A DNA stretch of 34,887 nucleotides, taken from an uncultured Microbacteriaceae bacterium (lineage in GTDB: Bacteria > Actinomycetota > Actinomycetes > Actinomycetales > Microbacteriaceae). This document shows positions 1 to 34,887 of the stretch, one piece after another. The position numbers and the translations under genes were made by a program. Each line of letters begins with the position of its first letter. The first letter of the stretch is position 1. Under the pieces are notes generated by a model. That model saw only the letters and a list, made by a program, of their open reading frames with translations. It did no database searches and was not told the origin of the DNA. Location of the stretch: assembly GCA_903915075.1 (NCBI GenBank), contig CAIWRM010000165.1, forward strand, positions 1 to 34,887, written 5' to 3'.

Positions 1-24
1 CACCGAGTGATCGGGCTCAATCAC
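1..24 (-). CDS. murC: murC, UDP-N-acetylmuramate--L-alanine ligase, 5' end only
   Basis: A GTG codon at 24-22 on the minus strand opens a frame reading VIEPDHSV up to the window edge. A GAGAGGTGA Shine-Dalgarno-like stretch lies about 8 nt upstream (32-40). Eight codons are too few to show any MurC domain, so the identity rests on position: in actinobacterial dcw operons murC directly follows murG. MurC would add L-Ala to UDP-MurNAc in the cytoplasm, the first peptide step of peptidoglycan precursor synthesis. The gap from the murG stop is 48 nt and contains a small hairpin. It could be another gene, but the start signal and context fit murC. Confidence 0.55.
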
Positions 25-43
25 TGTTCTTCACCTCTCGGAA

Positions 44-60
44 TCTCGCGGGGCGCGAGA
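44..60 (-). promoter_or_regulatory. small hairpin between murG and murC
   Basis: TCTCGCG at 44-50 pairs perfectly with CGCGAGA at 54-60 around a 3-nt loop. It sits just upstream of the putative murC ribosome binding site in the operon transcript. There is no T run after it on either strand, so it does not look like an intrinsic terminator. It may tune murC translation or mark an RNA processing site; the function is inference only. Confidence 0.35.
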
Positions 61-72
61 GCTACCACTAAC

Positions 73-1167
73 CTACGATGCCGACCTGAGCGATTCGGTG
101 AGTGCCTCGCCGATGAGGTCCACCGTTCGCGCCGCCGCCTCACGCGTGCCCACAGTGGCCGCAGCGGCTGCCATGGCCGCCAGAGCGTCACCATTGCTCA
201 GCAGCGGAGAGACAGCAGCCCACAGGGTGTCAGCCGAAGTGCGCGCATCTGGCACGCGCACGGCGCCGCCCGAAGCGACGACAGGAGCGGCATTGAGCTC
301 TTGTTCCCCGTTGCCGGAGGCGTAGGGAATCAGGATTGAGGGAATTCCGAGGGCCGTGATTTCAGCTAGCGTCGACGACCCTGCACGCGACACGATCAGC
401 GAGGCCGTGGCGAAAGCGTCGGCCATGTTGTCGCAATAGTCGACGATGACGTATCCGGAATGGTCGCTCGTGATCATTCCGGCGTCTCGGTCGCCGGTGA
501 TGTGCAAGATTTGCCATCCGGCGGCAATTATTTGTGGGGCCAGGGTCGCGACAGCCAGATTGATGCGGCGGGCCCCCAACGAGCCACCCGTCACCAGAAG
601 CACGGGGAGGTCGGGAGTGAGATCCCATCGGCGGCAGGCTGCCGCGCGTCGATCGCTGACGTTGAGGGTGGCGATCTCGGCGCGAAGAGGCATGCCCACC
701 CATGTGGAGCGCCTGAGGCGAGTGCCGTGGATGGCGACCGCCACACGCGTGGCAAAGCCGGCGGCCCAGGCGTTCGAGAGACCCGGACGGGCGTTGGCCT
801 CATGGATCACCAGTGGTACCTTCGCGCGGCGTGCGGCGGCGTAAGCCGGTGCGGCAACGTAGCCACCCACACCAAAGACCACATCAACTTCCCGCGAGGC
901 AATCAACTGCTGAACGCGTGACACGGCGCCGCGCCATCCGCGCACAAATCTCCAGGCGCGCTTATCAGGGCGACGCGGAAACGGGAGGCGCGGTATCACC
1001 TGCAGCTCGAAACCCTCCGCCGGAACGAGTCGACTCTCCAGACCCTCAGCGGTACCCAGGAAAATCAATGTGGCCTGCGGCTCGCGGCGTCGGATCTCGG
1101 CCGCAACAGCCAGGAGCGGGTTCACGTGACCGGCCGTTCCTCCGCCAGCCAGAAGGTAGGTGGTCAC
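73..1167 (-). CDS. murG: murG, undecaprenyl-PP-MurNAc-pentapeptide GlcNAc transferase
   Basis: MurG transfers GlcNAc from UDP-GlcNAc to lipid I, making lipid II at the inner face of the membrane. The 364-residue product has the usual family length (GT28, GT-B fold). Near the N-terminus GGGTAGHVNP (residues 8-17) is the first glycine-rich lipid-carrier/phosphate loop. GVGGYVAAP near residue 100 and HEANARPGLSN follow, then GGSLGARRIN opens the C-terminal UDP-GlcNAc domain. RAGSSTLAEITALG and a downstream QELNA complete the donor site. The start is GTG at 1167, overlapping the ftsW stop by 4 nt (GTGA), so the two are probably translationally coupled. It is followed by murC, as in other actinobacterial dcw operons. 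Confidence 0.96.
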   Translation of the reverse strand: MTTYLLAGGGTAGHVNPLLAVAAEIRRREPQATLIFLGTAEGLESRLVPAEGFELQVIPRLPFPRRPDKRAWRFVRGWRGAVSRVQQLIASREVDVVFGVGGYVAAPAYAAARRAKVPLVIHEANARPGLSNAWAAGFATRVAVAIHGTRLRRSTWVGMPLRAEIATLNVSDRRAAACRRWDLTPDLPVLLVTGGSLGARRINLAVATLAPQIIAAGWQILHITGDRDAGMITSDHSGYVIVDYCDNMADAFATASLIVSRAGSSTLAEITALGIPSILIPYASGNGEQELNAAPVVASGGAVRVPDARTSADTLWAAVSPLLSNGDALAAMAAAAATVGTREAAARTVDLIGEALTESLRSAS

Positions 1168-2351
1168 AGATTTTTCCGTCCCTGGGTGCGGGCGAAGGAG
1201 AGCACGACACCCACCGCGACAAGACTTGAGACGAGAGCCGTGCCACCCGCAGAAACGAAGGGCAACGGCACCCCGAGGACCGGCATCAGACCCAGCACGA
1301 CGGCAATGTTCAAGAAGCCTTGACCCACGAGCCAGACCATGATGGTTCCGGAAATGATGCGCGTTGTGTCGTCTTCGGCGGCCCGAATGATGCGCAGGAA
1401 GATGACCGTGAGGGCGATAAACAGGGCAATCACAACCACGGCACCGATGAGGCCAAGCTCCTCACCCACAATGGCAAAGATGTAGTCGTTATCGGCGGCC
1501 GGCAGCCACGACCACTTCGCCCGGGAATGACCCAGCCCCACACCGAAAATTCCCCCGCTCGCCAGGGCCCACGTTCCGTGCAGCGGCTGCCAACAGGCGC
1601 CCGAATCATCAACGCAGGGGGCACCGAGAAATGACAAAATACGTGCCATCCGGTTGGGGCTGAGCACGGACATGGCAAAAACACCCAAGGCGCCGAGGCC
1701 AATCGGCACCATCATGAACTTCCAGCCCACGCCCGCAAAGTAGAGGGCCGCCAGCGTCATGAGGAACATGATGAGCACGGTACCCAGGTCGCCGCCCACG
1801 AGCACGAGTCCCACAATGATGAGGGCGGGAATAAGCGGGCGCAGCACTCGCCACGTTGCGCCGTAGCGATCCATCGCAACGGGAAGCATGATTCCCAGCC
1901 AGACGGCGAGAGCGAGCTTGAGAAGCTCTGCAGGCTGAAACGTGAAGTCTCCGATGGCCAGCCAGTTTCGGTTTCCGCCCGAATCAACGCCGAGCGGCGT
2001 GTAGACCACAAGCAGCTGAAATCCGATGCCGATGAGCACACCGATTCGCGCCCATCGACGCCAGAAACTCGGCGGCACCCGGCTTGCCAGCAGCATCAGG
2101 GGAATACCGGCTATGGCATACGCGCCCTGTCGGAGAAATCCCATAAAGAAGTTGTTGTCCGAGAGGTACGAGTCAACCGATGATGCCGAGAGCACCATGA
2201 TGAGCCCGATAAAGACGAGCAGAAGCGTCGTCCCCAGAAGCATGTAGTAGTTCGATGAATCGGCACGGAAGACGGCGCCGAGCGAGGGCCGCTTCGCACG
2301 AACGCGCTGTTCCCCCGAAGGTTTAGCTTTGGCGCGAGGCGGACTCGTCAT
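1164..2351 (-). CDS. ftsW: ftsW, septal peptidoglycan glycosyltransferase (SEDS family)
   Basis: FtsW is a polytopic SEDS protein that polymerises lipid II glycan strands at the division septum together with the transpeptidase FtsI, whose gene lies upstream in this operon. The protein has about ten hydrophobic segments. The SEDS loop WLPAADNDYIFAIVGEELG is present with its conserved acidic residue, and the last membrane region has the PLPFVSAGGTALVSSL signature. An upstream in-frame GTG at 2360 exists. I chose ATG at 2351 because AGGAGGT sits 7 nt before it, giving 395 residues. The start lies inside the end of murD (29-nt overlap) and the stop overlaps murG by 4 nt. Confidence 0.95.
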   Translation of the reverse strand: MTSPPRAKAKPSGEQRVRAKRPSLGAVFRADSSNYYMLLGTTLLLVFIGLIMVLSASSVDSYLSDNNFFMGFLRQGAYAIAGIPLMLLASRVPPSFWRRWARIGVLIGIGFQLLVVYTPLGVDSGGNRNWLAIGDFTFQPAELLKLALAVWLGIMLPVAMDRYGATWRVLRPLIPALIIVGLVLVGGDLGTVLIMFLMTLAALYFAGVGWKFMMVPIGLGALGVFAMSVLSPNRMARILSFLGAPCVDDSGACWQPLHGTWALASGGIFGVGLGHSRAKWSWLPAADNDYIFAIVGEELGLIGAVVVIALFIALTVIFLRIIRAAEDDTTRIISGTIMVWLVGQGFLNIAVVLGLMPVLGVPLPFVSAGGTALVSSLVAVGVVLSFARTQGRKNL

Positions 2352-3819
2352 CCGCCTCACCTCCTATCTGTGACAGAACCGCCTCGCGAAAGAGACGTCC
2401 ACGTTCCGCATAGTCTGCGAATTGATCCAGTGATGCCGCGGCCGGCGCCAGCAGAACAACGTCGCCCTCAACAGCCAAGGCACCGGCCGCGCGAACGGCT
2501 AACGCCATGACCTCACTAGTGTCATCCGTATCGATATCGACCACGTGGAGTTCCGGCGCGTGTCGCCCGAACGCGTCGTGGATCAGATTTCGTTCGCGAC
2601 CGACAATTACCGCTGCGCGCAGGCGAGACGCGTGACGTTCGACGAGCGCATCGATGTTGACACCCTTGAGCAGTCCGCCCACAATCCAGACGACCGACTC
2701 ATTTGCCCGCAGCGCGGCATCGGCCGCATGCGGGTTCGTGGCTTTCGAATCATCAATCCATGTCACACCGCCACGCGTCGCCACCGTCTCATAGCGGTGC
2801 TCATCCAACGTGAACGTTGACAGGGCGGCCGAGATGTTTTCCGGGGAGACGCCGTAAGAGCGCGCCAGCGCAGCCGCCGCGAGAATATCGACCACGATGT
2901 GGGGTGAGGCGAGACCGTGTTCTCGAAGCTCGTCGATCGTCGTCAACTCGAGAGCGCGGTCGCGGCGATCGTCGAGGAACGCGCGATCACACAGAATGCC
3001 GTCGACGATTCCCAGATCTGACAGTCCGGGGGTATCGAGACCGATGCCAATCGCACGGGCCCCGTCGACAACCTCGGCCTGTTCGACCATGGCCAGCGTG
3101 TGTGCGTCGGCTCGGTTGTACACGCAGGCGACACGTGTGTGGGAATACACGCGCGCCTTCGCGCCGATGTACGCCTCCATCGATCCGTGCCAGTCCAGGT
3201 GATCTTCGGCAATGTTGAGGCACACGGCCGAATAGGGTTGGAGCCCCGAGGCATAGTGCAGCTGAAAGCTTGACAGTTCAACCACGTAGACCTCGAAACC
3301 CGCTGGGTCGCGCACCGCGTCAAGAACCGACACTCCGATGTTGCCGCACGGCGCAACGCGATGCCCGGCTTCGGCCAACATTGCCGCCGTCAGTTGCGTG
3401 GTCGTTGTCTTTCCGTTTGTGCCGGTGACGAGAATCCAGTCGGCTACGCGCACCTTGTCGCGCACCCGCCACGCCAGTTCGATGTCACCCCAGATGGCGA
3501 TACCGCGCTCGTTCGCCCAGCGAACAAGCGGATGGTGCGGCGCATAGCCCGGCGAGACAATCATCACCTCGGCGTCAAAATCCGAGACTCCCGGCGGAAC
3601 GGGGTCGCTCGATGTGGTGAGGGCCACGTCGACACCGATGACCTCGCACATATTTGCGCGCAGGGAGTCGATGGCGTCGGTGGCGATGACCACGCGTGCG
3701 CCCAGTTCAGCCAACGTGTCGGCAACCGCAAAGCCTGTCACCCCAGCGCCGGCCACGAGGACACGGAGCCCCCGCCAGTCGGAGTACCAACTCGTCAGAA
3801 GGTTGAGGTCTGTGGGCAC
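2323..3819 (-). CDS. murD: murD, UDP-MurNAc-L-alanine--D-glutamate ligase
   Basis: MurD is the cytoplasmic Mur ligase that adds D-Glu to UDP-MurNAc-L-Ala using ATP. The N-terminal Rossmann-like domain shows VLVAGAGVTGFAVADTLAELG. The central ATPase domain has the P-loop GTNGKTTTT and the family block NIAEDHLDWHGSMEAY. The C-terminal domain has DEHRYE and WIDDSKATNPHAA. About 498 residues is normal for actinobacteria. The start is uncertain: GTG at 3819 lies 5 nt after the mraY stop with a weak GAGA upstream, while a GTG at 3840 would overlap mraY by 16 nt and has no visible binding site. The 3' end overlaps ftsW. Confidence 0.94.
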   Translation of the reverse strand: MPTDLNLLTSWYSDWRGLRVLVAGAGVTGFAVADTLAELGARVVIATDAIDSLRANMCEVIGVDVALTTSSDPVPPGVSDFDAEVMIVSPGYAPHHPLVRWANERGIAIWGDIELAWRVRDKVRVADWILVTGTNGKTTTTQLTAAMLAEAGHRVAPCGNIGVSVLDAVRDPAGFEVYVVELSSFQLHYASGLQPYSAVCLNIAEDHLDWHGSMEAYIGAKARVYSHTRVACVYNRADAHTLAMVEQAEVVDGARAIGIGLDTPGLSDLGIVDGILCDRAFLDDRRDRALELTTIDELREHGLASPHIVVDILAAAALARSYGVSPENISAALSTFTLDEHRYETVATRGGVTWIDDSKATNPHAADAALRANESVVWIVGGLLKGVNIDALVERHASRLRAAVIVGRERNLIHDAFGRHAPELHVVDIDTDDTSEVMALAVRAAGALAVEGDVVLLAPAAASLDQFADYAERGRLFREAVLSQIGGEADDESASRQS

Positions 3820-3824
3820 GGCGA

Positions 3825-4919
3825 CTATCTCGAAAGCCACTCGAGGTAGAACGCACCCACACCAATCGCGGCGAACAGCCCCGAGATGATCCAGAAACGC
3901 ACAACGACAGTAATCTCGGCCCAGCCTTTAATCTCGAAGTGGTGATGAATGGGGCTGGCCAACCAGATCCGCTTCCCCTTCGTCAATTTAAAGTAGGTCC
4001 TATTCATAATCACCGAGCCGGTCTCCATCACAAACAGACCCGCAAGAATAATCAACAGCAACTCGGTCTGACTCAGGATGGCGAGGGCGGCCAGCGCACC
4101 GCCGATGGCCAGCGAGCCGGTGTCGCCCATAAAAATCTTTGCCGGTGAGGTGTTCCACCAGAGGAATCCGATGAGACTTCCCGCGATGGCCGCAGCAATT
4201 ATCGCGATGTCGATGGGATCGCGCACGTCGTAACACTTGTAAGCAACGTCCGGGTCGAGGGCGGGTCGGAAGCACGACTGACTGAACTGCCAGAAGTTGA
4301 TGATGACAAACGAACCGGCAACAAAGATTGCAGAGCCGGAAGCCAAACCATCGAGCCCGTCGGCGAGATTCACGGCGTTCGAGGTGCTCGTCACCATGAT
4401 CACCACCCAGAGGGCAAACGCGATGGATCCGATCACCAGCCCCCACGACAGGAAAGAGAATTCAAAGTCGCGCAAGAAAGAGATGTGAGCTGTCGCTGGC
4501 GTCAGCCCGTTCTCATCGGGAAAGTTGATGGCAAGAAACCCAAAAGCCACCGCGACAATAACCTGTCCCAAAACCTTGAAGTATCCGTTCAGGCCAAGCG
4601 TGTTCTTGCGGTGTGTCTTGATGAAGTCATCGATGAATCCCACAAGTCCGAGACCCAACATCATGAACAGCACCAGCAGGGGCGACAGCTCAACGCTGTT
4701 GCCCGTGATCCAGCACGCAACGAAGTACCCCACCACCGTACTGAAGATGATGACGATGCCCCCCATTGTGGGGGTGCCCTTTTTTACGTGGTGCTCTTTG
4801 GGGCCGTCATCGCGGATGTACTGCCCCCAACCGATATAGCGAAAAAGCCGGGCGAACAGAGGCGTGGCGAGGAGCGACAGAAACATCGAAATCGCTCCGG
4901 CAACCATCAGGGTGATCAC
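3825..4919 (-). CDS. mraY: mraY, phospho-MurNAc-pentapeptide translocase
   Basis: MraY moves phospho-MurNAc-pentapeptide from UDP onto undecaprenyl phosphate, making lipid I. The 364-residue protein has about ten membrane helices. Diagnostic cytoplasmic loops are visible: DDGPKEHHVKKGTPTMGG near the N-terminus, FIDDFIKTHRKNTLG with the paired Asp residues, NLADGLDGLASG, KIFMGDTGSLAIGG, and PIHHHFEIKGW near the end. The start is GTG at 4919, overlapping the murF stop in a GTGA junction. This is the order expected between murF and murD. Confidence 0.96.
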   Translation of the reverse strand: MITLMVAGAISMFLSLLATPLFARLFRYIGWGQYIRDDGPKEHHVKKGTPTMGGIVIIFSTVVGYFVACWITGNSVELSPLLVLFMMLGLGLVGFIDDFIKTHRKNTLGLNGYFKVLGQVIVAVAFGFLAINFPDENGLTPATAHISFLRDFEFSFLSWGLVIGSIAFALWVVIMVTSTSNAVNLADGLDGLASGSAIFVAGSFVIINFWQFSQSCFRPALDPDVAYKCYDVRDPIDIAIIAAAIAGSLIGFLWWNTSPAKIFMGDTGSLAIGGALAALAILSQTELLLIILAGLFVMETGSVIMNRTYFKLTKGKRIWLASPIHHHFEIKGWAEITVVVRFWIISGLFAAIGVGAFYLEWLSR

Positions 4920-6325
4920 GCGAAGGTCTCCCCCAGCTTGTCGCCGAGAAAGCGCAGTTCGGCTGAATTCGAAGATTTGACGAGCACGATGTCGTTATCG
5001 CGCAAAATCGTCATGAGGTAATCGTATGCCTCGTCCGAGGTTTCGAAGTAGACGCTCTCCCCTGCCCACGAACCCTCGTTGATGCTCGAGATGAACAGTC
5101 GGCGCGCGCCGGCACCCACAACCACGAGGACGTCGACATTCAGCCGGACCACCAGAAGAGCAATGGCGTCGTGTTCCTCGCCCGAGAATTCGCCCAGTTC
5201 ACTCATCTCGCCAAGCACCGCGATGCGCCGGTTCGAGCCATCACCCAGGCGGGCAAGGGTTCGTAGCGCCGCCGCCATCGAATCCGGTGAGGCGTTGTAC
5301 GCGTCGTTGATGACGACCACACCCTTACCGCCCAACACTTCCATGCGCCAGCGTTCCGCGCGGGTGGTGGAGGCCAAGACTTCAACGACAAGCGAAAGCG
5401 GTGCCCCGAGAATTCCGGCAACCGCGGCCATCGCCAGCGCGTTCATTACGTGGTGCTCGCCGATAACGGGAAAGACCGCCCGTGACTCAGAACCATCGGC
5501 GGCTACCAACTCGAACGTGGTTCCGGACAGGGTGGTGTCAACACTCGTGGCGCGCACCTGAGCTGCCGTTCCGCGACCAAACCACACGACGGCATCGGGT
5601 GAAACGGTTGCCATGGCGGCCACGTTCGGGTCGTCGGCATTTAAAACTGCCGTGCCCCCGGGAATAATGCCGCGGACGAGTTCCGTCTTGGCGATTACGG
5701 TGCGCTCAAAACCACCGAACTCCCCCGCGTGGGCCAGCCCCACCATGAGTACGACCCCGATGTCGAGGGCCACAATATCGGTGAGCCGTGCAATGTGCCC
5801 AATGCCACTGGCGCCCAGTTCGAGAACGAGGTAGCGGGTGTCGTGCTCAACGCGCAACATGGTGAGAGGTGCCCCCACCTCGTTGTTGAAAGATGCCTTG
5901 GCGAGAACCGTCGGGCCCAATCGCTGGCACAGGGCGCCGACCAGGTTCTTGGTGGTTGTCTTGCCGTTCGACCCGGTGATGCCAATCACGGTGAGTTGTC
6001 CGCTGCGGCGCACTCTGGCCACGACTTCTCGAGCGAGATCGGCCAAGGCGACAACCACATCCGCAACAATGATGTGCGGGATATCGACCTCGGATTCCCG
6101 CTCAGCGACAACCAGAGCGGCGCCGGCATCCCGCGCACTACCGATGAAGTTCCACCCGTCGGTGAATTCTCCCGGCTTGGCAAAGAAAATGTCACCAGTA
6201 ACAAGTTCTCGTGAGTCCGTGTCGACCTGTCCACTCAGCGAAAGGCCCGCGTCGAGATTCCCGGCCGGACTGAAGAGGCGCCCGCCGATAATGTCGGCAA
6301 TTTCGCCGAGCGTCAGGGAAATCAT
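4916..6325 (-). CDS. murF: murF, UDP-MurNAc-tripeptide--D-Ala-D-Ala ligase
   Basis: MurF completes the cytoplasmic precursor by adding D-Ala-D-Ala. The 469-residue protein has the Mur ligase P-loop GITGSNGKTTTKNL near residue 114. NNEVGAPLTMLR, NDAYNASPDSMAAALRTL (nucleotide and substrate contacts) and VLGEMSELGEFSGEEHDAI in the C-terminal domain follow. Start (ATG 6325) and stop both overlap neighbours by 4 nt (ATGA with murE, GTGA with mraY), so the three proteins are probably made in a coupled way. Confidence 0.96.
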   Translation of the reverse strand: MISLTLGEIADIIGGRLFSPAGNLDAGLSLSGQVDTDSRELVTGDIFFAKPGEFTDGWNFIGSARDAGAALVVAERESEVDIPHIIVADVVVALADLAREVVARVRRSGQLTVIGITGSNGKTTTKNLVGALCQRLGPTVLAKASFNNEVGAPLTMLRVEHDTRYLVLELGASGIGHIARLTDIVALDIGVVLMVGLAHAGEFGGFERTVIAKTELVRGIIPGGTAVLNADDPNVAAMATVSPDAVVWFGRGTAAQVRATSVDTTLSGTTFELVAADGSESRAVFPVIGEHHVMNALAMAAVAGILGAPLSLVVEVLASTTRAERWRMEVLGGKGVVVINDAYNASPDSMAAALRTLARLGDGSNRRIAVLGEMSELGEFSGEEHDAIALLVVRLNVDVLVVVGAGARRLFISSINEGSWAGESVYFETSDEAYDYLMTILRDNDIVLVKSSNSAELRFLGDKLGETFA

Positions 6326-7887
6326 TGGTGCGCCTCTCTTGGTGGCCAGCCGGCCTCCCGCAGCGCAAGGCGAACATCCTCGCGGGCGTTATAGGGAATC
6401 TTGGTGCCGTTGATTTCTTGGTAGTCCTCGTGCCCTGGGCCAGCATAGAGAATCGTGTCGCCGGATTGGGCCCCCACGAGGGCAAACCTCACAGCCTCTC
6501 GCTGATCGGCAATTTCGTGAAGCTGTGCGCCGGAGTCGGCCTCAGTAGCACCGCGCATGAGGGCGGCACGGATTGCGGCGGGATCCTCAGTTCGCGGGTG
6601 AAAATCCGTAATGACCACGACATCGGCAGCCGTGGCCGCGATGCGTCCCATGTCGGCACGCTTGGTGGTGTCTCGGTCACCGTCGGCGCCAAACACCATG
6701 GTGAGTCGCCCCGGAGTGAGGGCGCGCAGCGAACTGAGTGTGCGCGCGAAGGCCTCGGGGGTGTGGCCGTAATCCACGAAAAAGGTCGGCCCGGTGTCAC
6801 CGGAGACAATCTCGGCGCGACCGGGCACAAAAACCTCAATCGTTGCCGTTGTCCCCAAACTCAATCCGATGTCGTTCAGCGAAAATCCGCTCTCCACAAG
6901 CATCACGATGGCGATCGCAGCATTGGTTGCCGAGAAATCCCCCACCAGTGGCACCGTGGCCGCAAGCGTCTCGCCGTTGGGCGCCTCGAGCACAAAAGAT
7001 GTCGACGACAGGGTGGTGGCGGTCACTCCAACGCGCCAGTCGGCAGTGACGGCATCACCGCTCGTGGACGATGCCACCGTCACAACGGGAATATCCGCTG
7101 AGTCCGCGAGGCGTCGACCCCACACGTCGTCGACGCAAATCACGCCGCGCGCTGCTCGCACGCCGTCAAACAAATCGGCCTTGGCCAGGAAGTAATCCTC
7201 CATGGTTGCGTAGTCGTCAAGGTGGTCATGGCTAAAGTTCGTAAACGCCACCACGTCAAAGTGCACGCCCGAAACGCGCTGCCGGGTGAGTGCGTGCGCT
7301 GAAACCTCCAGCACGGCGTGGGACACGCCTGCCTCAGCCATAACCGACAACAGTGCGTGGATTTCGTCGGCTTCAGGGGTGGTGAGGCCTGAGGAGAACT
7401 TAGTGCCAGCAACAATGCGTTCGGACGTCGAACTGAGTCCTGTCGAGACGCCGAGCTGTCTCAGGAGGGCGTGAAGCAGATAGGCAACGGTCGTCTTGCC
7501 GTTTGTGCCGGTGACACCGAAGGTTGTCATCGACGTCTGGTTGGTCCCGAAGATGACAGCGGCCGCCAGCCCCAAGTCTTTGCGCGGATCAGAAGAGACA
7601 AGGACCGGAAGACCGGTTCCCCCGCTGTGGCTTTCTCCCTGCGCATCGGTCACAATAGCCACGGCGCCGGCGGCCGCTGCCTGCGCCACATATTCCGCAC
7701 CGTGACGACGAGCACCCGGAACCGCGAAGAACAGGTCACCCGGAAGCACCCGGTGCGACGAACCGGTGACCCCCAACGCGACCACACTGTCGAGCGCGGA
7801 TCCTCGCCAGCCTAACTCTGTGGCGAGCGTCGACACGGGCTTCGCAGAAACTCGGCTCGGTCTTGGTGTCACGCCGTCGGCAGACAT
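6322..7887 (-). CDS. murE: murE-type Mur ligase adding the third stem-peptide residue
   Basis: MurE adds the residue-3 amino acid to UDP-MurNAc-L-Ala-D-Glu. The 521-residue protein carries the P-loop GTNGKT (127-132), TTPEADEIHALL, EVSAHAL and SHDHLDDYATMEDYFLAKADLF, the last with the Lys that is usually carbamylated. FGADGDRDTTKRADMG follows. The region that reads DNPR in meso-DAP ligases is DFHPR here (residues 428-432), and GKGHE is GPGHE. The substrate is therefore probably not plain meso-DAP. Lys, Orn, diaminobutyrate or homoserine are possible in B-type walls, but the sequence does not decide. ATG 7887 follows a GAAGGGAA binding site, 29 nt after ftsI. Confidence 0.93.
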   Translation of the reverse strand: MSADGVTPRPSRVSAKPVSTLATELGWRGSALDSVVALGVTGSSHRVLPGDLFFAVPGARRHGAEYVAQAAAAGAVAIVTDAQGESHSGGTGLPVLVSSDPRKDLGLAAAVIFGTNQTSMTTFGVTGTNGKTTVAYLLHALLRQLGVSTGLSSTSERIVAGTKFSSGLTTPEADEIHALLSVMAEAGVSHAVLEVSAHALTRQRVSGVHFDVVAFTNFSHDHLDDYATMEDYFLAKADLFDGVRAARGVICVDDVWGRRLADSADIPVVTVASSTSGDAVTADWRVGVTATTLSSTSFVLEAPNGETLAATVPLVGDFSATNAAIAIVMLVESGFSLNDIGLSLGTTATIEVFVPGRAEIVSGDTGPTFFVDYGHTPEAFARTLSSLRALTPGRLTMVFGADGDRDTTKRADMGRIAATAADVVVITDFHPRTEDPAAIRAALMRGATEADSGAQLHEIADQREAVRFALVGAQSGDTILYAGPGHEDYQEINGTKIPYNAREDVRLALREAGWPPREAHQ

Positions 7888-7916
7888 CTCATTCCCTTCA
7901 ACCGATTGTTTCGAGC

Positions 7917-9680
7917 CTAGTAGTAGTCCGCATAGTCAATCGGCTGGCCCGACGACGGCTGAATCTCCCGCGTCTTGATGATTTGTTTGATCAGGTTATT
8001 GACACCGGGAACAATCGAGGCGCTGCTGTTTGAATCGGGGGATGCGAGTGACGTCAGAACAACGAACTGGGGGTTTTCCGCCGGGAACATGGCTGCCAGA
8101 GAAACAATGAATTGATCTGAGTATCCACCCGCGCCATCAGACTGCTCTGCGGTGCCCGTTTTGGCCGCGATGCGGTAACCGGGAACAGAAAGAACCTCGC
8201 TGAGCCAGCCGTGTGTCACCACGTTCTCGAGCATGTCGACCGTGGTGCGTGCGGTCTGCGCCGAAACCACCTGCACGGGCTCAGGTAGCGACGGCTTGGC
8301 TGTGTTTCCATTCGCGTCAATGCAACTATCAACCAGGGTGACGGGCTGACGAACGCCGTCGTTCCCTATTGCGGCGTAGGCGCTGGCCATCTGGATCGAC
8401 GTGAGCGTAAGTCCCTGCCCAAAAAACATCGTGTAGAACGACTGGTTGTCCCACTGGTCCCACGACCGCAGAAGTCCGGCTGACTCACCCGGGAACTCCA
8501 CGGCGGTGGTTTCACCCAAGCCAAACTTCGCCATTGAGTCATAACGACTTTCAGGATCCAACAACGCCCCGAGTTGCGCGATTCCCGTGTTTGACGACCA
8601 GGTGAGTACGCCCTGAAGCGTCAAATTCGCCGGGTGAGGACCCCAGTCCTTGAACCGCGCACCGTTGTCAAATTCAATGAACTGGGGCGACCTCATGGGG
8701 GTGAGAGGATCTACCACCCCGGCATCCACGAGGGACGCGGCCGTAAGCGTCTTCATCGTTGACCCCGGTTCATAGGGACTGGTGAAGGCCCGCGATCCCA
8801 GATCCTCGGACGGGTAGGCATCAATGTTGTTGGGGTCAAAAGTGGGGTAGTCGACCACGGCAAGAAGCCGACCCGTTTCGACCTCCATCACAACCGTCAT
8901 TCCCCACTTCGCGTTCTCCGCGCTCGCCGTGGCCGCGAGTGTCTGTTGCGCAAACCACTGCACATCTGAATCGATGGTGAGCTTGAGCGTTGAGCCGTTC
9001 TTGGCCGCCTCGGTGACCACGGTGCTACCGGGAATGCGCACCCCGTCGGCTCCGCGGGCATACGATTGCGAACCGTTGACCCCACCCACGCACTCTTCGG
9101 AACCCAGTTCTAGCCCGGCCAGAGGAGTACCGTCGGAGCCCACATAGCCAAGGATGTTTCCGGCTACGGCACCGTTCGGGTAAGCCCGATCCGGGTTCTG
9201 TTCGAAGTAAATCCACGGGACGTCGAGCGCCTTGATTTGCGTGAAAGCGTCCACGTCGACACCCTTGGCAACATAGGCAAAGTCTGAGCTGGGGTCTTCC
9301 GCCAATGCATCATTAATGATGCTGATGATGTCGTCCGCGGACTGGCCGGTGAGCGCCCCAATTTCTTTGGCGGCCATTTGAGGCGTGATGCTAATCTCGC
9401 CCGCGTCTGTGGTTCGTGAGAACTCCTTGGCGTTCCTGGGCGAAATGGTGACATCGTATGTCATGCGCTCGGTAGCCAGCACTTTCCCTTGGCTGTCGAC
9501 GATGTCGCCACGCGTTCCATAGATCGTTTCCGGAATCGACATTTTTCCCGTCGAAGCCTCGTTATAGGCGGCCGCCCCCATAATCTGAATGTCAACCAAG
9601 CGGGCGACGAAAAATCCGGCAATGATCACGATCACCGCGAACGACATCGCTACGCGACGGCGGTTGATTCTTGTTTTCAC
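7917..9680 (-). CDS. ftsI: ftsI (PBP3), septal D,D-transpeptidase
   Basis: This class B penicillin-binding protein cross-links septal peptidoglycan made by FtsW. A short cytoplasmic N-terminus and one membrane helix (about residues 11-28) are followed by the dimerisation module with GTRGDIVDSQGKVLA (55-69). The transpeptidase domain has all three active-site motifs: STMK with Ser307 and Lys310, SSN at 362-364, and KTG at 507-509. The length of 587 residues is typical, and no PASTA domain follows. The start is GTG at 9680 with CAGGA upstream. It lies between the ftsL-like gene and murE, the canonical place. Confidence 0.96.
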   Translation of the reverse strand: MKTRINRRRVAMSFAVIVIIAGFFVARLVDIQIMGAAAYNEASTGKMSIPETIYGTRGDIVDSQGKVLATERMTYDVTISPRNAKEFSRTTDAGEISITPQMAAKEIGALTGQSADDIISIINDALAEDPSSDFAYVAKGVDVDAFTQIKALDVPWIYFEQNPDRAYPNGAVAGNILGYVGSDGTPLAGLELGSEECVGGVNGSQSYARGADGVRIPGSTVVTEAAKNGSTLKLTIDSDVQWFAQQTLAATASAENAKWGMTVVMEVETGRLLAVVDYPTFDPNNIDAYPSEDLGSRAFTSPYEPGSTMKTLTAASLVDAGVVDPLTPMRSPQFIEFDNGARFKDWGPHPANLTLQGVLTWSSNTGIAQLGALLDPESRYDSMAKFGLGETTAVEFPGESAGLLRSWDQWDNQSFYTMFFGQGLTLTSIQMASAYAAIGNDGVRQPVTLVDSCIDANGNTAKPSLPEPVQVVSAQTARTTVDMLENVVTHGWLSEVLSVPGYRIAAKTGTAEQSDGAGGYSDQFIVSLAAMFPAENPQFVVLTSLASPDSNSSASIVPGVNNLIKQIIKTREIQPSSGQPIDYADYY

Positions 9681-9694
9681 GATAGTCCTGAGGG

Positions 9695-10330
9695 CTAGCG
9701 GGTTGCGGGGCTCGGCAGTCCCTGTGGCGAAGGTACCGCGACGACGGGCGAAAGTGGCGCTGGCGCGCTGCCCGGCGCCCCATTGCCGACAGTGGTTCTC
9801 GACGCCTCCGCGCTCGCCTGAGTCGCTGCCGCCTGTGCCGCTGCCCGAGCGGCCGCTTCGCGCTCTGCAATGACCTCAGCGAGCATCGCGTTGGGGACCA
9901 GATTTCCCTGTGCAAAAAGGGTGCTTCCTCCCGCTGGAGTGGCAGCACCCGTGACCAGTGAATCAGAGAGCCGCAGATATGCCGGATTGCTATTCCCCAC
10001 CATGCCGAGGACCTCGGCACTCTGTGCAATGTTCTGGGGCGACGTCATTCGGTTGAGATCCTGCGTCGCCGACTGGTACGTGCGCCCGAGTTCCTTGACG
10101 TTGCGCTGTAGCCCGGCAATCTCATAGGCGCCACTCTGCAGCGAAACACTGAGCAGAATCTGGGCGACAATGATGATGAAGATGGTGATGACCGTGACAA
10201 TGGCGAAGAAGATTTTGGGGCGTCGCCTGCGCACCACACTGGGCGAAACCACGCGGAGCGCACGGGTCGGCACGGGACTCACGGGGCGTGGCGTGGTGAG
10301 TGCGTTTACCATCGGTCGGGCCATGCTCAT
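9695..10330 (-). CDS. FtsL-like septum protein
   Basis: The gene sits between rsmH and ftsI, where ftsL lies in dcw operons, and has FtsL architecture. A basic cytoplasmic N-terminus ends in VVRRRRPK, one strong membrane helix covers residues 40-62, and a heptad-like outer segment follows (SGAYEIAGLQRNVKELGRTY and onward). FtsL would bridge FtsQ and the FtsW-FtsI synthase. Sequence identity to known FtsL is weak, so the call rests on position and topology. The C-terminal third is unusual: an Ala-rich helix (about 150-175) and a Pro/Ser/Gly tail make it 211 residues, longer than enterobacterial FtsL. ATG 10330 overlaps the rsmH stop (ATGA). Confidence 0.75.
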   Translation of the reverse strand: MSMARPMVNALTTPRPVSPVPTRALRVVSPSVVRRRRPKIFFAIVTVITIFIIIVAQILLSVSLQSGAYEIAGLQRNVKELGRTYQSATQDLNRMTSPQNIAQSAEVLGMVGNSNPAYLRLSDSLVTGAATPAGGSTLFAQGNLVPNAMLAEVIAEREAAARAAAQAAATQASAEASRTTVGNGAPGSAPAPLSPVVAVPSPQGLPSPATR

Positions 10331-11280
10331 GCTGCGTCCCTAATGCGTTCGGCCGCGCGCAAGCGCACGGGAATGGAACGAGGATTCCGCGCTCGCTCGG
10401 CGTCATCCGCCTTCTCCGCTCCGCGTGTGACCAGTCGCATCTGTGGCAGCAAGTGCTCGGGCACAACAGGCAGATCTGCGGGAGCCTGAGTTTCACAGCG
10501 TCGCGCTAGGGCCGCCTTGACGATCTTGTCTTCAAGAGACTGGTAGGACATCACGACGATTCGCCCGTTGAGGCCCAAGATGTCGATAGCCCTGGGGATC
10601 GCGCGTTCCAGAACCTCGAGCTCGGCGTTTACCTCAATGCGCAATGCCTGAAACACCCGTTTTGCCGGATGACCGGCATTACTGAGCGCGGCCGGCGTTG
10701 CCGACTGCAAAATGGCCACAAGGTGACCAGATCGCACAATGGGCCTCTCCCGACGCTCCGCCACAATTGCCCGGGCATAGCGCGCCGACAGCTTTTCCTC
10801 GCCATACGTTTCGAAAATGCGCCGCAGGCGTGCTTCGTCGTATTCGGCGAGGATGTCGGCCGCCGTTGTGTCGTCGCTCGTGTCCATGCGCATATCCAGA
10901 GGGGCATCCTGGGCGTAGGCAAACCCGCGCTCTTTCTCGTCGAGATGGAGTGACGAGACACCGAGGTCGAACAGAATTCCTTGCGGAGCGGGCCAGCCCG
11001 TGGCGTGCCACGAGACCGCGATCTCGTCATACACGCAGTGAACCAAGTGAATTCGCGAGGCAAAGCGTTCGAGACGCTCACGGGCGAGAGCGAGTGCCTC
11101 AACGTCCCTGTCGAGTCCAATCACGCGAACGGTGGGAAACCGCTCGAGAATTGCCTCGCTGTGTCCGCCCATGCCGAGGGTTGCGTCAATGACGACAGCA
11201 CCTTCGGCGCCGAGTGCCGGAGCCAAGAGTTCGAGAGTTCGGTCTTTCATGACCGGAGTGTGGATTGAGCGAATGTCCAT
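10327..11280 (-). CDS. rsmH: rsmH (mraW), 16S rRNA (cytosine1402-N4)-methyltransferase
   Basis: RsmH is an SAM-dependent enzyme that methylates N4 of C1402 in the 16S rRNA decoding site. The 317-residue product starts with the family motif IHTPVM. It then shows the SAM loop DATLGMGGHSEAIL, FDLGVSSLHLDEKERGFAY, PLDMRMD, and the C-terminal VFQALRIEVNAELEVLE and SYQSLEDKIVK. The start ATG 11280 is fixed by a stop codon just upstream in frame. The binding site is weak (GAG 5 nt away) and preceded by a small hairpin. The gene follows mraZ after 104 nt. Confidence 0.96.
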   Translation of the reverse strand: MDIRSIHTPVMKDRTLELLAPALGAEGAVVIDATLGMGGHSEAILERFPTVRVIGLDRDVEALALARERLERFASRIHLVHCVYDEIAVSWHATGWPAPQGILFDLGVSSLHLDEKERGFAYAQDAPLDMRMDTSDDTTAADILAEYDEARLRRIFETYGEEKLSARYARAIVAERRERPIVRSGHLVAILQSATPAALSNAGHPAKRVFQALRIEVNAELEVLERAIPRAIDILGLNGRIVVMSYQSLEDKIVKAALARRCETQAPADLPVVPEHLLPQMRLVTRGAEKADDAERARNPRSIPVRLRAAERIRDAA

Positions 11281-11295
11281 ATCTCATACCCGGGT

Positions 11296-11313
11296 TCCGT
11301 CCACCGGGACGGA
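11296..11313 (-). promoter_or_regulatory. hairpin in the mraZ-rsmH leader
   Basis: TCCGTCC at 11296-11302 can pair with GGACGGA at 11307-11313 around a 4-nt loop. It lies about 15 nt before the rsmH start in the operon mRNA, where the binding site is weak. No T run follows, so termination is unlikely. It could limit or structure rsmH translation; this is inference. Confidence 0.3.
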
Positions 11314-11384
11314 TTCCCATCCATGTCGACCTGATACCGGGGAAGGTGCCTCAGGGAGCAATGGCTGGGGGTCCGCCGCTGTGG

Positions 11385-11816
11385 CTAGAAGAGTCCGGGA
11401 ATCACCTCCTCCGACGTATGAGCGAACGCGGCCTCGTGGTCGGCAAGGTATGTGGCCCAGGCTTCGGCGTCCCAAATCTCGATGCGGTTGCCCGCACCGA
11501 TCACGGTCAGGTCGCGGCGAAGCCCTGCGTAATCCCGCAAGACCTGAGGAATCGTGATGCGGTTCTGAGCGTCGGGCGTTTCATCGCTCGCTCCCGAGAG
11601 AAACACACGGAGAAAATCTCGGGCTGCCCGGCTGGTGACGGGTGCTTGCCGAATACGGTCGTTCAGCTCACCGAACTCGGCCTCGCTGAAAACGTAAAGG
11701 CAGTTTTCTTGGCCCCGGGTGAGGACTAAACCTGCGGCGAGTTCGGCGCGGAACTTGGCGGGCAGGATAACCCGTCCTTTGTCATCAAGTTTGGGCGCGT
11801 GGGTTCCTAGGAACAT
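11385..11816 (-). CDS. mraZ: mraZ, dcw operon transcriptional regulator
   Basis: MraZ is a DNA-binding protein of the AbrB/SpoVT fold that controls the dcw operon it opens. The product begins [19 protein letters not shown] and contains two related halves, the second with [18 protein letters not shown]. Each half carries the R-(V/I)-x-(L/I)-P strand typical of the fold. I placed the start at ATG 11816 because AAGGAGGTG lies at the right distance, giving 143 residues, the usual family length. An in-frame start at 11837 would add seven residues with no support. Three GTGG repeats 45 nt upstream are its probable binding site. Confidence 0.95.
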
Positions 11817-11860
11817 GGTGCGCACCTCCTTGATCACACGGCCTGACGAGGACTACATTT

Positions 11861-11887
11861 CCACTTTACTCCACTTTCAACCACAAA
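11861..11887 (-). promoter_or_regulatory. probable MraZ operator, three 10-bp-spaced GTGG repeats
   Basis: Read on the minus strand, TTTGTGG, AAAGTGG and AAAGTGG occur with exactly 10 bp between units (GTGG complements at plus 11861, 11871 and 11881). Direct repeats with one-helical-turn spacing upstream of mraZ are the known MraZ operator layout, with AAAGTG-type units in Mollicutes and TGGG-type units in E. coli. The last unit ends 45 nt from the mraZ ATG. Binding by this MraZ, probably autoregulatory, is inferred. Confidence 0.75.
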
Positions 11888-12036
11888 TCTATGCAAAAGT
11901 GCAAATTTTCTGATTGATGCGTCAATTTGGCTTGATTTTACTGGGTCAATTGGGTGGAGGAAAAATTCTCAGACACGACAAAGCGGTCGGCTGCGGAACC
12001 GCGACACGACTGGAGTGCGACGGTGAACGCACAATA
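11888..12036 (-). other. AT-rich dcw leader, promoter region without a gene
   Basis: This part of the 328-nt gap between mraZ and the DUF3040 gene holds no plausible gene. It is much richer in A+T than the neighbouring genes between about 11,880 and 11,960. On the minus strand it contains two TTGAC hexamers (TTGACC complement at 11944-11949, TTGACG complement at 11920-11925) that could be -35 elements for the operon. I could not pair either with a convincing -10 at 16-18 bp, so the promoter is not placed exactly. Confidence 0.4.
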
Positions 12037-12062
12037 AAAGGCCCGGCATGAGCCGGGCCTTT
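12037..12062 (-). terminator. intrinsic terminator downstream of the DUF3040 gene
   Basis: AAAGGCCCGGC (12037-12047) and GCCGGGCCTTT (12052-12062) form a perfect 11-bp stem with the loop ATGA. The A run on one side and T run on the other make it usable in both directions. It lies between the end of the DUF3040 gene and mraZ, so it should stop that transcript and separate it from the dcw promoter. Confidence 0.85.
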
Positions 12063-12144
12063 GGCCTAGGGGTGTGTCATGTGCATCACGGGTGAGTTAG
12101 TCCTCGTGTCGGCGAACCGTGACTTCCAGTGTCGAGGGGACGCT

Positions 12145-12510
12145 CTAGAGGCGATTCTCCTGGTTGCCGTCCCATCGCTGTTCCATGCGCTGCATAAAAC
12201 TCGAGCGAGATCGCGTGCCGCCCTTCGATTGAGCGCGCGGTGAGCCGGCCTCTCCCGCCTTGCCTGGTCTCGCGGCAAAGACCGCGCCGGCGAACATGAC
12301 GGCAAACCCAATCACGCCAACGACAATCAGCTGGCTGGTGACACCCACGATGAGGACGACGATTCCGGCCAAGAGGACAATGATGCCGAGGACCAGCGAG
12401 CGGTAAGACGGACGCCCCGCGGGCCTCGCCGGATGAACGTCGGCCTTGCCTCCGTAGAGGTTGCGTTCCATCTCGTCGAGAAGTCGTTGCTCATGCTCAG
12501 ACAGTGGCAC
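12145..12510 (-). CDS. DUF3040 family small membrane protein
   Basis: The product starts with PLSEHEQRLLDEMERNLYG after the initiator, the hallmark of DUF3040, an actinobacterial family of unknown function often found near dcw genes. After a Pro/Arg linker, two hydrophobic segments form a membrane hairpin (roughly residues 38-75), followed by a basic Ser/Gly/Arg-rich cytoplasmic tail ending in MEQRWDGNQENRL. The start is GTG 12510, 6 nt after AGGGAGG, giving 121 residues. An in-frame TTG at 12549 is much weaker. It is divergent from the prenyl synthase gene and ends before a strong terminator. No function can be assigned. Confidence 0.88.
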   Translation of the reverse strand: MPLSEHEQRLLDEMERNLYGGKADVHPARPAGRPSYRSLVLGIIVLLAGIVVLIVGVTSQLIVVGVIGFAVMFAGAVFAARPGKAGEAGSPRAQSKGGTRSRSSFMQRMEQRWDGNQENRL

Positions 12511-12586
12511 AGTGCGCCTCCCTCGAGTGTCGTTTTTGTGCTTAGACAAGAAGTGTAACCCCTCTCACGCTAGGTAGGGTAGGAAA

Positions 12587-13669
12587 GTGCTGAATGCCGA
12601 GAGATGGGTGCTTGCCACCAACGACAGAATTGCATCGTTCATTTCGGATGCCGAGAAGTCACTGTCCCACATGGGCAGCGAGGCAGAAGTGTTCATTGAG
12701 CAAACCCGGGCGTTCCTTACGGGCGGAAAACGCTTCCGAGCGATCTGCACCCTGGTGGGATTCGCGAGCGCAACTTCGTCATCTCCCGGCGGCCCCGACG
12801 AGACGAATGCCATCGCTGTGGCAGCTGGCCTCGAATTCTTCCATGCCGCGGCGCTTGTTCACGACGACATCATGGATAGATCCGATACCCGCCGCGGCAA
12901 GCCCTCGGCACACCGCGCCTTCGACGCGCTTCATCTGCGGAGCGGATACGCGGGCGACGCCGACCGTTTCGGAGTGTCGTCGGCGCTACTCTTTGGCGAC
13001 CTTCTGCTGGCCTTTAGCGACGAACTTGTCACTGCCGGCATTGCCGGACAGGGCCCCGCAGGTCGCCGAGCCCGCGCGGAGTTCAACAACATGCGGCGGG
13101 ACGTCACCGTGGGTCAATACCTCGACATTGTCGAGGAGGTCGCCTGGCCTGTTGTCGAAGCAGACACCGCCCTCGACCGAGCTATCCGCGTGGTCACGTT
13201 CAAGTCAGCAAAGTATTCGATTGAGGCTCCCCTCAGAATCGGGGCGGCGCTCGGGGGTGCGGATCAAGAAGTTCTCGATGGGCTGTCACGATTTGGGCTT
13301 CCTCTGGGAATTGCCTTCCAGCTACGCGACGACCTACTCGGAGTCTTTGGGGACGAAGCGCAGACCGGCAAGCCCGTGGGCGATGACCTCCGCGAAGGTA
13401 AGCGAACCGCGCTCATTGCCATTGCGGAGTCACGCCTGGGTGAGGCCACAACGTCGCTCGCGGGTCTCGGCGATGATCACCTCTCCCCCGCGCGCGTTGC
13501 CGAGATTCAACTGATGCTTCGCAACGTGGGCGCCGAGGAAGCCGTTGAGCGAATGATCTCCGAGCATCTGGCACAGGCACACGCAGCACTTGCCGATGCG
13601 CCCGTAGCCGATGACGTGCGCGCGGCTCTCGGCGACATCGCGCAGATAGTCACCGCGCGATCTGCCTAG
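12587..13669 (+). CDS. polyprenyl diphosphate synthase (IdsA/GrcC-like)
   Basis: This trans-isoprenyl diphosphate synthase condenses isopentenyl diphosphate with an allylic primer. The first Asp-rich motif is DDIMD at 93-97, followed by DTRRG. GGKRFR near 46-51 binds diphosphate. The second Asp-rich region is DDLLGVFGD at 248-256, and GDDLREGKRT (265-274) supplies the C-terminal Lys/Asp set. The length of 360 residues fits actinobacterial IdsA2/GrcC-type enzymes, whose gene lies near Rv2175c, pknL and aroG in mycobacteria as here. Product chain length (geranylgeranyl or longer) cannot be read from the motifs. The GTG start follows TAGGGT by 6 nt, a possible leaderless arrangement. Confidence 0.92.
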   Translation: MLNAERWVLATNDRIASFISDAEKSLSHMGSEAEVFIEQTRAFLTGGKRFRAICTLVGFASATSSSPGGPDETNAIAVAAGLEFFHAAALVHDDIMDRSDTRRGKPSAHRAFDALHLRSGYAGDADRFGVSSALLFGDLLLAFSDELVTAGIAGQGPAGRRARAEFNNMRRDVTVGQYLDIVEEVAWPVVEADTALDRAIRVVTFKSAKYSIEAPLRIGAALGGADQEVLDGLSRFGLPLGIAFQLRDDLLGVFGDEAQTGKPVGDDLREGKRTALIAIAESRLGEATTSLAGLGDDHLSPARVAEIQLMLRNVGAEEAVERMISEHLAQAHAALADAPVADDVRAALGDIAQIVTARSA

Positions 13670-13702
13670 TTCTTCCTCGCCAGATGTGCCCGGACTTCGG
13701 AA

Positions 13703-14035
13703 CTAACCGAGGGCCTGGGCAATCCGTCGAACCTCGGTTTTTCGACCCGCCCGCAGTGCGTCAATCGGCGAACAGCCCAAACTGTCATCTACCCCGATGA
13801 GCCACTGCACAGCCTCCTCATCCGAGAACACAGCATCTGCTAACAGATGAAGCGTGCCCCGTAGCTCAGGGAGAGGTGCGCCGTCTCGAATAAACAGGGC
13901 GGGCACGCTGAGGATGCCGTCACGGCGAATGCCGACGAGGTGGCGATCCTCAATCAATCGGCGGACTCGACTCTGAGGCAAGTTCAGAAGGTCAACGAGG
14001 TCCGGAACCGTGAGCCACTCGGGTGCTGCTACCAC
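13703..14035 (-). CDS. Rv2175c-like winged helix DNA-binding protein
   Basis: The product resembles mycobacterial Rv2175c, a DNA-binding winged helix protein that is a substrate of the kinase PknL. The N-terminal part EWLTVPDLVDLLNLPQSRVRRLIEDRHLVGIRRDG is the helix-turn-helix and wing. The rest (LFIRDG, LRGTLHLLADAVFSDEEAVQWLIG and SPIDALRAGRKTEVRRIAQALG) follows Rv2175c along its whole length. The neighbouring PASTA kinase strengthens the call. The start is uncertain: GTG 14035 (110 residues) has GGAGGA almost touching it, while ATG 14107 would add 24 residues that do not resemble the family and would start next to the direct repeat. Confidence 0.82.
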   Translation of the reverse strand: MVAAPEWLTVPDLVDLLNLPQSRVRRLIEDRHLVGIRRDGILSVPALFIRDGAPLPELRGTLHLLADAVFSDEEAVQWLIGVDDSLGCSPIDALRAGRKTEVRRIAQALG

Positions 14036-14107
14036 TCCTCCACTCTGCCACGTCTCGTTGCGCAGTGACAACGCACGGATTCGACACGCCGAGTGGACAT
14101 ATTGCAT

Positions 14108-14156
14108 AAATGCATACCGGGTGAGTCTAAAGTCTATGTAAATGCATACCGCGTGA
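14108..14156. repeat. paired 17-bp direct repeat, 32 bp apart, in a divergent promoter region
   Basis: AAATGCATACCGGGTGA at 14108-14124 recurs as AAATGCATACCGCGTGA at 14140-14156, matching at 16 of 17 positions, with starts 32 bp apart (about three helical turns). Both are followed by a TAAA-containing stretch. Each unit contains the palindrome ATGCAT, and a further TGCATA lies at 14103-14108. The pair lies between the divergent Rv2175c-like and LysM genes. It looks like an operator for an unknown regulator; it fits no box I recognise. Confidence 0.8.
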
Positions 14157-14207
14157 ACTTAAAACTTCATGTTGCACCTGAAGTAAATCGGCCGGAAGGA
14201 GACGCGC

Positions 14208-14777
14208 ATGCCCCGCACCACCCGCGCGCGTCGGCGCAACATGCTGGCCCTCCCCGCGGCTGTGGCCACGATCACGAGTCTCATTTTTGGCATCAATGCC
14301 GAAGCCCTCGCGGCGGACTCGCCCGATACCCCCCAGCAGGGACACAAGGACTCGCCCCAATCCCCTCGCGCAGCCATGAGCGCGAGCGAAAACACGCCGC
14401 GCACCACGAGCCGCAACGGCAGCTACGAAGTGCGCGAGGGCGACACGGTCTCCTCCATAGCCGCGTCGTTTGGAGTCTCGTCTGTCGAACTCCTCGCCGC
14501 AAACGGTCTGAGTTGGCGCACACTCATTTTTGCCGGCCAACGGCTCAATATCCCCCGCAGCACATCAGGCACCGCGGAGCACGACCGGATCGACACCGTT
14601 GTGCGATATCGCGTCGCCACGGGTGACACTCTCGAAGCCATAGCTCGGGCGCACGGTGTGCAGCCCCGAGCGCTCATGTCAGCCAACGGGCTTGGTCCGT
14701 CGAGCCGTCTCATTGTGGGACAACGACTCGTCGTGCCCAACCGACAGGTCATGAGCGAAATTGCTGCACTCGCTTGA
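14208..14777 (+). CDS. secreted double LysM domain protein
   Basis: The 189-residue product has a basic N-terminus and a hydrophobic stretch (about 12-30) ending near AEALA-A, which looks like a Sec signal peptide or uncleaved anchor. A Pro/Ser linker leads to two LysM domains: residues 73-116 (YEVREGDTVSSIAASFGV to LNIP) and 134-177 (YRVATGDTLEAIARAHGV to LVVP). LysM binds GlcNAc in peptidoglycan, so this is an envelope protein. No catalytic domain follows, so any enzymatic role would need a partner. ATG 14208 has GGAAGGAGA about 7 nt upstream. The pknL-like kinase gene follows 52 nt later on the same strand, suggesting a shared wall-related function. Confidence 0.9.
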   Translation: MPRTTRARRRNMLALPAAVATITSLIFGINAEALAADSPDTPQQGHKDSPQSPRAAMSASENTPRTTSRNGSYEVREGDTVSSIAASFGVSSVELLAANGLSWRTLIFAGQRLNIPRSTSGTAEHDRIDTVVRYRVATGDTLEAIARAHGVQPRALMSANGLGPSSRLIVGQRLVVPNRQVMSEIAALA

Positions 14778-14806
14778 GCCCCGGTGTTTCACACCCGAAA
14801 AGTAGC

Positions 14807-14822
14807 CCTACGTTCGTAGGAT
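14807..14822 (+). promoter_or_regulatory. palindrome and possible -10 element just before the PASTA kinase gene
   Basis: CCTACG TT CGTAGG at 14807-14820 is a perfect 6-bp inverted repeat. Its right arm runs into TAGGAT (14817-14822), which lies 7 nt before the GTG start, so it could be a -10 hexamer for a leaderless mRNA. The AGGA inside it could equally serve as a Shine-Dalgarno site 8 nt from the start. A protein bound to the palindrome, or folding of the RNA, would block expression; this is inference. Confidence 0.45.
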
Positions 14823-14829
14823 TTGGCTT

Positions 14830-16707
14830 GTGGCACAGTCGGATTCGGATGCGATGATCGGTCGTCTTATCGACGGACGCTATCAGGTCGATTCGCGCAT
14901 CGCCCGCGGCGGCATGGCGACGGTTTATCTGGCCACTGACCTGCGACTCGAGCGACAAGTTGCCGTCAAAATCATGCACGGGCACTTGGCCGACGACAGC
15001 GCCTTTCGAATGCGCTTCATTCAGGAAGCTCGTTCGGCGGCCCGCCTAGCACACCCCAACGTGGTGAGCGTATTCGACCAGGGCCAGGACTCGGACATGG
15101 CTTACCTCGTCATGGAGTACCTGCCGGGAATCACCCTCCGCGATTTGCTCAAAGACTTTGGCAAGCTCACGCCTGAGCAGACGGTCGATGTGATGGATTC
15201 AGTGCTGCGCGGCCTCGCTGCAGCGCACGAGGCCGGAATTGTGCACCGCGACGTGAAGCCAGAAAACGTGCTCCTCGCCGACGATGGTCGGATCAAGATC
15301 GGCGACTTTGGCCTGGCTCGCGCGACAACGGCAAACACGGCCTCCGGGCAAGCCCTGTTGGGAACCATTGCCTACCTCTCCCCCGAGCTGCTCACCCGCG
15401 GTGTCGCCGACGCCCGGAGTGACATCTACGCTGCCGGCATCATGCTCTTTGAAATGCTCACCGGTGAACAGCCGTTCCAGGGCGAGCAGCCCATGCAGGT
15501 GGCCTACCAACACGCCAACGACCAGGTCCCCCTCCCCTCGGGTCGGGTACCCACCGTTCCTGATTCCCTCGACCAACTCGTGCGCTGGAGCACCGAACGC
15601 GACCCGGAGAAGCGGCCGGCGGATGCGCGACGCATGCACGAGCAGTTGCAGGCGGTAGAAAAGGAGATTCTCGGCGAAAACCCCAGCGCCTCCACTCAGC
15701 AGACCATGGTGATGCCGGCCACCACCTCCACCACAGCCGAAGTGACGCGCGTGATTCCGCGCAACAACGCGACCGGAGAGTCACCCGTTGCCTCGCTCGC
15801 ACTGCTCAGTACGCGCCGTCGGCGCCGAGGGTTGATCGTCCTGATTTCGGTGGTTCTCGTTGCGGCACTGGCAGGTGGGCTGGGGTGGTTCTTCGGAGCT
15901 GGTCCCGGCGCCCTCGTCGGTGTGCCCCGTACCGCGGGCATGTCCCCCGAGCAGGCCACCACCCTCATCACGTCGCAGGGCTTCACGACCACGACAGACG
16001 AGGTCTATTCGATTGACATCCCGGCGGGCATGGTTGTCGACACCACACCCGCCGGCGGCACCCAGGCACCTCGGGGTTCAGAAATCACCGTGCTGATTTC
16101 CTTGGGGCCCAAGATGATACCCACGCCGGTGTTTATTGGGCTCACTGAGGCGCAGGCAATCGAACTGGCCGAGAAAACCGGATTCGTCGTGGGTACGCCC
16201 ATCCTGAGGTTCTCCGGCGACGTTGCCAAGGACACTGTCATGTTGGCCCGCGGCAGTGACGGCAACGATCTTGCCGAGACCTATCCCGAGGGCGGCACTG
16301 TCGTCTTCGTCGTATCCGCCGGACCGCTGCCCGACGTCACGAACGCGCCTCAGACCGACGGGTTTGCGACGCTTCAGGCGGCCGGGCTCAAACCTGTTGC
16401 CGCCTCGGAAGAGTTCAGTGACACGATTGCCAAGGGCAACATCGTGCGCGTTGACGTGCCCGCTGAAGGGCTCTCCCCCGGGGACTCGGTGAACGTCGTG
16501 ATCTCGAAGGGCGAAGACCTCGTGGCCGTGCCAGACGTGTTGAACATGACCATTTCCGAGGCGGCTCAAGTCTTGCAGGCGGCAGGATTCGGCTACTCGT
16601 CCAACATCGCTCCCAATCTTCAACAGTATGTGCCGGTGATCACGCAAAATCCCGCCTCGGGAAGCGCCAAGCGCGGGTCAACCATCGTCATCAACGGTCC
16701 CGAGTAG
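14830..16707 (+). CDS. pknL: PknL-type transmembrane Ser/Thr protein kinase with four PASTA domains
   Basis: The 625-residue protein has a cytoplasmic Hanks-type kinase domain (about 17-275) with the glycine loop ARGGMATVY, catalytic Lys47, alpha-C Glu67, HRDVKPEN (139-146) and DFG (159-161), so it should be active. A Thr/Pro-rich juxtamembrane region (about 285-330) offers phosphorylation sites. One membrane helix (334-356) leads to four outer PASTA repeats, the last ending at the C-terminus. PASTA domains sense muropeptides or lipid II and couple wall status to phosphorylation. Corynebacterial PknL has PASTA repeats while mycobacterial PknL lacks them. The Rv2175c-like gene, a LysM gene and aroG nearby support the pknL assignment over pknB. 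Confidence 0.92.
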   Translation: MAQSDSDAMIGRLIDGRYQVDSRIARGGMATVYLATDLRLERQVAVKIMHGHLADDSAFRMRFIQEARSAARLAHPNVVSVFDQGQDSDMAYLVMEYLPGITLRDLLKDFGKLTPEQTVDVMDSVLRGLAAAHEAGIVHRDVKPENVLLADDGRIKIGDFGLARATTANTASGQALLGTIAYLSPELLTRGVADARSDIYAAGIMLFEMLTGEQPFQGEQPMQVAYQHANDQVPLPSGRVPTVPDSLDQLVRWSTERDPEKRPADARRMHEQLQAVEKEILGENPSASTQQTMVMPATTSTTAEVTRVIPRNNATGESPVASLALLSTRRRRRGLIVLISVVLVAALAGGLGWFFGAGPGALVGVPRTAGMSPEQATTLITSQGFTTTTDEVYSIDIPAGMVVDTTPAGGTQAPRGSEITVLISLGPKMIPTPVFIGLTEAQAIELAEKTGFVVGTPILRFSGDVAKDTVMLARGSDGNDLAETYPEGGTVVFVVSAGPLPDVTNAPQTDGFATLQAAGLKPVAASEEFSDTIAKGNIVRVDVPAEGLSPGDSVNVVISKGEDLVAVPDVLNMTISEAAQVLQAAGFGYSSNIAPNLQQYVPVITQNPASGSAKRGSTIVINGPE

Positions 16708-16750
16708 CGCGGCGCACCAACCGCGAACCGATTTCTGGCGCGGGCCAGGT

Positions 16751-18118
16751 CTAGCGCCGACTGAGCTCTTCAGCAACAAGGAAGGCGAGCTCGAGAGACT
16801 GCTTGTGGTTGAGTCGCGGATCGCACAGCGACTCGTAGCGTGTGGCGAGCGTGGCCTCGTCGATGTCTTCTGACCCGCCTAAGCACTCCGTAACATCGTC
16901 GCCTGTGAGCTCAACATGAATTCCACCGGGGAAGGTTCCGGAAGCCCGGTGAGATTCAAAGAATCCCTTGACTTCGTCAACCACGTCGTCAAACCGTCGC
17001 GTCTTGAAACCATTGGGGGTGGTCATTCCGTTCCCGTGCATCGGGTCGGTGATCCAGAGTGGCGTCGCGTCGGTGGACTTGATGGCCTCAAGCAGCGGTG
17101 GCAGCGCATCGCGAATTGTTCCCGCTCCCATGCGGGTGATGAAGGTGAGGCGGCCGGGCTCGCGCTCGGGGTCGAGCTTCTCGACCAGGGCGCGGAGATC
17201 GTCCGCAGACGTTGTGGGGCCAAGTTTCACGCCAATGGGGTTGCGGACCCGTGAGAGGAAATCAACGTGCGCGCCGTCCAGATCACGCGTGCGTTCTCCA
17301 ATCCACACGAAGTGAGCGGACGTGTTGTACGGCTGCGAGGTACGCGAGTCGATGCGGGTCATCGGTCGCTCGTAGTCCATCAGCAGCGCCTCGTGACTCA
17401 CGTAGAACTCGGTGCGCTTCAGCGCTTCAAAGTCAGCACCGATTGCGGTCATGAAGTTAATCGCACGATCAATTTCCCGCGCAAGCTGTTCGTAGCGAGC
17501 GTTAATGGGGTTCTGCGCAAATCCTTTATTCCAGCTGTGCACCTCGCGCAGATCGGCGAACCCACCCTGCGTGAAGGCGCGGATGAGGTTGAGCGTGGCG
17601 GCGGCCGTGTGGTACCCGTCGATCATGCGCTGGGGGTTTGCCCGGCGCGACTCCGGGGTGAAGTCATAGCCGTTCACAATGTCACCGCGGTAGGCCGGCA
17701 GAGTCACGCCGTCGCGCGTCTCTGTGTCGCTCGAACGCGGCTTGGCGAACTGCCCGGCCATGCGACCCATCTTGATCACGGGCATCTCTGCGGCGTAGGT
17801 CAGGACAACGGCCATCTGCAGCACGGTTTTGACGCGGTTGCGAATCTGGTCCGCCGTCGCACCCGCAAAAGTCTCTGCGCAATCTCCGCCCTGGAGGAGG
17901 AAGGCGTTCCCGGCCGCCGCATCGGCCAATCGAGTCCGGAGCGTGTCTACCTCGCCGGCAAACACCAGCGGCGGGAGGCCGGCGAGCGTGGCACTCGCAC
18001 GAGTCACCTCATCGAGATCTTGCCAATCGGGCTGCTGCTTAATGGGCAGGGCGCGCCACGCCTCGAGGCCGGCAAGCATTGCGGGATCTGCCGCAGAAGC
18101 GGCCTGGGAATCACTCAT
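16751..18118 (-). CDS. aroG: class II DAHP synthase (3-deoxy-7-phosphoheptulonate synthase)
   Basis: This enzyme joins phosphoenolpyruvate and erythrose-4-phosphate in the first step of the shikimate pathway to aromatic amino acids. The 455-residue length and sequence are those of the plant-like class II type found in actinobacteria. The metal-ligand Cys80 sits in LLQGGDCAETF. KMGRMAGQFAKPRSSDTE, RGDIVNGYDF, EVHSWNKGF, HFVWIGERTR, NPIGVKLGP and ITDPMHGNGM follow. No ribosome binding site is visible before ATG 18118. Instead TAGTCT lies 7 nt upstream, only 14 nt from the plsC stop, so an internal leaderless start or coupling to plsC is possible. It converges with the kinase gene. Confidence 0.95.
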   Translation of the reverse strand: MSDSQAASAADPAMLAGLEAWRALPIKQQPDWQDLDEVTRASATLAGLPPLVFAGEVDTLRTRLADAAAGNAFLLQGGDCAETFAGATADQIRNRVKTVLQMAVVLTYAAEMPVIKMGRMAGQFAKPRSSDTETRDGVTLPAYRGDIVNGYDFTPESRRANPQRMIDGYHTAAATLNLIRAFTQGGFADLREVHSWNKGFAQNPINARYEQLAREIDRAINFMTAIGADFEALKRTEFYVSHEALLMDYERPMTRIDSRTSQPYNTSAHFVWIGERTRDLDGAHVDFLSRVRNPIGVKLGPTTSADDLRALVEKLDPEREPGRLTFITRMGAGTIRDALPPLLEAIKSTDATPLWITDPMHGNGMTTPNGFKTRRFDDVVDEVKGFFESHRASGTFPGGIHVELTGDDVTECLGGSEDIDEATLATRYESLCDPRLNHKQSLELAFLVAEELSRR

Positions 18119-18132
18119 CGTTTTAAGACTAT

Positions 18133-18819
18133 CTAAGAAACGGTGGCTGCTTTTTGACGCACGCTCGAGGCATAAACGTCCACGTACTGCTGGCCACCCA
18201 GTCGAGCAATCTCATAGGTGATTTCGTCGGTGACGGAACGCAGAATAAAGCGGTCACCCTCAAGTCCGGCATAGCGGCTAAAGTCGAGCGGTTTGCCGTA
18301 AATCACGCCAACGCGGTGAACGTGTGGGCGGTTTGACCCCACGCGCATCACCTTGTTCGTGTCGACAACGGCGACAGGGATAACGGGCACGCCCGCCTCG
18401 AGAACCATGCGCGCGACACCCGTTCGACCGCGGTAGAGATTGCCGTCGGGACTGCGCGTTCCCTCGGGATAAATGCCCAAAACTCCACCCTCGTTCAGCA
18501 CCTCGAGTCCCGTGTTGAGTGAGGCCTCCGAGGCCTTGCCGCCGGAACGGTCCATCGGAAGCATTCCGATGGCAACAAAAAAGAGCCGCGTCAGGAGCCC
18601 CTTGAGTCCACGACCGCGAAAGTAATCGCTCTTAGCAAGAAAAACCATGCGCCGCGGCATGAGAAGCGGAATGAAGACCGAGTCGACAAAAGAAATGTGA
18701 TTGCTCGCGATAATCACGGGCCCGGAAGACGGCACATTCGCCACTCCCAGAGACCACGGACGGAAGATAGCGCGAACCGGGGGGCCAATAACGATGTTCT
18801 TCATGAACCAATAAATCAT
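18133..18819 (-). CDS. PlsC-type 1-acylglycerol-3-phosphate acyltransferase
   Basis: The product is a membrane-associated acyltransferase of the PlsC family that probably acylates lysophosphatidic acid in phospholipid synthesis. Motif I is NHISFVD with His41 and Asp46 (HX4D). FLAKSDYF near 60 is the acceptor-binding block, YPEGTRSPDG (Glu119-Arg122) binds phosphate, and VPVIPVAV is motif IV. The length of 228 residues is typical. ATG 18819 has AGGG 6 nt upstream. It lies between glucokinase and aroG on the same strand with gaps of 51 and 14 nt, so the three are likely one operon. The exact acyl acceptor is not shown by the sequence. Confidence 0.92.
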   Translation of the reverse strand: MIYWFMKNIVIGPPVRAIFRPWSLGVANVPSSGPVIIASNHISFVDSVFIPLLMPRRMVFLAKSDYFRGRGLKGLLTRLFFVAIGMLPMDRSGGKASEASLNTGLEVLNEGGVLGIYPEGTRSPDGNLYRGRTGVARMVLEAGVPVIPVAVVDTNKVMRVGSNRPHVHRVGVIYGKPLDFSRYAGLEGDRFILRSVTDEITYEIARLGGQQYVDVYASSVRQKAATVS

Positions 18820-18870
18820 GGGGCGCCCTTCACAAAAATGTGCACAGTGAAGCCTAACGCGCGTCGTTCA

Positions 18871-19821
18871 CTAGTCGTCACGGAACGCATGCCGGCGGGC
18901 GAGGTCGGCCGCTCCCACGAGTCCGGCGTCATTGGTCATCTCAGCGATCCGGAACTCGGGTTCAGGTCGGAACCCGTGGGCCGACATGTTTCGCAGGAAG
19001 GCGTCTCGAATGGGTGTCAACAGATGCGCACCCGCAACGGAAACGCCTCCCCCAATCACAAAAACCTCAGGGTCGAGGACGGCGTCCAAGCTGGCGCACG
19101 CCTGTCCGAGCCAGTCGCCCAACACCCCGAGGGCCTTGAGAGCCCCTGGGTCGAGATCCGTGAGGAGAGAGCGAAGATCTGCAGAGTCAATGGTGCCGTC
19201 GCTCCGGCGAACAGCGGCCAGAGCGCCCCCCACGTCGGGATCGTGCGAGACCTCAGCGGCAAATCCGAGAAGCGCGCGGCCCGAGCCGTACTGCTCGATG
19301 CACCCGCGAGCCCCACACCCGCACTCGCGCCCCTCCGCAACCACTCTGACGTGTCCCAGTTCCGCTCCCACCCCAAATCCGCCGCGAAAGAGTCGACCAT
19401 CGCTGATAATCGCGCCGCCCACTCCCGTACCGATGGTGAGCATGGCCATGTGAGAAAAGTCTCGTCCGGCACCAAAGCGGTACTCAGCCCACCCGGCAGC
19501 GTTGGCATCGTTCTCGATGGTGGTGGGCAACCCAATGCGGTCTTGGATTCGTTCACGAATGGGCTCGTTGCGCCACGGAAGATTTGGGGCGTAGTAGACA
19601 ACCGACTGCGACGCATCGATAAACCCCGCCGCGGCAACACCGACGGCGAGAACAGGCTGGTCCCCGCGAAGCTCAGAAACAGCCTCCACAACCGCGTTCT
19701 CGATTTCGGAAACGTCGGCCGCCGGTGTGGGTCGCGTCGTTTGCGCGTGGATAGTGCCCTCGGCATCCACGATTCCGGCGGCAATTTTTGTTCCGCCGAT
19801 GTCAACACCGATCGTCAGCAC
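18871..19821 (-). CDS. glk: ROK-family glucokinase
   Basis: This ATP-dependent sugar kinase of the ROK family probably phosphorylates glucose. The phosphate loop IGVDIGGTKIAAGIVD is at the N-terminus. ENDANAAGWAEYRFGAG holds the catalytic Asp region, IGTGVGGAII follows, and GAELGHVRV plus CGCGARGCIEQYGSG form the ROK zinc site (His and three Cys). The start is GTG 19821 with AAAGGA just upstream, giving 316 residues. A longer frame reaching 19968 would run into the divergent acyl-CoA synthetase start and adds residues unlike the family. Substrate specificity for glucose is inferred from family and operon context. Confidence 0.92.
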   Translation of the reverse strand: MLTIGVDIGGTKIAAGIVDAEGTIHAQTTRPTPAADVSEIENAVVEAVSELRGDQPVLAVGVAAAGFIDASQSVVYYAPNLPWRNEPIRERIQDRIGLPTTIENDANAAGWAEYRFGAGRDFSHMAMLTIGTGVGGAIISDGRLFRGGFGVGAELGHVRVVAEGRECGCGARGCIEQYGSGRALLGFAAEVSHDPDVGGALAAVRRSDGTIDSADLRSLLTDLDPGALKALGVLGDWLGQACASLDAVLDPEVFVIGGGVSVAGAHLLTPIRDAFLRNMSAHGFRPEPEFRIAEMTNDAGLVGAADLARRHAFRDD

Positions 19822-19932
19822 GGAATCCTTTCGAGGGAGTGAGGAAAATTCGGCAAACAAGAACCGACACGAGACCTGTTGGCGACGCGACGGTTTAACT
19901 AGAGTGTAATCAGCAACCAAAGGAGCCTGCTC

Positions 19933-21744
19933 ATGATCGAGTTCAGCACGCCGCTTGTCGTACCCCACGACCCCAAAGCCAACGCAACAAATCTTCTCCT
20001 CGACCGTGTGGCCACCTCAGGTGACGGCGCGCTCTTTTGCGTGCCGAACGGCCAGGGCGGCTGGAACGATGTCACGGCTCGCGAGTTTCACGCTCAGGTA
20101 GTTGCGCTCGCCAAGGGCTTCGTTGCCGCAGGCATCAAGCCGGGCGATCGCGTGGGGCTCATGTGCAAGACGCGCTTCGAATGGACGCTTGTCGACTTTG
20201 CCATGTGGTTTGCCGGAGCGACACTCGTTCCGATTTACGAGACCAGTTCGCCCAGCCAGATTGAATGGATTCTTCAGGACTCCGAGGCTGTTGCCATCAT
20301 TGCCGAAACGAGCGAACACATCGCACGCTTTGGCGAAGTGAAGAAGAACACTCCGTTCGTGCACACCGCGTGGTGCATCGACGAGGGTGATCTCACGAAC
20401 CTCGTTGACAAGGGCACAAAGGTATCTGACGCAGACATTGAGAAGCGTCGCTCCGCGGCCAAGCCGGGCGATCTCGCAACGCTCATCTACACGTCGGGGT
20501 CTACGGGCAAGCCCAAGGGGTGCGTGCTCACCCACGCCAACTTTGTCGACCTCTGTCGCAATGCTTCCGAGGCCATTTCGTCAGTAGTGAACGAGCGCGC
20601 GTCTACCGTGCTGTTCATCCCGATGGCGCACATTTTCGCTCGATTCATCGCCGTATTGGCCGTCACCGGTGGCGTGAAGGTGGGGCACCAGCCCGACACC
20701 ACCCAGCTTCTTCCCGCGCTGCAGTCGTTCAAGCCATCGTTCTTGCTGGCCGTCCCCCGCGTTTTTGAGAAGGTCTACAACTCTGCGGAGCAGAAAGCAG
20801 AAGCCGGCGGCAAGGGCAACATTTTCCGAGCTGCCGCCAAGGTGGCCGTGGATCACTCGCGCGCCATGGACGCGGGCAAGATTCCGCTTGGGCTCAAGGT
20901 TAAGTTTGCGCTGTTCGACAAGCTCGTTTACTCGAAGCTTCGTGCCGCCCTGGGCGGTCGCGTGGAGTTCGCGGTTTCTGGCTCGGCGCCGCTGGGCGAG
21001 CGTCTGGGGCGCTTCTTCCACAGTCTGGGCTTCATGATTCTCGAGGGCTACGGACTCACCGAAACCACCGCGCCGGCAACAATCAACCGGCCTGAGAAAT
21101 TCAAGATTGGAACGGTTGGTCCGGCCATGCCGGGCGTCTCCATCCGTCTCACGAAAGACAACGAGATTGAAGTTAAGGGCATCAACGTCTTCGACGGCTA
21201 TTGGAAGAATCCCAAAGCAACCAAGGAATCATTCGATGGCGAGTGGTTCAAAACCGGTGACATCGGCACATTCGATGAGGACGGCTATCTCAAGATCACC
21301 GGACGCAAGAAAGAAATCATCGTGACCGCGTCCGGCAAGAACGTGTCGCCGGCTTTCCTTGAGGACCCCATCCGCTCAGATCCTCTGATTGGCCAGGTCG
21401 TCGTTGTGGGTGACGCAAAGCCGTTTATTTCCGCGCTCGTGACACTCGACCCCGAGATGCTGCCCATGTGGCTGAGCAACAACAAACTCGACAGCGGTAT
21501 GTCCCTGGCGGATGCCGCGGCCAACCCGCAGGTCATCGCCGGCGTGCAGGCGGCAGTCGATCGCGCCAACGACCGAGTTTCCCGGGCCGAGTCGATTCGT
21601 AAGTTCACCATTCTGCCGATTGAATTCACGGAGAAGTCTGGTCACCTCACACCCAAAATGAGCATCCGACGTAACATCATCCAGGATGACTTCGCGAGCG
21701 AGATTGAAGGCATGTACGGTCACGAAAGCCTCCCTGGCGACTAA
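19933..21744 (+). CDS. long-chain fatty acid--CoA ligase (AMP-binding, FadD15-like)
   Basis: The 603-residue adenylate-forming enzyme activates fatty acids to acyl-CoA by way of acyl-AMP. The ATP loop YTSGSTGKPKGCVLTHAN is near residue 190. EGYGLTETTAP is the A5 region, WFKTGDIGTFDEDGYLKITGRKKEIIVTASGKNVSP covers A7-A8, and LTPKMSIRRN near the end holds the C-terminal catalytic Lys region. The N-terminal arrangement and length match the long-chain group (Faa1/FadD15) rather than short-chain synthetases. ATG 19933 has AAAGGAG about 8 nt upstream. It is divergent from glk and converges with def. Chain-length preference cannot be read here. Confidence 0.92.
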   Translation: MIEFSTPLVVPHDPKANATNLLLDRVATSGDGALFCVPNGQGGWNDVTAREFHAQVVALAKGFVAAGIKPGDRVGLMCKTRFEWTLVDFAMWFAGATLVPIYETSSPSQIEWILQDSEAVAIIAETSEHIARFGEVKKNTPFVHTAWCIDEGDLTNLVDKGTKVSDADIEKRRSAAKPGDLATLIYTSGSTGKPKGCVLTHANFVDLCRNASEAISSVVNERASTVLFIPMAHIFARFIAVLAVTGGVKVGHQPDTTQLLPALQSFKPSFLLAVPRVFEKVYNSAEQKAEAGGKGNIFRAAAKVAVDHSRAMDAGKIPLGLKVKFALFDKLVYSKLRAALGGRVEFAVSGSAPLGERLGRFFHSLGFMILEGYGLTETTAPATINRPEKFKIGTVGPAMPGVSIRLTKDNEIEVKGINVFDGYWKNPKATKESFDGEWFKTGDIGTFDEDGYLKITGRKKEIIVTASGKNVSPAFLEDPIRSDPLIGQVVVVGDAKPFISALVTLDPEMLPMWLSNNKLDSGMSLADAAANPQVIAGVQAAVDRANDRVSRAESIRKFTILPIEFTEKSGHLTPKMSIRRNIIQDDFASEIEGMYGHESLPGD

Positions 21745-21788
21745 AGCGCGCGTCGAAGCACCGAATCCCACATGGAGACAGGGAGGTG

Positions 21789-22280
21789 CTAAAACCAGTC
21801 AGTCTCTCGAATCGACCGCATGGCGTCTTTGCGGGTATCGCCGTCAAGGCGGTCAATGTAGAGCATGCCGTCGAGGTGGTCACACTCGTGCTGAAGCGCT
21901 TGCGCCATGAGCCCCCCACCGGAGACTTCGATAACGTTTCCCTCGAGATCTGTTCCCCGCACAGTGGCGTGCTCAAACCTGCGGGTGGGAAACCACAGTC
22001 CGGGAACCGACAGGCATCCCTCCTCAACCTCGCGTAACTGCCCGGAGGTCGCCACGAGTTCGGGATTGAGGAAATAGCCAATGTCGCCGTCGATGTTGTA
22101 GCTAAACGCGCGCAGTCCCACACCAATCTGAGTCGCAGCAACGCCTGCTCTCCCGGGGAGGGCAACCGTGTCCAGGAGATCGCGAACAAGCGCGCGAACG
22201 CCGTCATCAATTGCGCCGATTCGCTCCGTGGGAGTCTTCAGAACCGGGTCGCCGAAAATCCGGATTACCCGTTCAGCCAT
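21789..22280 (-). CDS. def: def, peptide deformylase
   Basis: Peptide deformylase removes the formyl group from the N-terminal Met of new proteins. All three motifs are visible in 163 residues: GVAATQIGVG (motif 1, usually GLAAxQ), EGCLSVP (motif 2 with the metal-binding Cys), and QHECDHLDG (motif 3, HExxH type with the catalytic Glu). ATG 22280 has AGAGG 9 nt upstream and lies 12 nt after the MinD-like gene, so def is probably the last gene of the pyc-minD-like-def transcript. Confidence 0.96.
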   Translation of the reverse strand: MAERVIRIFGDPVLKTPTERIGAIDDGVRALVRDLLDTVALPGRAGVAATQIGVGLRAFSYNIDGDIGYFLNPELVATSGQLREVEEGCLSVPGLWFPTRRFEHATVRGTDLEGNVIEVSGGGLMAQALQHECDHLDGMLYIDRLDGDTRKDAMRSIRETDWF

Positions 22281-22292
22281 CGTGGTAAGCCT

Positions 22293-23654
22293 CTACTCGA
22301 GTCCGTCCATCACCAGCGCAGCAAGCTCACGGGCGGCAGCGCGCGTGTGAGGCTTCAGGCGATCCCACTCAACAACCGAGCCGGCGGCCAGGAGGGGGTC
22401 ATAAGGCATGCGCACAATTTCGCGAACCCGTGACTTGAAGTGGTTCTCAATCTCCTTGAGGTTCACCAGGTTCGTTCCCTGAGTCGCCGTATTGATCAGC
22501 ACCACAGACTGCCGAACGAGGTCGGCGTAGCCGTTTGACTCGAGCCAGGTGAGCGTCTCAGCGGCAAGACGTGCTTCGTCAAAGGATCCACCCGAAACGA
22601 TGACGAGTCCGTTTGCGCGCTCCAGTGTGGCCTTCATGACGGAGTGCACAATGCCCGTTCCACAGTCGGTGAGAACTACGGAGTAATACTTCGAAACGAT
22701 GTCGGCAACAACATTGTAGTCATTCTCGTCGAAAGCTTCGGAGAGAAGAGGGTCGGTGTCGGACGCCAAAACGTCGAGCCGGTTGCGGTCGCGCGAAATG
22801 TAGTCAGAGAAAGCGGTGAACGACTGGATACTCGATGCTTGAGTCACGACGTCGCGAACGGTTTTATCGGTTGACTTCGGAAAGCGCTCGGCAAGTGTTC
22901 CGCGATCGGGGTTCGCGTCAATCGCAATAACCCGGTCTTCGCGAACCCGAGCGAGTGCCATACCCAACAGTGCCGTGGTTGTAGTCTTGCCCACTCCCCC
23001 CTTTCGGGTCAGTACGGGAACGTAACGCGACCCTCCCTGGAAGTGCCGACTCATGGCAAGGTCCGTGGCCTTGCGATGCAGAACGGCCGGCGAGTCTCCG
23101 CGATTGACGAGTCCGAGGGTGGACCAGTAGATCGCATTGTTGGGAAAGCCTTCGGGGCGAATAACTTCGCGAGTAACCTCGAGAACGCGATCCGGTGTGA
23201 GCATTGCCACGGGCTCGGGCACCGACGACACAACACCACGCTGACGACCACGACGGGTGGGAATCTCATTGAGCTCGTATTGTCCCTGACCCGCGCTCTC
23301 GACGGACTCAGCCACTGCCGTAACGACTACTTCACCAGTCGACAAAGGAATTTCGATTTCGGTGGTGTGCAGAGCTTTGAGTTCGGCGATGGTGGTGGGG
23401 ACCGGCCCGGAGCCCATGTCGAGACCGGTCTCAATGCTGTCGCCAATGGGAGACTGAGACTCGACCGCGGGCTGGCGAGCGGCGCGCGTCGAGCGGCGCG
23501 TGGGAGGCTCGGCAGCGCGCGTCGAGCGGCGCGTGGGAGGCTCAGGGGCACTCGCTTTTGCCGGCGCAGGTCTCTTGGTCGGAGCTGGGCGTTTTGTCGG
23601 CGTCTTAGCCGCGGGCGTCTTGGATGCCCGACTAACCGGCTTCTTTTCCGTCAC
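22293..23654 (-). CDS. MinD/ParA-like ATPase with long basic N-terminal tail
   Basis: The C-terminal half is a deviant-Walker P-loop ATPase: KGGVGKTTTT at 218-227, AIDANPDRGTLAERF as the switch region, and VLTDCGTGIVHSVM as Walker B. DANPDxGTL occurs in MinD-like ATPases of actinobacterial type VII secretion loci, but no such loci are visible here, so the role is open (positioning, secretion or cell-pole assembly). Residues 1-62 are rich in Lys, Arg, Pro and Ala, probably disordered, and contain EPPTRRSTRAA twice in tandem (38-48, 49-59). Residues 85-200 form a second region I do not recognise. The GTG 23654 start has AAAGGA 8 nt upstream, 31 nt after pyc. No ParB-like partner is present. Confidence 0.85.
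   Translation of the reverse strand: MTEKKPVSRASKTPAAKTPTKRPAPTKRPAPAKASAPEPPTRRSTRAAEPPTRRSTRAARQPAVESQSPIGDSIETGLDMGSGPVPTTIAELKALHTTEIEIPLSTGEVVVTAVAESVESAGQGQYELNEIPTRRGRQRGVVSSVPEPVAMLTPDRVLEVTREVIRPEGFPNNAIYWSTLGLVNRGDSPAVLHRKATDLAMSRHFQGGSRYVPVLTRKGGVGKTTTTALLGMALARVREDRVIAIDANPDRGTLAERFPKSTDKTVRDVVTQASSIQSFTAFSDYISRDRNRLDVLASDTDPLLSEAFDENDYNVVADIVSKYYSVVLTDCGTGIVHSVMKATLERANGLVIVSGGSFDEARLAAETLTWLESNGYADLVRQSVVLINTATQGTNLVNLKEIENHFKSRVREIVRMPYDPLLAAGSVVEWDRLKPHTRAAARELAALVMDGLE
23482..23543 (-). repeat. tandem 33-bp repeat inside the MinD-like gene
   Basis: A 29-bp sequence at 23482-23510 recurs identically at 23515-23543, with a 33-bp period. It encodes two copies of the 11-residue unit EPPTRRSTRAA. 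The identity at synonymous positions suggests a recent slippage or unequal-crossover duplication. The copy number probably varies between strains. Confidence 0.9.
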
Positions 23655-23685
23655 GTTATTAATCCTTTGTTGCTTGGCGTAATTT

Positions 23686-26600
23686 CTACCCTACCAAAGT
23701 GGCCCGCGAAGTCTCGGTATCAGGCGAGACCACGGCAATCAAATCCCCTCCTTCGACCTGCTGGGTGTCGGTGAAAACGACGCGCTCGACAACTCCGGCG
23801 TGGGGCGCGGTGATAGCGGCCTCCATCTTCATGGCCTCGATGGTGGCAATTGCCTCGCCGGCCAAAACAGAGGCTCCGGGCGAAACGCGCATCGACACGA
23901 CGCCCGCAAAGGGAGCTGCGACGTGTTGCGGATTTCCCGTGTCGGCCCGCTCAACAGTGCGCGATTCCACAGCGATTGACTTATCGCGAACGGCCATCGG
24001 ACGCAGTTGACCGTTCAGGACGGCCATGACGGTGCGCATCCCCTTCTCATCCGGCGCGCCAATAGCCTCCAGGCCCACAAAGAGACGAATTCCCTGTCCG
24101 ATGTCGACGATGTGCTCAACACCGCGTTCGAGACCGTAGAGGTAGTCGATCGTATCCAACACCGAAACATCGCCAAACTGCTCCCGTTGTGATTCAAACA
24201 GGGCGGTCGGCTGAGCAAAGAGCAGCGTGTTCAGGGCGCGTCTCCGCTCGAGTGCCGTGCCGTTGAGTGCCGCCGCCGAAGCGGGGTCTATCGGGGTGAC
24301 AGAAATGCTCGGGGTGCGCCCGGCGAGAACTTTCGTGCGGAACGGTTCGGGCCAGCCGAAGGGCAAGTCGCCGAGCTCCCCCGCCATGAATCCCACGACC
24401 GAATCCGGGATGTCGTATTTCTCGGGATTCGCCTCAAAGTCATCGGGGTCTGCATTCACGGCGGCCAGATGAAGGGCCAAGTCGCCGACAACCTTGGAGC
24501 TGGGTGTGACCTTGGGGATGCGACCGAGTATGCGGTCGGCGGCTGCGTACATGTCTTCAATACGCTCGAAGTCGTTCGCGAGGCCGAGGGCAATCGCCTG
24601 CTGACGGAGGTTCGACAGTTGCCCGCCGGGAATCTCGTGATGATAAACCCGTCCCGTGGGGGCAGGAAGCCCCGATTCGAAGGGTAGGTAGACCCGGCGA
24701 ACAGCTTCCCAATAGGGTTCGAGGTCGGACACCGCGGAGAGGTCGAGCCCAGTGTCACGAGGAGTGTCGGCCAACGCAGCCACGAGCGCCGACAGAGACG
24801 GCTGACTTGTCGTGCCCGACATGGGCGCACTGGCCACGTCGACGGCATCCGCACCGGCGTCTGCGACGGCGAGCAAGGTGGCCAGCTGCCCACCGGCAGT
24901 GTCGTGGGTGTGAACGTGCACCGGGAGGTCAAAGCGCTCACGCAGAGCGCGAACCAGTGTTGCTCCGGCGGCCGGACGAAGGAGCCCCGCCATGTCTTTG
25001 ATAGCCAGGACGTGCGCGCCCGACGCCACAATCTTCTCTGCCAACCCGAGGTAGTAGTCGAGCGTGTACTGCTTTTCGGCAGGATTCAGCAGGTTTCCGG
25101 TGTAGCACAGGGCAACCTCCGCGAGGGCCTGATTCGTCTCAAGCACGGCATCAATGGCTGGTCGCATCTGTTCAACGTCGTTGAGGGCGTCGAAAATCCG
25201 AAAGATGTCCACGCCGGTTGAGGTGGCCTCTGCCACGAAAGCGTTGGTCACTTCAACGGGGTACGGAGTGTAGCCGACCGTGTTTCTTCCACGCAAGAGC
25301 ATCTGAATGGCCACGTTGGGCATTGCCTCTCGCAGGGCGGCCAAGCGCTCCCACGGATCTTCCGATAAGAACCGCAGCGCTACGTCGTACGTGGCACCGC
25401 CCCACGCCTCAACCGAAAACAGGCCGGGCGTCATGCGCGCCACGTATGGGGCCACGGCAACCAGGTCTTTGGTGCGTACCCGGGTAGCGAGCAACGACTG
25501 ATGCGCATCGCGGAACGTTGTCTCGGTGACCGCAAGGGCCGTTTGCGCACGCAGTTGGCGCGCAAACTCTGCAGGTCCCTGCTGAAGAAGTTGCTGTCGA
25601 CTACCCGCCGGCGCCGGAGAGTCGAGGGAGAACTGCGGAAGCTTGTCGGGTGGATGGGGCGCCGCGCCGCGTGGACCATTCGGCTGATTAACCGTCACAT
25701 CGGCCAGCCACGCCAAGATCTTGGTCCCCCGGTCTCGGGACTCGTGGGGGCGAACAAGTTCGGGGCGTTCGTCGATAAACGAGGTGCTGACATCGCCCGC
25801 GGCAAAATCAGGATCCGCCAGTACGGCAGCCAAGAAGGGGATATTGGTCGATACGCCTCGGATCCGAAACTCGGCCAGGGCGCGCCGCGCTCGGGCGACC
25901 GCTGCGGGAAAATCTCGCCCGCGCGCGGTGAGCTTTGCCAGCATCGAGTCGAAGTAGGGACTGACCTGCGCACCCGCATAGATGGTTCCGCCGTCGAGGC
26001 GAATGCCCGCACCGCCCGGGGACCGATAGGTCGTGATCTGTCCCGTATCGGGCCTAAATCCTTCGGCCGGATCCTCGGTGGTAATGCGGCACTGCAGTGC
26101 GGCCCCACGTAATGAGATCTGACCTTGCGTCAAACCGAGGTCGGCCAGACTTTCTCCGGAGGCGAGGCGCATTTGAGCCTGAACAAGATCGACATCCGTG
26201 ACCTCTTCGGTCACGGTGTGCTCCACCTGGATGCGGGGATTCATTTCGATAAAGACGTGTTGTCCCGCCCGAGGTCCCGCCGTCTCAACAAGAAACTCCA
26301 CGGTGCCCGCATTCCGGTACCCAATAGAGCGAGCGAATGCGATGGCATCGCGGTGCAACTCGTCGCGCAACTCATCCGACAGGTTGGGGGCGGGAGCAAT
26401 CTCCACCACCTTCTGGTGGCGACGCTGAATCGAGCAATCCCGTTCAAAGAGATGCACCGTCTCACCGGACGAATCCGCCAAGATTTGCACCTCAATGTGA
26501 CGGGGCCTCGCTACCGCCTGCTCAACAAACATTCGCCCGTCGCCAAAGGCGCTGACCGCCTCGCGCATGGCGGCCTCCAGCGCCTCAGGAAGTTCGTCGC

Positions 26601-27120
26601 GTGACTCAACGCGCCTCATGCCCCGACCGCCTCCGCCCGCAACCGCTTTGGCAAAAATGGGAAAGCCGATCCGGTCGGCCTCGGAAATGAGATAGGCCGT
26701 GTCGTCGCTGGCTTCGGACGAACTGAGCACGGGCACGCCAACAGCGATGGCGTTCTGCTTTGCGGTGACCTTATTTCCGGCCATCTCGAGCACGGATGCC
26801 GGTGGCCCAATGAAGGTGATGCCGTTCGCGGCCGCGGCCTCGGCAAGTTCGGGGTTCTCCGAAAGGAATCCGTACCCGGGGTAAATGGCGTCTGCGCCGG
26901 CGAGCTTTGCCACACGAATGATCTCGGCTACGTCAAGATAGGCCCGAACGGGATGCCCTTCTTCACCAATCTGGTAGGCCTCGTCGGCCTTTTGGCGATG
27001 CATCGAACCGCGATCTTCCCAAGGGAAAACCGCGACGGTCTTCGCTCCCAGTTCAAAAGCCGCACGAAATGCCCGAATGGCAATTTCGCCTCTGTTGGCC
27101 ACCAAGATTTTCTTAAACAC
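23686..27120 (-). CDS. pyc: pyc, pyruvate carboxylase
   Basis: This single-chain biotin enzyme carboxylates pyruvate to oxaloacetate, the main refill of the TCA cycle. The 1144-residue protein has an N-terminal biotin carboxylase domain (VANRGEIAIRAF, GGGGRGMRRV, EMNPRIQVEHTVTEE) and a central carboxyltransferase domain (WGGATYDVALRFLSEDPWERL, AIKDMAGLLRP, VHTHDTAGG). A C-terminal biotinyl domain carries EAMKMEA, with the biotin Lys near residue 1098. I placed the start at GTG 27120 because GAGAGGT lies about 7 nt before it and the protein then begins FKKILVANRGE; a start at 27141 would add seven unsupported residues. It is divergent from a ParA gene and leads the minus-strand run to def. Confidence 0.96.
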   Translation of the reverse strand: MFKKILVANRGEIAIRAFRAAFELGAKTVAVFPWEDRGSMHRQKADEAYQIGEEGHPVRAYLDVAEIIRVAKLAGADAIYPGYGFLSENPELAEAAAANGITFIGPPASVLEMAGNKVTAKQNAIAVGVPVLSSSEASDDTAYLISEADRIGFPIFAKAVAGGGGRGMRRVESRDELPEALEAAMREAVSAFGDGRMFVEQAVARPRHIEVQILADSSGETVHLFERDCSIQRRHQKVVEIAPAPNLSDELRDELHRDAIAFARSIGYRNAGTVEFLVETAGPRAGQHVFIEMNPRIQVEHTVTEEVTDVDLVQAQMRLASGESLADLGLTQGQISLRGAALQCRITTEDPAEGFRPDTGQITTYRSPGGAGIRLDGGTIYAGAQVSPYFDSMLAKLTARGRDFPAAVARARRALAEFRIRGVSTNIPFLAAVLADPDFAAGDVSTSFIDERPELVRPHESRDRGTKILAWLADVTVNQPNGPRGAAPHPPDKLPQFSLDSPAPAGSRQQLLQQGPAEFARQLRAQTALAVTETTFRDAHQSLLATRVRTKDLVAVAPYVARMTPGLFSVEAWGGATYDVALRFLSEDPWERLAALREAMPNVAIQMLLRGRNTVGYTPYPVEVTNAFVAEATSTGVDIFRIFDALNDVEQMRPAIDAVLETNQALAEVALCYTGNLLNPAEKQYTLDYYLGLAEKIVASGAHVLAIKDMAGLLRPAAGATLVRALRERFDLPVHVHTHDTAGGQLATLLAVADAGADAVDVASAPMSGTTSQPSLSALVAALADTPRDTGLDLSAVSDLEPYWEAVRRVYLPFESGLPAPTGRVYHHEIPGGQLSNLRQQAIALGLANDFERIEDMYAAADRILGRIPKVTPSSKVVGDLALHLAAVNADPDDFEANPEKYDIPDSVVGFMAGELGDLPFGWPEPFRTKVLAGRTPSISVTPIDPASAAALNGTALERRRALNTLLFAQPTALFESQREQFGDVSVLDTIDYLYGLERGVEHIVDIGQGIRLFVGLEAIGAPDEKGMRTVMAVLNGQLRPMAVRDKSIAVESRTVERADTGNPQHVAAPFAGVVSMRVSPGASVLAGEAIATIEAMKMEAAITAPHAGVVERVVFTDTQQVEGGDLIAVVSPDTETSRATLVG

Positions 27121-27212
27121 CGAACAACCTCTCCGTCGCACCCCTTCGACGAGTTGTTTTTACTGCCACCTCATTTAGGTAGTCCCATGCTAGTGAAGGT
27201 AACTTAGATTTC

Positions 27213-27995
27213 GTGCATGTGTTGAGTCTGAGCTCCCTGAAGGGCGGCGTGGGTAAGACCACGGTCACGCTTGGGCTTGCCTCATCTGCTTTCTCCCGCG
27301 GAATCCGCACGCTCGTTGTTGACTTTGATCCGCAATCAGACGTCTCAACCGGTCTCGGCGTGCAGAACCGCAATCGGCTCACGGTAGCCGACGTCATCGC
27401 AACGCCCAAGATTAAAGTGATCCGCCAGGCCGTTGCCCCGACTGCCTGGTCCACACCAGGGCGCATGGCGGTCGATGTCATGATTGGCTCGCCCTCGGCA
27501 GTGAACTTTGACGGGCCTCACCCCACGTCTCGAGAAATCTGGCGACTGGAAGAAGCACTCGCCCTCATCGAAACCGAGTACGACCTCGTCCTCATCGACT
27601 GTGCTCCCAACCTCAACGCCCTCACCCGCATGGCGTGGGCCGCCAGCGACCGCGTGGGCGTCGTCTCTGAACCGGGTCTGTTCTCGGTGGCCGCTGCCGA
27701 TCGTGCTCTGCGGGCCATCGAAGACGTGCGCCGCGGACTCAGCCCGCGCTTGCAACCACTCGGGCTCATTGTCAATCGCGTTCGGAATGCTTCGGTGGAA
27801 CACCAGTTCCGGGTTCAGGAACTCCGTGAGATGTTTGGCCCCCTCGTGCTGAGCCCGCTCCTTCCCGAACGCACGTCACTTCAGCAGGCGCAGGGCGCTG
27901 CTCAGCCCGTGCACGCGTGGCCCGGCGAGGCTGCAGCCGAAATGGCACAGAACTTCGACCTGCTTCTCGAGCGCGTCATGCGCAACGTCCGATAG
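27213..27995 (+). CDS. ParA-family ATPase
   Basis: The 260-residue protein is a ParA/Soj-type ATPase: KGGVGKTTVT at its N-terminus, VVDFDPQSDVSTGLG, VLIDCAPNLNALTRMAW as Walker B region, and a C-terminal LLPERTSLQQAQG block. ParA proteins dimerise on ATP and move DNA or protein cargo over the nucleoid. No ParB or parS-like cluster is visible nearby, so it may be an orphan ParA that positions another cargo. The start is GTG 27213 or GTG 27219. TAACTT lies 7 nt before the first, while GAAGGT is 13 nt away, so a leaderless start is possible. It is divergent from pyc and converges with a merR gene. Confidence 0.9.
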   Translation: MHVLSLSSLKGGVGKTTVTLGLASSAFSRGIRTLVVDFDPQSDVSTGLGVQNRNRLTVADVIATPKIKVIRQAVAPTAWSTPGRMAVDVMIGSPSAVNFDGPHPTSREIWRLEEALALIETEYDLVLIDCAPNLNALTRMAWAASDRVGVVSEPGLFSVAAADRALRAIEDVRRGLSPRLQPLGLIVNRVRNASVEHQFRVQELREMFGPLVLSPLLPERTSLQQAQGAAQPVHAWPGEAAAEMAQNFDLLLERVMRNVR

Positions 27996-28025
27996 CACCC
28001 GCACATCGGGCGGGCGCCCGTTCGC

Positions 28026-28568
28026 CTATCCGATTTTGCGGATGCGGCGCAGGGTCACCTCGTCGTTGGGGTCAATCCGCTCGGTACTCATCTCGATGAG
28101 GCTCGACTCGACCTCACGAACGACCTTGCCCACCGCGATTCCGAAAACACCCTGGCCGCGTGAGAGCAGGTCAATGACTTCGTCGTTTGAGGTGCAGAGG
28201 TAGACCGACGCACCGTCACTCATCAGGGTGATTTGCGCAAGATCGTAAAGGCCCTCGGCCTGCAACTGTTCGATGGCCACGCGAACCTGCTGCAGCGTCA
28301 CGCCGGCATCGAGAAGTCGCTTGACCAGTTTGAGCTTGAGGATGTCGCGGAATCCATAGAGGCGCTGCGACCCCGATCCGGAGGCGTCGCGCACTGTGGG
28401 GACAACAAGACTGGTGCGGGCCCAGTAGTCGAGCTGACGGTAAGAAATGCCGGCAGCGCGAGCGGCGATGGCTCCCCGGTAGCCCACCGAGTCGTCGTGC
28501 TGCGGGAGGCCGTCGGTAAAGAGCAAACCCGTGTCGAGCGTTTCGCGCTCGGGGGTGATTTCAGCCAT
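28026..28568 (-). CDS. MerR-family regulator (Rv1830-like)
   Basis: The product is a MerR-type winged helix protein. GYRGAIAARAAGISYRQLDYWARTSLVVPT is the helix-turn-helix, SQRLYGFRDILKLKLVKRLLDAGVTLQQVRVAIEQL is the wing and following helices, and a C-terminal part of about 90 residues contains VYLCTSNDEVIDLLSRGQGVFGIAVGKVV. No metal-binding Cys pair typical of metal-sensing MerR is seen. ATG 28568 is chosen for its AGGAGA binding site, giving 180 residues; the frame is open further upstream without support. Gene order with garA and ftsR matches actinobacterial Rv1827-Rv1828-Rv1830. Its target genes are unknown from sequence; autoregulation through the dyads upstream is possible. Confidence 0.9.
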   Translation of the reverse strand: MAEITPERETLDTGLLFTDGLPQHDDSVGYRGAIAARAAGISYRQLDYWARTSLVVPTVRDASGSGSQRLYGFRDILKLKLVKRLLDAGVTLQQVRVAIEQLQAEGLYDLAQITLMSDGASVYLCTSNDEVIDLLSRGQGVFGIAVGKVVREVESSLIEMSTERIDPNDEVTLRRIRKIG

Positions 28569-28717
28569 GGCCTTCTCCTCTGTACCCAAACCTTCACCTT
28601 CAACTTCCTGTTGAGGCTTTATTAATCTACTGAGTAGACATCCGCGCGAGTGTATTTGCGCACATCGTGCCTTCGGCGTGTCGGAAGACACGCAACCTCG
28701 CCTGTCTCAGGTTACGC
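28569..28717 (-). promoter_or_regulatory. merR promoter region with three dyads
   Basis: The 149 nt between ftsR and merR hold no gene but three inverted repeats. TCTACTGAGTAGA (28626-28638) is a perfect odd palindrome. CGTGTC GGAA GACACG (28677-28692) is a 6-bp stem with a 4-nt loop. AACCT and AGGTT arms lie 10 bp apart at about 28694-28713. MerR proteins bind dyads in promoter spacers, so one of these may be an operator for this or the FtsR protein. None is followed by a T run. Confidence 0.5.
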
Positions 28718-29416
28718 CTAAGAGAGGTTCTTGGATATGACGGCGCGCAATAAAAACGCACGCACGACATCCATGTGCGCCGACAACTCGCTGGCCCGGC
28801 TGTGTGCGCGGGCCCTGGTTGCCACATCGTTCTTCTTCTGAACAGCAGAGAGCGCCCGTTCGATAAGTGCAAACTCGCGTTCGGCGGCGGTGCGCAGCGT
28901 CGTGAGGTGGCGGGGCTCAATTCCCGACCTCTGCAGTTCGACCAGTGCGCTGAGGACATCAACCGACTCTTGGCCGAACGATTCTGCCGCCGGGAGGAAA
29001 CCCGCCGAGACAGCATCCTGAACGAGATTGCTCGATGCGCCGGCCGCCTTGGTGAGTTCGCTACGGGTAAATCTCTGCGGCGTGACCAGTGCCGAATCAG
29101 TGGAGAGGCCTAGTGCCTGTGGGAGGCCAGAGAGGTCGCCGCCGGTCGCAGACTCCAGATGATTCTTGATCACACGCAGCGGCAAATACTGGTCCCGCTG
29201 CATGAGCAGAATCAGGCGCAGGCGTTCGACATCGCTCGGCGAGAACTTGCGATAGCCAGACTCGGTGCGCGATGGCGAAACCAGGCCCTGTTCTTCAAGG
29301 AAGCGGAGTTTGGAGGGACTCAGATCGGGAAAATCGGGTGACAGCTTGGCCAGCACCTGGCCAATGCTCAGAAGCCCCCGTTGGCTCTGCCCATCATTGC
29401 GAGCGACTACGGCCAC
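28718..29416 (-). CDS. ftsR: FtsR-like MerR-family regulator
   Basis: The protein starts with a MerR-type DNA-binding domain: LLSIGQVLAKLSPDFPDLSPSKLRFLEEQGLVSPSRTESGYRKFSPSD, then RLRLILLMQRDQYLPLRVIKNHLE. A helical C-terminal region contains RFTRSELTKAAG, like Mycobacterium Rv1828 and Corynebacterium FtsR, an activator of ftsZ. The length of 232 residues agrees. GTG 29416 lies 2 nt after the garA stop, so it is coupled to garA. FtsR would tie this block to the division operon at the other end of the window; ftsZ itself is outside the window, so that link is inferred from the family. Confidence 0.88.
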   Translation of the reverse strand: MAVVARNDGQSQRGLLSIGQVLAKLSPDFPDLSPSKLRFLEEQGLVSPSRTESGYRKFSPSDVERLRLILLMQRDQYLPLRVIKNHLESATGGDLSGLPQALGLSTDSALVTPQRFTRSELTKAAGASSNLVQDAVSAGFLPAAESFGQESVDVLSALVELQRSGIEPRHLTTLRTAAEREFALIERALSAVQKKNDVATRARAHSRASELSAHMDVVRAFLLRAVISKNLS

Positions 29417-29418
29417 GC

Positions 29419-29877
29419 CTATGCCCCCACGCCATGTCGTGATCCAAAGTAAGTCAGGCGGAACTTACCCACCATGACCTCAATGCCATCCATCAGTGCA
29501 GCACGGTCGACGAGCTGACCCGCAACGTACGTGCCGTTGAGTGAGCCCAAATCGCGCACTTCAAATCCGTGAGGAGTGCGCCGAAACTCAGCGTGCTGGC
29601 GCGAGACGGTGACATCGTCGAGAAAGATTTCCGAATCCGGGTGACGACCAGCAATGTTGACTTCGTGGTCGAGCAAGTAGCGCGCACCCTGATCGGGGCC
29701 GCGACGAACAATCAGCAGTGCCGAGTTGCGCGGAAGTGCGGCGATGATCTCTCGTTCGTTCGGCGCTAGGTCGCTGATGTCGACAGCGGACCCGGCAAAA
29801 TCCGAGGACGGGAATGCGGAGGTGTCGGCCGGCTCGTCTGGCGATGCACTTGGTTCTGAATTGTTTTCAGTAGTCAT
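29419..29877 (-). CDS. garA: GarA/OdhI-like FHA domain protein
   Basis: The 152-residue protein is a GarA/OdhI homologue: a short N-terminal tail followed by one FHA domain (about 53-148) with AGRHPDSEIFLDDVTVSRQHAEF and GSLNGTYV. The phosphothreonine-binding residues Arg78, Ser92 and Asn114 are present. In relatives the unphosphorylated protein inhibits 2-oxoglutarate dehydrogenase and phosphorylation of an ETTSVF motif relieves this. Here the matching motif is ADTSAF (17-22): the PknB-type Thr is kept as Thr19 but the PknG-type Thr is Asp18. ATG 29877 has GAGGGG upstream; an ATG-less extension to 29940 is not supported. It leads the garA-ftsR-merR unit. Confidence 0.93.
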   Translation of the reverse strand: MTTENNSEPSASPDEPADTSAFPSSDFAGSAVDISDLAPNEREIIAALPRNSALLIVRRGPDQGARYLLDHEVNIAGRHPDSEIFLDDVTVSRQHAEFRRTPHGFEVRDLGSLNGTYVAGQLVDRAALMDGIEVMVGKFRLTYFGSRHGVGA

Positions 29878-29957
29878 GTCGTGACACCCCTCCTCCAAGA
29901 AATACACTACCGGATGATGTTGCCCCCTAAAATAGGTCAAAAGAAAGGTTGCCCTCC

Positions 29958-30788
29958 ATGGATGCCCTCATTGTCTGTCTCTGGATTCTTGCCGGAATCT
30001 GCGCCCTCACGTGGGTGCTCTCACTCATCACCCGGGAGTACTCCTGGGTTGACCGCATCTGGTCGATCATCCCGCTCGCGTACGTCTGGGTCTTTGCTGG
30101 CTTCGCTGGCTTCACGGACGCCCGACTGAATGTCATCGCGATCCTCGTGACCCTGTGGGGCGCACGCCTCACCTTCAACTTTGCGCGCAAGGGTGGCTAC
30201 GCCCCCGGCGGTGAGGACTACCGCTGGGAGATCATGCGCCAGCGCATCACCGGTTGGAAGTGGCACGTCTTCAACTTCTTCTTCATCGTTATCTTTCAGA
30301 ACGCGCTTCTCTTCCTCATCTCGCTTCCGTCGTTCACGGCTTACGAGAACCGAGGAACCCCGTTTGGCGTCCTCGACCTCATTGTCACGGTGGCCTTCGT
30401 CGGCCTGCTGGTGATGGAAACCGTTGCCGACCAGCAGCAGTGGAACTTCCACCAGTGGAAGAAGAAGGAAGTTGCCGCAGGGCGGACTCCTCAGCCCGGC
30501 TTCCTCACGACCGGACTCTTCTCCACGTCGCGCCACCCCAACTTCTTTGCTGAGCAGGCTCAGTGGTGGGTGCTCTTCTTCTTCGGTGCCATTGCCGCGG
30601 ATTCTGTCATGCAGTGGACCATCGTCGGCCCCGTCCTGTTGACCGCCCTGTTCATCGGGTCGTACCGCTTGGCCGAGGAAATCTCGTCGTCCAAGTACCC
30701 GGACTACGCCGAGTACCAGAAGCGCGTGAGCCCGCTCATCCCCTGGTTCCCTCGCCGTCAAGAAGAAGCATCGACGGCTAAGGCCTAA
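29958..30788 (+). CDS. DUF1295 family membrane protein (steroid 5-alpha-reductase-like)
   Basis: The product is an integral membrane protein of DUF1295, related in fold to steroid 5-alpha-reductases and isoprenylcysteine methyltransferases. About six or seven hydrophobic segments are present. The family signature lies near the C-terminus: GLFSTSRHPNFFAEQAQWW, then the loop SSSKYPDYAEYQKRVSPLIPWFP. The substrate is unknown. ATG 29958 gives 276 residues; an in-frame TTG at 29949 is less likely. AAAGG lies about 10 nt upstream, and TAAAAT at 29928-29933 is a possible -10 box. It is divergent from garA and ends in a strong terminator, so it is probably a single-gene unit. Confidence 0.9.
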   Translation: MDALIVCLWILAGICALTWVLSLITREYSWVDRIWSIIPLAYVWVFAGFAGFTDARLNVIAILVTLWGARLTFNFARKGGYAPGGEDYRWEIMRQRITGWKWHVFNFFFIVIFQNALLFLISLPSFTAYENRGTPFGVLDLIVTVAFVGLLVMETVADQQQWNFHQWKKKEVAAGRTPQPGFLTTGLFSTSRHPNFFAEQAQWWVLFFFGAIAADSVMQWTIVGPVLLTALFIGSYRLAEEISSSKYPDYAEYQKRVSPLIPWFPRRQEEASTAKA

Positions 30789-30807
30789 TCGAACGCAACG
30801 CCGCCTC

Positions 30808-30852
30808 GTCCGCGGGCTTGGTCTTCACGGAGACTGAGCCCGCGGACTTTTT
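30808..30852 (+). terminator. intrinsic terminator after the DUF1295 gene
   Basis: GTCCGCGGGCT (30808-30818) pairs perfectly with AGCCCGCGGAC (30837-30847), an inner GTCT/AGAC pair extends the hairpin, and TTTTT follows at 30848-30852. It fits a Rho-independent terminator for the plus-strand gene. Its T run reaches the stop codon of the convergent rlmN gene. Confidence 0.92.
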
Positions 30853-32044
30853 AGTCGGCAGCGGCGAGCTGTCCGCAGGCGCCATCGATATCGCGACCGC
30901 GCGTGTCTCGCACGGTCGTGGGAATACCGGCGGCCTCCAACCGGCGCACAAACTCGTTGGTGGTCGCACGGGTCGAGGCGGTCCAGACGGAGCCGGGCGT
31001 GGGGTTGAGTGGAATGGGGTTGACGTGCACCCATCCGCGACCACGTTCGTTGAGTTTTTCGCCCAGCAGGTCGGCACGCCAGGCGTGATCGTTCATGTCT
31101 TTGATGAGTGCGTACTCAATCGACACGCGGCGCCCGGTCTTCTCGAAGTACGCGCGAGCGGCGTCCAAGACCTCGTCGACCTTCCAGCGTGAGTTCACCG
31201 GAATCAGTTCGTCGCGAAGTTCGTCGTCGGGTGCGTGAAGCGATAACGCAAACGTCAGCGGCAGGCTTTCGTCGGCAAGTCGAGCGATTCCGGGGGCCAA
31301 GCCCACCGTCGACACGGTGATGTTTCGCGCCGACATTCCCAGGCCGTTGGGTTGCGGCTCCACCATGCAACGAATCGACCGCATCAGTCGGTTGTAATTG
31401 GCGAGTGGTTCCCCCATGCCCATGAAGACAATGTTGCTCACACGTTCGAGCGTGGTCTCCCCCGCGCGCTTGCCCCCCAACTCACCGCTGGCAATGGCAC
31501 GATTCGCGCGCACGATCTGCTCCACAATCTCAGCCGACGACATGTTGCGGGTTAGTCCGGCCTGACCCGTGGCACAGAAGGGGCAGTTCATGCCGCACCC
31601 GGCTTGAGACGACACGCACAGCGTGATGCGTCCGGGATAGCGCATCAGCACCGATTCCACGAGAGCGCCGTCAAACAGTCGCCACAGAAACTTGATGGTG
31701 TCGCCCTTGTCGGTTTGCAGCCGCTTTACCTCGGTGAGGAGTGGGGGCAGGCAGGCCGCCACGAGTGCGTCGCGCCCCTCGGCCGGGAGGTCGGTCATGT
31801 CCTCCGGCGCGGACGTGTAGTGCGTGAAGTAGTGCGTGGCGATCTGCTTCGCGCGGAACTTAGGCAAGCCCAACTCGGTGACCACGCTCTCGCGTTCCTC
31901 GCGAGTGAGGTCGGCAAAGTGGCGGGGAGGTTTGGCGCCCCGCGGGGCATCGAACTCCAGGAGAGGTTTTCCTTGAGCGTCGGTGCGCTGAGCCCACCCT
32001 TCGGTTCGCGGGCGAATCTGTAGTGTCTTTCGCTCACCGCTCAT
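30851..32044 (-). CDS. rlmN: rlmN, dual-specificity 23S rRNA/tRNA (adenine-C2)-methyltransferase
   Basis: RlmN is a radical SAM enzyme that methylates C2 of A2503 in 23S rRNA and of A37 in some tRNAs. The [4Fe-4S] motif CGMNCPFC is preceded by [31 protein letters not shown] and [13 protein letters not shown] follow, and [14 protein letters not shown] and [17 protein letters not shown] are near the end, the last with the resolving Cys. The length of 397 residues is typical with a slightly long N-terminus. ATG 32044 is used. The gene stands alone, converging with the DUF1295 gene. Confidence 0.96.
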
Positions 32045-32100
32045 GACTCAAGGCTAGCGGTTGTCAGAAACGTCACCCCTGGTGGCCGCGGAACAAAAAA

Positions 32101-32132
32101 GCGGGGCATGTCGGCGAACCGACATGCCCCGC
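32101..32132 (-). terminator. intrinsic terminator after the binding lipoprotein gene
   Basis: GCGGGGCATGTCGG (32101-32114) and CCGACATGCCCCGC (32119-32132) make a perfect 14-bp stem. Read on the minus strand the loop is TTCG closed by C-G, an extra-stable tetraloop, and TTTTTT follows (A run at 32095-32100). It directly follows the binding-protein stop codon, so it should end that transcript before rlmN. Confidence 0.95.
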
Positions 32133-32145
32133 CAAAATTGCTGCT

Positions 32146-33306
32146 TTAGAACGGAGCGCCCACGGCGGTCGCCCAGGCCTGATCAACACTGAAGCCACCA
32201 GCTGGCGTGACTCGCAAGAAGACCACAGTGGCCGGCTCGCGGTTACCGTTCGCGGGGTCAATGGTGACCGATCCCGTGGCTCCCTGCCAGTCCTTGACGC
32301 CGTTGAGGTACTCGGTCAACTTCGCGGTGTCCGTGCCGCCGGCTGCGGCAACTGCCTCGGCAAAGAGCTTCACAGAATCGTAGGTGTAGGGAGACCAGGT
32401 TCCCGGCGACAACGAGAAGGCCTTGTCATAGGCCGCGACAAACCCGGCTCCCTGGGGGAAGTCCGTCGGAGACGGCACGCCAACGAGCGAGCACGACTGA
32501 GCAACCTCAACACTGCCGGCGTTCGTAATGTAACCCGGGTCGTAGGCGCCGTAGTCAAGCACGCACGGCTGGGTCATCTTGAGCGCGAAGACGTTCTTGG
32601 CGATCACGGCACCCTCAGGAAAGTACGTTGCCGCGTAGACAACGTCAGCGCCCGCCGTCGTTGCTTCCGTGAGCGCGCTCGTGTAGTCGGTGCCGCCGGG
32701 CTGAATCGGCAGGTAGGCGGGAACGGTGATGCCGTACTTGTCGAATTCCGACTTCAGGGTCTCCGCAATTCCCACGGTGTAATCGGTGGTCTCATCGAAG
32801 ATGATGGCTACCGACTTCGCCCCGAGCCAGTCCTTGAGTCCGGTGGCAGCAACGGGAGCAATCTGGTAATCCATGGGCTGAAGTGTGTATCCCAAGGAAT
32901 TCGTCTGGCTGTTCGTGGTGAGACGGATGGGCACGATGCCGGCCTCAACGTAGAGGGGAAGTGTCTTGATTCCCACGCCCGAGTTGTAGGGGCCAACAAC
33001 GCCGTCGAGTCCGGCCTCAATGGCGGCGGCGGCAGCGGTCACACCGGTGTCCGGATCGGCAGCATCGTCGATCGGCACGATTTCAATCTGACGACCGTCG
33101 ACTCCACCCTCAGCGTTGATTTCATCAGCGGCAAGTTGAGCCCCACGGAGCATGTCCTCACCGGTGACGGCCTGCTCACCCGACAGGGGAGCCTCGAGGC
33201 CAATGCGTAGGGGCTCCGAAGAACCTCCCATGGCGCAGCCCGTCAGGGTGAGCGCTGACAATCCGACAATTACTGTAGACGCGATAACGCGCGAGATTTT
33301 ATTCAC
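32146..33306 (-). CDS. branched-chain amino acid-type ABC transporter substrate-binding lipoprotein
   Basis: The 386-residue product has a lipoprotein signal peptide with lipobox LTGC (Cys24), so it should be lipid-anchored outside the membrane. The mature part is a type 1 periplasmic binding fold of the LivK kind: IGLEAPLSGEQAVTGEDMLRGAQLAADEINAEGGVDGR, DDAADPDTGVTAAAAAIE and the later TWSPYTYDSVKLFAEAV. The ligand (amino acid, amide or urea) cannot be told. No permease or ATPase gene is next to it; a promoter and a strong terminator frame it as a single-gene unit, so it must use a transporter encoded elsewhere. The GTG 33306 start has no Shine-Dalgarno but sits 6 nt after TAGTAT. Confidence 0.93.
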   Translation of the reverse strand: MNKISRVIASTVIVGLSALTLTGCAMGGSSEPLRIGLEAPLSGEQAVTGEDMLRGAQLAADEINAEGGVDGRQIEIVPIDDAADPDTGVTAAAAAIEAGLDGVVGPYNSGVGIKTLPLYVEAGIVPIRLTTNSQTNSLGYTLQPMDYQIAPVAATGLKDWLGAKSVAIIFDETTDYTVGIAETLKSEFDKYGITVPAYLPIQPGGTDYTSALTEATTAGADVVYAATYFPEGAVIAKNVFALKMTQPCVLDYGAYDPGYITNAGSVEVAQSCSLVGVPSPTDFPQGAGFVAAYDKAFSLSPGTWSPYTYDSVKLFAEAVAAAGGTDTAKLTEYLNGVKDWQGATGSVTIDPANGNREPATVVFLRVTPAGGFSVDQAWATAVGAPF

Positions 33307-33312
33307 GAACCG

Positions 33313-33341
33313 ATACTACTGAGGGCGAAAGCCCCCAGCAA
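33313..33341 (-). promoter_or_regulatory. sigma-A-type promoter of the binding lipoprotein gene, probably leaderless
   Basis: On the minus strand TTGCTG (complement of 33336-33341) is separated by 17 bp from TAGTAT (complement of 33313-33318). The GTG start follows 6 nt later. Spacing and hexamers fit a housekeeping promoter whose transcript begins at the start codon. No ribosome binding site is visible, which supports a leaderless mRNA. Confidence 0.6.
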
Positions 33342-33392
33342 AACAGCCGGCTCAGGGCGACGTCACGTTCCCGAGCGGATCCGGTGTTCTTG

Positions 33393-34835
33393 CTAGTGAA
33401 TCGACGGGAAACGAGGCGGCTTCTTGCCGGAAAGTTGCTCAATGATGCGCACGACCTGGTGGCTGTAGCCATACTCGTTGTCGTACCAGACGTAGACCAC
33501 GGCGTGATTTCCGCTCGCAATGGTTGCCAAACCGTCGACGATGCCGGCGCGAGGAGATCCGAGGAAATCGGTGGAGACAACCTCTGGCGATTCGATGTAG
33601 TCAATCTGCTGGCGCAGCCCCGTGTGCAGTGAGGCCTCCCGCAGGTGGTCGTTCAGGCTCTCGCGCTCGACCGGCTTGGTGAGCGTGAGATTGAGAATGG
33701 CCATCGAGACATCGGGCGTGGGAACGCGGATGGCGTTGCCCGTGAGCTTGCCGTCGAGCTCGGGGATGGCCTTGGCTACGGCCTTGGCCGCTCCCGTCTC
33801 CGTGAGGACCATGTTGAGGGCGGCAGAGCGTCCGCGGCGGTCACCCTTGTGGAAGTTGTCAATGAGGTTCTGGTCGTTCGTGTACGAGTGCACCGTCTCG
33901 ACGTGTCCATAGTCGATTCCGTACTTCTCGTTGATCACCTTGAGCACGGGCGTGATGGCGTTTGTGGTGCACGAGGCGGCCGAAACAATTTCGTCGCCAT
34001 CGGTGATGGTGTCGTTGTTGATGCCGAACACGATGTTCTTGATCGAACCCTTGCCGGGCGCAGTGAGCAGAACACGTGAGGCGCCCTTCGCAGCCAGGTG
34101 CTGCCGCAATCCTTCGTCGTCTCTCCAGCTTCCCGTGTTGTCGACGATCAGCGCGTCAGAGATGCCCCACGCCGTGTAGTCGATGCTCGAGGGACTGTTG
34201 GCGTAAATCACTTGAATGGCATTGCCGTTGGCGATGATGAGGTTCTTCTCGGTGTCGACGGTGATGGTGCCGTGAAAGGGCCCGTGCACGGAGTCGCGGC
34301 GAAGGAGGCTTGCGCGCTTAATGAGGTCGTTGGGGCCACCATCGCGAACAACGATGGCGCGCAGTCGAGGCCCGCGCCCGTTCTCCGACTTCGCCACAAG
34401 GATGCGTGCGAGCAAACGCCCGATGCGACCAAAACCGTAGAGCACCACATCATACGAATCGTCGTCGGTGGCGGCGCGACCCTCGCCCGCGACCGGAGCG
34501 AGCACTTCGGCCATGTAATCCGTGAGAGCCCCCTGCTTTCCCGCTGTGCGCCAGTGGGCAATGAGGGCACCCACGTCGACGTTGGCGGCCCCGGGGTTCA
34601 GGGCCGACATGGCGGTAAGCAGCTCGAGGGTCTGCTCGAGTTCGAGCTCTTCTCCCCCGGCATGACGAGCAAAGCGATGTGCCTTGAGTAACTGCTCGGG
34701 TGAGCATCCGATGAGGGAGCGCCCGTGAATGTGCGTGACCACACCGTTGTCCCGATAGAGGCCGCCGACAACCGGAATGATTCTCTCGGCAACAGAAAGG
34801 CGGTTGTGGTGACTAGCGGGCGACGCCGGGGACAT
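33393..34835 (-). CDS. long-form glyceraldehyde-3-phosphate dehydrogenase (GapX/GapB-like)
   Basis: The protein is a GAPDH with an extra N-terminal region of about 128 residues. The Rossmann motif YGFGRIGRLLARIL begins near 133. The catalytic Cys lies at about residue 289 in SAASCTTNAITP, with HSYTNDQNLIDNFHKGDRRGR, RVPTPDVSMAIL and WYDNEYGYSHQVV as further conserved blocks. The coenzyme loop reads VVRDGGPND, unlike the usual IND of NAD enzymes, so coenzyme use may differ. ATG 34835 is preferred over 34859 because AAGGAG lies just upstream; it gives 480 residues, the length of Corynebacterium GapX, linked to gluconeogenesis. It may complement a standard glycolytic GAPDH encoded elsewhere. Confidence 0.94.
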   Translation of the reverse strand: MSPASPASHHNRLSVAERIIPVVGGLYRDNGVVTHIHGRSLIGCSPEQLLKAHRFARHAGGEELELEQTLELLTAMSALNPGAANVDVGALIAHWRTAGKQGALTDYMAEVLAPVAGEGRAATDDDSYDVVLYGFGRIGRLLARILVAKSENGRGPRLRAIVVRDGGPNDLIKRASLLRRDSVHGPFHGTITVDTEKNLIIANGNAIQVIYANSPSSIDYTAWGISDALIVDNTGSWRDDEGLRQHLAAKGASRVLLTAPGKGSIKNIVFGINNDTITDGDEIVSAASCTTNAITPVLKVINEKYGIDYGHVETVHSYTNDQNLIDNFHKGDRRGRSAALNMVLTETGAAKAVAKAIPELDGKLTGNAIRVPTPDVSMAILNLTLTKPVERESLNDHLREASLHTGLRQQIDYIESPEVVSTDFLGSPRAGIVDGLATIASGNHAVVYVWYDNEYGYSHQVVRIIEQLSGKKPPRFPSIH

Positions 34836-34887
34836 GGATCTCCTTGTGGGGGCACTCATACGTGAAGGTTGTTGACCTGAGGGTGAC

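Follow-up and report, generated by a model that had tools for sequence, protein, structure and literature searches.

FHPR/GPGHE pocket code in the MurE of an uncultured Microbacteriaceae bacterium: a probable L-2,4-diaminobutyrate-adding enzyme, and a cysteine-less MurT/GatD pair as candidate bridge ligase of B-type walls

The DNA analysed here (hereafter the window, 34,887 nucleotides, 61.2% G+C) is one contig of a draft genome of an uncultured Microbacteriaceae bacterium, which amounts to 1.84 Mb in 266 contigs and is 89.9% complete with 7.2% contamination. It carries a division and cell-wall cluster in which murE is accompanied by murG, ftsW, murD, mraY, murF, a penicillin-binding protein gene and rsmH. 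The murE gene (6322..7887, reverse strand) encodes 521 amino acids and is adjoined by murF (4916..6325; TIGR01143, 347.6 bits, cut-off 288.6); mraY (3825..4919; TIGR00445, 302.4 bits, cut-off 192.05), murD (2323..3840; TIGR01087, 377.9 bits, cut-off 211.95) and, upstream of murE, a gene for an FtsI-type penicillin-binding protein (7917..9680; several penicillin-binding protein models, all below cut-off) lie on the same strand. Close to the cluster are also genes for a PASTA-domain protein kinase (14830-16707, forward strand) and a class-II DAHP synthase (16751-18118, reverse strand).

With 414.1 bits against the TIGR01085 model for UDP-MurNAc-tripeptide synthetases (curated cut-off 257.3), the product is a member of the MurE family. 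The first-pass annotation had described all catalytic motifs as intact, and TGTNGKT (the ATP-binding loop, aa 126; 7492..7512, reverse strand), DHLD (aa 221) and GDRD (aa 403) were indeed found. The AlphaFold2 model (mean pLDDT 94.7) has the full-length MurE fold, the best solved match being 2xja_C (Z 46.3, rmsd 2.4, 493 residues aligned). From these motifs and this fold, the protein is most likely a working enzyme. A normal DNPR paralogue elsewhere in the genome is unlikely, since the other murE-related matches in a search of the 89.9% complete genome were the adjoining MurF and one FolC.

The acceptor loop reads DFHPR at aa 428-432 (6592..6606, reverse strand), which the same annotation had taken as a replacement of DNPR. 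The sequence is real, but the register has to be corrected: in an ungapped alignment with two mycobacterial MurEs of known structure, T-D-F-H-P-R-x-E-D-P lies over T-D-D-N-P-R-D-E-D-P, which rules out an inserted residue. F429-H430-P431-R432 thus occupy the DNPR columns, the leading D is the conserved residue ahead of them, and FHPR differs from DNPR by an exchange of D for F and one of N for H, with P and R retained. Translation and alignment also bear out GPGHE in place of GKGHE (aa 483-487; 6427..6441, reverse strand), with the lysine changed to P484 and E487 kept. The DNPR characteristic of meso-diaminopimelate (meso-DAP) adding MurEs is accordingly replaced by FHPR, and the enzyme falls narrowly below the cut-off of the NCBIfam DAP-ligase equivalog NF001124 (467.4 bits against 476) and well below that of the lysine-adding model NF010628 (252.6 bits against 536).

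Compared with the meso-DAP-adding MurE of Mycobacterium tuberculosis (2wtz, 2xja), the protein is alike in fold and length (42% identity to 2xja_C) and shares the ATP loop, GDRD, P431, R432 and E487, whereas FHPR and GPGHE stand for DNPR and GKGHE. The retention of R432, P431 and E487, together with the score near the DAP-type model, is what would be expected if the pocket still took meso-DAP and the F and H were neutral drift. Against this, the DAP-type relatives in the order all have DNPR (22 sequences), FHPR was seen only in Microbacteriaceae and walls that lack DAP in the third position are, to our knowledge, a known trait of the family. One Microbacterium is reported as DAP-negative in the description cited (PMC11319209). 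We consider a meso-DAP pocket very unlikely.

The distribution of the motif was followed through the family and the order. A MurE-like match occurs in 149 of 150 Microbacteriaceae genomes surveyed, and pocket codes were counted in 110 MurE-like sequences (seven of them extra copies) from 103 of the 150 genomes, omitting L002 and L003, which are not separate MurEs. DNPR was present in none of the 110. The commonest codes were HHPR/GPGHQ (38) and FHPR/GPGHE (31, the window included), followed by YHPR/GPGHE (8) and YNPR/GPGHE (5), while the remaining 28 sequences were spread over 20 codes. The occurrence of FHPR/GPGHE in 31 and of YHPR/GPGHE in 8 of the 110 makes the motif more than a chance event. 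For comparison, 50 sequences representing 18 further families of the order (family f4 left out) were hand-picked from the results of a single search in which an Arthrobacter MurE was the query. These showed only five codes (DDPH/GRGHE 23, DNPR/GKGHE 20, DNPR/GKGAE 2, ENPR/GKGHE 4 and ENPR/GKGNE 1), and the G-P-G of GPGHE, found in 98 of the 110 Microbacteriaceae MurEs, was in none of them. At the DNA level the pattern D[F/Y]HPRxED was found in 13 of the 396 genomes of the order, each of them among the 34 from Microbacteriaceae and none among the 362 outside, and the reversed control gave no match in any of the results listed. The DFHPR motif is therefore real, ordinary within Microbacteriaceae and informative, and the absence of DNPR from the family together with that of the pattern outside it supports the proposal, made when the locus was first read, of a third residue other than meso-DAP in a B-type wall.

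Lysine is the wall amino acid of Arthrobacter and Isoptericola, ornithine that of Actinotalea, homoserine that of Curtobacterium and meso-DAP that of Brachybacterium. Among 80 MurE loci of named genomes, the DNPR columns held DNPR in 66 (Brachybacterium and Streptomyces included), HHPR in four, FHPR in three and DDPH in three, with YHPR, ENPR, YNPR and DNSR once each. DDPH/GRGHE was found in Arthrobacter, Isoptericola and Actinomycetales JB111, ENPR/GKGHE in Actinotalea, and HHPR/GPGHQ in Microbacterium and in the Rhodoluna and Salinibacterium MAGs. Curtobacterium has HHPR/GPGHQ in its division-cluster MurE (L197); L119 (HHPR/GPGLT), considered as the main enzyme of this genus, was rejected as a second copy. 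FHPR/GPGHE was restricted to Agromyces, Cryobacterium and Herbiconiux, separate from the 66 DNPR loci, and their MurEs share the code and Tyr373 with the window MurE at 51.5 to 54.1% identity (tblastn).

The alignment with species of known wall type, which had been suggested as a check on the motif, thus places the FHPR loci in genera with 2,4-diaminobutyrate (DAB) in the wall. DAB is reported for Agromyces silvae (PMC11294650), DAB in a B2gamma wall for Cryobacterium (PMC7033078), and B2gamma with both D- and L-DAB for Herbiconiux (PMC10011130). One of these MurEs (L121) comes from Herbiconiux CPCC 203407 itself, whose wall contains DAB, the species description naming only Ala, Glu and Gly (PMC10011130). 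The match between code and wall is at the genus level, and at the strain level only for Herbiconiux. In the genomes and literature searched, DFHPR was not met in any species with a proven meso-DAP wall. Comparison of this kind makes it very likely that the window MurE adds a residue other than meso-DAP. That this residue is L-DAB, in a B-type wall, is the reading we consider most likely, with somewhat better than an even chance. We infer the substrate, the pocket geometry and the B-type wall of the window organism from comparison and from the wall types of related genera. Lysine, ornithine, DAB and homoserine had all been named as candidates. DAB suits the code better than the other three, since homoserine is associated with HHPR/GPGHQ, and the relatives outside the family that have lysine or ornithine walls carry DDPH/GRGHE and ENPR/GKGxE.

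A structural rationale can be proposed from the enzymes of known specificity. In the L-lysine-adding MurE of Staphylococcus aureus (4c12), which has the same fold as the window MurE (Z 43.5, rmsd 2.0, 482 residues), Asp406, the first letter of DNPA, and Glu460 are described as holding the lysine amine, and in E. coli MurE the Asn and Arg (Arg416) of DNPR as binding the far carboxylate of DAP (PMC3829189). The window enzyme has Phe in place of Asp406, but its Glu comes from the loop region that also provides the Glu for the side-chain amine in S. aureus (PMC3829189). In the proposed mechanism, the acceptor would be UDP-MurNAc-Gly(or Ala)-D-Glu. The far half of DAP or lysine lies in one end of the pocket, and F429 (Asp in the DAP and lysine enzymes) together with H430 would make that end shorter. 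E487, which GPGHE shares with GKGHE, would grip the side-chain amine of a short diamino acid, and P484 would stand in for the Lys or Arg of GKGHE and GRGHE. In B-type walls the cross-link starts from the alpha-carboxyl of D-Glu, and the pocket would be free to change because residue 3 is then relieved of providing the cross-linking amine. Two observations count against this assignment, namely the retention of R432, the equivalent of the E. coli arginine that binds the DAP carboxylate, which speaks against L-DAB, and the existence of five F/Y429 sequences without E487, which speaks against the code. Moreover, the S. aureus A409R variant is reported to have gained no DAP activity (PMC3829189), so specificity must depend on more than the motif. 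No link between a MurE motif and B-type walls was found in the open-licence literature searched on MurE and Microbacteriaceae.

In the sister class HHPR/GPGHQ a Gln takes the place of the acid, which would suit a neutral hydroxyl and predicts L-homoserine. Homoserine walls do occur within the family, as in Rhodoluna lacicola, for which DAB (as D-DAB), homoserine, Mur-Gly and D-Ala-D-Dab are reported (PMC4156110), and a pocket of this kind could be imagined for the window MurE as well. However, it is the division-cluster MurEs of Rhodoluna and of Curtobacterium, the latter a homoserine-walled genus, that have HHPR/GPGHQ and lack the putative amine-holding acid, whereas the window MurE retains its Glu; we give homoserine as its substrate only a slight chance.

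The pocket residues vary together. For columns 429 and 487 of the 110 sequences, 46 combine F or Y with E, 48 combine H with a residue other than E, five have F or Y but lack E, the pairing of H with E does not occur, and 11 have another residue at 429. A third column follows the classes, as position 373 is Tyr in 51 of 51 F/Y sequences with GPGHE and Phe, Ser or Ile in 53 of 53 H-class sequences; the window MurE has Tyr373 (in VDYGH; codon at 6769..6771, reverse strand, as computed from the open reading frame) and, with F429 and GPGHE, belongs to the FHPR/GPGHE class. In a tree of 172 MurEs from which the motif columns and the divergent L042, L044, L046, L047 and L048 had been removed, the window MurE groups with its genus-mates L004 and L005 as an early branch of the Microbacteriaceae clade, apart from the Agromyces, Cryobacterium and Herbiconiux enzymes. 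Two F/Y-E sequences, L065 and L097, are nested inside the H-Q clade. At 373, 429 and 487, and also at 491 and 497, they agree with the E class, but they retain the Q-class state at 481, 318, 354 and 134, so they look like true switches of the pocket set rather than misplaced rows. The tree requires three independent changes per trait, and since there are only three, significance is out of reach of the sign test (median p 0.5, range 0.25 to 1); the coupling of 373, 429 and 487 is thus suggestive, not significant. Opposite codes are seen within one genus, with YQPR/GPGHE in L065 (genome G075) and HHPR/GPGHQ in L084 (genome G138).

The sister group of the Microbacteriaceae MurE clade in the same tree is formed by the MurEs of the lysine-walled Micrococcales Arthrobacter (L120) and Isoptericola (L125), which have DDPH/GRGHE where the window MurE has FHPR/GPGHE. 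As another reading, FHPR/GPGHE could mark a pocket that accepts lysine or ornithine for a B-type wall, or a permissive one in which position 3 tracks metabolite pools instead of the code. Several observations fit such a pocket: S. aureus MurE is described as depending on a high cytoplasmic lysine level (PMC3829189), walls with lysine and ornithine are on record for Microbacteriaceae (PMC7033078, PMC10757982), and the window genome (89.9% complete) has no canonical DAB aminotransferase scoring above the TIGR00709 cut-off, its best class-III aminotransferase being a GabT. They are set against the DDPH/GRGHE and ENPR/GKGxE codes of the lysine- and ornithine-walled relatives outside the family and against the DAB walls of the named FHPR genera, and we regard a lysine, ornithine or permissive pocket as rather unlikely.

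Nor is the absence of TIGR00709 decisive against L-DAB, because Herbiconiux CPCC 203407 and Cryobacterium shii lack it too. The model exceeds its cut-off in just 28 of 150 Microbacteriaceae genomes. Among genomes that could be assigned to a MurE class, it does so in 12 of 46 of the E class and 3 of 37 of the Q class (Fisher p 0.045, with no correction for relatedness), and it is present in Agromyces and Zimmermannella and also in the HHPR Salinibacterium MAG. Herbiconiux CPCC 203407 must have another route to DAB, since the wall contains DAB according to the description (PMC10011130) and the genome has no TIGR00709, and the presence of this model was rejected as a test for DAB. The pocket code is also not yet one-to-one with the wall residue, because lysine and ornithine are reported from Salinibacterium walls (PMC7033078) against HHPR/GPGHQ in the Salinibacterium MAG, and DAB together with ornithine from Cryobacterium inferilacus (PMC12113805).

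MurE copies off the division cluster were observed in several genomes (L033 and L034 in G045, L035 and L036 in G116, L038 in G073, L040 in G147, L042 in G068, and L119), G045 and G116 having three MurEs each. Their codes are HHPR/GPGHQ, HHPR/GPGDT, YNPR/GHGHR, HHSR/GPGSY, FPPG/GPEHQ and HHPR/GPGLT. In some rare codes the normal Glu is replaced by Arg, Lys or Gln, as in L038, L050 and L110 (YNPR/GHGHR), L104 and L107 (HHPR/GLAGK) and L100 and L103 (HHSR/GLASQ), and such pockets may prefer a third residue that is acidic or neutral. The MurEs of G059 (L048) and G145 (L047) are far off (~30% identity, DDVH/GKGHE), and G128, a member of the genus to which G059 belongs, has YHPR/GPGHE (L016); a gene replacement or a mis-binned contig is possible for the divergent pair.

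As the B-type cross-link occupies the alpha-carboxyl of D-Glu, amidation of this group by MurT/GatD was expected to be missing. A search of 198 order genomes with the MurT C-terminal domain gave 65 clear matches outside Microbacteriaceae (65 to 112 bits) and six weak ones (28 to 38 bits) among the 14 Microbacteriaceae genomes listed, the window genome included. On another contig of the same genome (C124, locus L261), a sigma factor gene is followed on the reverse strand by a MurT-like gene (6780-8111; 91 bits to the NCBIfam MurT model, cut-off 800), a GatD-like gene (6052-6783; 33 bits to the NCBIfam GatD model, cut-off 400) and two alanine-racemase-like genes (5323-6045 and 4190-5326), and genome G106 has the same order. 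The pair has in common with S. aureus MurT/GatD (6gs2) the gene order MurT-GatD, an intact ATP-binding loop GSNGKST and a likeness, DMSWIYD, near the region of MurT-D349. In S. aureus, C94 and H189 of GatD form a catalytic triad with MurT-D349 (PMC6113224), whereas the GatD of C124 has Gly at both Cys94 and His189 and so lacks these catalytic residues.

The loss is common in the family. A MurT-like gene was found in 111 of 150 Microbacteriaceae genomes at E 1e-20, with no match at this threshold in the other 39, and the named Microbacterium SD291 gave none at 1e-8. Among 40 aligned Microbacteriaceae GatDs (the 30 best-scoring loci and 11 chosen regions less one duplicate, from the 111 genomes with a match; G123 and G032 are weak GatD matches, and the named genomes L118 and L132 are G112 and G136), 37 lack the Cys and 19 the His. 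In other families both residues are kept in 11 of 11 GatDs (12 loci). Among named genomes, Cys is lost in eight of eight Microbacteriaceae and kept in three of three others (Arthrobacter, Brachybacterium and Streptomyces). By strict word matching, 31 of 33 loci have an intact MurT ATP loop. The GatDs of G014, G061 and G003 retain both Cys and His, the MurEs of G014 and G061 being of the F/Y class with GPGHE. Racemase-like genes accompany the pair at some loci only, and no GatD-like gene was present in the regions fetched around L065 (G075) and L084 (G138).

Judged on sequence, the cysteine-less GatD/MurT pair is more surprising than the MurE variant. We propose that the pair attaches the B-type bridge to D-Glu. 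As a candidate bridge ligase it has much to recommend it, because MurT should still be able to activate the D-Glu carboxyl, a GatD of this kind would make no ammonia, and the family builds its bridge at that very carboxyl. MurT, with ATP, would still activate the alpha-carboxyl, and with GatD devoid of its ammonia-making Cys an amino acid (D-DAB, D-Orn, D-Lys or Gly) would be joined instead; the two alanine-racemase-like genes after the C124 pair could supply the D-amino acid. Which enzyme joins the bridge to D-Glu in B-type walls is an old question to which no answer was found in the literature searched, and such a role for a cysteine-less MurT/GatD was likewise not found in the open-licence literature searched. 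Tentatively, and with somewhat less than an even chance, we suggest that the B-type wall of the family arose through two linked changes that can both be seen in the window genome, a recoding of MurE (FHPR/GPGHE for DAB, HHPR/GPGHQ for homoserine) and a conversion of MurT/GatD into a bridge ligase.

If the assignment of L-DAB to FHPR/GPGHE is right, the acceptance of DAB and homoserine by MurE would have an explanation, and some three MurE residues would suffice to tell the third residue of the wall peptide with no need for wall chemistry. This would help to describe uncultured members, the window organism among them, of this large family of soil, water and plants. The MurT/GatD lead makes the question of the B-type bridge enzyme testable with purified proteins.
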